From assembly GCA_028753945.1 (NCBI GenBank), contig JAPNXP010000013.1:1426001-1490000 (forward strand): DNA of 64,000 nucleotides, given 5' to 3'. Within the stretch, counting starts at the first letter, position 1. Each line of letters begins with the position of its first letter. The notes under the pieces are model-generated. The model saw only the letters and a program-made list of their open reading frames with translations, searched no databases and was not told where the DNA came from. This DNA is from Hexactinellida sp. DTS-2022. Its lineage: Eukaryota; Porifera; Hexactinellida. This document shows positions 1 through 64,000 of this stretch, piece after piece. The translations under genes and the position numbers were made by a program.

Positions 1-2
1 AT

Positions 3-1037
3 CCAAAACTACTACAGCGTCAAAGTGTATCATTAGTTTGCCAAGTTTCTAATGATAAAACCCACGCTGCTTTTAAAGCACTCCACTGCAATTTCAATTT
101 TCAAGAAGGTACACTTATTTCATCAATCTTATAACGCAGTGGTTTAAAATGATGAATGTTAAAGATAAATTCTCCTGCTTTCGACTTAAAGATGAATCTA
201 GTGCTCCTTGGTCTGATAATTTCGGAAGTTTTGATGCTTTTCAAAATATCTGTGAAGTAATTTCAAGTTGTAAATGGACTGGTGGGTGGGAACGGAAAAA
301 GAAGTTTACTAAATTCATTTGTGACTACAACCATTAATAATATAGCTGCATCTAAATATCTGTTGGAAAATTATGATTTCCAATATATTCTTCCTTCTAT
401 ATTTTCTCAAGATCCTCTAGAAAATCTTTTTGGTCAGGCTAGGCAGCGTTGCGGCGGAAATTATTACATCAATATTGAACATGTAATATCAGCTGGAAAA
501 ACTCAACACGTTCACCAATTAATATAATATGACATAATTCCCCATGGCACTACTGGTAGAAATGGTTCGGTTTATGACTCAGATATTGAAGAAACTGACA
601 TACAACTACTACATGAGTTGAGTGTCGAAGATACACAAAATTTGCTAAATTCAAGTGATTCATTAAAACATAAAGTTGTTTACATTAGTGGATTTTTAGT
701 TCAGGAGCATGGACAACCTGATGTTGATGAAGGAGAGGTATCATCAGAATTTTTAAACGAGCTTAATCGAGGTGGGCTATCAATACCCACTTTAAATACA
801 GTCTTTTTTGTTCATTGTGCAATAACTGCTCACGAAAACATTCCGGAATGTAGACGAAATTGTACTATATACTTCAAAAAACTTTTGTCATATATTGATG
901 CACCTATTTCCCAAAATGAGAATGCATGCCAAACAGCAACCAACGTTGTATACAATGCATATGTAATAAATAATAATGACACTGAGAGAGAATTAGGTTG
1001 CTTGAGACGCAAGGAAAAGTTTTCTAATAACACTTAG
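3..1037 (+). pseudogene. P-element-like (THAP9 family) transposase, C-terminal part, broken
   Basis: This is the C-terminal third of a P-element/THAP9-type transposase, cut by the left edge of the window. Three frames must be combined: 3-143, 149-337 and 282-1037, with a stop at about 534. The segment DPLENLFGQARQRCGGN is the family hallmark around the last catalytic acidic residue. It aligns with NDPIEHHFGLYRIMSG of the better preserved copy at 61818-63788, and QRQSVSL near the left edge aligns with ERQNVNL of that copy. The tail keeps the YISGFLVQ segment and a C-terminal LGCLRRKEKF. No catalytic N-terminal half is visible. The frameshifts and stop mean it cannot encode a full enzyme. Whether an intact start lies outside the window is unknown. 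Confidence 0.85.
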
Positions 1038-1133
1038 TATTCTCAATCCTAAGAATTTATTATACATACTTATTTTTCATTTTAATTACTTTTTATCAAA
1101 GAATAGTTATGTGAATTTATTTACCCTTGCATT

Positions 1134-4100
1134 AGGGTGTTCCGAAAAAAAAAATTCCGATTTTAACATCGCATACCCTCACAATTTGTTAAACTCATCG
1201 AAATATATTAGGTTGTTAATTTTTAGGCCGATCCGATAAGATTTAGAGACCCCTCAAGACTGTAATATTTCTAAATTGTTTATACATTCGGACACATACA
1301 GTTATTTCCTGCCACATATTCTGTATTTGTTTTTAAACTATTCAAGACTCTTCCACTAAGGTATTGATTTCTCTTTCAAGTATACACCCAACCTTTATAA
1401 TATTGAATCAAGATTGTTTAGAGTGATATCATGTGCTATTTCAATATCCAAATTATAGTATTAATAGTTAGTAAATTTTTATGTTAAGGATGTGATTATT
1501 CGTTTCGAAGCAGTTGTTGGCACAAGTTTTCTGTGGTATTCAATTACTTGAAATAACAATTGTCGCTGCTCCTCATCATTGGGAGCTTAACGGCACGTTC
1601 AGCACAGTCATTAACAACTAGCAAGTGTTGAATTACTTCCTTTGCTTCTCGGTAATCCGCACGTTTTTCCCACATTTCCGGATCGACTGATAGGAACTCT
1701 TTAGGAAGTTTGAGGGCTTGAAATAAATTTAGAGAGCGCGATGTAACAAAATCGGTCAACTCCACTGCTAGGAATGTAGCAACTGCTGTTGGGACGACTC
1801 GTCGAACGTCATTAGGTTTTGCAGGCTTAGATAGTCCTGATACTAGCTTGCGCTTTAATTCGATGGCAAGATGGTCGTTAAAAAGAGCAAGACATACAAG
1901 GTCTTCGCTCAAATACCAAAGATGACCTCGCATCTTATGGGTTCCCTCCTGCGAAATTTGGTTGTCAACTTCAGCATACTGTTCAAGGATCTGCAAAAGG
2001 AGAAGGTCGCTGCTCGGGGCCAACATACTCACATGTGCGGTTACCCACATTCTGATGTAGATTGTCACTGTAAAAAGTGCAATCCTTCTTAGGCCTTGCA
2101 ACTCGTGTTTGGAGAGCTTAAACTGGTGGCGTAAGGCAAATATTTTAAGGCAATATATACCCTTTGCCATCCAACGTGCTTGGTGATATGCACCAGGTGA
2201 TCTGAAATGGAGTTTATTACTCTTATCACCAAGCATAAAAAGAGATAATGTGATGAACTCGCGATAGTCCTCTCTTGGCTGAATGTTCAGAATCTGGTGT
2301 TGAAGCAGCTTGATTACTGTAAGCCGGTGCTCTAAAAGCCAGGAATACTCTCGATCAGAAAGTGCACTATTTCCAGATGCATCATCATCCAGAGGACAAG
2401 CGGCATCTTGATCGATGAATGACCACTGTTCCTTAAATCGTTTAAAAAGAGCGATCTCTGGACCTGAGGATACGAAAAATAAATCAAACACTACAGCCGC
2501 TAGTAACTCCAGGATGTGATGGCGGCAGGCAAAGTACAGAAGCCTTCGGTTGAAAGCTGCTTGGACGACCGTTATTGCCCCACTATGAATACCAGTATTG
2601 CTGGCAGTAGTATCAAAGCAGAGACCGGCAAGATGTGGAGCGACTCCCGTCCACTCATGCAACAACTGAACTATTTTCCTTCCCATCTGTTCTCCAGAAG
2701 TATTAGGCAGGCGGGGGATACCTAATAACTTCTCCACACATTTACCCGATACAACTACTGGCATGCGATCGCCCTTTACACCGTCGCAATCCGGCAGCAT
2801 TTTCCCGTCAAAGTGAACAATGAGTTGGGACTTTCGGGCTAAAGCTCTCCCTCACACTGCTTCCAATAGCCTCTCGTGTGTCCTTTCGAGCTTCATACAG
2901 CGATGTGGTCGATAACGTGATTGACTGCAGGTCAACACCCGCCGCAACCAAAGCAGGGGCAACTATGTGCATTGCCTGGCGAGGAGTTGTGTTTGTCCGA
3001 TCAAGGCTGGCATTGAATAATGCATTATCAATAATGCAGCGTTTGTCAAGAATGGGACAAGACAATTCCAATGTCTTAAGAGGCGGGTCTGGCGGGATCA
3101 CAGCGGGTTCTAGCATAATGCGTTTTCGATGGTATGAACTGAGCGCGAACACGTCATCCTCATCAGAAGAGTAGGTAGAGGCATCGTCAATATCGGGCTC
3201 GCGGCCATCATCGCTCGGTGCTTCAGTACGATTATCTGTAAGGGATACTTTTCGAGATTCCTCTAGCTGGCTCCTATTCAAATTGTCTCGAAGGCGCTTC
3301 ATACGTTTTTCATTCTTGACTTTGAATTCTCTATCCTCACTTCCCATTGACATTTTCCTTACTGAACGCTGATCTTCAAGAAAATCAAGATCCTGTGGGA
3401 TTCGAATGAGCTGTGAGCAATTAGAATGGGCGATGTCAAATAACATCGCTAGAGAAGCAGTGAATGCACTTTCAAGGAGTTGCTGTCTCTCGTTGCGCCG
3501 AAGTTTGTTTCTGCTGAGTGAAACGTGTTTATTATAAAGTGCTTTTAGCCTTGATACTACATTGGGAAGTTGTGTAGTTGCTATGTTCGCGAGTATCCAA
3601 AACTCCATTACTTCAACTGAAACCTCGTTGCAGCTCTGGGATAGATTGAGCTTCTTGATTTTGATGCTATGATACAGCCGTCTCAAAACAATTCCAGCTG
3701 TGGGTAGCTGGGTGGCATTAACATCTGATATATTAGGTAATAACTGTCCAACCAACCACACATTAGTTTCTGCTCGAGTAGCAATCTTTTTCGCCATAGA
3801 AATGATTTTGAGAAATACTTATTGTTTGTTAGTGTATTGAGTTGTAGTTCTCCACTATTTATACATATATTGCTCGAATCCTTATATGTATTGACATGAA
3901 ATCACTAAAGGTGTTTAAAGAAAATAGAAAACCACATGAATACATATGTGAAATTGAGGTTTCCATTTCGGTACAAACAGAAATGGCTTCGAATTTGGAA
4001 TAAATTGACCGCTGATAATTAAACTAAAGGTATACAACTCAACTTCTAGCTGAGACAATGGTCGATATTTGATTTTAGTATAATATGCCTATCGTATCAC

Positions 4101-4266
4101 GGGCCTAAAATTAAAAATATATAACTTCATTGAGGGGTCTGATAGACTAATCGGATCGTTCTGAAACTTTTCAAATTATCAAATCTGAATGGATATCACA
4201 AAATAAAAGGGTATGCAACCTTAAAATAGGAATTTTTTCTTTCAGAAATATAAATTGAACAGTCTA
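1134..4266 (-). mobile_element. hAT-like DNA transposon, 3.1 kb, with TIRs and target duplication
   Basis: Both ends are flanked by ccttgcatt (1125-1133 and 4267-4275), a 9-base match that contains an 8-bp target duplication. The ends are inverted copies over about 130 bases: aaaaaattcc, attttaa and gcataccct near 1146-1183 recur reversed at about 4209-4245. The subterminal blocks gatccgat and gacccctcaa occur on both sides (1230-1260 and 4130-4165). One broken transposase gene lies between them on the minus strand. An 8-bp duplication together with the CxxH and RW motifs of the protein suggests the hAT superfamily or a close relative; I could not assign a named family. Confidence 0.8.
1479..3797 (-). 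pseudogene. hAT-like transposase with two frameshifts
   Basis: The gene starts at the ATG at 3797. Frame one runs to a stop at 2808, frame two covers 2800-1590, and a third frame continues to a stop at 1479. At about 2810 a one-base slip recovers QLIVHFDGKM; at about 1590 another recovers NDEERQLLFQVIEYHRKL, so both breaks look like single-base indels. The protein is about 760 residues. The second part has CFDTTASNTG (first catalytic Asp), then CRHHILELL (a CxxH motif), then HQARWMAKGIY (an RW motif), the order seen in hAT-type RNase-H-fold transposases. The N-terminal 330 residues carry an acidic linker and no recognisable zinc finger. Codon use is more GC-rich than the flanks, which fits a fairly recent arrival. 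It is inactive as it stands. Confidence 0.8.
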
Positions 4267-4398
4267 CCTTGCATTTATTATTAGTTAGTTCCTTCTAACA
4301 TTTATTTTAGTCTCTTTTTAGCTTAAGTACAAAATATAACTCTATTTTAATGAAATGTTACTAAACTGCGACTATAAACTAAAATCTACAATCGGTCC

Positions 4399-4695
4399 CG
4401 AGTTATTAAGATTATTACCATATTTGGAGTCCGAAAAGGAAAAAAAATAAAAAACTAGAATTATTTAAGATAAGCCAATAGGGTTAATAAACTCCCTATA
4501 TACAACTTCCCATTAGCCCTTAATACATTCTTCATGTCTAACTTTAACTGATTCCGAGTTTTCAACATTTTACCATATATGGAAAGGTGTTAAAACCGCA
4601 AAACTCAAAAACCAGAGATATTTGAGATATGCCAATACGACCAATGTCATCACCATATACGACTTCCTATTCAACAATAATACATTTAATATCAA
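4399..4695. repeat. Diverged tandem duplication of about 150 bp
   Basis: Two adjacent segments, about 4399-4540 and 4552-4695, align over their whole length. Each has cgagtt, an attttaccat or attattaccat block, an aaaaac-ag-a-atattt-aga block followed by gccaata, then tatac-acttcc-att and a final aatacattt-like run. There is no coding potential. It is an old duplication of unknown origin. Confidence 0.6.
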
Positions 4696-4699
4696 TACA

Positions 4700-7134
4700 C
4701 TTTATAGTTCTAGAGATAACAATGGACCCGAGTTTTGAAGACCCGAGATTGAGAGTCGACAGTCCATAGTATTAAGTAGTCTATGATTCAAACCCATATT
4801 TCAGATTTATTAGAATTATTTTGGGATTTAATTTATTTAGAGCATCATTTTATTTTGTTTATTTGTGTTTTCGCTAGTTAATATCACAGTTATAAGCTCG
4901 ATCTATGGCGTTATTGAAAATTCAAAATTATCTTCAATTGTTAAAGCTTGAACAAAATAAACTATTTGTTCAAGTAAGAACTGTATATACTATTAAATTT
5001 GCAAGCCCGCTTCGCTTTCTATGTTCCTTTTGCGACTGGGCACACCCAAACAATAAGCTCTTCTTGAGTTTAATGCTTGTTCACGGGAATTTATCTCTCG
5101 AGGATTTACGTAAATAGTATTCTGCACAAACCTTGTGCTAGGACTTCAAGAATCTTAATCCATGGCCACTTCAAAAACATATATTATATGGATTGGAGTC
5201 TTATACTTCCTGGTTCTATATTTTTAGAATACAATCTAAATATAATATAAGAATAAATATGTTTGAAATATAAGCGAGGTCCTCAACCCCGAGTTGTTAG
5301 AACGCGCATAGCGCCAACGAGTAGCTTGTATTAATTTGAGTCTGTTAACAACTAGACTTAACTTTTGCATAGTTCCCAACAGAAAATTTTAATCGCAAAA
5401 ACTATTCACAATTTAAGTTCAGACTAGTTTTAGACTTATTTCGAGTTTAGTTTGCTTCAGTCGATTCCGACTTAGTTTCAAACTCAGTATATGCTTAGTT
5501 TATGCTTACCTTAGTGTTACCTAAGCACAAACTAAGTTTAGTCTTAGTTTCAGAAATTTAGTGAATGATGCCCACATTTTGATTTTAGCTCCATGTTAAC
5601 AACGTCTTTGGAAATATGGCCTTGGTGTTTACCCCCCCCCCCCCCATATTGATTATATGGATTACTAGTTTGGAAAAATTATTGATTGTATTGGAATGAT
5701 ACCTAAAAAATTCCTAAACCCTAAAAAGGTAGCAGTTTGTTTTGAGTAAATTAACACTCCTTATTTCTGAGCTTAACTCGGGTCAGGGTTGTAAGCGTGT
5801 AGTTGATCTATGTGTTTCAAGATGCTGTCAGGGTTTTTCGAGAGTTAGAAGAAGTAAGTTTTGGAATAGTCTGATGAAGTAAGTGTAGGTTTGAGGATAT
5901 TTAGGTAATGTAATAATTGTTCTTGCGATATAATTGTTTTATCATATTTCTTTCAAAACCTTTCCTCGGTTGAACCCAAACTAAGTTCATTCATGAATAT
6001 ATCTTGGACTAAATGGGGTATCATATCATATATGTTATAAAATGAAGAAAAGTATTGAAATGCATGGGCATTGTGGTAATACCGATTTGCACCCTAGGCC
6101 CAATTGGAGATGTTGGGTATCTGCCTCCCGTTCTTTGGGCGGCGTCAGCCTCTTTAACATGATTCCTCAGGGCCCTAAAAACCATACACCACTGTTGAAA
6201 GGTGAAACTCAGGATTTTAGTCAATAATTGTAAACAGTGTTACCAACCATTGCGTTTGTTTAAATTGATAATGAATCGGAGATTTAACCTTAATAATTTA
6301 TTAAACTACATTGTTTAATATGTCTATATTTATTAAGCTCCCAATGAGTCATTAATCTAAAATGACAGCTGTGCTCAGTTTTTCTTTTATGCCAATTTAG
6401 AGGCCGAAAACGGCCCTCTAATTTTTAACTCAAATCTCTAATTTTCTCTCGAAGTCGTGGAATTCGAGACATTCCTTTTATAAACATTTATAAATCCTAT
6501 GTTCTGTGTTGATAGATCTTCTGCAAGTATGGCATGTGAGATGTGACAGGTAGTAAATTCATTACCACCTCAGCAGTAAGATTAATATATTTACATTTGG
6601 GGTGAGGGCTTCTAATGGTTGGAAAGGTCCTCTGAGCAAATCCTTTAAAAAAACATTGGCTGTGGTGACAGCATTTATTGTGCAGACAACATTCATTTAT
6701 CCACAAATTTAGTGCCTGTAAGGAAAATGCTGCCAGCATAGCTGTAATTTTTTAGTCAATTTCCTTTAAGATGGTACTTAGCTCCTTAGTTGTTTAATGC
6801 ATCTTTTATTGGATACGTATAATACATATAATGTAATACGTTTTATACGTATACCTTACTTATAATATCGCGCTCATGGAATTTTCTTTGAACAACTTTC
6901 GGTTTAATCGTTATTCTTTCAGTGTTAATCGTATAGTCTGTGTAATACAAATTTGATTATTTGCTACCATCTTGTATTTCAATAAGATTTAAAAATATAT
7001 CATTGAATTTACTTCGAAAACCTCCCTGGTTGATCATAGATTATGCGTATAATACGTACTCATGGATAGGATATTACGTATAATACGTATTATACGCAAT
7101 ACGCGTATTATTAAACTTAGCATATCTCCTTATC
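4700..7134. other. No gene recognised; simple repeats and palindromes
   Basis: There is no convincing coding region. A C14 tract lies at 5632-5645. Degenerate repeats of a gcttagttt / aactaag type run through 5400-5560. Several short palindromes built on acgtataatacgta occur at 6800-6860 and 7040-7115. The ORFs at 4905-5117 and 6042-6227 show no family features. Confidence 0.5.
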
Positions 7135-7142
7135 CCTTAAGC

Positions 7143-7458
7143 CAGTGGTTCCCAACCTGGGAGGAATTCCTCCCTTGGGAGGAATTTGGCCATCCTCGGG
7201 GAGGAATTACACATAGGTATAATAATGAAATTTTCTGGATTACTTTGTCTCACTGAATGATTTAATCACTGAGTAATTAATTTACCTAGTATTGATAATA
7301 TTGACGTTCTCATTGACAGTATTATTTATATTTCACTTAGTTTTTCAGTTATTTCAATACCAAAATACTACATTGTAGTGCTGGGGGGGGAATTATAGCA
7401 AAAATATAGGTTGGGGGGTAATATCCTGAAATTTTTTGGAAAAGGTTGGGAACCACTG
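7143..7458. mobile_element. hAT-type MITE, 316 bp, perfect 8-bp TSD
   Basis: It starts with cagtggttcccaacctggg and ends with the inverted copy aaaggttgggaaccactg, the classic hAT (Charlie-like) terminus. The 8-bp target duplication ccttaagc is perfect (7135-7142 and 7459-7466). The inside repeats a gggaggaatt motif near the left end. It has no coding capacity, so it must be mobilised by a hAT transposase made elsewhere. Confidence 0.92.
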
Positions 7459-7466
7459 CCTTAAGC

Positions 7467-8865
7467 ATTATTTTCAGTTCCTTCAAATCCTATTCCAAAA
7501 ATCTCACATCTACGGATATTATCACCAAATCCTCATTCTTGCTTAGTGGCGGATTACCATAGGGATTGTTCGTCTAAAGCCCTAGGTAGTCGTTCTAAAC
7601 TTGGGGGTCGACTGACGGCTGTAGGGGTAGGTGGATTCACTCACATCACATTCTGCACCATTTTCGGATAGAATCGCCTCTGAGGAGGTGGGGGAATTGT
7701 ATGTGAAATATCTGTTGTAGGAATTGGGTGTAAAATATCATCTCCAGGAGGGCGTGCGAGGGTTTGTTAAACTTGTGGAGGTCCACTCGTAAAAACGAGA
7801 ATCAAACTAATTACAGTACATAATGGATTTAGTGATAATTTGTCCTAATAAAATTTGTCCCCACCATTATCACTATATCTATTATATAATGTACTAGATT
7901 CCCAATAGATTATAATATTTAATTGTAACACTGACCGATATACGTACGTATGTGCTGGTGCGCCGGCGACCCGCCGGAGCAATGGATGCACGTGTAGAAA
8001 TGATAAACCAAAATCGGAGGGACTTAGACCCCGCACCCCCCTTTCATTCACCGTTAAGATAATATATCTATCTTATATATTAAAATGCGATGGTTTTGGT
8101 TTTTGTTTTTTATGTATTTGTTTGTTCGAATTGATTGAAGAACTGGTAAGACCCTCAAACTTGAAATTTGGCATGGGCGTGGGAAATACCGCAGATAGAA
8201 ACAAGTTTGAATATCTAAGAAAAATAATCACATCTTCCCTCCCAAAAGGTGACAAAACCTTTAACCATTAAATTCGAGCTTTGTACCAGTAAGGATTAGC
8301 AGCTAGCATGGCATTCAATTACAGTAGAACCTCGTTAGTACGAACACATTTAATACGAATTTCCGGATAAGACGAACAAACCCCTATCAAAATGCTGGAA
8401 ATTAAGTGCTGATCACGAATCTGACAATATAAAGTCGCTAATAATCATTTGAATGAGCTATCCTGTATTTATACTGCCGGCGATTTCGGTTGGGCACCAA
8501 TTTTTGACCCCCTGAAAAATTTGTTCTTCTAAAAATTCTGCTATGTGCCATAGCTGAAGTTGATCAGAGCCTATAATACTACAATTGTGCAAAATTCGGT
8601 ACTTTTATCTCGAAAATGCACAATTCGACCATTTCCTGCACCATATTGCTGTACTACACGGTTCGATTAACACATCAGAAAGGTGTGGCCTATGACATAT
8701 ATCAAGGGCTCTTTTCAACTTATCTCATCAGTATATAGGAAAGTACAAGAATTAGTTCTACAAAATTGTCATTTGAACGATCCAGATTTCTTACTCATTG
8801 TAGAGCCGTCGCGGAGCGACCAGACCAAATAACTCGCATAGTATGTAAATACAACCATGACTATA
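7467..8865. other. No gene; old repeat fragments
   Basis: A G-rich stretch at 7540-7790 and a T-rich stretch at 8040-8290 look like dispersed repeat remnants; the phrase gaaatttggcatgg near 8164 is of a kind common in interspersed repeats. At 8320 an isolated mariner/pogo-like terminus (tacagtagaacctcgttagt) has no clear partner. The ORFs at 7845-8051 and 8073-8255 are not convincing. Confidence 0.4.
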
Positions 8866-9043
8866 TACAGCGGAGTTGCTTTATTAGTAACGCATTTTTG
8901 CTTGAAATTTAGTTTAAAAATATAGGCGAAGTAGCTATTAGAGGAACAGAAATAACATCCAAGCTCGCTTGGGAACTTAAAATAAGTTGCTAATAGAGCA
9001 ATGTTGCTAATAGGGGAGATGTTAATACAGCAATTCCACTGTA
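8866..9043. mobile_element. Tc1/mariner- or pogo-type MITE, 178 bp including TA
   Basis: The left end tacagcggagttgctttatt is an imperfect inverted copy of the right end (aatacagcaattccactgta). Both ends carry the TA dinucleotide expected of this superfamily. A second tract, gttgctaatag, near the right end repeats part of the terminus. It is non-coding. Confidence 0.75.
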
Positions 9044-9634
9044 CTGCGGCTTGCTAAGGAAAGAATTGCCCAAATAATTTCCAGGTAACCGATTACATTC
9101 TGTTTGATCATGGATATATAAATCTATCGTTACATATTCAACTATATTTAGGTTTCATATACGGCGGAAACATCTATACTACTTTTGAGAATGGTTAATC
9201 ATTAATTTTAACCACAATGACGTAGTAAAAATTCACATCATATATGGTAATTGCGTTCATTTTATGATTATTTTGTCAAACTTCCCTGAAATTCATCCCT
9301 GAAACTTTTATCTCGCTACAACCCACATTATTTATGTTTATATATAGTAATCAAAAGTGTATATTATTGACTCTAGAGCCTTATAACTAAACTTAATTTG
9401 TTGTTGTTTTGATACCATAAATTTAAGAATAAATACATAAATTTTATTAATTTATCATTTCTCTTCGAAATATACATTCTACATGATATCACATTGTAAA
9501 TATCTGTTTAATGCCACTGACCTATCTACTTCATGTTTCTTTTCTCTCTTATTTGATAAGTTTAGAGTTAATTATTTTAAGTTTGTCCAACATTTTTTTC
9601 CACCCTCATTTCTTCACTTCTCGTATTTCTTGAA

Positions 9635-10119
9635 TGTTATGTTATTGGTTGCAACTCTGGTTACAAGGATGTGCCTAATAACCCTCGATACAGTTTCCTC
9701 AGGACGAACAATTGGATGTTAGATGGATGCGTTTTCTTAACAGACCTGCTGATTATGTTATTACCGATAATTCTTTCTTTTGCTCACTTCACTTTGATGA
9801 TAAATTCCTGAAGATTACTTCCAAGAGTTTCACAAGATTGAACTATAATCTCAATCCAATTCCTACTGTCCACCCACTTTCTATTCCTAAAGTTCAGCAT
9901 ATTGTCCCTTCTAATTCACGTCCACCACCAATACACCGTGTCTTCCAACCAGAGCAAATTTTCATCTACGAGCAGAAGTTCAAAATCCTTAAATTTAAAG
10001 ATGTAATTGATTTCCTCGAAAAAGCTCCTTAGTATGCTAATTTTAAATGGCCTATTGGAGATAGTTTCGTAACTGCGTACCTTCTTGTTATTAGCTCTTG
10101 GTTGGATGGTGTAAAATAA
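9635..10119 (+). pseudogene. THAP-domain gene fragment (transposon-type), frameshifted
   Basis: A C2CH THAP zinc finger can be read across two frames. Frame one (9635 on) has CYVIGCNSGYK, the CxxxxC pair; frame two (9712 on) has RWMRFLNR, then FFCSLHF, the CxxH pair. The TAG at 10030 interrupts a segment that otherwise continues to SSWLDGVK and a stop at 10117. THAP fingers are site-specific DNA-binding domains used by P-element-like transposases and related host proteins. The sequence after the finger does not match the copies at 51.1-52.2 or 60.9-63.8 kb, so it is a separate family. It is not functional as it stands. Confidence 0.65.
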
Positions 10120-10708
10120 TTTATTACTATCTACACAGACTTCCAGGTTAAACTTAGCTATGAAGGTTCGCTTATTCCTCTTCCATGTTATATCAGGGGT
10201 GGCGCTAGAGGGGTGACAGGGGGGCAATAGCCCATGAGACTATATATTTAATGATGAATATTTATGTAGTGGTATATGTCTATTTTGTAAAATAAAGTAT
10301 TTGGTCTGCCTCTGTGTGCCTTTAATGACAGTTTATTTTGAAGAATAATATGTAACCTGTGTCTTTAAACAATAAAATATCTTCCCACGACGGGCCACTA
10401 TCAATTCCATCTGTTCGTAAGTATTTAACGAAACCAACTCTTTTTGTCCAATTCATCGGAGTTAATATAGCCGCGGGCATATATAATATTTTTGGAATGG
10501 TTTCCATAATCACAATACGCAGATTAAGTTTGAGCTCGCTCACACGCGTCTAAAATACTCAATTTGTAATACTTCTATGGGAGCATCTCTCGATTTTCGC
10601 GCGGCTGGAATATTATCCTTTCAAAATTACGCGCCTGGGGCGCGTAACGCACGCCTGGATAAAACCCTGGGGGAGTGTATGTGTATTATTTCAAGCTTGG
10701 TTTGAATA

Positions 10709-11177
10709 CAGTCGAAATCGCGTTTTTTAGCCCCCCTAAATGGATGGGAAAAGAGGCAAAAAAACCAGATACGCAAAAAACCCCGTATTTGACATTAGAC
10801 AGTGCTATGAGGTGAGGTTGCTATATACTCTAAATAAACAACAATGAGACTATATGTATTATGAATGAGTTTATGTATGGATTATACCAAACTTGTATCA
10901 GTTTCTACAGAAAGCTATAATCTATCGACAAAATCGGCATTATTAGAGAATCTAATATAAAGGGGGCAAAATAACCCGGTGGAAAACACACTAAGAATAC
11001 ACATATTTGCATGGTAAAGGTGGCAAATAACCCGAACGCCAAAAATCACGGTAGAAAAAACCCCAATAATTCATACTGTATATATAAATTGTGTTATGAA
11101 GAAACAAGGAGAAGCAAGGAGGCAAAATAACCCGGGGAGGCAAAAAATCCGGCGGTAAAAAACCCCGATTTCGACTG
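10709..11177. mobile_element. Pogo/mariner-type MITE, 469 bp, TA target
   Basis: The left end cagtcgaaatcgcgtttttt and the right end aaaaaaccccgatttcgactg are inverted copies, flanked by TA (10707-10708 and 11178-11179). The interior repeats ggcaaaataaccc-type blocks at about 10965, 11020 and 11120, so the element seems built from multiplied subterminal units. It is non-coding; the 69-codon minus ORF inside it is a by-product of the repeats. Confidence 0.8.
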
Positions 11178-11179
11178 TA

Positions 11180-13090
11180 TAATATATATCCTTTATTCAA
11201 TTTATCTATCTTCTAGTCATTTTTTATTTCTTTGAATTCAATAAAATATAACCACATGAATTAATTTTGACTTAAACAGTCATCACCATAAATACCAATG
11301 TTATTGGAGGACATATATATGTGTATGCATATGCATTTCTCTGTTATTATTTATGCTGAATTCAATGGTAATAATTAAACAATAATTATGGTAAATTAAT
11401 GTATACCCTATTTCCACCAAAATGCCCATGTGCAGTAAGGAGATTGGTTAACAGTTTTGAGATTACGGTTACGATTCGATTTCTAGCTACTGCTAACCCT
11501 GGCGTGTCAAACTGGTGACCCGCGTTCCATTTATGGCCCGCCGGTTGCTCAGATGTGGCCCGCAATCCATTAAAATATCAGGAATGTGGCCAGGGTAAGG
11601 GCTGGGGTTATGAAATTGTCCCACCTAATATAAAATGTTTTATAAAATTGAATTAACCGGTTAGCACAGGTGTGTCAAACTCGATTCGAATAATAAGCAA
11701 AGATATGTTGGATTAGTTAAGCACCAAAGGCAAAATTTGGTGGCGTTTGAAAGATTTTTGATTGCTACGCCACCAAACAGCTTTAAACTCGATTGTTTTT
11801 TTCTTCACTTCAGCATTGAGGAGCTTTACCCAATATAGATGGGCTTTAACGGACTTGTAACGGAAGTTAGACAATGTAACGGAAGTTAATTAGTCCGTTA
11901 ATGATGTTTAAAGTTAACTTAATTGCTTAAATGTTAAATCGTTGATGAAAATTTAACTTCTTTATTTAACGATTAACGGATTAACGATTTAGTGGCCAGC
12001 TTTGGAGATAATACTTTCTGAAGTATTACCCCATAATTACTTGACTCGTACGTTTAATACTTTAGACCACTTGATTCTAACAAAAATAATAATTTGTTTA
12101 CCATATCTAATATTACTTTTCTTAAAATCGACTTTGAAAAGGCATGGACTCTCGAATTTAGAACCGCTCATAGTATATTGTTTCATATCAGAAATATCAT
12201 AACCACCCATTCGCAAACTGCAGCACACTGTGGGTCCAAAGTTTAAATATGAGGTTTACAAAATATAGAGAATGTTAAAGAATACTACCAATTTAATCAT
12301 TTTTAATAAAATTGTTCGCAGTACGGCTTAATTAAGCGGAGTCCCTATCGTATTTATATTTATCAGGTAGTTGCCACGAGTCTCATTGAGACTCAGGTAC
12401 AGTAGTCTTCAGGAGAGCCTTTAGTTTATTTAAAACATGAATTTCAATGAATGAACAACAGCTAGCTCTAACCAGAGCTAACTATACTACAACACTGCAC
12501 TTTATCTTTATTTCATTAATCTTGTTGCCAGGGGTAAATCTACACTGATAATATCTAGCAATAACTCATAGAATTGAATAAATACCACGGTATACACGCT
12601 TCAAGATTTCAGGGAGAGAAACTGTATTAGTATATTTGAATTCTTGACATTATGACATACTATATATAAAGTGATACTGTTCTTTACAATGACATTCGTT
12701 ACTTGGTTCCATAAACTTTTGTTATATTTATTAATAGAATATAGCATATTGCTGTTATTTAATAATCGTTCTCAAATTTAATTTAATAGCAGTAAACGAA
12801 TGTTTTTGCTATTTAATCAAATATACTTCGAAAATATTGGAAAATTATTGTCACACGTAGCTAATTTCCGTTTTAAATTACATCTCAAGTTAAGCGAGAT
12901 ACAAATTGATCATGGATTTCAACCTGTTCAAAACCATGACCCACTTTCCAAACCCACTTTTGTTCGCGCCCCACCCCATGAAGGTACACGTATAACCAAA
13001 ACTCAAATTTCATAATGTTCGTACGTAACTGGTATATGATAATAATGTAGATTTAATACATCTACACTACTAATAACATGCATGAATTAC
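11180..13090. other. No gene; repeat fragments and one hairpin
   Basis: Two direct copies of a hAT-like gtgtcaaact end occur at 11513 and 11675. A hairpin with an 11-bp perfect stem (tttggtggcgt / acgccaccaaa) lies at 11736-11777. Repeated taacggaagtta and taacggatta motifs run through 11860-11990. Nothing coding is recognised; the ORFs at 12002 and 12800 have no family signature. Confidence 0.4.
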
Positions 13091-13255
13091 TTAATTAATG
13101 CGATTTTTGATATTGTTTTCATCAACTAGTTTTTTAATTCTAGGCAGCAGCTAAGCAGCAGCGTGGGACGCTGCATTTGCCAGAATTTTGAAGTTGTAAT
13201 TTGTCAGAACCTTGAGTTCTCACTTTGTGAGAATGGATTTTTATCGAATTCTGAC

Positions 13256-13861
13256 TATAGCTCTCGCGGGTCATATGCGGGACCCGCACCCGCCCCGCAT
13301 CTATTAGTGATTGACCCTCCCCGCCCCGAAAATCCGACTATATAAACAAATGAACCCGCAAAGAACTCACATTAACCCGCACCAACCCGCACCTACCCGC
13401 AACTACACTCGATGACCAGTATTATTGCTAGGATTATATAATAGGTTTAAACACTCGGCGCACAATGCGAGCACAAAAATATTTACATCCTTAAGGGATA
13501 AAGAAGCGGCAATATGTTTTTGGGCGAAATTTGAAGAATTGCGAGTTTATTATTCGGGATTACGAAATATTTCACCGTACAATTCGTTCCATCTCAAGAC
13601 TTCTGCCATCTTAAGATTAAATTGATCATTAATTTTGTTTAGGAACTATAGAAGGGTACATTGTTACAATTAGTGGACACTGCGCCCCCAAATAATCCTT
13701 AGCGAGAACTCTTCCGAAAACTCGCGCTGACCCACATCAACCCGCACCAACCCGCATTAAGAATCTCTGACCCGCACCCGACCCGCCCCGCAAATATTCT
13801 GATCCTTTGACCCGCAAGTCACGCAATCCGCATTTATTAACCCGCCCTGCGGAGTGATCTA
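13256..13861. mobile_element. hAT-like MITE rich in acccgc repeats, nested in a MULE terminus
   Basis: A 606-bp insertion splits the left MULE terminus. Flanking copies attctgac (13248-13255) and gttctgac (13862-13869) agree at 7 of 8 positions, fitting an aged hAT duplication. Both ends are C/G-rich and filled with acccgc / gcgggt repeats (13266-13410 and 13725-13855), in sharp contrast to the AT-rich middle. The terminal inverted match is weak. Confidence 0.6.
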
Positions 13862-14354
13862 GTTCTGACTTTATCAGAACGGGTTTTTATCGAGTTCTGA
13901 CTTTGTGAGAATGTGTTTTTATTGAGTTCTGACTTTGTGAGAATGGGTATTTATTGAGTTCTGACTTTGTCAGAATGGGTTTTATTGTGCTCTGATTTGG
14001 GAGAATAATTTACATTCAGTTTTAACATTTTTTCAATGCATCATTTTTATACAACAAAATAATATCGTATAACATCAAAATAATAAATTTGATAAGAAAT
14101 TGGAAATTATTAGTTCTCTGAATAAACATTTGCTAACGAAGATCGTCGGAATTTTGCTTTTTGTTTTGACTTCGCACGATTTTCTTGGTTTAACTTAGTG
14201 AATGTTGTTGTTTACTGTTTTAGAAAGACGGAGTTCAAATAACACCTTTCATCAATTCTTAAAATACAATGATGTGGTAGTTGTTTTGTTTTATAACAGA
14301 TTGGCTTCGTTTTCCTTTTTTGTCGACTGCTATAAATTGTAATGAATTGAATTT

Positions 14355-15950
14355 ATGATACTAATTCTATTTGGAATACACTTTGAGCTCTTGCAGACGA
14401 CTAGTTGGAAAAGTTTATACTACTTATGTGGACACAAATTTATCAATTCCAAAATCAGCGAAAAGTATATTTATCTAAAATGTGCAATTTTCTGTATTGG
14501 CTGCAAAGGTATTGGTAGACTCAACCTTGTGACAGATCTTATAACTCCTTTATCACGGCACAATCATAACACTGAATAATACAGATCGGATGTTCTCGAT
14601 TGAAAACGAAATGCAATAAAACTGCAATGCATAGCCAAACAAATCTTCGGCAAGTTTTCAATGATACAACAAGAGGTGATCCCACTGCTTTTGAAGTTAC
14701 ATTTCCCGAATGCGAATCGGCTATGTATCGTGCCAGGAGAAGGTTACAACCGAAGATTCCCTCAGATGCTGTTGAATTTTGCGAAATGATACTTACAGCT
14801 AGTTTAGGAAAATACTACCAAGGTTCAGTGACTTGTGTTACCGACACTGCTGTTATCTTATACTCCGATGCGATGTCTACTGTATTATGTGAGGTTATGC
14901 ATATCAAATTTGATAGTACCTTTTTTAGAGTACCCATTCAATTTACTCAACTCTGGACCATTTTTGTAGCTATTGGCAGGCATTCTTTACCAGCTATCCA
15001 TTGATTGATGACCGCGAAGAGTGAAGAACTATATACAGCTGTGTTAGAAAGGATTAGTTCTAAAATACCTCACTTTAAACCAGTGGCTTCAATGTCGAAT
15101 TGGGAGCCTGCACCAAGGAATGCTTTCAAAGAAGTTTATCCTCAAATTCACATTCACGGATGCTGGTTTCATTTCAGTCAATGTATCTGGAGAAAGACGA
15201 AAAAGCTAGGGCCCACTCACTCTTTCAGAAACAACATCAACGTGGCAACATTTATTCTAACTGATGGCCATAACATTTCTTCCCCCCAATTGATCTACCC
15301 AACATATATCTCACTTAAAGCCCCTAATATTGAAGGTTCTGAGATGAGGAACCTGGAAAAATTGAAAATACTTCAAGAAGCGATGGATCGACCACATTAC
15401 CCCAGAAGATCTCTCTATTAATAATCTGAACATCTCTACTAACAATGCTGCAGAGAGTTACCACTCTAAACTAAAGTCAATCATAAAAAAGCATCGTCCT
15501 AAGATATGGACATTTATTACCACACGCAATAACATCATAGAGGATGTGGATAATGATTTCAGTAGATTACGTTCGGGGCGAGAGATTTGTACCTCAAGTA
15601 AGAAAGTATATGTAAAGACTAAAGAACAGAGAACTTGTAAGGAGAAGCTAAGAGAGGGACTCATGAATCCATTGGAATTCATCAATGCGATTACCCACAT
15701 GATTGGTAAGATGGCTGAATATCCAAATCGAGATACCACTAGCGAGTCTGAGGATGAAGACGGTGACATATCTAAAAGTACTAACGTTTGTGTTGTATGT
15801 CTCCAACCACGTTTAACAACGTGGATATTCATGCCTTGTAGTCACGCAAACTGCTGTACATATTGTAGTGAACAGTTGAAACAATCTGGAGAGACTTGTT
15901 CGATGTGCCGATCTACGACAGAAGATATGTTTAAAATATTCACGAGCTAA
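14355..15950 (+). pseudogene. MULE transposase: FLYWCH + MULE core + C-terminal RING
   Basis: Residues from 14355 give a FLYWCH-type finger (GHKFINSK, KCAIFCIGCKG, HNH). After stops near 14577 the core follows: KTKCNKTA, FDSTFFRVP (first Asp), TIFVAIGRH, then after an in-frame TGA at about 15002 MTAKSEELYTAVLERI, WEPAPRNAFKEV and GCWFHFSQCIW (CxxH). A frameshift near 15380 leads to NNAAESYHSKLKSIIKK (the Glu of the triad). The same frame then runs on without a break into CVVC, MPCSHANCCTYC and CSMC, a C3HC4 RING finger, ending at 15950. RING fingers are usually E3 ubiquitin ligase modules. Because the core's last 60 residues and the RING share one frame, the fusion is real in this copy. Three lesions make it inactive. 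Confidence 0.85.
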
Positions 15951-17054
15951 CCTACCCACTTATTACATTCAAATAAGCTTCTTATCATAGTTATTATATT
16001 CTTCTCATAGCTATTTCTATAAAGTTGACATTAAATTATTGGTTACCAAATGAAAAAGATGATTCTCCCAATTCATAGCACAATAAAACCCATTCTGACA
16101 AAGTAAGAACTTGATAAAACGCATTCTGACAAAGTCTGAACTCGATAAAAACCCATTCTGACAAAGTCAGAACTCAATAAAAACCCATTCTCACAAAGTC
16201 AGAACTCGATAAAAATCCATTCTCACGAAGTCAGAACTCTAAGATTGTGACAAATGACAACTTCAAAATTCTTACAAATGCAGGCGCCCCAGCAGCGTAG
16301 ATCTGGTTCAACATCAAGTCTGTTTCTATCCTTTGTTTTTGTTACTAGCATGCTAGAAAACGCTGCTTCAAAGTTGATGGGAATGGCATGAGTAATTACA
16401 GTGCAATAATGATACTATTGCACAGCTTCCAGCATAGAACCCAAAAAGATGGCAAATCAACTCTTGAAAACAACGTTTGTGCTCCTGAATCATTACCAGT
16501 TTGATGAAATCCTCCTGTGCAGCATCGTGATTATCACGAATGCAGTCATCTATTTTCGCTTGAAAAGGATTTCGAACAAGCGTAAATTGGGATTTTATTG
16601 TTTCTGGAAAGTATTAACAGAATTCATCTTTAAGTGATTGCAAATGCGATGCAATATTATTTTGCAAAGCTTCGCTGATACTAATCTCGCATTTTTCAAC
16701 ATAGCTACAGCCTACAGAGGTGAGAAAACATTGCCATCTAACCGCGATTTATCTTCTTTAACCAGAGGTCAAGCATTGCTTGAAAGGCAGAAAGCTTGTC
16801 TACAAAATCCATAATATACTCTCTTTACCTTGCAATGAGAGGTTCAGAGTATTGAGTTTTTCAAAAATATCACAATCATAACAAAGTTTAGAAATCCATT
16901 CTCGATTTTCGAATAAACCATGCCAATGCGTCCGCTTTTGGAGTTTTAAAAATTCTGTTGTTTCTTCTTTAAGGTCTAGAACACGTTTCAAAACATTGCC
17001 CTTTGAAATCCATTGAACTTCAGTGTGATATAATAGATTATTATGCGCAGCATC

Positions 17055-17633
17055 CAGGGAATGAAAGGTTCACGAACGGACAGAATTGACGCGATTCAGT
17101 TCATCTTAAATTGACGCACGTTCAGTTCGTTCAAGTTCACCTCCTAACTTAAGCTCCACCAGCGTTCGTTCAGTTCGTTCACGGGCTAACCCGCGTTCGT
17201 TCAATCCGTTCAATTAAGTTCGTTCAGTTCGTTCAATTAGTTCAGTTCGTTAAGTGTACAGTGAGTGGGTCGAACTATTCCGTTTATGATAGACTGTTCG
17301 ATCCTCCAAGCTGTTATTGAAGTTCAGGTTAAGTAGCTAGAATCTAAGCTAAGAGACATGAGTCCACTAGGGATGTCCGGAATTAGCACTTTTGCAGTCA
17401 CCTATTATATTTAATGGAACTATATTAATAATTTATCTTTATTCAGTTTAGTTCTTCAGTACAGTCGTTCAATTCGTTCAATTTAGTTCGTTCAGTTCGT
17501 TCAGTTCGTTCAATTCGTTCAATTGCCGTTCGGAAACCGTTGGCGTTCGTTCAGTTCGTTCACCGTGAATCCCTTAAATGCCGTGCGTTCAGTTCAAGTT
17601 CAATAAGTTTGTTCGTGAACCTTTCATTCCCTT
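17055..17633. mobile_element. hAT MITE made of gttca repeats, perfect 8-bp TSD
   Basis: It begins cagggaatgaaaggttcacg and ends with the inverted copy cgtgaacctttcattccctt. The target duplication gcagcatc (17047-17054 and 17634-17641) is perfect. Almost the whole interior at both ends is a degenerate array of gttcagttcgttc units. It is inserted in the ZBED5-like pseudogene and has no coding capacity. Confidence 0.9.
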
Positions 17634-19008
17634 GCAGCATCTATTTCTAATTTAGTCTATGTTTAGAAATTCTAAACATAGACTTCTGAAGAGACGTGTG
17701 TTGAGAGCGCTACTTTTACTGAAATTGACTATTTTAAACACCTCCTGCAAGACAACGTTTAGTGAGGCTGGCAAAGTTTCCGCTGCAAGGGCTTTACGAT
17801 GAATCATACTGTGATTTGTATCACATCTGGGACAACCTGTTTAACGCGTATCTGGAACCCAGAATGGCTTCCCAACATAGAAGGAGCGCCATCTGTGCAA
17901 ACAGCACCAACCTTTCTCCAATCGAGATCTTCTTGTACAAAAATGGAATCTTCTTTGTTGAAAACATCTATTCCACGTGTTTGAGAATCAAGTGGCTGAC
18001 TAAACAGGAACTCTTCTTTGAAGTTAGAATTGTGTACAATACGTACTACATATATCATAAGATGAGCACAAGAAGAAACATCAGTTGACTCATCTAATTG
18101 CAAAACATAGATGGGTGACTGTTTAATTTGCTCCACGACTTGATTCTTGATATTCTCTGACATTTCCTGAATTCTGCGCTGAACAGTGTTATCCAAATTT
18201 GACAGCGAATCTAGTTTTTTCACTGCATCCGCTCCAATCATTAGGCGCACAATAACTTTCGTGCAGGACAGAACTAGCTCTTCACCATTAGTATGGGGTT
18301 TCTTAGATTTTGCAATACGTAGTGACACAACATATGAAGCTTCAACTGCGGCTCTTATAGTGATAGCTGTCTGTCCTGTAGTATCAAGTCTAGATTTCTT
18401 GACAGATTCAGATTGTATTTGGAAGAAGGAAATATCTCGGTAATTGTATGTTGGATGTTCTTTCTCAAAATGTCTCTTAAGCTGAAACGGCTTCATAGAC
18501 TCTGCAGACAATACTTTCAGACATATCACGCATTGTGGTTTTTACTGTGCCGACTGTACTTTAGTATAGTGGCCCAGTTCTAATCTTACTGCCTTGGTTG
18601 TTATTATTATTCGTCCGTATCCTCTACACAGAATAGAGTTTAATTAACTAGAAGCCCAAATATTGAGGATATGTGTCTCAATGGTTACAGATGTGCACCT
18701 GGGCTCAGGATTTTTGATTAAAATTTTTGGACACATTTTTACACCTGTTTAATGTTTGAAAAGGAACAATAAATGGTGCCCGAAATTAAATTTATATGCA
18801 TTCGATAGAGAATTAAATTGTACACCTTTTCACAGGCACGAATCTTCAAATTGTACTTAGTTTGTGCCACAATTGAGTTGCAAGTTTCCTTTGATTTACT
18901 AACACTTCAGTTCAATTGAAGGTGTTATATCTAATTCTATTGTTTCAATGCGTTAATATAATATTGATTCAACCTGTGATCGGTTAGATTCTATTTTCTA
19001 ATTAAAAA

Positions 19009-19135
19009 AAATCCAAAATTGCAGCTATGCCGACGTATTTCCCTTTGGTGGCACTATCTATTGGTGGCTACCGGTTGGGTAATTGATAGTGCCTCCAAGG
19101 AAAATACTGTCGGCATAGCTGCAATTTTGGATTTT
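19009..19135. repeat. Hairpin module H1
   Basis: This is a near-perfect stem of about 45 bp around a roughly 25-base loop. The left arm reads ccaaaattgcagctatgccg and the right arm is its inverted copy. It is followed by the catcatcac-atgaaggtgtta tail that also follows H2. Confidence 0.8.
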
Positions 19136-19632
19136 TTTTTCGCCATGCCATCATCACTATGAAGGTGTTAAACCATTTCAGAAAGTGAAATAATGAAAAA
19201 GATAACAATTATATAATTTATATTTTAATTTATACTTCGCTAGAATTAATTTGTACTTCAATAGAATTAGCTAAACTGAAATGATGCAGGTGGAGTCATG
19301 CAGGTAATGACTAAACCTCAATATGTGCAGTGAATTAAAGACTTCTTACTCTTGACCAATTAAATTACAGCTTCGGTTAGGCATTCTATATGCACACTAA
19401 CAATTGATAGAAAATCCTTTTATACTAATTGGATGCTAGCTGCTAATTCATACTGGAACAACCCTCGAATTTAATTGGCTAAGCCATAATTGGATTAAAA
19501 AGGTGTCAAAATTATTTGATCATAAATTGTAACCCCAGGTGCAAATTAGAAGGGCACTCCGCATCTACATGCCAAGTTTCAGCTCTCTATGTATAAAGGT
19601 GTGGCCAGGGCACCGTCTACGGAGAAAGAGAA

Positions 19633-19756
19633 AAAATCCAAAATTGCAGCCTGTGCCGACGCATGTTCCTTTGGTGGCACTATATTTTGTTGGTTGTTTA
19701 TTGATAGTGCCTCCACTAGAACATGCTGTCGGCGCAGGCTGCAATTTTGGATTTTT
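19633..19756. repeat. Hairpin module H2
   Basis: It has the same architecture as H1 but a different stem sequence; the left arm includes gcagcctgtgccgac and gcatgttcc, and the right arm has the matching complements. It is preceded at 19534-19628 by the ccccaggtgcaaattaga ... accgtctacggaga block. Confidence 0.8.
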
Positions 19757-21386
19757 TTTCCGCCATGTCATCATCACCATGAAGGTGTTAAATTATTTCA
19801 AAAAGGTGTTACAGAAGGCATCGACCCTTAGAGTGGTGGAAGTTTCCATTAGGTTCATATAATTTTAGAGATATTCAAGTTTGAGTAGAATATAATAGCT
19901 GATGACTCAGCATTTTTTATGTGAGTGTTGGGTCAATACCCAACATCAACTAACCCATTTTAAATATCGAATTAACAAAATTGTAAAATACATTTTTTTG
20001 ACGATGTCATCATCACCTCAAGGTGTCAAGATCCACTTGTATAGGTGGTACCTGGCATAAGGACCAATTGATAAATTGAAAGTTTGTTTCTATCTTGTAT
20101 CATCTCTGAGATTAATGAAATTTACCTAATTAGTATAAATATTTAATTAATAAATTAATAATTTAACACCATTATTATGTACAGCAAAATAAATAAAGTT
20201 CAATTATTTGCACTTATTATTAATTTAAATCGAATTTCACTATCATATTTGAATTCAGCGCACTCGATAACCCCAATAATCCAATTGGAAAATTTTATAA
20301 GTTAAATACAAAAGGAATTAATTATAATAAATTACGTCAGTACATTAATTGTGCAAAAAGAATATTCTCGCCGAAATAAATATAATCACTTAATCTGTCG
20401 TTGTTGTGGAATGTAAAATCTTAACGGTTCTATCATAAACCATCTTTAGTTTAATGCCATTCATTCATTATGTATTGATAATAAATTATATTATTAGTTA
20501 TTTATTTTAGCAATGTTATCCACGGTGAGTTGAGTAAAGTCAACAAATTCCTTATATAAATTAATTTAATTTAATCCATTGTATAGTAATGCTACAATTA
20601 AATAGAAGCCAGCTGGAATTTATAAGTTAAATCAATATAATTATCGCAAGTTGAATCACTAGAGTAGGATTTAACAAGTTAAATCAATATAATTATTACA
20701 AGTTGAAACAATAGAATTAGATTTAACACTTTACTGAAATTGAAGTGTCAGTAAACAAAGAAATTTCAACCCCCATTTATGGCAGAAATTGACCCCTTTA
20801 TTGAAAAATTTCTTCTCCCATCAGACGCAGAATTTTATGGCGAATCCAAATGTGAAATAAAACTTTGGGGTTTAGTAAAACATTTTTTGAGTTATGGACC
20901 AGACAAAATTTGAAAGGTGTTAAAGATGTGTCAAAAATTTCTTAATCAAAAATCGTGACCCCAGGTGCAAATTAGACGGTCCCTCCGCAACTACATGCCA
21001 AGTTTCAGCCCATCAACTATAAAGCTCTGGCCAGGGCACCGTCTACGGAGAAAAAATAATTAAAATAAAAATAAAGGCAGTGATTCCAATACTGGGCCAC
21101 TATACTATAGTATAGTCGGCACAGTAAAAATTAAAGGCAGTAAGATTAGAACTGGGCCACTATACTATAGTATAGTCGGCACAGTGATAAGACTTACATC
21201 CATAACATTGACAGATATGTGATTATATTTATTTCTGCTTAGAATATTCATGCACAATGGATACACGACATATTTAATTCTAATTAATTCGCTCTGTGTT
21301 TAACTTACGGTTCCAATTAGACTATTGGGGTTATCGAGTCCGCTGAATCAAAATATGATAGTGAAATTAAATTTAAATTAGTAATA

Positions 21387-21717
21387 CAGTACACCCTCGC
21401 TAATCCGAACAGAGGTGTTCCGATTCCAAAATCTTCTGTTCCGATTAGTGAATTCGTTCGGATTAGTGAAGTAATGTATTTTCTATGGGCTTCTATGAAT
21501 GAGAATCTCGATAATCCGAACCAAAATTGTACAAACCTTGTTAATCCGCACTAAACATCTAGTGTACTCCTTAAAAACTTGCCTGATACTTATTTTTTTA
21601 TACTTCCATTGCAATTTACGTTTTTTTCCCACATTTATTTGAAAAATATTTTGGTTTCTTCGGTTCGGATTAGCGAGGGTTCGGATTAGCGGGATTCGGA
21701 TTAGCGAGGGTGTACTG
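21387..21717. mobile_element. Pogo/Tigger-type MITE, 331 bp, TA target
   Basis: The termini cagtacaccctcgctaatcc and its inverted copy are flanked by TA (21385-21386 and 21718-21719). The right end holds three consecutive copies of the ttcggattagcg motif, so the terminal unit has been multiplied. It is inserted inside the right arm of inverted repeat B. Confidence 0.9.
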
Positions 21718-22178
21718 TAATTGCAAATAATTGAACTTAATTTATTTTGCTGTACATAATAATGGTGTTAAATAATTAATTTATTAATTAAATATTTCAT
21801 CTAATTACCTAAATTTCATTAATTTCAGAAATCATATAAAACAAAGTTCCAAATTATCAATTGATCCTTACACCACCTAACACCTCTATAAATGGGTCAT
21901 GGCACCTTGAGGTGATGATGACATCGCTAAAACATATGTTTTACAATTTTGTGAAGTATATAATTTGAATGGGTTGGTTGGTGTTGGGTTATTACCCAAC
22001 ATCCACTTAAAAAATGCTGAGTCATCACCTATTAAATTATACTGAAACTTGAATATCTCTCAAATGAAGTGAGCTAAATGGAAAATTCTACCACTCTAAG
22101 GGTCGTTGCCTTCTGAAACACCTTTTGAAATAATTTAACAACTTCATAGTGAGGATGACAATTTGGGAAAAGAAAAGA

Positions 22179-22296
22179 AAAAATTGCAGTTGTGCCGACA
22201 GCATTTTCCTTAGAGGCACTCTCAATTACCCAACCAGTACCCACCAAAGGATAGTGCCACCAAGGGAAATGCGTCGGCACAGCTGCAATATTTTCA
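22179..22296. repeat. Hairpin module H3
   Basis: This is the inverted-orientation member of the hairpin family. The stem is less perfect than in H1 and H2 (gcattttccttagaggcact against agtgccaccaagggaaatgc), but the gtgccgac core and aattgcag ends are kept. Confidence 0.75.
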
Positions 22297-22299
22297 TTT

Positions 22300-24925
22300 C
22301 CTTCAATTTCTATTCTTGTAAATCCAAATTTATATAATCATCTGAGTAAGCACGCTTCAGAGCACGTTTAGTTGACATTTAAGAGAAAATACAATTAGAA
22401 GGACTTGTTGAATTTGAAGGGACTATTAATATATTTATATAATTCTTTGTTGTGAATACTAGGCTGGACTTGCAAGGTTATTGATAATTATTGTTAAAAT
22501 ATCACACTTCAATATACTATGTCTTCTATGTTATTTGAACTTATTTCGTAATCAATACAGTCATACTTATATTGACAATAGAGTTTCTATAATGCAATGC
22601 GACACTAACCACAAATTAATAGTAGTCTTATAATCGCTGTAACTCAGCAGTACTTCCTACCTTTCGCAATCCACTAAAATATCTCTCGCGACCCACCAGT
22701 GGGTCGCGACCAACTGGTTGAAAATTCCCTGATTTAGATAGGTCAATTGGTAAGTAAGATAATGTAATTACTCACACTTGCACAAGAAAGTGATTTGATC
22801 TACTCAATAAATATTCACACAATTGATTAGTTACCATGTGAAAGGAATTCTTGTAACCTAATTCGTCAATTATTAGATAGAATCGAAACTAAAATTTAAG
22901 TAAAATCGAAAAGTAAGTAAGAATTCCAATTCACTATTTCAATACCATTTTCGATAACAAAAAACTACAAAATAATTCGACCAATCAGATTAGGTACGAT
23001 TTGTCGCAGATACGAATTGTCTAGTACTAAATGTGCTAGTACTAATTGTCGGACTTTCATAATGTTCAATTCATCATTACGATTTAATGTCATCTACTAT
23101 TACATTTATCACTGGATATTTGCACAGATCACAATTTGCTATGGACAGTTTACAACATGGACAAATGGATACTGGAAAGAAGAAAATTAACCATTTTCTA
23201 ATCTTTTGATTTCATTATAAGTACTATTAAAACACACAGATTTATATATATCTATCTAACTAATAAATCACCAGGCCATATATACATATATATATATACT
23301 ATCGAGTACTAAGTCGCTTCGCAGCAAAACATAATCACACACAAACCGCTTTTCGGTTGCTGTGTGGATTTATATACTTCTAACTTTGATTATAAAGCGT
23401 AAATAGGCCTAAAATAGTCAAATTTAACAATGTGAAATTTTAATGAGTAGAGCACGTCATCATGCGATATTGAGTAAGCATATTTACAATGATGTCCGTA
23501 TCATTAACGTGCATGTTCTATTAAAATAGATTTTATCTCATAGAGGGTGTAAATATTGTGCGATTAAATTACTTTTACGCTTCTCAAACATGAAAATGAA
23601 GTCATAACTTGATGAGCAGTGATAAATTTTGAAACCAATACTTCTTGTTGGGTTCCAACAGTTTCCCCTATATGCCAAAAATCTGATTAGGAATCCTTCC
23701 AGTTATTTCTATAAACTCGGATCATGCAAAAAATATATCCACAAATATTTACAGCCTTGTGTTTACTTTTTTTTTCTGTATTTTCAATCGTTCATCTATT
23801 TTATTTATAAATGAACACTTGGCCCTGCTTTAGGTGGGATTGATTGTGGACTTATTTACATTACTTGCGTCATAGACACGATTGTAATATGTACCCCGAC
23901 TCACGAGATGACAATATTTTATAATTATATCTATTTCCCATGTATATGGATAATTGATTGTTTATTAGATCAATTTTTTATATTATACTTTTTGAAGCAA
24001 TTTTGAGGAAGTGTACTTTATTCTTATTGGGATATTATTGCGAGTTCTCTATACTGTATATGCTGAGAGTTGCACATCGAAATAGGAAAATATTTGTTGT
24101 TATCAAAATGCTTCTAAATGGTATCAAATTCAAGTTAGATAGTATACTAACGTTCATATGAAATTTCAATTGATTTGAACGCAAACTACGCCAATAAATA
24201 TAAATTTGAATTATATCAAATGTATTGTTCCATTTGATGTTTGAGAATTCTTAAAATACAACCTATTTCATTTCACTCGAAATTTCAATGTATATGGAAT
24301 CGTGGTTATTTTGGATTCTAATATATACAAAATGAATATGTTAAATATATATTTCTATACTGATTTACTGTTACACTGATGCATTTTAATTTAGCAGGGG
24401 ATAAAAACTCTTATGTCCAAAATTGTTCAAAATTATTAAAATTGAAATCTCAGGGTAAGCGGAAAAAAGTACATCAAAGATCAACGAGAAATTTTGGCAG
24501 GTTTTAGATTAATGTTAAAATAATTATTCATGAAAATCTTAGCTTCCGAAACAGTACGTAACTTTGAAACTTTTACCGAATTCCATTGTTACTTTGTGTT
24601 GCTATGAAAATGCAAAATCTAATTATTCGATGCTATTCAGTATTATATCTTTTTGATTACGCAATTTTATGGCAAATATTGTATAATAAGAACAACTGAG
24701 CACTTAATGGCAAATGTATCATTCAGAGCAACGTACCATGAGCTCATACTGAGTTTTTGAAATTGATGTAAGTTATTTTTGTACAATTGGCTGTAATTAA
24801 TCTGATGTACCAGAAGCAGATATGCTAGAAAAAGTGATCTAAGGATTATCTGTGTTCTAGTACACATTATAATTACATTCAGTAAACATCTATCCCCTTT
24901 ACATGGGTGTATTAATCCTTATATT
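22300..24925. other. No gene recognised
   Basis: This is AT-rich sequence without a convincing coding region. A short hairpin (gtcgcgacccaccagtgggt) at about 22687-22712 looks like a hAT MITE fragment. A dinucleotide (at)n run lies at 23275-23300. ORFs at 23629, 23958 and 24667 lack family features. Confidence 0.4.
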
Positions 24926-24929
24926 CCTT

Positions 24930-25205
24930 GGGAACTGGACATTTACGAAATCTTTCCCATGTTCAAGTATTTGAACAATAACCATGGGTGAATATTAAAA
25001 GATTGTTAACAAACCAAAATTTTGTATTTCATTGATTTACAACAAATCACAAATAACTAATCTTAAAAGACTGTAGTATACATCCTTTTTGATGATGGCA
25101 TTCAATTCCCAGCTATCAATAACCTATATGTCAGTTATTCTTAACTTTTGAATACCTGCAACCCAAATGCCTACTTCCTATAAACTACAGTTTTAAGCCA
25201 CTGTG
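24930..25205 (+). repeat. Repeat R, copy 1, just upstream of an Ig-like exon
   Basis: It matches 30690-30960 and, reversed, 54549-54800. Shared strings include catgggtgaa, ttgttaacaaacc, gataacctatatgtca and a terminal cactgtg. It is the most diverged of the three copies. It ends about 50 bases before the start codon at 25256, so it occupies the promoter position of that gene. Confidence 0.7.
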
Positions 25206-25255
25206 GGTTGTTCCTTAGGAATGACCTCTATTTTTCCATAATTTACAGATTTACA

Positions 25256-25532
25256 ATGATTTTTTTAGTTTATCTCGTTATTTCTTACAACCATGATAAC
25301 GTGACAGTCAAGAGAAATATTCTTTCTGGCTCAGTTGCTATACACTCAATTCCCATTGATTCATATCTGTACTTTGATTGTCAAGTTTTATATCCTGAAA
25401 TCCTTATGCCGAATAAAAAGATTTTGAAGTCATTCATGATATTGAATTTTTATTATTCCGATATTGGATTGTATGAATGTAGAGGAAGTCTCGACAACAC
25501 TGTTTCTATTAAAGTTGATATCATTATTGAAG
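25256..25532 (+). CDS. First coding exon of a secreted or membrane Ig-superfamily protein
   Basis: From the ATG at 25256 the first residues (MIFLVYLVISY) form a signal peptide. The 92 codons then show an Ig fold skeleton: FDCQ with the B-strand Cys, and YYSDIGLYECRG, the DxGxYxC signature of the F strand. The exon ends in a good splice donor (gaag then gtaact) in phase 1, the usual phase for Ig-domain exons. The Trp between the cysteines is not evident, so the domain is divergent. Downstream exons are not certain; a phase-compatible acceptor at 27533 leads to DPSTLFVRDTFSKSSDLF before a stop. The exon at 53559 has the same design, suggesting a family of rapidly evolving receptors or secreted recognition proteins. 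It could also be a pseudogene exon. Confidence 0.55.
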
Positions 25533-25563
25533 GTAACTAATTTCTTTCTACCTTTATTTAGGG

Positions 25564-25688
25564 CAGTGGTTCCCAACCTGGGATCTACGGACGGCTTTAG
25601 GGAGTCCACAAGATGTTCATGGTCAATGGGAAGTGCCCACATAATGATAATAGGTGGTCCACGGTTGAAAAGGTTTGAGAATCCGCTT
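25564..25688. mobile_element. Short hAT MITE, 125 bp
   Basis: The left end cagtggttcccaacctggga and the right end (aaaggtttgagaatccgctt) are inverted copies with a few changes. The 8-bp duplication atttaggg (25556-25563 and 25689-25696) is perfect. It lies in the putative first intron of the Ig-like gene. Its left terminus is nearly identical to that of the element at 7143. Confidence 0.85.
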
Positions 25689-25812
25689 ATTTAGGGCATT
25701 ATAATGTTTGGATCTCGATCATACGATCTGGATCGGAGGTCCTTTTACAAACTAGAATTGAGGTCGGGATCTGATTGAAGATTTCTAGAAAAAGATCCCC
25801 AGCTTTTTCGTT

Positions 25813-26759
25813 CAGGGTTGGCAGTTTTTTCCATGTGGTAAAAAACATTGTTCTAATAACCGGTCAAAATGGCCTGGCAAAAAAATATGACTGGTTAAAA
25901 CTGGTCAAAACCTAATTAATCCATATTTTTAAATACTATATACGTACAGTGCAACCTCTATAAGTGGGGTCTCTATAAATGGGGAACCTCCATAAGTGGG
26001 GAATTTTTTTACCATATTCGTATATATCCATACAAATGAACCTCTATAAGCGGGGAAGTGGGGAATGGGGGACCATAAATTTCAAGGAGTTTTTATCTCC
26101 ATACAAAACAACCTCCATAAATGGGGGGAATGGACAAATCCTAACATGATTCTTATAAAATAATACAATATTTCCAATAAATCGACTCAAAAGTTCTACA
26201 GAAAAAATATTTTCGATTGATCTACTCTGATGTTTTTAGAAGAAATCACCTAGTGTAGATCAGCAGTTAACTAAATTGTCATAATATACAAATAAGAACT
26301 AGAACGTGCATTAATGTGTGTGTTATATGAATATTTTGTATAATATAGCATATATAATGTTTTTCCAATTGAATTTTATAACCGGGGAATGGGGGGCAAT
26401 TGAAATTTTCCCCGTCCCAGCTCCCCCACTTATAGAGGTTCCACTGTACTATATAAATATATGAAAAATCAACCAAAATAATATTTTTGTTGATTTTTCA
26501 ATTCCCAATCTGTTTCAATTTAGGGTCTGAATTAAACCAAAATTACAAAAAAATATTTCAATGAATGCCGTTTAGACGATATGATTAGTGAACTCTGCGA
26601 TATCACATAACTTATCAGCTACCTGCTACCAAATTTTCCGTAATTTTTAGTTTATTTGTACATTGGTAAAGTTTTGATCCTTTTCACCTTTCCTTGTAAA
26701 AGCTGGTTTTCCCACTGTCCGTCCAAAACTAGCTTTGGAGCGGACAAAACCCAACCCTG
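25813..26759. mobile_element. hAT-like non-autonomous element with a nested MITE
   Basis: It starts cagggttggcagttttttcc and ends in aaaacccaaccctg, an inverted match to the outer 9-10 bases. The duplication ttttcgtt / ttttcgat (25805-25812 and 26760-26767) agrees at 7 of 8 positions. More than half of its length is a later insertion (25947-26446). Internal ctggtcaaaa / ccggtcaaaa repeats flank the left end. Confidence 0.75.
25947..26446. mobile_element. Mariner/pogo-type MITE, 500 bp, TA target
   Basis: The termini cagtgcaacctctataagtg and cttatagaggttccactg are inverted copies next to TA. The left 150 bases repeat the cctctataagtgggga unit four or five times. It is nested inside the hAT-like element 25813-26759. 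Confidence 0.9.
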
Positions 26760-27176
26760 TTTTCGATTAATACATGCCAATTGTTGAATAATATCAATAT
26801 ATTTTCCTCTATCACTAAAGACAAAACATTTAGATCTGGAATTTGCAATCTTATATTTTGATTCAAAATGATTAATGAATGCAAATTAACATCAATTATC
26901 TATATCTGCGTGATTGAGTTAACAAAGGATCTAAGAAAAGGATTGCGATTGGTCCTTCGATCCTGATAGAAACTAGAATAGTGATCGCGTTATTTGATCA
27001 TATTGATACCAGGATGGGATCGGGATTGCAATTCCATTATGCAGGATTGGCTAATGGCCTGTTGCATAGCATTCTGACCCGAAATATATAATTGTAATAG
27101 CAAATACATGGTTCGGGTCAAAATCCTACGATAGTCATCCGTAGGATTTTGAATCGCTTTGATTATAATACATTTA

Positions 27177-27350
27177 CAGTAGATGTCGGATATAAGCACA
27201 CCGGTTATAATAATATATCGGATATAAGCACACTCTGTTGGAAAACGGTTGCCATATACCCTGTATAATTTATGTCGGTTATAAGAACATGTCGGTTATA
27301 AGCACATTAAGTGCAGTTCCCGACGATGTGCTTATAACCGGCATCCACTG
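27177..27350. mobile_element. Pogo-type MITE, 174 bp, TA target
   Basis: The left end cagtagatgtcggatataag and the right end cttataaccggcatccactg are inverted copies flanked by TA. Inside, the tcggttataagcaca unit is repeated five times in both orientations. Just left of it (27119-27151) is a small perfect hairpin, caaaatcctacg / cgtaggattttg. Confidence 0.88.
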
Positions 27351-27952
27351 TATTATGATTGTATTATCGAGCCTATATCGGGTTTCACAATAACATTATT
27401 AAATTGCTATAGACATAGCTTATTTTATGAATATTTTTGCTGTTTAACTTGGATAAATTAGTAAACTAGTGAAGTCAATAATTATCCAACTTGGTTATGT
27501 GAACCAATGTTCCCAAAATATTTCTTATTTCAGATCCATCCACTCTCTTTGTACGAGATACCTTTAGCAAAAGTAGTGATTTATTCGCACTGTTAATCAG
27601 ATTCGACTTAAGTTTAATTAATTAATAATAATACAAAATTAATTGACAGAGAAAATAGTAATAAATACATTACTTTATTTAGAATAAAGAAAATATAAGT
27701 TGGAGTAATTATTAAACTGTGTCGATTAGGATGTAAAAGTAGAAGCTTGTCCCTTAGGTTTCTGTAACCACAATGTTTATTCATACGTACACCAACTCTC
27801 TAATTTAGCAATTAATGAACATCTGAGCTAAATCTTCTCCACTATTACCAATAACTCCAATGTGAAAGACATAATCTAGAAGGAAAACAAGTTATGGTGG
27901 CCTCCTCCACCCCGGCAGCCACAATCCAATCCTCTTCAATTATAATTTTATA

Positions 27953-28137
27953 TGTAGACTCGGTTAGTTCGTACCTGGTTTAGTACGTACTTCAACTTAA
28001 CACATACTAACTTGTATTAACAAAGTCTGTCAATTATATGTATCTCTATGTAGTGTCAAATCTGTTCGTACGTATACTCCGATAATACATACTAAATTTT
28101 CTCCTCCGAGGGAGTACGTACTAACCGAGTTCTACTG
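27953..28137. mobile_element. Pogo-type MITE, about 185 bp, TA target
   Basis: The left tgtagactcggttagttcgt and the right acgtactaaccgagttctactg are inverted copies; the left end seems to have lost its first bases. Internal cgtac repeats resemble the terminal unit. TA flanks both sides. Confidence 0.75.
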
Positions 28138-28164
28138 TATGATAAGAAAGTACTGCTATACTAA

Positions 28165-28275
28165 CATACCGCACTAGCATATTAACAGACGTGCAGACCG
28201 CACTAGGATTTTAACATACCGCACTAGTTTTTTAACAGACTGCACTAGTATACTAACAGACCGTACTGTTATACT
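28165..28275. repeat. Minisatellite, unit about 23 bp
   Basis: There are roughly five degenerate tandem units of the form accgcactag-at-ttaacag. They have no protein frame. Confidence 0.7.
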
Positions 28276-28526
28276 AATCATTAGAATCTTTTAATAACGG
28301 CTACCCAAGGAACTGTTCAAAAATGGCCATTATGACAGATGACAGCTATATACAGGATTATAATCATATGGAAGTCATATGAGGACCCATTCTAAGTGAC
28401 CGTTATACTAGACAGTTCTAGAATATACTTGAATATTATAGTCAATAAATAAGTCTAGAAACTCACTTACTTCTGGTTCCAATCTTGTGTTTCGTCCTGG
28501 CCCGGACTCGTCAGTTGCGTTGCCTT

Positions 28527-29346
28527 TCACGCAATACACTTGAGATAGTTGAGTGTTGGAAGTGTTACGCTGTCAGTCGCCACTGGAGACATGCCGTTGC
28601 TTGTCGCGTTTCCATTATCTGGGCTCACCATGATAGAGATCGCGTTCCCAATATAGCCTCTAGCAGAGGTCCCCACAAGGTTCGATGTACCTTGCCTTTG
28701 AGCGCTTTCGACTGAATAAGAAGAAGAATTAGTCAGAAGAGTGCAAGAGGTAGAATACATTATTGAGAGATCCGATAATGTGGTTACAGTCCCATATTTC
28801 GACAGTAGGGTTTCTCATTCCATCATATTTATAAATTGTTCGTTGTCACATAGGATAGAGTAAAAGTGGTTGCTAACGAAGATGGAAAAGCCAGCTAGAG
28901 TATAATGTAATGTCTGATGTTGATAACTGATGTTAAATTGTTGGTCGATGTCAGATATTAATACTTGTTTGCTTCGTGATAGAATGTGTCCAATTTCAAT
29001 TGTTGGCAGTATAAGAATGGTTTGAAAATTCCCAGACAACCTCTCACAGATTGCATCAGTTGATCCACAGGACTTACATTTAGTTGGAATTAGTTTTAGG
29101 TTTATCCAGATTAGTGAATACGCTGCCAATATTTCCTTCATAGTCGTGGTGTTAAAGATGTTGGTGCATTGGTGGCATTTGAAGTTGTATCTGTCTTTGC
29201 ATAGATCTTCTGCTCTTAGGAATTGTATGATGCTGCCTTCTGATCCAAAAAATTACATGATTGCATCAAACCAGTTGAATCATGTTGAAATTCCACCCCG
29301 AGTTGTTTGGCAATATAATGTCTCAGTTCTTCGAATTGATTACTAG
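28527..29346 (-). pseudogene. Ubiquitin-hydrolase-like (USP/C19-type) protein fragment, broken
   Basis: Reading the minus strand from about 29346, one frame gives SIIQFLRAEDLCKDRYNFKC and then CHQC, CKSCGS (a zinc-ribbon-like pair of CxxC motifs), and HYTLAGFSIFVSNHFYSILC. It passes one in-frame TGA at about 28814 and continues to about 28527. The spacing of the CxxC pairs and a final L-x-G...NHF-x-S segment resembles ubiquitin-specific proteases, where the late His is catalytic. A Cys box was not found; upstream text (FEELRHYIAKQLGVEFQHDS) recalls the QQDAxEF region of that family but is out of frame. The assignment is tentative; the TGA, a shift near 29290 and a MITE just upstream (29352-29506) show it is not intact. 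Confidence 0.45.
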
Positions 29347-29351
29347 CAGCC

Positions 29352-29506
29352 CAGAGGCGTAGCTAGGCCTGCAAGAAGGTGCGGAACTGGTAGATTATAG
29401 TTGGGGCATTTCCGCACTATAGTATTATACGAATGGGCATTTTTGTGGGAACAAATCTTTTGGGTGCGGCCTGTGCCCCAAGTGCCGCACCCTGGCCACG
29501 CCTCTG
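29352..29506. mobile_element. hAT MITE, 155 bp, perfect 8-bp TSD
   Basis: The ends cagaggcgtagctagg and ctggccacgcctctg are inverted copies; tagcagcc flanks both sides (29344-29351 and 29507-29514). Two internal ggtgcgg / ccgcacc blocks extend the symmetry. It separates the USP-like fragment from a further minus ORF. Confidence 0.92.
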
Positions 29507-29577
29507 TAGCAGCCATTTGAACAGATGGTATGGTGTGCTCTTTCCCACATAGGATGTGCTATTGGTAGTGATGTAAT

Positions 29578-29889
29578 CTATGTGATGGTATTCAGATGGT
29601 TAGATGGTGATGGATTGGTTTCGATGGTAATTATCTCTTCTGCTTGATGCTTAGGTGTTATTAACTGAATCACAGCAGGTAACAGAACTGCGGCTGGAAA
29701 ATCATAGTCCTTTCTGATTTGTATTGCATCGTTACAGGAATTGCTATTGCGATATTCGTTGTACCAATTAGCGGTACACAGTGGGAATTTAGGGTGGAAA
29801 TAGGATAAAATTATCATTCTCTTGAAACTTGAATTCGTGCTTACCACTGAATTCAGAATATCAAATAATCTAGTATTGAATAATTTCAT
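29578..29889 (-). CDS. Hypothetical ORF, possibly the upstream part of the 28.5-29.3 kb gene
   Basis: A 103-codon open frame lies on the same strand as, and just upstream of, the USP-like fragment, beyond an inserted MITE. It includes FHPKFPLCTANWYNEYRN. I recognise no domain. Its position and strand suggest it belonged to the same gene before the MITE inserted, but this is inference. Confidence 0.25.
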   Translation of the reverse strand: MKLFNTRLFDILNSVVSTNSSFKRMIILSYFHPKFPLCTANWYNEYRNSNSCNDAIQIRKDYDFPAAVLLPAVIQLITPKHQAEEIITIETNPSPSNHLNTIT

Positions 29890-29894
29890 TCCGA

Positions 29895-30360
29895 TCTAAG
29901 AAATATTTTGGTTGTTATGGCTATTCAAAGTATTAGATTTTTGACAATTGGAATTTCTATTTTGCGGTTATAGAAAGTTACCAATGCTTCATTGCAGATT
30001 TTGAGAACAATGTTCTTAAGAATGACTTCTCTTTTGAATATTCTGATATACATGGTTTAATTAGATATATTAGATATCATAATAACATATCAGTATAAAT
30101 TGATTATGGGGTGTGGCTAACGGAAAATATACGATTCGGACAATTAATTATTGCTTAGTCCCCCTCCTTCAAGGTGATGGGAAATATCGTGTCCAGGCTC
30201 ACGCGGGTTTTTTGTGTGTTTTTAATATAAAGTTGACATATTTAACTTCAATATAAACCAAATTAAAGATGCGCTAAATTTTGCCCACAGATATTTTCCT
30301 TTGATATTAATAAATTTATTAAGATAAGTAATTCAAATAAAAATTATACTCCTTCAATTA
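29895..30360. other. No gene recognised
   Basis: AT-rich spacer between the hypothetical ORF and repeat R copy 2. I see no coding region or repeat termini. Confidence 0.4.
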
Positions 30361-30364
30361 AAAT

Positions 30365-30960
30365 TATTTCTTATGCATAACAAGGAAGCTTTAGAATTTC
30401 TTAACTCGAATCCAGTGAGTTAGGGGTTACAATGAATTAGAATATGACTAATATCAAACAATTCGGTGTCAATTTGATGAATTAAAGTTTAGCAGGGAGC
30501 TGAACTGTCGGAAAAATAGTGGAAACATACTTTTTACCTACTGAGATCTCAACAATATTGTCAAAACTAAGTTCTACTAGCTCTAAAACCTAGGTGATGT
30601 AATATTCTTATAAAATAGTTTCTAAATGCGAGAAAAGGCGCGACGTAGATTACTTAATAACTTTGAACCATATATATTAGGATTTTGAAAAAATTATACC
30701 TTGTTCAAGAAATATAATCAATAATCATGGGTGAACAATAAAAAATTTGTTAACAAACCTAAAGTATAATTTATGATAGAATTAACATGAATTGTCTAGA
30801 ACTACGTTTAGGTGAATACGTACATCATTTTTCATAATGCCATTTAGTTTGCAGCTACCGATAACCTATATGTCAATAATACTTCATTAGAGTCTATCTA
30901 GCATAGTTTTCCTATTTCCACTTACACCCCTGAAAATTCCCACTGTGCGGTAGCGATGTC
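30365..30960 (+). repeat. Repeat R, copy 2 (about 600 bp)
   Basis: It is an inverted copy of 54549-55140 over its full length, clearly alignable (for example attcggtgtcaattt, ctgaactgtcgg, ttgttaacaaacc, cgataacctatatgtcaata, cacccctgaaaa). A shorter diverged copy lies at 24930-25205. It has no ORF and no terminal inverted repeat; both full copies end at a cactgtgcgg motif. Confidence 0.85.
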
Positions 30961-32462
30961 GATTCTTTCTTTGGTCGTAAATTCGAGTTCAGTCGATGGA
31001 TGGAAATCGTATAGTGATTTTAGTGATGCTAGTGATTCAGCTTTGATGGCGAGCGTTTTATGTAGTGAGGTTGTTAAGGGCGGCTAATACTTGAGGTTTT
31101 ATGGTGGTTGTGTAACATCAATCCTTTCTTCTGTTCCTCGTTGTTCAGGTATTTCATAGATTTATTCAGTTGCTCCTAAAGTCAGGGTCTCCTCAGATGG
31201 TTCTATATGAATTCAAATAAAGCATGTTTAAAATTTAGGATTGAACTAGTTCGAATAGTATGTAGAAATATCTGACCAGTGTTGTAAATCAAATCAAATA
31301 TTTCAAATATTTGATTTGATTTAAGATAATTTTTAGTGACTAATTATTTGATTTGATTTGATATGATTTGAAATGTAAATGATTTGAAAAAATAATTTAT
31401 TTATTTACTCCCTGACTGATTCATAACCGTGCTTTATACTGGAAACGGAACTTTCGTCTCTGGAATATTTGTCCCCGGAAATTTCGTTTCTGAATTTCCG
31501 TCCCCCAAAAAACTCGTCCCCAGAATATCCATCTCCGGGAAAATTTGTTCCTGGAACTTTCATCCCGGAAAATACGGAGAGAAATATAATAATATTTGGA
31601 GTTATAATTTAAATTGAGATACTGTAATTGATAATTGAAATGAGATAATTGATAATGAATAAATTAGAATCATGATTTGAATCTTCAAAAGTCGAATTTT
31701 TGAGCAATACTCATAAGATATATTAAGTTTCTCGATTCTCATAATCAGAACTAGACCTCTAATGCGCTCATTACGCTCAACCGTCTTTTTTGTGTGAACC
31801 CTTGTCTCACCAGCCTCCCATTTTGTGACAAATGCTTCCTGTAGAGACTGTTCACGTTGTAGAGCTTTGAGGAATTTACCAATTGTTGGGTGAGAACATG
31901 CAATACTAGTATGGAATGCATTGTGCCATCCTTCTACATAATTTGTAGTGCGTGCAAGTTGTTGAAGGACCCTTTGATACATGTTCCAGATTCTAGTAGG
32001 AAATGGGCAACTCTTCTACTTTGATCAGGTAAACGTTTCCCAATGTATGTTTCTTCAAAATATTTCGCGACTTTAAGAGCGGAGTCCGGAAATCTGTCAG
32101 CAGGATAGTGAAACAATCAGGTACATCTACTAAGGGACGAAAGCTAGTCTAGGTAGCTTCTTCCACTTCAAGACAAATTCTCTATCGGTTTGATACTGAA
32201 AAGTTAGTCCCTCGGATTGAATCTTTCTGTAAATACTTTGTGAAAGATGAAAAAAACATCCTGAAATTACAGCAGGAAAATTATTTTCTAAAGAATTCAT
32301 CGCAGCCTTCTCAAAATCAATCATTATGTTAGTTGGGTTTAATGCTGGTTCAAATTCACAAAGTTTGCTGGGAAGCTTATTGTAGGTAGTTTCCCTTTTA
32401 TTGGATAGTAGAGCAAAAACACAAGGGTAAACGAACCCATCTTTTTCAGCGTGTCTGGTGCA

Positions 32463-34861
32463 CAGGGTTGGGTTTAAGTACCTTTGAAAGTACTTAAGTA
32501 CAAGTACAAGTACTCCAAAAAATTTCTAGTACAAGTACAATTGAAATGAAAGTACTTAAGTACAATTTTAAGTACTTTTAAAATTTAATGGGAATTAATA
32601 TTGCTGATAGACGATAATTAGTTCTCTACATTCAAACACAACAAATATAGATTAATAATTAAGATCAATCCATATTAGACCTTTGAAACATCAGTGTTTC
32701 AAAAGTTTTGTCAGAAAGATTGTATCTATCTGGACGACAGACCTTTCCAGCGATACTGAAAAGGAGTTCAACAGGAGCAGATGACGCTGGAACTGCTAGA
32801 TGTTTCATTTCTAATACGGCGAGTTTTGGGTATGTATCTGCATGATTTTCCAGAACGCAAGTGGATTAGAGTTTCCTGGTATAGTTGGTTTGAGTAACTA
32901 TTCTCTAAGCTCTGATTCATCCGTGTATATGTTTTCTGTGTCTTCTTCATCTTAATCCATCAACGAAAACAATTTAGTTATTTTTATTTTGTTTTTTCAC
33001 TTTCACACTCTACTACTACTGGGTGGTTTGATTTTTTGTTTTCAATTTTGTACATCTTGGACAATAGTTCACTTTTTCGATGATCTCTTTCATTGCCATC
33101 TTTGTACCACTTCAGTTTAAAACGAGGATCTAATATACTAGCTGTCGTCTATGTATCTTCGGATTCAAAAATGGTAAGTCGACGTTCAACTGATTCTGCA
33201 AGTTCTTTTACTAAGGCGTTAGAATATTTCCTGTGAAGTGTTGACAGTTGACCCCTTATACCTCTTATACATGGGATGACTAAGCTTGAATATACTTTGT
33301 TCTCAATTTGGGCAATATCGGTCGCTTCCTCAAAAGGGGATAGGATTTCCACAAAATCTCTGAGTGTGTTTCGTTCATATGCTGCTAACTTGGCAGTGTT
33401 TTAATTTATCTTGATCAACTTTAACTATTGACTTAATCATTATTAGTTGTGAGTTCCAACGAGTAGGGACGCTTGACTGTAACCTATTCTCACCAATCAG
33501 TACATCTGTGGCAACAGTTGACTTGCGTACATGTGATACGATTGTGGATACCTTCGAAATAACCTTCGAAAAAATATCAGCTATGTTAAAGCCATCCTTT
33601 ACTACAAGCTGAAGTGTATGTGCTAAGCAAGAGTTACGAACTAGATGGAGTAAAGCAAGGGCATCATCTTCTAATTCAAAATTTGGATCACCGTAGTTTT
33701 CAATATCATCTTCACTGTCACTTTGATCGGATTCCTGCTGTAGAGTGTCGAACCCAGGTAGACAAGATGCATTTACCATATTGTCGCTTTGTCAGTAATG
33801 ATGGTCGAGATTTTGTTGTTGATTTCAAGAGAAGCTATCATTTCCTGAAATTTGTCATATATGTTGCAAGCAGAATGTCTGCCTGAGAATCTGTGACGTG
33901 CAACCATTATGGAATTTATATTCCAGTCCAAGATGAATTGACCAGTAATCCCTATATAACTCTTCATCTGTTTGTTTGACCAAAGTTAGTAGTCAGAGCA
34001 ATACTAGAAACTTGTTCAACCTTTTTGGCAATATTTTCGTGGATCTTTCTATATTTTCCCTCTATCAGTTTAGTGGAAAGACATTTGGTATTTAGGGTCC
34101 AACTTGTATATAAAATTTCGAAATCTTGAACTCTCAACAATTGAGAGTGGCAGCAAAATCCCCTGAATAAAATTCACAAGTTCATCAGTAATTTCAAGTT
34201 GATGTAAATCATGATGAGGATACTTTTTATTCGAAGTGGTTAGTAGGTTAAGTTTCAGTTGTTTGTCTTCCGTTGGTTCTTTGAAACTGTAGAGTTCTTC
34301 ATACTTAATATGGTGATTTCGTTTCATATGCTTGATGAAGTTGGATGTCACTTTTAAACAACCTGAAATTTCTTCAGACAATATTTGCATGTCGCTTTGA
34401 AATTCGCATCTAAATTATCCGGTATATCAAAGTGCTTTAATACTTCAGGAAGCTTTCTGCTAGCCATAATTGAGTTTGAAGAAGAGATATCAAAAATCAT
34501 CCTGGAAACCATCTCCAGATACTTATAATATGTGAGATATCCATATAGTGAATATGCGTAGTGAAAAGAAACCTAGTTGTGTTTACGATTGATTCCTACC
34601 ATTGTTTGTTACTTTTATCAAAGATTGTACTGCTTCACTTAATAAATATATCACACATCAAGTATATTCTAGTGAGCTTGCACTGCAATGATCAACAATA
34701 GAAACTATAGTGTTGATCAATAAATTGGCAACAAAGCCAACAATCATTCTAGTTAAGAATAGAAGTTCTAAAAAGTACTTGAAAAAGTACTTGAAAAGTA
34801 ATTTAAATTTCAAGTAGATTTGGAAAGTACTTAAGTACAATTGTACTTGAACCAAACCCTG
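32463..34861 (-). mobile_element. Autonomous-type hAT transposon with (aagtac)n termini, nested
   Basis: The left end cagggttgggtttaagtacc and the right end (reversed, cagggtttggttcaagtac) match. Flanks ctggtgca and atggtgta (32455-32462 and 34862-34869) agree at 6 of 8, an aged target duplication. Just inside each end is an array of aagtac-type hexamers (32478-32580 and 34778-34850). It contains one broken BED-hAT transposase. Confidence 0.82.
32665..34467 (-). pseudogene. BED-finger hAT transposase (ZBED1/ZBED4-like)
   Basis: The ATG at 34467 begins MASRKLPEV. The BED finger follows (CKYCLKKF, then after a shift FIKHMKRNHH). Then come PLSIVESSRFRNFIYKLDP, SYIGITGQFILDW, IITDKATIW (the Asn of the usual TDNASN is changed), the CLAHTLQLVV motif (CxxH), PTRWNSQL (RW), and the C-terminal dimerisation block APVELLFSIAG and DKTFETLMFQRSN, ending at a stop at 32665. 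All hAT landmarks are present in order, over about 600 codons. At least five frameshifts or stops separate the open frames, so it is dead. Confidence 0.88.
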
Positions 34862-35829
34862 ATGGTGTATAATTGAAAAATATTCAGGGACAACTTTAAA
34901 TGTTGCGTCAGCATACCAGTTGCTAGATTGTTTGAGAATTGAAAAGAATCTGGGATTTGAAAAAACTATAATTCTGTTGTGGTCACCATAGCCTGAATCA
35001 TATATTAAGAATGGCTCATCTTTAAGAGTTACTTTGTATTGTTCTGGTATTTGAACTTCTGCAGCACTTGTTGAATTGCCACAGTTCACATCAGAAACGC
35101 TTTTGTAATTTCGGATGGTTCTCTTAACAGAACTTACATTAGGAAGCTTTGCTATAGTTGAGGAGCTCATTGTCGTAATCCCACTAGACACTATCACCCG
35201 GGTACTTTCTTCAGAGTTAATTAGTGTTGTTTGAAAGCATTGTACCCTTTAAGCATATCGATGCGTGCAGGATCTGAGCCATGGTTATGACTAGAGTGTA
35301 TCTCATCGATAAATGTCGGCTTAATTACTTGATTATCTCTAGTATGCAATCCTGCTTTACACACCCCTCTCTTTTCACAAACCCATTGCTCTACATCTTG
35401 TGAAGACTTCGTCAATGTATAAACAAACCCTTCGATAGAGGCTTTCTCTTTTCCTCTAGTACTCCTGATTAATTCTATTGTGAGTGACGTTGACATTGCA
35501 AAATTGTAAAGTGATATTACGAATAATAGTATTTTAGGTTTTGAAGACCATTCTTATGTACTGTGACGGGAATTTTGTATACTTTCGTCAAGATTGTGTG
35601 GCTATTGAAGATTATATACACATTATTTATGTTATGAAACAACAAGATAGTTAATGAGTTTCTGGGCTTCTTAATAATTAGAAAGACCGTGAAGATTAAC
35701 AACATTACTCGAAAATCGACGAGTTTTCGGAGGACGAATTTTCCGTTGGACGAAAATTCCGGGGACAAAAGTTCCAGGGACGAAACTTCCGCCATTCCTT
35801 GTTAATAACGCATTTTTAATATAGCAATA

Positions 35830-36203
35830 AACAAAATACTTTCCAATTGCATGCGAAATAGAAATCCGATTGATGTGATGCGGGTGTTTGATTCTTCGTT
35901 GGTGTAACCTAAAATGTAATAGGAATGAGTCATTAGTAAGAGGGTAAACAATCAACCAAAGTTAACTTACCGGTTGTTTGCTTGAGTAATATTTCGAGAG
36001 AGATTGAGAGGTAATTCTGTTACCTTTTTGCTGTGGGATCTCTTCGTGCTAAGAGGTGGCTTGGTGTTTCTTTCTCTACTGAATATGGGCCTCAGTATTT
36101 TTTGGTTATTTTGTTCCTGGGTGTCTCTTAGCTTTTTTGGTATTGTGTACAATAAGTCAATAACCTGATCTCCTTGTTCAAATTCTGACCTTAAAAAGGA
36201 CAC
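35830..36203 (-). pseudogene. Possible C-terminal tail of the retroelement polyprotein, with a 62-base intron
   Basis: The open frame 36203-35967 (no ATG; it contains EFEQGDQVIDLL, like the basic segment after an integrase core) ends at a consensus donor cg/gtaagt. A 62-base gap (35909-35970) with an attttag acceptor restores the same frame (LHQRRIKHPHHINR). The intron call rests on consensus and frame only. Its link to the integrase fragment upstream is inferred from strand and order. Confidence 0.35.
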
Positions 36204-36439
36204 TCAATGAATTGCACAATAATAAGTTCGGAAGTTGCGTTATTGAACCAGAACTTACTCATAACATAACACATTCAAATACCTAAGGTTACTATTTTAG
36301 ACTTCACATGACAGTATCACTGACTCATTTATGTTTCGTAAGATGTTATGTCGATTACTACAATAAACACAATACATTTGAAATATGAAAGGAATTGTAA
36401 AAAAATGTTTATTATTAGAATTACAATAGCATAGTAAAA

Positions 36440-37930
36440 TTGACGTATCAACACATCTATTGCGTTTAACTCTGCGGTCGTAGGTTTTATTTTGGACTAT
36501 TTGCTCTTCTTTTGATGTTTTGTCTGGTATTTTTCTTGTCCGTCTTACGAGTTGCAGCTATTGTTTCTACCCATTCGTTATCGTTATTTTGGAGTTCGTG
36601 AGGATCTGTAATTTCATCTATGTCCATTGTAGTAATATTCGGGTGGACTAATTCTGTTTCTGTTTCAATAATTGTTTGTGATTTGAAGCCGGGGTTATTT
36701 GGAGAGGTGATAAGATTGAGTAGCTTAGAGGAATCGAAACCTCTATTGAACATGAGATTAAATGGTGTGTAGCCTGTGGATCGTTTAGTCTGAGTATTGG
36801 CTACTAGTACTGCTGGCTGTAATTTATCTACCCATTCTTTGTCCCCATTGCACATTATACAGTTAATTTTTCTAAAACTACGGACTGATTAAAATTAAAG
36901 GCTTAATAATTATTGTAAGCATTGAATTTGAAGCTTTGGAATAATATTGGAAATTTATGCAATTTTAATGGGGTTAATTAAATTAAGTGTAGTTTTGAAC
37001 AATAAATATTAATTTATAGGTTCGTCAGTTAGCTAGTTCAGTTCAATAAGTTCGTTTGTTGGTTATTTATATTTTTTATAATTATTAGTTAACTACAGAA
37101 CTTATGTTTCAAAATTTTATTGTGAGCTTCGACAAGTCCGTTACTCTGCGGGTGGTAGGCAGTGGTTCTTCGGGTGTCGACATTTAATTTATTGTGGAAA
37201 TCCTGAAATTCCTGAAGGAACAGTATTTAAAAAATGAACTTAAGTCAGCTACTCAAGTACACGCCACCACTCACAAAACCAATGAAATTGTACTTATGTC
37301 GAAGTATTTGTATGCCTTTTTTAAATATACACATTATTTGTTCATGAAGGTAGTACATAGTTATTCATTCTATTTATTATATTATTAGTAGATAATATAT
37401 TAATAACTAACGATGATATTCAAAATTTGGAAAGCATCAAAACTGCATTAGAATATATGCTTGAGAATTCAGTTCCTTGATCATGTTGGAGGATTTGGGT
37501 ACGCCAAATGATAGATAAATATCCTGTAGACAGTCCATTATTTCCCCTGATGACTTGGTTTTGAGGGGTCGTGCGATTACAAATTTGCTCAATTAGCACA
37601 CGATTACTAAAATATGAGAAAACCAAATGCTGTGCGAGACATATTGCAGACAAGATCTATGCCGCAATGATACCATGGTTCTTCTGGAGGAGCGATTGGC
37701 TGGAGTTCGCGTTGAGGCTGTGGTAGCAGAGCAGAAGAAGTCTGGCAGATGTGCCAAGTTTTGATTTATATGACGAACACTTAATTAAAATGAATTCTAT
37801 TGAAATTTATACTAAAAGATAGCTTACAAATTCCCCGATGTCGTTGTAAATGCCACTCAAATCGTATTTGTTTCGAATCCCGTCAAGTGTAGTATTATTC
37901 CGGGGTGAGTGACATTGTGGTAGATGCCAA
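36440..37930 (-). pseudogene. Ty3/Gypsy-type integrase remnant
   Basis: Minus-strand fragments in the correct order belong to a retroelement integrase, which joins element DNA to the host chromosome. They are an HHCC zinc-binding segment (YHNVTHPG, near 37925, with CQ further on), LQPIAPPEEPW and GIDLV (first Asp), HDQGTEFSS (second Asp, near 37470), TTAYHPQSNGLVEAHN (Glu, near 37150), then NTQTKRSTGYTPFNLMF (36780) and YDRRVKRN (36450). AT-rich insertions (about 37210-37462 and 36890-37085), frameshifts and stops break it. I found no gag, protease or reverse transcriptase in the window and no flanking LTR pair. It is an old, inactive fragment. Confidence 0.8.
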
Positions 37931-37934
37931 TACT

Positions 37935-39617
37935 GTCAATGATTTCTGTGTCAATTGTAATTTCGAGAAATTTCCAAGTTATATTCTTCTTCCTCAGGCT
38001 CTAAATTTAATATTGATTAGATATACTAATCTGAAAATAATTTGCGAAATTATTACCTTCATCATTTTTTTTGTCTTGAACGAAAATCCCCTTGCACTTC
38101 CTGATAAAACTCTTCTTCTTATAGCGATAATTCTTGATTTTGCTAGGATCTCTTGCGTCTGGAGGTATACAATAATTGTCTGATACTCGCTCGCATCCAT
38201 AATAATCGTCAATGTAAAATTTGAAGGCATATATGGGTAACTTCTAGAAACAATAATACAATTAGTTTAAGTAAAATCTTAGAAAGTAGCCATTTATAAG
38301 TAACCGAGATACTAGGGATAGAACACAGATTACACAGAAATGAAGTTGCGACTTTCGGGTCAGAATCCTATGCAACAGGCCTACTACCTTCATTACCTTA
38401 TAGTATTTAACTTTACTTTAATTTAGAAAACTTTATATATTAATTCGGCACCTAAGAGTGTTTTTAATGACGGATTTTTTTGGTAGATCCTTGCAATCTG
38501 ACAGTAACATACTTAAGGAGGCGTCCATTGAAACCATATTTTCGGTATATATGTTGCAGTGTATTAGAAGACTTTGTGTGTTCACGAACACACATGTGTA
38601 TTCGCGAACACACAGTTTTCAAACTTTGTGTGTTCGCGAATACACAATGTTATTGTGTGATGAGTTTTTATTGATTATGGACGCACAAAAATAATTATAT
38701 TCAATAGTTTATGCAATGTATACTGCATAAGCGTGGACTAGGAGTTGGGAATGGCAGGGTCCTTGTGACTCTGACTTAGGTTTGGTTGGCCCACTTTTAT
38801 TTGAAATAACGGAGGATAACTATTGTTAGGGCCATTGGCTCATGACCCTCCCAACCATCCCGGAGCAAACACTTATGATATACAGGTTTACTGCTCATTT
38901 CGATTCAATCTTGTTATATATGTATAAATTTGAATAATATTTAGTTCCTATTCTAAGACGAAGTACGTTCAAATTATTTACAAGTTACATTAAATATTTA
39001 TTCAAGTATGTTTGTCCGGATTGTATTAAAGTGATAGGGAAATAGAAACCGCACTTATAATTGAGATAGAGACAAAGTTCCTAATGTTATAATCGGTAAA
39101 CAAGTATGCTGATCCCGAATTTCGTATTTAGAAATTTCTAATAAAAAAATATGATAGAAACTGGTTATCAAAATTTCGTATCAGCAGTCTTGGCAAATAT
39201 AATTTGGGGCTTAAACATTTTTATTTGAAATACTCATGTTATATTTTATGTGAATGAGTGGAAAACATTGAACTGTGAGGCTCTCAAAATTATCGGATAT
39301 AATTTGACAGATAAATTATGTCATTTGAATCTTCTAACTCAATTTGAAATCGAAAACTGATTTACCCAATAAATTTTAATGCTGCAACAACAACATAATT
39401 TAAGACACAAAAGGACAATTAGCCAAAAATAACGTTACAAGCGCAGAAACATTATGAATTAAGGAATTTGGATGTCGAATTTACCACTTCGATATTAGCA
39501 CGTATTTCGTTATGTCCTTTATTATATCCTATGGTAAATCCTGAATGACACGCTTTTAATTTTTATCCCTCTTCTGGTTGTGCACACCCGTGAAGAACGT
39601 AGATATCCACTTTAGTG
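37935..39617. other. No gene; one palindromic repeat cluster
   Basis: Apart from the tgtgtgttcgcgaacacaca cluster at 38574-38660, I see no coding region. The ORFs at 37905-38230 and 38458-38694 have no family features, though the minus frame at 37994-38230 could be more of the same retroelement. Confidence 0.4.
38574..38660. repeat. Cluster of tgtgtgttcgcgaacacaca palindromes
   Basis: Four half- or full copies of a dyad built on ttcgcgaa flanked by tgtgtg/cacaca lie within 90 bases, alternating in orientation (ttcacgaa, ttcgcgaa, ttcgcgaat). They have no protein frame and could fold or bind a dimeric factor. Confidence 0.75.
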
Positions 39618-39660
39618 AATTAATAACGAGTGTGAAGTTAGCAAAAGATTCAAGTGAGCA

Positions 39661-40698
39661 CACTTCAAACGCCAATTTGACCCACTTATACATGCTCAAT
39701 TGACTTGATCTTTGTTTTGCTTGAAAGAGGGGATAAAGTGGATTAGGAATATCCCATATTTTACACAAAAAGGTGTGAAATTTGTACTTGAAAATTTTAC
39801 ATAAAATTTCCTTTTTTTTTCAAAAAGTGAGCACACTTCAAACGCCAATTTGACCCACTTATACATGCTTAATTGACTTGATCTTTGTTTTGCTTGAAAG
39901 AGGGGATAAAGTGGATTAGGAATATCCCATATTTTACACAAAAAGGTGTGAAATTTGTACTTGAAAATTTTACATAAAATTTCCTTTTTTTTTCAAAAAG
40001 TGAGCACACTTCAAACGCCAATTTGACCCACTTATACATGCTCAATTGACTTGATCTTTGTTTTGCTTGAAAGAGGGGATAAAGTGGATTAGGAATATCC
40101 CATATTTTACACAAAAAGGTGTGTAATTTGTACTTGAAAATTTTACATAAAATTTCCTTTTTTTTTCAAAAGGTGAGCACACTTCAAACGCCAATTTGAC
40201 CCACTTATACATGCTCAATTGACTTGATCTTTGTTTTGCTTGAAAGAGGGGATAAAGTGGATTAGGAATATCCCATATTTTACACAAAAAGGTGTGTAAT
40301 TTGTACTTGAAAATTTTACATAAAATTTCCTTTTTTTTTCAAAAAGTGAGCACACTTCAAACGCCAATTTGACCCACTTATACATGCTCAATTGACTTGA
40401 TCTTTGTTTTGCTTGAAAGAGGGGATAAAGTGGATTAGGAATATCCCATATTTTACACAAAAAGGTGTGTAATTTGTACTTGAAAATTTTACATAAAATT
40501 TCCTTTTTTTTTCAAAAAGTGAGCACACTTCAAACGCCAATTTGACCCACTTATACATGCTCAATTGACTTGATCTTTGTTTTGCTTGAAAGAGGGGATA
40601 AAGTGGATTAGGAATATCCCATATTTTACACCAAAAGGTGTGAAATTTGGACTTGAAAACTTTACATAAAATTTCCTTTTTTTTTCAAAAAGTTTGTT
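39661..40698 (-). repeat. Left terminal array, six 173-bp units
   Basis: Units begin (cacttcaaacgccaattt) at 39661, 39834, 40007, 40180, 40353 and 40526, exactly 173 bp apart. Variants track unit position: the two outermost have gtgaaatttg, the next three gtgtaatttg, and the innermost has gtgaaatttgg. The innermost variant is shared with the innermost unit on the right. The repeated 81-codon ORFs here arise from the tandem array and are not genes. Confidence 0.95.
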
Positions 40699-40922
40699 TA
40701 GAAAATTGTCAATTTTTAATTTGAGCCTACAAATTTATGTAAAAGTGAATTATAGATCTCAAAATGTCATGAATAGATTAGTATTTCCAAATTCTACATT
40801 ATTTGACTTTCCGTAAAGTTCGATACTCAATTGTTGATTAATAAATTCTTCATCACTATTAGATGATTAATGTGTTACTAATTTAACATTGTCTATAACC
40901 GTTGACGTAAAGACATGATGAT

Positions 40923-41018
40923 AGGTTAGTTATGATTACGATTACGATTAGGATAATAGCTAAATTGTGTGATCGATTAAAATTGATGAAGATTGTAATC
41001 GTAATCGGTCCCAACCTG
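40923..41018. mobile_element. Tiny hAT-like MITE, 96 bp
   Basis: The perfect 8-bp flank atgatgat lies at 40915-40922 and 41019-41026. The ends aggttagt...gattacgattacg and (reversed) caggttggg...gattacgattac are inverted copies. It lies in the leader region between the left terminus and exon 1 of the transposase gene. Confidence 0.65.
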
Positions 41019-41167
41019 ATGATGATCCTTGAGTGCTATTTCTTAGTTCACAATTATCACTTCAGTTTTGAAAAATGTATATTATTATCTACAGGTAAAT
41101 AGTTCTGTAGTATAAAACATGGTATACTTTGATTAAAAGACTAATTTTCAACATTCAAATTCAGAGT

Positions 41168-44100
41168 ATGGAAATACCTCCACATAAAAATGGAATCCCA
41201 TTCAACGTCTTCGGTAAGTATACTTTGATTCATTAAAATATGATACAATTTCAAGTCTTTTACTTATGAGTATTTTAATTAACATTACTCGATTTCTTTA
41301 GGGATTTTAGTTAGGAGATAATATTCAATGCGAATATTCATTTAAAGCCAATATTAATTAACTTACAGCCAGTCCATAACATTCGGAATAATTGCGTTTG
41401 CAGTTCGTATTGACAAGCTGCTCCTCTGCGCTCCGCGCGTTAAGACAAACTTGCACTCGGGCCTGCGGCCCTCGCTTGTATTCAAAAGCATATACCTTTT
41501 CAAATACTATGCCAATTGTAATTAAATATTGTGATATTAATGAAAATTTAATGAAAATTATGCATCCCCTCGCCCTATGTCGATACGTTTTTTTCCCATT
41601 TTGTAATAAAAAAACCATCGCGATTAATATATAAGATTATTCGGAAAACAGTGTGTACTTCGTATAATCTACTCGGACGATTGGTTTTTTGTTTAAATCT
41701 TTATTTATAATGTAGTTATATCTACTGCTTACACACTTTTAGATTTACCACCCGATCTACAATGGTTACTTGAATTTATCATTGAGAATACATTTTCTCT
41801 CTCAAGTGCAATGGAACTTCTAAATCAAACTGACTCGCATCCTAACTCTATTTGGGGCAAAATTAGTAATGCTGTAAATGGCCGAAATCGTCCATTGTTG
41901 AGGAAGAAGATTTATCTCAAGTGGGTGAAGAATGTTTCTAAAATTCAGGATTGTGTAAACAAGCATTTTGAGGCTGTTACAATCCACCCTAAACTATCTA
42001 TATTTGTTCCAGCGAATAATAAAGATCGTCCTGAAACTTGTAAAACGGAGCAAGTTCGTCCCGTTTTTATTATTCAACCTCCACAATATTTGCCTATTAA
42101 CGAAGATTTACAAATAAGGTATGAACTCGAACGATTAACTGTACAATTTAGAACATCTCTATTTTCTAAACGTATATTGAAGGATATTAATACCACTACC
42201 GTGAATTCTAATTTGAATTTTGTATCAAATTTAACCCAATTCTTTCGTAAAATAGACCTAAAATGTGTAGAATCGGAGCTAACTAATGATCATCTCTTCA
42301 CTTTATGGGCATCAGGATCATGTGATATAGATTCGTATTTGGATTCTGTTAAAGATGTTAAAAGGCGCCTTAGCGAAAGAGAGATAGATCATGGCGATAA
42401 TCTTGCCTATTTTAATAATTGCGATAGCCAAATTTGGTTCGACGGTATTAAACATTACGAATGTACAAATGAAGAAAATATTCATTTCGACAATGGTTTC
42501 ATATTATTCAAGAAAGATTACATATTCGATGTAATACAAAATTTTGTAAATGTTTTTATTGGAAAATATAAATCGAAGCTATTAGAAAGATCTCAAATAA
42601 TGTCATTATGGCTAATGCACAAAAACATAGATAATCCTAATTATGTTTATTTATGGGGTAAATATTATATCTGGATCACGCAATCTGAAATAGCTAACTT
42701 TATTGGATGGATAAATGGACTAAGAGAGAAAAATGAGATTTTCTATAGAGAAAGATTAAGAAGCGTGTATACTGAAATTCTTACTAAGATCAATAATAAC
42801 TCTGGTTTTCTCCTGGATTCTTCCGAATCAAAATGCATAGATTTAGAAAATCATGAAAGTAATGATTCATGCGTAGAAGTCTCTAACCTAGATCATACCT
42901 CTTTATGTAGTACTGACTTTGATATTTCTTCAAACTCTGCAAATTTATTAGGGTCATCAGATAAATTGGAAATCAATGAAAATGGTGAATTCATTGTAAG
43001 TTTTGAAGAATGGCAAAATATTACATCAACGGATTCCGAAGGTAATACTAAATGTAATCAAAACTGGACCAATATTTTTGCAGAAAAATTACTAGAATGT
43101 GTCCCGTACTGTGTGTTAGTGTTTAAGATTCACTGGTTTAGCAAATTGAATAGTCGTAAACATAACTGTGCTTATTTTCAGGCTCGTGCTTATTGTAAAT
43201 TTGATAACTGCCTTTCATTTCATATTTGTATTCAAGATAGACCAGATCCTTTAAATACTTGGGTTAAGGTTATCTATTCTACCCGAGGGGTGATATCTTC
43301 TCAACATTTTGAAGAAAAAACGGCTCATTCGAGACATCTATCAGGAAATTTGCGCTGTCAGGTCGCTCAAAAATTGGATAATTTTTCCACCAGTAAGTAT
43401 TACTATTCCCAATTTGGCGATCCATTTGAACTTTCTCAATATAAATACGGTAATTTAACTAGCTTAAAATCACAAACATGTTTAAGGAAAGTTAAATCGG
43501 AAACAAGATCTGCAGCACGATTTTCTACTGATCAGTTAGTTGATATTTCAGAAACACGGTCATATTTTTGTCAATTATTACCTGGTAGCTTAATGTCAGG
43601 ATATATACAATACTTTGCTCAACATCCTTTTGTAATACACATGCATACAGAAGAACAGATTAGGTTATTTAATTGTTATAAAAAAGATATTATAGTTCTC
43701 AATTTAGATGCCACTGGATCAATTATCAGTAACCCTTTTCCTGGTTCTACAAGAATATTTTACTATGCCTTAACTCTACAACACCCAAAGTATAAAATGA
43801 GTCCGGTTCCTGTTGCGGAAATGATAAGTAATGACCATACAACAGCTGAAATAACCCATTTCCTATACAGATGGTTTTTAACATGCAAAAAAGTTATTTC
43901 CAAAGACCTAAATATAGCCCAAGTTGAAATGGATTACAGTTGGGCTATTTTACATAGCGCATGTACTGTGTTTAATAAATCTAGCTTGGTTGATTACCTA
44001 GAAAAGTGCTGGCGTATTATCGTCAACAAAGAAGAACTTAATTTGGAACCAGTCCTTCATATTTGTTCAGCACACATAATGCATAGATTTTCTCATCAAA

Positions 44101-45746
44101 TAGCTAAGAAATTCAAGGTTGACAAGAAATTAAAATCATTGATACTGTATGTTTTAGGATCAATGATTTCATGTAAACAAATTTCAAAACTTGATACTTT
44201 GTTCACCTCATTATGCTATGTGCTAGCTAGTGAATTTATTATTCCTTTAGTGAGTGAACATTTGATTGTCCTAGAATCATTAATACAGGGGGAGTATTCC
44301 TTCGATTTGGATGTAGAGGACATTGATAAAGAAAACGAATCCAATGAAAATGCTAAAACATATAAAGAAAAATCGCTATTTGGTCGACATTTTAGTTCCC
44401 TGTGGATTGAATGTATTAATGACATACAGAAATATGAAACATCTATCAAAACCAAATTAAATTTTAATACCTGTTTTAATCCTAATATCTTAAAACATAT
44501 CCTCACTTATTACATGCCATTAGTTCCTTTGTGGAGTGGGCTAATTCTTAATATTATAAAACCTGATAATCATCCTACAGATAGTAATGCACCTGTTGAA
44601 AATTGGTTCAGGATTGTTAAATACAGTATTTTTGATGGCAAACTAAATATTAAAGCTGCAGATTTTATTCGACAAATATATCCAAATATTCAAGAGCGAA
44701 TTGCGGCATTTAGATTTGGCTTTGAGGCTATAGCGAAAAAAGTCTTTGTACCTAAGAAGAGGAAGTTATCACAAGTTATCCCTGAAGAGGAAGTTTGTTA
44801 TGAAAAATGGTCTAAACGAAAGAAATGCAATTCTAGTTATATATACCCTCAGATAAATAAAATTGAGAAAGCATTTGGACAATTTCCCACAAAACGACAT
44901 TGTAGCAAGGTGACTAAAAGGTTTGTAAAAGACCAACTAGAAAATACCTTGCAACATTGCAATAATTCATTAATGTCCAATCTAAATAAAAGAACACCTA
45001 GTTTGAATTCACCCAAAGATAATGTACTTGTACTTTACAAGGAAGATCGAAGTGATATTTCTTCTTTCAAACTACCTATCCAAGATGTCAATATTATATC
45101 GGATTGTGATTTAGTTGAAATTTCAATTGACTATAGCATACTACCTCCATTTCATCCTGTAACACCATTATGGCAAAGTAACATGTGTAAAGATCTTAAG
45201 CTCAATATGGTAAATGGTATAGAATATAATTCAAACAATGGTAACAACAATATTAATCTACAAGTATGTAGTCCTTGCAGGTATAAAACAATTGCAGGAG
45301 ATGGGAATTGTCTATTTTCATCATTATGTTATTGGATAACTGGCAGTGTTGATGACCAAACGACAGTACGCAATATAATAGTCAATAATATGGTAGGGAA
45401 GTATAGGGATGTCTGCTATAATTATATTAAAAACAAGTATCCAGTCACAGTCAGTGGTTTCAGAAGTACCATAGATTACGTAAATAAAATCAGAATGAGA
45501 AGAGACAGAATATGGGGAACTGATACTGAATTGTTTTCCGCGGCCTTAATTTTCCAAACTGATATTTGGGTCTATTCAGTTGGAAACAAATGGGAAATAT
45601 TCTCAGGATCAGGGAAAAGTATAGGTGAAGTGATACAATCACCACCATCTAACTATTTAGGGAGTATATACATTCATTACACAGGAAATCATTATGAACC
45701 CATTCTAGGAGTAGTAAAGACAGTTAATACTTACTCTAGCATCTAA
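41168..45746 (+). CDS. Transposase (DDE type, CxxH) fused to a C-terminal OTU cysteine protease, two exons
   Basis: The long open frame 41811-45746 continues in frame upstream to a splice acceptor at 41742. Exon 1 (41168-41213) encodes MEIPPHKNGIPFNVF and ends at a consensus donor (g/gtaagt); the join is in frame, giving about 1349 residues. Residues 1-640 are unrecognised. A transposase core follows: LNLDATGS (Asp about 671), EMDYSW (Asp about 746), CSAHIMHRF (about 790) and NAPVENWF (Glu about 968). A basic KKRKLSQV-like linker may be a nuclear signal. The C-terminus (about 1195-1340) is an OTU fold: AGDGNCLFSSL with catalytic Cys about 1205, and NHYEP with His about 1332. OTU proteases remove ubiquitin from proteins. 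There are no stops or shifts, so it looks functional. It is the only gene in the element. Confidence 0.88.
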
Positions 45747-46084
45747 ATTATGTAATTGGTACTTTAGTGGGAATTTGTATAGTTTATACAGTTCTATGCA
45801 TATTATTAGTCTCTATTATCATTATTAGTTATTATTCTTATTAAATGTTGTTTAATAAATTAATATGAATTAACTTAGTATTTCAAATTGTATCGAATGG
45901 GATCTATAAATTCTGAAAGTCTTAGATTTACAATTGTAAGTGAATAAGTAGGAAAAACTAAATTAAACTTTAAATTATCAGAGGTAGTTGAAATACTGAT
46001 CTATTCATGACATTTTGAGATCTATAATTCACTTTTACATAAATTTGTAGGCTCAAATTAAAAATTGACAATTTTCTAAACAAA

Positions 46085-46634
46085 CCTTTTTGAAAAAAAA
46101 AGGAAATTTTATGTAAAATTTTCAAAGTCCAAATTTCACACCTTTTTGTGTAAAATATGGGATATTCCTAATCCACTTTATCCCCTCTTTCAAGCAAAAC
46201 AAAGATCAAGTCAATTGAGCATGTATAAGTGGGTCAAATTGGCGTTTGAAGTGTGCTCACTTTTTGAAAAAAAAAGGAAATTTTATGTAAAATTTTCAAG
46301 TACAAATTACACACCTTTTTGTGTAAAATATGGGATATTCCTAATCCACTTTATCCCCTCTTTCAAGCAAAACAAAGATCAAGTCAATTGAGCATGTATA
46401 AGTGGGTCAAATTGGCGTTTGAAGTGTGCTCACTTTTTGAAAAAAAAAGGAAATTTTATGTAAAATTTTCAAGTACAAATTACACACCTTTTTGTGTAAA
46501 ATATGGGATATTCCTAATCCACTTTATCCCCTCTTTCAAGCAAAACAAAGATCAAGTCAATTGAGCATGTATAAGTGGGTCAAATTGGCGTTTGAAGTGT
46601 GCTCACTTGAATCTTTTGCTAACTTCACACTCGT
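46085..46634 (+). repeat. Right terminal array, three 173-bp units, inverted to the left array
   Basis: There are three units on the plus strand followed by the same end (cttgaatcttttgctaactt...cactcgt). The innermost unit carries the aaagtccaaatttcacacc variant that matches the innermost left unit, while the outer two match left units three to five. Confidence 0.95.
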
Positions 46635-46931
46635 AATTAATATACCTTATTTTAGGAAGTTAATTTCCTTCGGGTTGATTTCCTGCAAATTGATAGTATT
46701 TAGCAAATGTATATACGTACAATCGATGTGCAAACTTCTAAGCTACATTTTTCCAACTAGGTTGAGAGGATATACCATGCCTATCAAGTAGATTATAATC
46801 CTATTTTGGGACAAGAAATACTATTTAATCAGGAGATTAACTATTTTGAAGATTTTTCTAAAATTTATTCAAGTTAATTTCGTGTACTTGAGAATGTTTT
46901 GCTCCAAATCGTGTTTATTTTCTATAATAAG

Positions 46932-47372
46932 CAGGGGTGGAAACAGCTATGCTGTTAACAGCAAACAGCAAATTTGAGCTGTTAACAGTAGCTGTTATTG
47001 AACTGTTAAATGCGTTCTTAAAGCATATTAAGGACCTGATATTTGCAATTATCTCCTTCGATATCTCATAGGAGAAATATTCTATTATAATTGGAATCGA
47101 CATTCACTGTGAAAGAACGATTTGCTTGAAACGGCCCCTCTTAAGAGTGAATGATTTCTTATTTCTAGAAATCGAAAAGATGCTTCATACTAATTTGCTT
47201 TACTTGGCATAAATATTCTGATGATAGTAAAGTGTGCTTTTCTAGACTTGTGCTCAGAAAATTTATACTATATAAATATACTTAAAATAGGCTGATATTC
47301 AATAAAACGACTTTCAAAAATTGAGCTGTTAACAGCAAGAGAGATGCTGTTAACAGCATTTCTACAAGCCCT
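46932..47372. mobile_element. Probable hAT-like MITE with gctgttaacagc palindromes
   Basis: The left edge caggggtggaaacagc and the right edge (reversed, tagggcttgtagaaatgc) are weakly inverted. Between and beside them the palindrome gctgttaacagc recurs (46950-47010 and 47325-47360). No clear target duplication is seen. It is non-coding. Confidence 0.5.
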
Positions 47373-47439
47373 AATGATAGTTAGGTAATGCATAGTTTCC
47401 CAAATAATATTGATCAATGAATTTGGGGTAGTGTTTGCA

Positions 47440-47510
47440 ATCCCGGGGCATATTTCCAATCCCGGGATTTGGGATTGACCCGATACTCAATCCCGGGATC
47501 CCGGGATTAA
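47440..47510. repeat. Cluster of aatcccgggatt palindromes
   Basis: There are four overlapping copies of the dyad atcccgggat within 70 bases. It is a GC-rich island in AT-rich DNA and probably the core of an old MITE. Confidence 0.6.
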
Positions 47511-48102
47511 AGATTTCACGTTATATAGTATGGAAAAGCTAGTATAAATGAAATCAACTTTTAAGGACCATAACTTAATAGATGTAAATGTTACTTTAAT
47601 TCTGTATAATTAATGTAATAGTGATAAAAGTGTAAATAATGAAAGAGAATAATTAGTTTAAGTATTATATATTGAAGATTGATTATTTCGTATGAAGCAA
47701 AGGTTGTCAAGTGTAACATCACCAAGTCTAGTCCTGAATCTGTTGCATCGGTATGCTGAAGAGGAAAATACCCGTTTGTAATATATATTAGTATTTTATT
47801 ATTACAGTACAATACATATATAGTATATTGGTTATAATATATCACTTCGGATTCTACCTGTGATTAATTAATACTAAACACCTAGCACCTGGAATTATAT
47901 ATGATAATTCTTGTTGAGCATCGTGTTTAAGTTCTTAAATGGGATTTAAATGACTTCGTTAAAGCGGAATTTTGTTATATCCATTTCGTTGTAACCGAAG
48001 TTTTAATAATGTAATAAGTTAGAAGGATTTCCGGACCATTGAATAACTTCGTCTTAAGCATGACTTCGTTAAATCCGACTTGGTTATAACGGGAGTGACT
48101 GT
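47511..48102. other. No gene recognised
   Basis: AT-rich. The repeated phrases acttcgttaaa and ttcgtt-aa near 47950-48085 look like remnants of a pogo-type MITE. There is no coding signal. Confidence 0.4.
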
Positions 48103-48110
48103 GTGTATAT

Positions 48111-49083
48111 TAGGGTTGGGTTCAATTATAATTGTAATTAATTCAATTACAATTAATTACGTTTTTGAAATAATTGTAATTGTAATTGTAATTCAAAATC
48201 ACAAATCCCTATAATTGTAATTGTAATTGTAATTGTAATTGTAATTGTAATTGAAATACACAAATCCTTATAATTGTAATTGTAATTGTAATTATAAAGC
48301 ACCGATCCATTTTGGAAATTTTATTCTTAAAAGCAGACCAAAAATTTGTCGATTACACGTTTTCTAGTGTTATTTATTAATATAAATTATTATACACCAG
48401 TATGGCTTGACATGACATTTTTGCTAGACTTCTAATAAGGGGCTGATTTTATATGAACAAATTAGGGCTGAAACCAATATACCGAATATATGGAATATTC
48501 GTTCGAAATTATTGAACGAATATTAGATTGAAACGGATATTCGTTGACTACTTTTGGGCATCAACAAACTTTTTGTTTAGCTTAGAGATATCGCAAATAT
48601 AAATTCCTACCTAAACTAGTTCATTATTAGTTAACTTGTATATAATACACTTTGTAACTATTATTATACCATTGTAGCATTATCAAAAACCTATTTTCCA
48701 ATTTACTTTGTCTCATGAAATTGATTTAATGGTTAGTCATCCTAACGAACGAATATTCGATTATTCGTTCGTTTAAAAGAAGGTTATTTCGTTAAATTTC
48801 GAATATTCGTTTCAGCCCTAGAATAAATGGCTTCTCTTTGTAATCATGATGGTATATACGTAAATATTGAGCTTTCAGTACTCATCCATCTACCTATTCA
48901 TAGGATTAGGTTCAATTATAACTGTGATTAATTTACTTTTTTGACATAATTGTAATTGTAAATGTAACTGTAATTGAAAAACACAAATAAGTATAATTGT
49001 AGTTGTAATTGTAGTTGAAATCCTAAGGATAGCGTAATTGTAATTGTAATTGTAATTGAAAATTATAATTCAACCCAACCCTG
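48111..49083. mobile_element. hAT-like element with (aattgt)n termini, perfect 8-bp TSD
   Basis: gtgtatat flanks both ends (48103-48110 and 49084-49091). The left end tagggttgggttcaattata and the right end (reversed, cagggttgggttgaattata) are inverted copies. Just inside each end are arrays of taattg / caatta-type hexamers (48130-48295 and 48945-49065). A smaller element is nested at 48463-48820. It is non-coding. Confidence 0.9.
48463..48820. mobile_element. Nested hAT-like MITE with gaatattcg repeats
   Basis: The left tagggctgaaaccaatatac and the right (reversed, tagggctgaaacgaatattc) are inverted copies. Flanks gaacaaat and gaataaat agree at 7 of 8. Repeated gaatattcg palindromes occupy both subterminal regions. 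It is inserted within 48111-49083. Confidence 0.8.
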
Positions 49084-49329
49084 GTGTATATATATGCTAT
49101 GTACAAAGATTCTAACTATCCATACACAGTGGGAAAATAAGTGGGAATATAGAACTTGTTTGACATTACTTAGATATCTTTAATATTTCCATAACTGGAT
49201 TCTACCACTAAAGCCTATGAAATCAAATTCTCACTAACGTGAGATACTCAAACAATTATCTCTCATTTGGGGAGTCAATAGAATTACTCCAAAATAAACA
49301 TCTGATATTTAAAATATTGACATCACAAA

Positions 49330-49625
49330 AATTTAAAATTACAGCTGTGCCGAAATCATTTTCTTTTGGAGGCACTATAAATCCACCAAGCGCCAAAATA
49401 TATTCCTCCAAAGGAACTTGCTGTGGAAGCAGCTGTAATTTTAGATTTCATTATTATTATACTGTGACAACTACTATGTAGTGGGCTAGTATTGAAATCA
49501 CTACCTTTTTCTCCATAGACGGTGTTCTGTTCAAGCTTAATGGTTGTTGGCTGAAAATTGGCATAAAAGTGTAAAGTGATCTTCTAATTTGCACCTGGGG
49601 TTACCTTTATGATAAAGGAATTTAA
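49330..49625 (-). repeat. Hairpin module H4 with its partner blocks
   Basis: It is the same ordered set as at 18.5-22.3 kb, on the minus strand: ccccaggtgcaaattaga (49605), the caccgtctatggagaaa block (49515-49535), the aggtagtgatttcaatact block (49485-49510), and the hairpin (49330-49449). The stem is more eroded than in H1 and H2. Confidence 0.75.
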
Positions 49626-51110
49626 CACCTATTTAAACTAATTATGGCCTGAAATAATGGAGAGGTACATTAATAGTTTTGCATGTATGGAAAGATAATT
49701 AGATTCTATATTATGAACATACAACAGACCAAAGATTTTTGTTCATAATTGATAGACTTCATAATTCGCAAACACAACTTAAAGCAAACCCTATGTAGGG
49801 TATTTAATTTGGACCATAGGGGTTGTTCATAATAAAACTATATAATATTATGCAAATAAAAAATTGTTAGCAATATGCAGACCCGACTCATTATTAAAAT
49901 TTGATTAACTTAATTTTATAGATAATTTAACGTGCTAATTGATGTTTATTTAATGTCTATAAATCATTGTAGCACTTAACGCTTTTACAAATGCAAATTA
50001 ATTCCTTTAGGTGTTAATTAGATTGTCAAAATCATAATTTCACATTTTTTCCAATCGATAATCCCATTGATTCAAATTTGAACAAACGTTAAACGATAAA
50101 TTATCTAAATTGGATTAGATATGTCGGGACACTAAAATTTCTCTTATCATGTTTATATCTTCTCATTTAAGTGTGTGTATCTTCCAAAAATAATGTTTAT
50201 ATCACGAGTAAAGGCTGACTATTACCTGCATTTGCATTGCAATCCTTCAAATACACGACGACGAATAGGATTAATCAGTTGCAAATACAGATACAGATGA
50301 AACTTTTTTTCTAACCAATTCTCTTAATCGAAATGAATTTAAAATCCGATGTTAAGAAAAACTGATTGAAAATATAGCAAAATTGGAATTCATGCACATT
50401 TAAAGTAATAGTTAGTTAGAAATATCCGGTTTACACTATATTAGTGAATTGTCTGTCGTATATACTCATTTGTTTCGACATGTATTTGTGTCAGGCTATG
50501 CTAGTATATAAATTGCTTTACGGGACATCTGACCCAGGGTGTGTCTCGGAGGGTGAGGGGAATTTGTAAATTTTATCAAATTCAAACTTTCTAACTTGTT
50601 TCTACTTTTTGAGAGACAGGAAGTGATGAATACACTAGCAAGTATCCCGGTAATTGGCCACCTGTGTCTTTAGTTTCTTCAGTCAATTCTGGACATCCAG
50701 AAAATATATGCTTATATGTGTCTGATCTCGTTATCCTGGTGTAGGGCTGGGGCTTCGATTAATATCCCTGGGAATTTTCGATAACTTTAATTCCAGAATT
50801 GGACGTCTATTGCACTGCAAACGTCCAACCGGATGGAAAATTAATTTTAGAGATTCAATCACTTCCTTCAAATCAAGCGCAATTGGAAAATTCGATTACA
50901 GTCAGCTTCACTGCCTACAATTTGAAATTATCTGAAACTGATCTGAACATGAGTTTTGATCTGAAAATGAGTTTTTGATCTGAAAATCTTGGGAACTGAA
51001 TCTTTATTTGATGTTACAAGTATACCATTAAATACAATACTTTTCTTTTATTTAATCTAAGATTCCATTTAGTATAACCTTAGTGTAATTAATATGGATT
51101 TAGTTGAAGA
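49626..51110. other. No gene recognised; short local repeats
   Basis: AT-rich sequence. Three or four tandem-like copies of gatctgaaaatgagtttt occur at 50935-51000 and 51127-51160, adjoining the P-element fragment. There is no coding signal. Confidence 0.4.
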
Positions 51111-51119
51111 CAAGACAAA

Positions 51120-52232
51120 TTAATTTTGATCTAAACGTGAGTTTTTGATCTGAAAATGAGGTTTAAGTATATATTGATTGAGTTGATCGTGTGGAAGTAT
51201 GATATAGTTAGAGCTTTGGATAAGCCGATAACAAGCTGGTGAAATTCCGTGAATTTTTAGACAAAAGACCTGAGTGAGAATATTATAACGGCGAGCATGT
51301 TTATCAACAATTAAGTATTTCAGCTGATCGAGCAAAAAATTAAGACTTGTAGCATAGAATCATTCTCGGCTTCGAAATCAAATGTGGAATGGGTAGGATC
51401 TAGTGTATCAATAGCACTAGAAAGATTATGAATGGCATTCTCGACTAGTTCTTTTAAAGGGGTCGCTGTGGAAATTGAGCAATCTTTTTCACTCATTTCA
51501 AATATTTCAACTTCATGAATAATATTTTCTAACAATCTGATATCGTTAAACGAATTACATGATAGTTTGATTCTATTATTTTCTTTATAAAAAGCCTTAT
51601 AATCTAATTTTTCATCAACGATTATTGAGCGTTTGACCGTAGAAATTTCATTATGTTAGTGAAAATAGAATGATTGTAGAATTGGGTCGATGAAGAAGCG
51701 AACCGTTAGGTAGTTCAATTAGATGTAACTTAGAAATAATACAATTAAGAGTAGAAATAATAAACTTAGCTTCAGTTTCTTTGAAATCTGCGCGGCTCTT
51801 CTGGTAGGCTTCCTGTACCCTATTCTCCTCCTTAACATCTAAAGATAGTCTTTCACATCTATCAGCAGCATCTGTCAGATAGCTAGGACAATTTGGAAAA
51901 ATGCTAGGGACTGCACACTTCTTCATAGCCACTTTCTTCCTGATCGTCTCAATCATCTCCATTCCATTGAAGTATTGAATGGTCCTCTCTATGTCTTCTT
52001 CATGGAAATGGCGTATGCAGACCTTCAAAACAAAAGATATAGAATACAATAGAAGAGTAAACATATTATAACAAAGTACCTTCAATCGTATATTCATCTC
52101 GTAGTCTTCTCTCTGCCTAGGTATTGCTCGGAACCACTTCTCACGAGTTTCAACATCAGTGGGAAAAGAGAAAACAGGTGCATATTCATCTTTGTCGAAT
52201 AGTTTGGCTACGACTTTTACGAGGCAAGTCAT
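51120..52232 (-). pseudogene. P-element-like transposase, N-terminal half, with a 57-base intron
   Basis: From the ATG at 52232: a THAP-like start (YAPVFSFPTD; the first Cys pair is degraded), then VCIRHFHEEDIE (CxxH), AVPSIFPNCPSYL, and a coiled linker. A 57-base intron with GT...AG ends splits IRLK from VCIRHF; its length is a multiple of three, so the frame reads through it. After a shift, 51640-51320 gives VKRSIIVDEKL ... FEMSEKDC, and another frame to 51120 gives YNILTQVFCLKIHGISPACYR, matching KRYNVITQVMALKAHLISPACYR-type text in the 60.9-63.8 kb copy. The catalytic half is missing. It is a dead relative of, but not the same as, that copy. Confidence 0.8.
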
Positions 52233-52239
52233 GTTGAAA

Positions 52240-53005
52240 TTAGAGTACTTATGTGAAAATTATGAAGTTTAGCAAGTACCAATGCAATTAAAACATTATT
52301 GAATATCGTAAAACTTTTGAGTGTAATAATTATGGGTGGTAATTATGTGGTTAGTGAAATTCGTAATCTCACTACTCTGACGTTTATTGGGCAGAATGTA
52401 GAAATTAAACAGCTACTCAAGTGTTTATAACTTCTATAATCATTCAGTACTTGTATTTCTTGAACGTAAATATGATCTAAACGAATTTTAATCTTCTGTA
52501 GCGATGAATTCAAACAATTGTTACGGCTAAATTAATATAGTGAATATCCCTGAAATTGAAAATCAAGTTTATATTCTCGCAGTTATTCCAAAAATAAGTT
52601 CTAAGGGGCATAAAGTAGGTGAATTTACCATAAATACTCAAATCATCTTTAAATTTAAAGTTATTGTATAGAATAATCCCATGGTAATTGCCATCTATGG
52701 TCCAGTAATTCACTAGAGTGCCATTGCCTAAGTATATAGATTGATATGATATAACTCACTAACTCACTATATATTATTGTATTTACATTTTAAGGATTTT
52801 GACTATTTGAGATATTTAAGATTTAGTATGTTGAAAATTTAGTTAGGAATTTGCGGAGACAGCCCCCCTGAAATTGTCTTTGCCCCCCTCTGCCCCCCCC
52901 TCATATTGTGTTTGGTCCAGCTCTGATCGCATCAGACCACAATGATCATTTTGCATAGTTTTTTGATCTAACTGGAATTAATAAATAATGAGATCAAATT
53001 TGAGT
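52240..53005. other. No gene recognised
   Basis: AT-rich upstream flank of the P-element fragment. A C-rich patch (ccccccctcat) lies at 52862-52905. There is no coding signal. Confidence 0.4.
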
Positions 53006-53011
53006 CGTTGT

Positions 53012-53251
53012 TTATCTCTCTCTTCGCCGGCCATCTTGTTTAGGGACTGAGCGATGGGAACGTAGATTGTCGGGTATAAACCAAACCGACTCAGCATTAT
53101 TCTTCTTCATAATATATTGAGTAGGTTTTCTTAACGCTTTTAGCGTGCTCATAGAGTATCGACTCCAAAAATCCACTGACTGAAATTCTTCCTCCCCAGG
53201 TCCTCCAAAATCCAAATAATTAGTGCACACTTGACCACTACTTGCTTCCAT
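53012..53251 (-). CDS. Short unidentified ORF, possibly a host first exon
   Basis: The 79 codons from the ATG at 53251 have balanced base and amino-acid composition (for example CTNYLDFGGPGEEEF, VDFWSRYSMSTLKAL, KKNNAESVWF), unlike the AT-driven chance ORFs around. The ATG context (ttggaATGG) is acceptable. I recognise no domain. It points away from the Ig-like exon that starts 308 bases to the right, so the two could be divergently transcribed. It may be an exon, a small gene or a repeat fragment. Confidence 0.35.
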   Translation of the reverse strand: MEASSGQVCTNYLDFGGPGEEEFQSVDFWSRYSMSTLKALRKPTQYIMKKNNAESVWFIPDNLRSHRSVPKQDGRRRER

Positions 53252-53558
53252 TCCAATCCTATTTGTTAGAAGAACAGTCGAACCATGCTATTGGCACTGA
53301 CGATTAAGATCTCGCGACTATTTCTGGTAGTAGGATAATCGAAGCGGCGCTTTTTAGTTGCTACGGTGTCACGCTGACCTTTACATTGCAAATCAATAAA
53401 TAGCAGTTATAAATGAAAATACTATTTTCAAAACTATATTTTCATGGGATTTTTTATAATAAGACGTTGTATTTTGATTGTTCATATGACCAAAACAAAA
53501 TTAAACGGTCTGACAGTCTAAACAATGTTTGGTTGTTGACCGATGACTGATCGTTGTT

Positions 53559-53877
53559 ATGATCTCTGCTATTATATATTTCCTTTTTATAGTTATCATT
53601 TTAATTTTCTCTTCACAACAACCTCTATCACCATTATGTGAGGTTAATTTTGGTTCTTGTATCATTCCTATTGGCACTGAGAATATATCTATACAATGTT
53701 TTACTTCTTCAAAGTCATTATTGTGGGATATTCCTTCTACCTCCACCGTGTCTTCAGATCTTACAAATATAACTCTAACGATTTTTCTATTGGATTTCTT
53801 AAGTTCTGGCATTTATTCATGTCGTGATTCGATTTACGACACTCAAATCCCAGGGAAATTAAATCTTATTTCAACAG
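53559..53877 (+). CDS. First coding exon of a second Ig-superfamily protein
   Basis: From the ATG at 53559 a hydrophobic signal peptide (MISAIIYFLFIVIILIFSS) is followed by an Ig skeleton: ISIQCFTSS (B-strand Cys), LLWDIP (the core Trp) and LLDFLSSGIYSCRD (F-strand Y-x-C). The exon closes with a donor (acag then gtaatt) after 106 codons plus one base, phase 1, like the exon at 25256-25532. The product should enter the secretory pathway. The two exons are too different for a recent duplication but share length, phase and layout. Downstream exons are not identified; the region to the right is filled with repeats. Confidence 0.6.
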
Positions 53878-54150
53878 GTAATTTCTTCCTTTATTATAAT
53901 TGATTGTGGAATGTGATAACACCACCGTCGCTTTGTTGTTTAATCCATTTAATCTTGCTATTTTTTAATTTTAAGTGTTAACTATTGAATTCCTATTTTC
54001 TCTTGAGATTCCAATTAGTAAGACAATAAACTTTTCTATACATAAGAGTTAGTTTAAATAGTGGTTCTAGGTATGTTAAGTTCAAAACACAAAATAGTTT
54101 ATAATTAAATTTACTATTTGTTTAGACCATTTATTTCTGTCATCACTATC

Positions 54151-54330
54151 AGGGTTGGGTCCAAATACGTATTTGTATTTGTATTTGTACGTATTTGATT
54201 TTTCTGAATATGCGTACATGTATTTGTATTTGTATTTGTATTTGTAGATAGTTTGAGATATGTATTTGTCATATAGTAAGTTCATCCAAATATATTTTTG
54301 GTCAAATGAATACATATTTGCTTCACTATA
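54151..54330 (+). mobile_element. hAT terminus with (gtattt)n array
   Basis: It starts cagggttgggtccaaatacg, the same terminus type as at 32463 and 48111, and continues into two runs of gtattt hexamers (54163-54250). No matching right end was found. A second (gtattt)n run at 55913-55960 precedes a hAT gene and may be part of the same disrupted element. Confidence 0.6.
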
Positions 54331-54548
54331 CACACTAAATATACCCGATTGTGGGAGGCACCCGTAGGTGTAGGGTTCCGGTGTAAAGGGAATTTAATTC
54401 CCTTCACACCACAAGTACCTTTCTGTGGGAATTCCCTTGTATTCTCACAAGTTGATTCTATCAGGATTCCCATTGGTTAAAATAATTTCCATTCCAATCC
54501 CATATTGGAAATCCAATGGGAATTCCCATGGGAATATCATACACACCT

Positions 54549-55140
54549 ATCCGCACAGTGGGCATTTTCAGGGGTGTAAGTGGAAATAGGAAAACTATGC
54601 TAGATAGACTCTAATGAAGTATTATTGACATATAGGTTATCGGTAGCTGCAAACTGAATGGCATCATCACAAATGATGTACGTAGTCTCCTAAACGTAGT
54701 TCTAGACAATTCATGTTAATTCTGTCATAAATTATATTTAGGTTTGTTAACAAAATTTTTATTGTTCACCCATGATTATTGATTATATTTCTTGAACAAG
54801 GTGTAATTATTTCAAAAATCGTAATATATATGGCTCAAAGTTATTAAGTGACCCACGTCGCCCCTTTTCGCGCATTTAGATACTTTTTTACAAGAATATT
54901 GCATCACCTACTAGGTTTTAGAGCAAGTAGAATACAGTTTTGGCAATATTATTGACATCTGAGTATGCAAAAAAGTATGTTTCCACTAATTCGCCGACAG
55001 TTCAGCTCCCTGCCAAACTTTAATTCACCAAATTGACACCGAATTGTTTGATATTAGTCAGATCCCAATTGATCATTATCCATAAAGTCACTGGATTGGA
55101 AGCTTCTCTCACAAAGGTTGCATTTTGAGAAATTCAAGAG
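54549..55140 (-). repeat. Repeat R, copy 3 (inverted)
   Basis: It is the reverse complement of 30365-30960, with the same end motif (ccgcacagtggg). It sits between the (gtattt)n terminus and the 55.9 kb array, possibly inserted there. Confidence 0.85.
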
Positions 55141-55912
55141 CTTCTCGATTGAAAGTGATGCTATATATTTACTGAAGTGGTATATCCATTTGTAAAATAA
55201 AGTGTTCAGTGCGCCTCCGTGCGGGGTAAAATACTTTCGTAATTTGAATATTAGTATATAAGCAACATTTTTTAACTATACAGATTTCACAGCAGGGCAC
55301 AGCACTATAAGTCCCATCACTTTTTAGATGGCGGCTTAAATGATTTCTTTTGTCCGAAACTGAAGCATAAGAAAAAGTTGGCACCAAAAAACAAAGTATG
55401 TTGAAAGAGTTCCAATCATTTAAATTGATGTAGTTATATAGTATATAGTTATTAAATATACATAAATCAATCAATCAATTTACTAATTGTGTACATTTTA
55501 TATTGCAATGAACCTAGTCGTTTTGATCAACCGCAAAAATAAATTCCTATTGTTCAAATGCCTTTGGCTATCATCACCATAACAACAAATTTTATGATTA
55601 GATATAAGTGAAAATTTACATTCCTATGTTTGAAAGTATGGTGAATTCAATGGAGGAAATGATTAAGTGATTTGGGAATACAAAAAAGTAGCCTATTTCC
55701 ACCTAAATGCCAACTGTGATCTGAAGGTCCGGATGTTGGAGTTTGAGTGTTTAAACACTAGGTATTTAAAGTTTTATTCGATGTTGATAATATTTGGAAA
55801 CGCATCTATTGGTTTAATATGTGTTACTATGAGAATAGACCGTTTTTTATACGCGAATTCGTTTTACGCGGGCTTTTCAAGTAACGCATCTTTCGCATAA
55901 AAAGAGGGATAC

Positions 55913-55985
55913 CTGTATTTGTATTTGTATTTGTATTTGTATTTGTATTTGAAGTCGAAAATAAGTATTCATATTTGCATTTATA
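55913..55985 (+). repeat. (gtattt)n microsatellite
   Basis: About seven gtattt hexamers are followed by degenerate atttgcattt units, directly upstream of the BED hAT fragment at 56.2 kb. It is the same hexamer as in the terminus at 54163-54250. Confidence 0.85.
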
Positions 55986-56216
55986 TTTGGCTTCTATATT
56001 TGACATATAAATTTATAACACGAAATATTGCATGGTTGACAAAGGTAATGTGTTCTTGCGATAACAAATATAACTTATATCACTACTAATGAAAAACTTA
56101 TTGGGTTTCTGGAAGTCGACTATAAAATCAAATAATTTTTGCTAGTACAAAATAATTTAATTTCATTAGTCATTCTCAGTCCTATCATTTAGACGTAACG
56201 TAATGTCAGTAATGTG

Positions 56217-56985
56217 TTAAAAAGTTTTGGGCCATTACACCTAATAGCGGTATTTCACGAACAATATACTACTATTTGCAAGCATTGTAGCAAGCCAGTT
56301 ACTGGTAATACGAAATCCACATCAAACTTATGGACGCATATGAAGAGACATCATAGTAAAGAATATGATCAACTTAAGATGAAAATCCAGGGAATAATGA
56401 GCAGGTACACATTGACGAATTTATTACTACCATTAACTTAAAGCGGCCTGGAACCAACCCTCGACAGATAGAGGCGTCATGTTTACTTATCGTTTTTGTT
56501 GCTGGTATATTTTCGCAACTTTATTAGATATTTGAAACCTGAATATTATATCCCCACTCGTAAACATCTTAGTACCTCTCTCCTTGCATTGCAATAGCTT
56601 CAACACTACATACAAAAATATTACTAATATCAGATCTACTAAGTTTGTGAGCCTCACTCTCTATATATGGTCCAATCGTAGTATGCTCTCTTATCTGGGG
56701 ATTACTTGCCACTATATAAATGATTTCAATTTTTGTTCTGTGATGCTCGCTTGCACCCGTTTTTGTGGGACACATATTGCTGAACATATTCTAGTCTAAT
56801 ATGAAGAAATAATCTCTCTTTACGAATTGCATGGAAGAGTGGGGTGTATTGTCACAGATAATGCGTCTAATATGTTAAGAGCGTTTGTCACGCTACCTGG
56901 TATGGATGGGATTAATTTTAAGACGACTCTATTGATGATGTATCCTAAGCAGATAACCCTGATTCAGGATCTATCTGCATAGGTT
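56217..56985 (+). pseudogene. BED-finger hAT transposase, N-terminal part, truncated
   Basis: A BED finger is clear: CKHCSKPVTGN ... TSNLWTHMKRHH (C2H2 type). After a gap, 56620-56800 gives FVSLTLYIWSNRSMLSYLGI and LACTRFCGTHIAEHIL, and the next frame gives CIVTDNASNMLRAF (first Asp block) at about 56850-56890. It then stops; the CxxH, RW and dimerisation blocks are missing. Frame changes separate every block. It is a different family from the hAT at 32.5-34.9 kb. Confidence 0.82.
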
Positions 56986-57080
56986 TTATTTCAAATTCGG
57001 GTTTAATATTGTACTGGCTTCTCCTAAGTGTTTATTAATGAGGTTTCTTTGGCACATTGTTCTTTTTTAATGCATTAATT

Positions 57081-57277
57081 CAGTGTTTCTTAACCTTTTT
57101 AAACTTCCGCACCCCTTCAGCTTTCAAATTCAACTTCCGCACCCCCTTAGCTTTCAAAATTAACTTTCGCACCCCCTGGTAAACGTAACATCGTTGATTG
57201 TTTACTATAAACAGAACTTGTACTCTTTTCCCGCACCCCCCAGAATCGTACCTCGCACCCCCGGTTGAGAACCACTG
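57081..57277. mobile_element. hAT MITE, 197 bp, perfect 8-bp TSD
   Basis: The left cagtgtttcttaaccttttt and the right ggttgagaaccactg are inverted copies. cattaatt flanks both sides (57073-57080 and 57278-57285). The inside holds two or three cttccgcacccc...agctttcaaa repeats. Confidence 0.92.
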
Positions 57278-57428
57278 CATTAATTCCTCTGTGAGGCTCG
57301 CGGGAATAATTCCGAATTTAAGTAGGAATAAGTTCAAACACTTGTGAACTAGGTATAAGCCCTAAAATATTCATGAAGTAGGAATAAGATCGAAAGGCCT
57401 ACAAGTAGGAATAAGTACGAATCCCTAT

Positions 57429-57721
57429 CAGGGTGTGATACAGAGGGGGGCTGGGATTCCCCCCCCGAAATAAAAGTCCCCCCCCCTCCGAGGAAAGATG
57501 CCCCCATCCCAGGAATTGTCTTAACTTTGCCTCATAGTTATTAAATAAAGGATAAGTAATTGCTAATATAAACAGAACTAAAGCATAGAATGATTATACC
57601 AACTAATACATTAATTTTGGCCTATACATGTATATGCTGCTGCCTGCTCTTTTATCCAAGGGAACAGTCTGTTTCTAGGAAATTTCCCCCTCCCCAGGAA
57701 AAATTTCTGTATCAAACCCTG
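57429..57721. mobile_element. MITE with C-rich core, 293 bp, 5-bp TSD
   Basis: The left cagggtgtgatacagagg and the right (reversed, cagggtttgatacagaaa) are inverted copies. cctat flanks both sides (57424-57428 and 57722-57726). The core has several C7-C9 runs, unusual for this AT-rich DNA. Confidence 0.75.
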
Positions 57722-58048
57722 CCTATTAATTTGGAATGACCCAGAAAACCATGCATGAATTATCAGATTAGTAGTATTTAATTTATATGATGTATGACTG
57801 GACGAAAAGTTATGGAGTGAATATAGACTAACAAGATATTTTATTTACAAATGGATTAAGAAGTTATTTGCACAACTTTCGCAAAATTCAGCATGTGCAT
57901 AACTTTCAGGCCAAAAATCGCCATGCTTCCCTGGGCACAAGTGACACCTGTTCTCTCTAAATTCGTCATCTCTGTATGAAACTGGATCTTCCTCATCTGA
58001 TAGCCCTATTCGAGCACTTGATGTTTTGCATACCTTGATTTTGACATC

Positions 58049-58940
58049 CTATCGTAAATGAAATTGCCTTGATAAATTCAAGAGTGAATATATTTTGTTT
58101 ATATATTTTTTTAATTCTGTTCTGAGTTGAACATTTACGAGTTTTAAGTTTGGGTAATCTTGTAATTGATTTGTTTTTATATAAGTATTTAGAGTAATAT
58201 TATGATAGGATTCTGCGTCATTGCTGGTAGTGACCTCATTGTAAAAAATGGGCAAGCTTTGACTTCCATCGATCCATGTTTTAATAAAATATTCTTTGAA
58301 TGTACTCACTAGTTCAAACTCTAAACAGTAACTCCCACTAACTCTAAATGAATTCCTATGAAAGTAGGACTAATCTCTTCTTCAGTTAAAAATGGCAACG
58401 CCATAAATTGACGAACCCATCTTTTGAAAATCTTTTAGTTAATTAAAGTTTTTCCTAGCCCTAATTTAGGAATTTTATCATGTAGAGCCTTGGCATAATG
58501 GAACCAACAACCTACAAAAGTAATTTGATTAAAAATATTCATAAAACAGTTTCGCGGTGCTTTTTCAAAGTCACATATTGCCATTAATGGCTTAAAATCT
58601 GGGATATATTGACGAAGAGTAGATAATACGGCTGTATACAAATTTTCGTTTTTGTTTCTCATTAATAATATATGTAATACTAGTATGGCCTTTATATTGT
58701 ATGAAAATGGTAAAAAGCTGGTCAAATATGAGGTACTACTTCGAAGTCTCGCAAACGGATAGTATCTAGTTCATCGAGTTTTGATATCAAAAGATTAGTG
58801 GCGAACAATATTGCTGTATCATTTCCATCTCTAGTCGTTAGTATGTGATTGCTGGAAAAGGGGGAGTCTATCAGGAGTTCGATAGACTCCTTTGGAGAAA
58901 TCGGCAGCTTAGAGAGTTCTACTGTTCGTCTTTTACACAT
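58049..58940 (-). pseudogene. MULE transposase fragment
   Basis: In order on the minus strand: NHILTTRDGNDTAIL; RNKNENLYTAVLSTLRQYIP, CDFEKAPRNCFMNIF (second Asp) and GCWFHYAKALHDKIPKLG (CxxH); then after a gap NEVTTSNDAESYHNITLNTY (the Glu block). The spacing matches the MULE at 14.4-15.9 kb. The N-terminal finger and first Asp block are not readable. At least two frameshifts break it. Confidence 0.82.
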
Positions 58941-59694
58941 CGATTTTCCAAGTTTCTTAAAATGTTAATGAAGATGCTCCATCTTGCATTGCGACATTCG
59001 TTATTGAAGATTTATCTGTAGATGATTCTGCTGTACGTTTTATTCTATTTGCTAGGACAATTCTATTTGACTTGTATTAAGAACGAGAATGGTTATGCGC
59101 TTTTGTAACCTCTAATAGAGACCTTATGGCAGTAATTTTCGCCAATCCTAGATAATTGCATTGTTTTTCAAGTTTGCATCGGAGGTAGATATTGCAATTT
59201 GATTCGCGATTTTTGGTATACCTATATCCATCTGATAGGTAGTTCAAAAGTGTTAAACAAAAATAGATGACTTATTAAAGAATGAAAATGCTGTGTTATG
59301 ATTAAACACCAATAAACCGACTTCAGTCCCCTTTATTGGTTTCCGAACTTTTCATACTTGGAAGCCTTTCGATCTTATTCCTACTTTCAAAGATATTTTC
59401 GAACTTATTCCTACATCATAAGTTTGCCAAATTATTCCTACTTACATGCCTTTCGATCTTGTTCCTACTTCAGTAATATAGTCGGACTTATTCCTACTTC
59501 AGAAATATATTCGGACTTATTCCTACTTCATTTACTTTTAGAACGTATTCCTACTTACAGGCATTTCGAACTTATTCCTACTTCAGAAATATTCGGATTT
59601 ATTCATACTTACAGGCCTTTCGATCTTATTCCTACTTCATTTTTCGGATTAATTCCCTCTTCAACTTTCGAACTTATTCCGCATCCCCCTGCAA

Positions 59695-60885
59695 CAATCG
59701 GCAGCAAACAGTGATCCACTCTGCAACTGGACCTTGAATACGGTTCGTAATTTTTATTTGTCTGTCCAGTCCTTCTTGACCTTTCTCATTGTCCTGATCG
59801 TGGTCACTCTTATAATTTAGCGACTATGGTTAGCTAGCTTTCACCAGTAGCATATCGCTATTGCCCTCCCTCCCCCCGATTTTCAAATGTTACCCCTCCC
59901 ATTTACTGGGAAATATATATTGGGAATTAACTTCATCATTATATTGTCCCATTTTGGGAACTTTGCTTACGTTTACTCCCCCAAATTCACATTTTCTACG
60001 CATTTGACTGTCTCGGTGCCACGCACTGTACTTATATATATACGTACATTAAAACGTACTATAAACATTAAAAGGTAAAAATATCTTTTTTAATACACGA
60101 TGAAATGATATAGAACATTAATTAATTAATTTTCAGTCAGTTTGAGGTAAAAATAGATAATTGAATCTCAACTTTGGTTAAAGTACATTGCAACGCGAAT
60201 CTATATATATATACCATGAATTCATTTCTACCTGCTCTATATTCCGGTACCTATCCGTTCAGAGCGTGCCCGGATCCGGTAACTTAGGGTTCTGGCAGGA
60301 TCCGAAAATCCAAGAACCGGTGGATCGGTGCGTATCTAATCTTTATTTAGGTTGTAAACGAATTCCCAATACATATACAACTTCTAGCACACTTGACTAC
60401 TAAAGTTTGGTTTATGATATAATATCTTCTACGGGACATACACTAATCAGCCTAAAATAGATTTATACGTGAACTACGAAATAAAAGGACATGCCTCTGA
60501 ATTAAAATAATGGACCATAGATATGTTAGAAGTGCATTGGTTATAGCTAACAAATTGTAATCTAATTTATTTACTTTAATATTTTTGTCATATAATTCGT
60601 CATGGTTATATAATAATTTTTTGGCGACAATAATAAGCAACCATTTTTTTAGAAATTGTCCGTTTACAACTTATTTAGTATATTTTTTAACATTATTTTC
60701 CATAATTATGTTTATCATCGCTTCTAATACGAATTAACTTATTTTCTCTGACCCAACTAGTTACTTTGTCTATTTTTACAGGATAATTGGTTTATTTTAG
60801 CTACTTCTATTCCTCTGCTCATTCAACAATAATTAATTGGTTGTTGTAGCTTGTTTCCTAGCTTATTTAGCCAGTCTTTGGTAAT
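59695..60885. other. No gene recognised
   Basis: AT-rich spacer left of the P-element gene. A short GC-richer patch at 60245-60325 carries the repeated phrases ggatccg and aaccgg. I could not identify the left terminus of the P-type element in it. Confidence 0.4.
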
Positions 60886-60888
60886 TTG

Positions 60889-63788
60889 ATGCCTAACCAG
60901 TGCTCCGCACCTGGATGTCGTGGTAATTACCGTGGTGAGCCATACACACCAGTTTTTAAACTTCCAACTGACCCACCAGAACTACGTCATCAATGGCTAA
61001 GAGCACTTCATCGAGTGGACATTGAAAATCTTAAACATGTATATGTTTGCCAACTTCACTTTCACCCCGAGGATATTGTCACTGTAGACAAAATTTTGCA
61101 AGCTGACGGAAGTGTCACCGAAAAGTTGCGAGAAAGGTCAAAACTTCGTCCAAATGCAGTGCCTTCTCTCTTACCAGGATGCCCACCATATCTTTCAACA
61201 GCGTCTCTGGACAGACCCACTCGGCTTACACGAGAATCAAAAGAAGGACAACAATTTGCACAAGCTCTCCAACTAAGCCTCGAGCAACAAAAACGGGAGG
61301 ATTTAAGGTTTAGAGTCGACGATTTCCAAGACCTAATTTCGAAGATATCATCTCTTAATTTACCTGATAATTGGATGGTTTGGCATTCTGAGCTCGATAC
61401 TATTCACATCTATCAGCCCGAACTATCAGGTATGGCTTTGAAGGTAAAATATTGTTTGACAATAAGTAATAACCTTAGTGTCTTGGCATTTCGTGATAAT
61501 ATTGCTGTTCCTCTTGCACTCAACTTCTTATCAGATACCCGACAAGTAGAAACTTTTTTGAACGAAATTACAGAAGTACGTACACCAGACACCATATCTA
61601 GTAACCTGAATTCATTTGAATATAACATTAAACAAGCTTCAAATCAAATCAAATTACTCTTTCTATTAGTGCATTATACACGCAATTTCCAGACTTAATC
61701 AATGACGATGATCCCGAAAATTCTCATAAATTATCTCAACTTCAATTTATTGAATGCCAATTAAATAATTTTCTTGTCAATAAGAAGAGGAAGAGATATA
61801 ATGTTATTACCCAAGTTATGGCATTAAAAGCTCATCTCATATCTCCAGCGTGCTACAGATATTTACAATCTCTAGGATGTATATCCTTACCGCATCCAAG
61901 AACCCTACAGAAACTCTATTCAAACTTTGGTTTAGAAAGCGATTTTCTAGCATTTCTTAAGCAAGCGACTTCAGACTTTAGTGATAGAGACCGCAATGTA
62001 ATTTTACAAATGGACGAGATACATGTCAAGTCCACCGTTGCTTATAAGGGAGGAAGAATAATCGGATATTCCATGTTACCTAATGAACCAATTAAAACTG
62101 TTTTCGCTATAATGGTATCAAGCTTGTCCAGAAAGTGGTCGCAAATTGTCCGCCTAATTCCATGTTCTTCTAACTCTGCTGACGAGATATTTGCAGTTGT
62201 CAAATCTGTTATTTGTGATGTAGAATGTTGTGGTCTGACAGTGCAAGTCATCTGCACTGACAACTATCCACTTAACGTTAGTTTTTTCAAATTATTTTCG
62301 ACAGATAACAAGACTTTATCTCCTACCGTGATTCACCCCAATGATCCAGAAAGAAAACTCTTTTTAATCTTCGATTTCGTGCACATAATTAAATCAATTA
62401 GAAACAATTGGCTCAATTTAAAAGATTACGAGCGTGCCTTTGCCTACCCAAATGCGTTAATTTTTCCTAACTTTGACGACACACACAAAGTAAATATTGC
62501 TCAATTCCAAGATGTTCGATTACTTTACAAAAATGAGCAAACTTCGGTCCTCAAACAGGCACATCGCTTAACAGCAAAGGCTTGTTGGCCCACTATTTTA
62601 GAAAGACAAAATGTCAACCTGGCTTTGAAAATATTTGATACATCAACACTTACAGCTCTATCAATTTACAACTCTAAGCGAACAGACTTTGAATCCCGCA
62701 AGACATGCGAATTTCTAGACATTATTATAAAAGTTTGGAAGATATTCAATATAAATACTACACATAAACACATACGACTTAATGATGAGCTTTCAAGACC
62801 TCTTTACTATAATGATGAACGTTTCAATTTCCTCAGGCTCATTATCAACTGGCTTGCACGTTGGAGATCTCGTGAGGGTAAATATGGAAAATTAAGTCCT
62901 CAGACATTTACTAGCTTTTCCCATTCATGTCTAGCGCTGATCGAAATCATAAATCATCTCACTCATAACTGTGGTTTTGATTATGTACTTACATCACGAT
63001 TACAGAATGACCCGATTGAACATCACTTTGGGTTGTATCGTATTATGTCAGGTGCACAATATCATATCACTTTTACTCAAATACTTGAAAGCGAACGCCG
63101 TATTAAACTATCAAGCATACTGAAGAGTTTCTCAAAAAAAACCGAATCGGATTACGTGAATCTAAAAGGTATAATCGAATCCTTTTCCTTACCACCTGAT
63201 GAACCATCAAATTCATTAAATTTAGACACATATCTCCTAGCAATGGAATCTTTTCCGACCCTCGCACTGGAAACTTCACTGCTTCAATCAATCGCCTTTG
63301 TAGGAGGTTATGCAGTCCATACTTATTTCAAACAATCTACTAAGTGCAAAGCTTGTTTGTCCTTGCTGACACAGGATAAAGAGCTAGAGATTGTGGATGA
63401 AAAGGATACTTACAAATTCATTCAGCTTATCGATCGAGGTGCCCTCAAATGGCCATCACATATTGTGATAGATGCTATTATTATTGTTTTGAAGATCTAT
63501 ATAACAATAGAAGGTGATTCTAACTTGATGCAGCAGTTTTTGGCAGGACCTTCAAGAATGCTATTAATACAACTCGCTATTACATACATAGAGGATACAC
63601 AATGTGTCAGCTGGAGAAATACGTGCGGATCTTGTAATCAACAAGGATGGACTATACTCCGTAAAATCACATCAATTGCAGCAAACTGTATTCTAGCCAA
63701 TAAAGTCCGGAATGTTAACTCAAGACTCCGAGAACTTGCAATTTCAAATAGTGAAAATCGCCAAATTAAAAAATTCAAGTATTCATAA
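60889..63788 (+). pseudogene. THAP/P-element-like transposase, nearly intact, one frameshift
   Basis: The start is the ATG at 60889 (MPNQCSAPGC). The THAP finger is complete: Cys5, Cys10, Cys54, His57 and AVPSLLP. The first frame ends at 61698. Slipping by one base near 61640 (in a caaatcaaatcaaa run) gives ALYTQFPDLINDDDPENSH, which runs without further stops into the second frame to 63788, giving about 965 residues in all. In the 61818-63788 part the RNase-H-like core is visible: LQMDEIHVK (Asp66), CTDNYPLN (Asp148), FDFVHIIKSIRNNWL (Asp186) and NDPIEHHFGL (Glu about 401). A single indel in a short repeat could be a sequencing error, a young mutation or an unrecognised intron. P elements cut themselves out and reinsert using GTP. 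It is the best-preserved P-type copy here. Confidence 0.88.
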
Positions 63789-64000
63789 ATCATAACTATT
63801 CAAGTACTATATAGGCTTAATGGATAGCATATTTGCCTTATAAATATGAATGTTAACTTGTCAATTGCTTGCATTTGTGTTTTGATTAGTATTATTCATT
63901 AATAATTGAACTCATAAATCATGAAAAACCATTTCTTGGACAGTTACTTATCAAATTTATACTCGAACAGCATTAATAATACATAAATGAATGAATGCTA
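63789..64000. other. No feature recognised
   Basis: AT-rich flank after the P-type gene. Its right terminus would be expected here or beyond the window. Confidence 0.4.

Follow-up and report, generated by a model that had tools for sequence, protein, structure and literature searches.

We consider it likely that the 7,009-bp element at positions 39626-46634 of the window (the whole 64,000-nt stretch of contig JAPNXP010000013.1 from Hexactinellida sp. DTS-2022 that was analysed) is a recently active cut-and-paste transposon of the foldback type, which generates target duplications of 8-9 bp and encodes a D-D-CxxH-E transposase with an intact-looking C-terminal OTU deubiquitinase. A ubiquitin- or SUMO-directed protease is joined to a transposition enzyme in Ginger1, in Helentrons, in plant Mutator elements that carry Ulp1 and now in a foldback-like group. 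The pairing of a transposase with a ubiquitin-directed protease was known already; what appears to be new, among the literature matches listed, is the presence of an OTU domain on a Mutator/foldback-like transposase.

The boundaries given for the element in the original prediction proved to be exact, and the 8-bp duplication that it described as perfect is indeed so, with AATTAATA on both flanks (Table 1). The same 31 bases, ACGAGTGTGAAGTTAGCAAAAGATTCAAGTG, open both ends, reading from 39626 and, inverted, from 46634; this terminal sequence had 0 occurrences among 100 shuffles. The long inverted termini noticed at the outset are also real, and their 553-nt arms are 97% complementary. Each terminus has several parts. 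On the left, an outer end of ~28 bp is followed by six 173-bp tandem repeats (~39654-40691) and then by an inverted stretch that continues to 40787, and on the right an inner inverted stretch leads into three 173-bp repeats (~46088-46608) and an outer end of ~26 bp. The inner inverted arms, which reach ~100 bp beyond the repeats, are 94% complementary (40668-40787 versus 45990-46109). Such composite inverted termini are a foldback-type layout.

Table 1. Features of the element and its target site, in window positions; residues follow the 1,311-aa numbering
Feature	Position	Strand	Basis or remark
Left target-site duplication, AATTAATA	39618-39625	no strand	Single AAT(G/T)AATA at three related empty sites
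Left terminal inverted repeat	39626-40787	+	Repeat-arm search
Predicted exon 1, starts MEIPPHKNGIPFNVF	41168-41213	+	GTAAGT donor at 41214; prediction
Predicted intron, GTAAGT...TTTTAG	41214-41742	+	Joined frame; prediction
Transposase-OTU ORF	41811-45746	+	1,311 aa from first ATG, stop codon inside coordinates
DDE-like core, D633-E930	43707-44600	+	D633, D708, C752xxH755, E930
Linker from core to OTU, residues 981-1120	44751-45170	+	Translation
OTU cysteine protease domain, residues 1163-1295 (D1164, C1167, H1294)	45297-45695	+	Pfam PF02338
Right terminal inverted repeat	45990-46634	-	Repeat-arm search
Right target-site duplication, AATTAATA	46635-46642	no strand	

The element is a young, multi-copy DNA transposon that has recently moved. 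A 2-kb coding probe matched at least 46 pieces of the genome (40 of 92 candidates scored), and for eight of the listed pieces, spread over seven contigs, identity is 98-100% along the whole of the probe or most of it. With up to two mismatches, the terminal 31-mer occurs 25 times in the genome against 0 for the reversed control; sorted by position and strand, these occurrences form nine pairs spaced 4.5-8.2 kb apart and seven single ends. The duplications are perfect in all seven terminus pairs with both flanks read, measuring 8 bp in the window copy and in copies C7, C4 and C15 and 9 bp in C6, C16 and C2, a count that leaves out the pairs at C1:5242223 and C1:2485293 as well as L017 (without a matching terminus), L013 and L015 (one terminus each) and L016 (without an ORF of 150 aa). 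As expected of cut-and-paste TIR transposons, several copies pair inverted termini with flanking target duplications that hardly vary in length.

The copies also inform on age. C7 differs from the window copy at only two of 3,879 coding bases, both of which change the protein, with no silent change; its open frame of 1,305 aa has a slightly different tail with the OTU domain in place, and its left terminus carries about three fewer repeats. The C4 copy has a 1,181-aa ORF starting at TTG, and the remaining five of the eight near-identical copies are broken into shorter frames; the frame is open from the first ATG through the end of the OTU domain in two of the eight. When the element and one copy of the duplication were taken out and the window flanks joined, six of the 38 listed non-self rows (40 of 337 candidates scored) span the junction at 80-88% identity, as paralogous copies of the target repeat rather than alleles. 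Three of these empty sites were fetched in part and aligned, and each has one AAT(G/T)AATA with no extra junction bases; two of the three carry 41 more bases ~20 bases to the right of the junction. The element therefore landed in one copy of an older, interspersed repeat. The duplications and the related empty sites demonstrate that it has moved. The earlier view of the element as young and perhaps active is therefore supported by the near-identical copies elsewhere, the perfect duplications and the related empty sites; the locus is multi-copy and its ends have not diverged. A separate observation is that, for the insertion flanks (39368-39625 and 46643-46892), ~30 further listed places match the right half only, mostly at 75-82%.

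The transposase-OTU frame is the longest among the 13 listed window ORFs of at least 130 aa. The frame of about 1349 residues originally described is correct twice over, as the stop-to-stop frame is 1,349 aa long and, by coincidence, a two-exon model with GT..AG borders (41168-41213 joined to 41743-45743) has the same length; the splice is a prediction. In a family B relative, L020, the homologous start ELPAEI has a similar acceptor before it. The linker between the core and the OTU domain begins with a basic patch, PKKRK (residues 981-985), which reads as a possible nuclear signal. Two side observations concern the region upstream of the frame. At ~41420-41490, the predicted intron contains a GC-rich patch with short palindromes (gcgctccgcgcg and gggcctgcggccc) in AT-rich surroundings. 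In L020 (2280-2499), the first exon as read by eye encodes a hydrophobic stretch and then GIEINPGP, ahead of the transposase; judged against the 2A consensus, this exon resembles a 2A ribosome-skipping sequence or a signal sequence. NPGP is absent from the window, L009 and L029.

The motifs on which a DDE-like core had been proposed, LNLDATGS (D633), EMDYSW (D708), CSAH (C752/H755) and NAPVENWF (E930), are all there and hardly vary among relatives. Of the 21 rows of an alignment, 20 retain D633 and all 21 retain D708, as well as the CxxH between the second D and E (C752 and H755); counting rows with a letter at the position, N926 is found in 19/19, E930 in 18/19 and W932 in 20/20. The exceptions are L043, which has lost D633, and L042, which has lost E930. 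The second D and the last acid, D708 and E930, are spaced 222 residues apart. A 353-aa core query found at least 120 genome matches with 36-100% identity (115 of 651 candidates scored). Long open frames are common among these matches: family B contributes five stop-free frames of 1,251-1,260 aa with ~48% identity to this query, and family D seven frames, each of exactly 1,255 aa, with ~43% identity. Pfam gave a transposase family for none of the 12 members searched and none for the window protein; the core profile had 0 matches to solved structures among PDB sequences, and the sole match of the protein in PHROGs had an E value of 0.15. A search of viral contigs for relatives, made with one query sequence and reaching close relatives only, gave nine pattern matches, none of which was confirmed. 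Pfam hits to FadR_C, LMF1 and four other families, each in a single member, were set aside as chance.

Three lines of evidence, namely the profile match, the predicted structure and residue conservation, support the claim of a C-terminal OTU domain in which both catalytic residues are in place. PF02338 matches residues 1163-1295 with an E value of 1.4e-6 and 29.3 bits against a cut-off of 23.3; the predicted structure of the domain has the OTU fold, and fold comparison ranks viral OTUs among the nearest. D1164, C1167 and H1294 are invariant in all nine aligned OTU domains, even though pairs of these are as little as 27% identical; the Asp would have the catalytic role that it has in viral OTUs. 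In one pair, from which all omega values derive, omega is ~0.05, with 16 versus 3 changes in the OTU part. The domain is probably a deubiquitinase that removes ubiquitin. With the OTU part alone, phmmer reached a viral OTU at an E value of 0.085, and the Kit kinases returned at 0.05-0.4 were taken as chance. Across the genome, PF02338 has at least 150 matches in 112 Mb (440 candidates). Many of them fall in ORFs of ~226-228 aa that are found repeatedly, on many contigs, and are not adjacent to the transposase core, a pattern suggestive of a further repeat family with an OTU domain.

The superfamily of the element, which the original prediction did not recognise, can be narrowed to Mutator/foldback-like by the ends, the duplication length and the motif order, although profile searches gave no confirmation. 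By eye, the core looks like that of Mutator-like proteins in its motif order, D-D-CxxH-E, and in the N..(V/I)E.W that surrounds the last acid; L053, a PF10551 match in the same genome, has D, D, CxxH and NAIEAWH. CxxH between the second D and E is a feature of MULE cores; it is shared with hAT-type cores and hence is not decisive for MULE. In hhalign, alignment A8 of the family reached a probability of 0.6 percent with L052 and alignment A3 one of 0.1 percent with L053, both of these being Mutator-like proteins encoded in the genome; the profiles were thin (Neff of 2.1 and 2.7). The four 8-bp and three 9-bp pairs fit the range of 8-11 bp given for MULE target duplications (PMC6446971). The FLYWCH family was matched by 0/12 members in Pfam at E 1, and some Phantom members are listed without FLYWCH (PMC6446971). 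The element would thus work like a Mutator/foldback transposon, in a likeness of layout that stands apart from class membership.

A different reading is that the core represents a superfamily of its own, in which only the duplication length and the ends resemble Mutator/foldback elements. The core is without a Pfam, PDB or hhalign match, and foldback-like ends are found in other classes, for example in Galileo, which is classed with P elements (PMC3573991); nevertheless, we hold this reading to be possible but on the unlikely side, as the motif order and N..(V/I)E.W resemble L053 (NAIEAWH) by eye and duplications of 8-9 bp fit Mutator-like groups (PMC6446971, PMC3169594). KDZ (Kyakuja-Dileera-Zisupton) was rejected: PF18758 was unmatched in 12 members at E 1, and the seven KDZ matches of the genome lie elsewhere. 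Membership of Ginger1 is highly improbable. Ginger1 shows the identical domain order, a DDE transposase followed by a C-terminal OTU (or Ulp1) protease, and is likewise multi-copy, for example in Hydra (PMC2836005). However, its core is described as of the Gypsy-integrase type, the tabulated elements measure 2.6-7.1 kb and their termini 44-270 bp, and according to the abstract Ginger transposases combine a zinc finger of the Gypsy type with a DDE domain and a GPY/F motif (PMC2836005). The present element instead has foldback arrays, termini of ~650-1,160 bp and a core in which the second D and E lie 222 residues apart with CxxH between them, and 0/12 members matched integrase or zinc-finger Pfam families at E 1, a negative to be read in the light of the HMMER filters, which may lose very weak matches. 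With the zinc finger and the Gypsy-integrase-type core unmatched in Pfam across 12 members, Ginger1 was rejected on domain content.

Several described systems can be compared with the element. The Drosophila foldback element FB-NOF also has termini made of repeat arrays. Phantom and Tm1, both foldback-like Mutator elements, share duplications of 8-10 bp with the element (PMC6446971, PMC3169594), and Tm1 also has composite termini in which the number of internal repeats varies (PMC3169594); as a difference, descriptions of Phantom transposases include a FLYWCH finger at the N-terminus (PMC6446971). Rehavkus, compared by its description, is similar in its 9-bp duplications, termini of 26-400 bp and a minisatellite before the 3' end, but a PHD finger is described for it (PMC6446971). 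The term 'MULE-NOF' appears as a label in PMC12220107. Helentrons resemble the element in that a transposon protein bears an OTU and/or VTD deubiquitinase-type domain, but they are rolling-circle Rep-helicase elements with another mode of movement (PMC9741609, PMC6431247). The word 'OTU' is absent from the main texts of the survey of Mutator-like elements (PMC6446971), the Tm1 paper (PMC3169594) and a 2026 arthropod survey (PMC13359780). None of the literature matches listed attaches an OTU domain to a transposase of the Mutator-like, foldback or hAT kind, though such a record may exist in Repbase, which is outside this scope.

In the mechanism that we consider most likely, by analogy with known families, a single long protein would enter the nucleus and bind the arrays of 173-bp repeats at either end of the element; its DDE core would then excise the element and insert it at a target cut with a stagger of 8-9 bp. 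The OTU domain would deubiquitinate either its own transposase or proteins present where the DNA is cut, and this action may protect the complex from degradation or steer repair. Since the OTU domain is permanently fused to the transposase, a substrate at the transposon complex is favoured, most simply the transposase itself. This same fusion counts against the chief rival view, in which the OTU domain acts on host proteins such as a silencing or repair factor and has an anti-defence role, opposing silencing that depends on ubiquitin or the signalling of DNA damage. Viral OTUs, which are among the nearest folds, are host-directed, and we give such a role a minority chance. In line with it, a paper on another deubiquitinase family speculates that such enzymes, when borne by transposons, may help these past limits on their inheritance (PMC9741609). 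The Ginger authors asked in 2010 whether the OTU or Ulp1 domains take part in transposition, and suggested a role for them in repair after it (PMC2836005). It is improbable that the OTU domain is a structural or ubiquitin-binding passenger devoid of protease activity: the viral and transposon OTU domains discussed in a 2022 paper had no activity test (PMC9741609), but Asp1164, Cys1167 and His1294 are invariant here across the diverged domains and the low omega of the one pair points the same way.

The fusion of the two domains extends beyond this copy. Homologues in other lineages join them in the same way, and the OTU domain is present in C7, the other translated full-frame copy. That divergent relatives within the same genome keep the transposase-OTU fusion suggests that the element needs the OTU enzyme, and by all appearances a large transposon group keeps the domain where examined. 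A more far-reaching reading, which we put forward as doubtful, would be of a large and still active superfamily with an intact-looking OTU domain in every lineage checked, in which the deubiquitinase is an obligatory part of the transposase, deubiquitination is a step of transposition and the core falls outside every described superfamily. With a young family in which two near-identical copies are open, and with complete frames in sister lineages, this genome allows the question of whether transposition needs deubiquitination to be asked directly.

Rfam gave 0 matches in the window at the gathering threshold. At 60886-63788, neighbouring ORFs of 270 and 656 aa resemble, by eye, a THAP finger and a P-element/THAP9-type transposase, and the pair is perhaps a nearly complete second element. 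Broken ORFs at 14600-15421 and 34658-35197 look by eye like Phantom-type Mutator transposases, and an alignment of the latter with L053 shows 34% identity. The genome is very rich in Mutator-like transposases: PF10551 has 961 candidates, and among the 150 scored, all 150 listed are above the curated cut-off.
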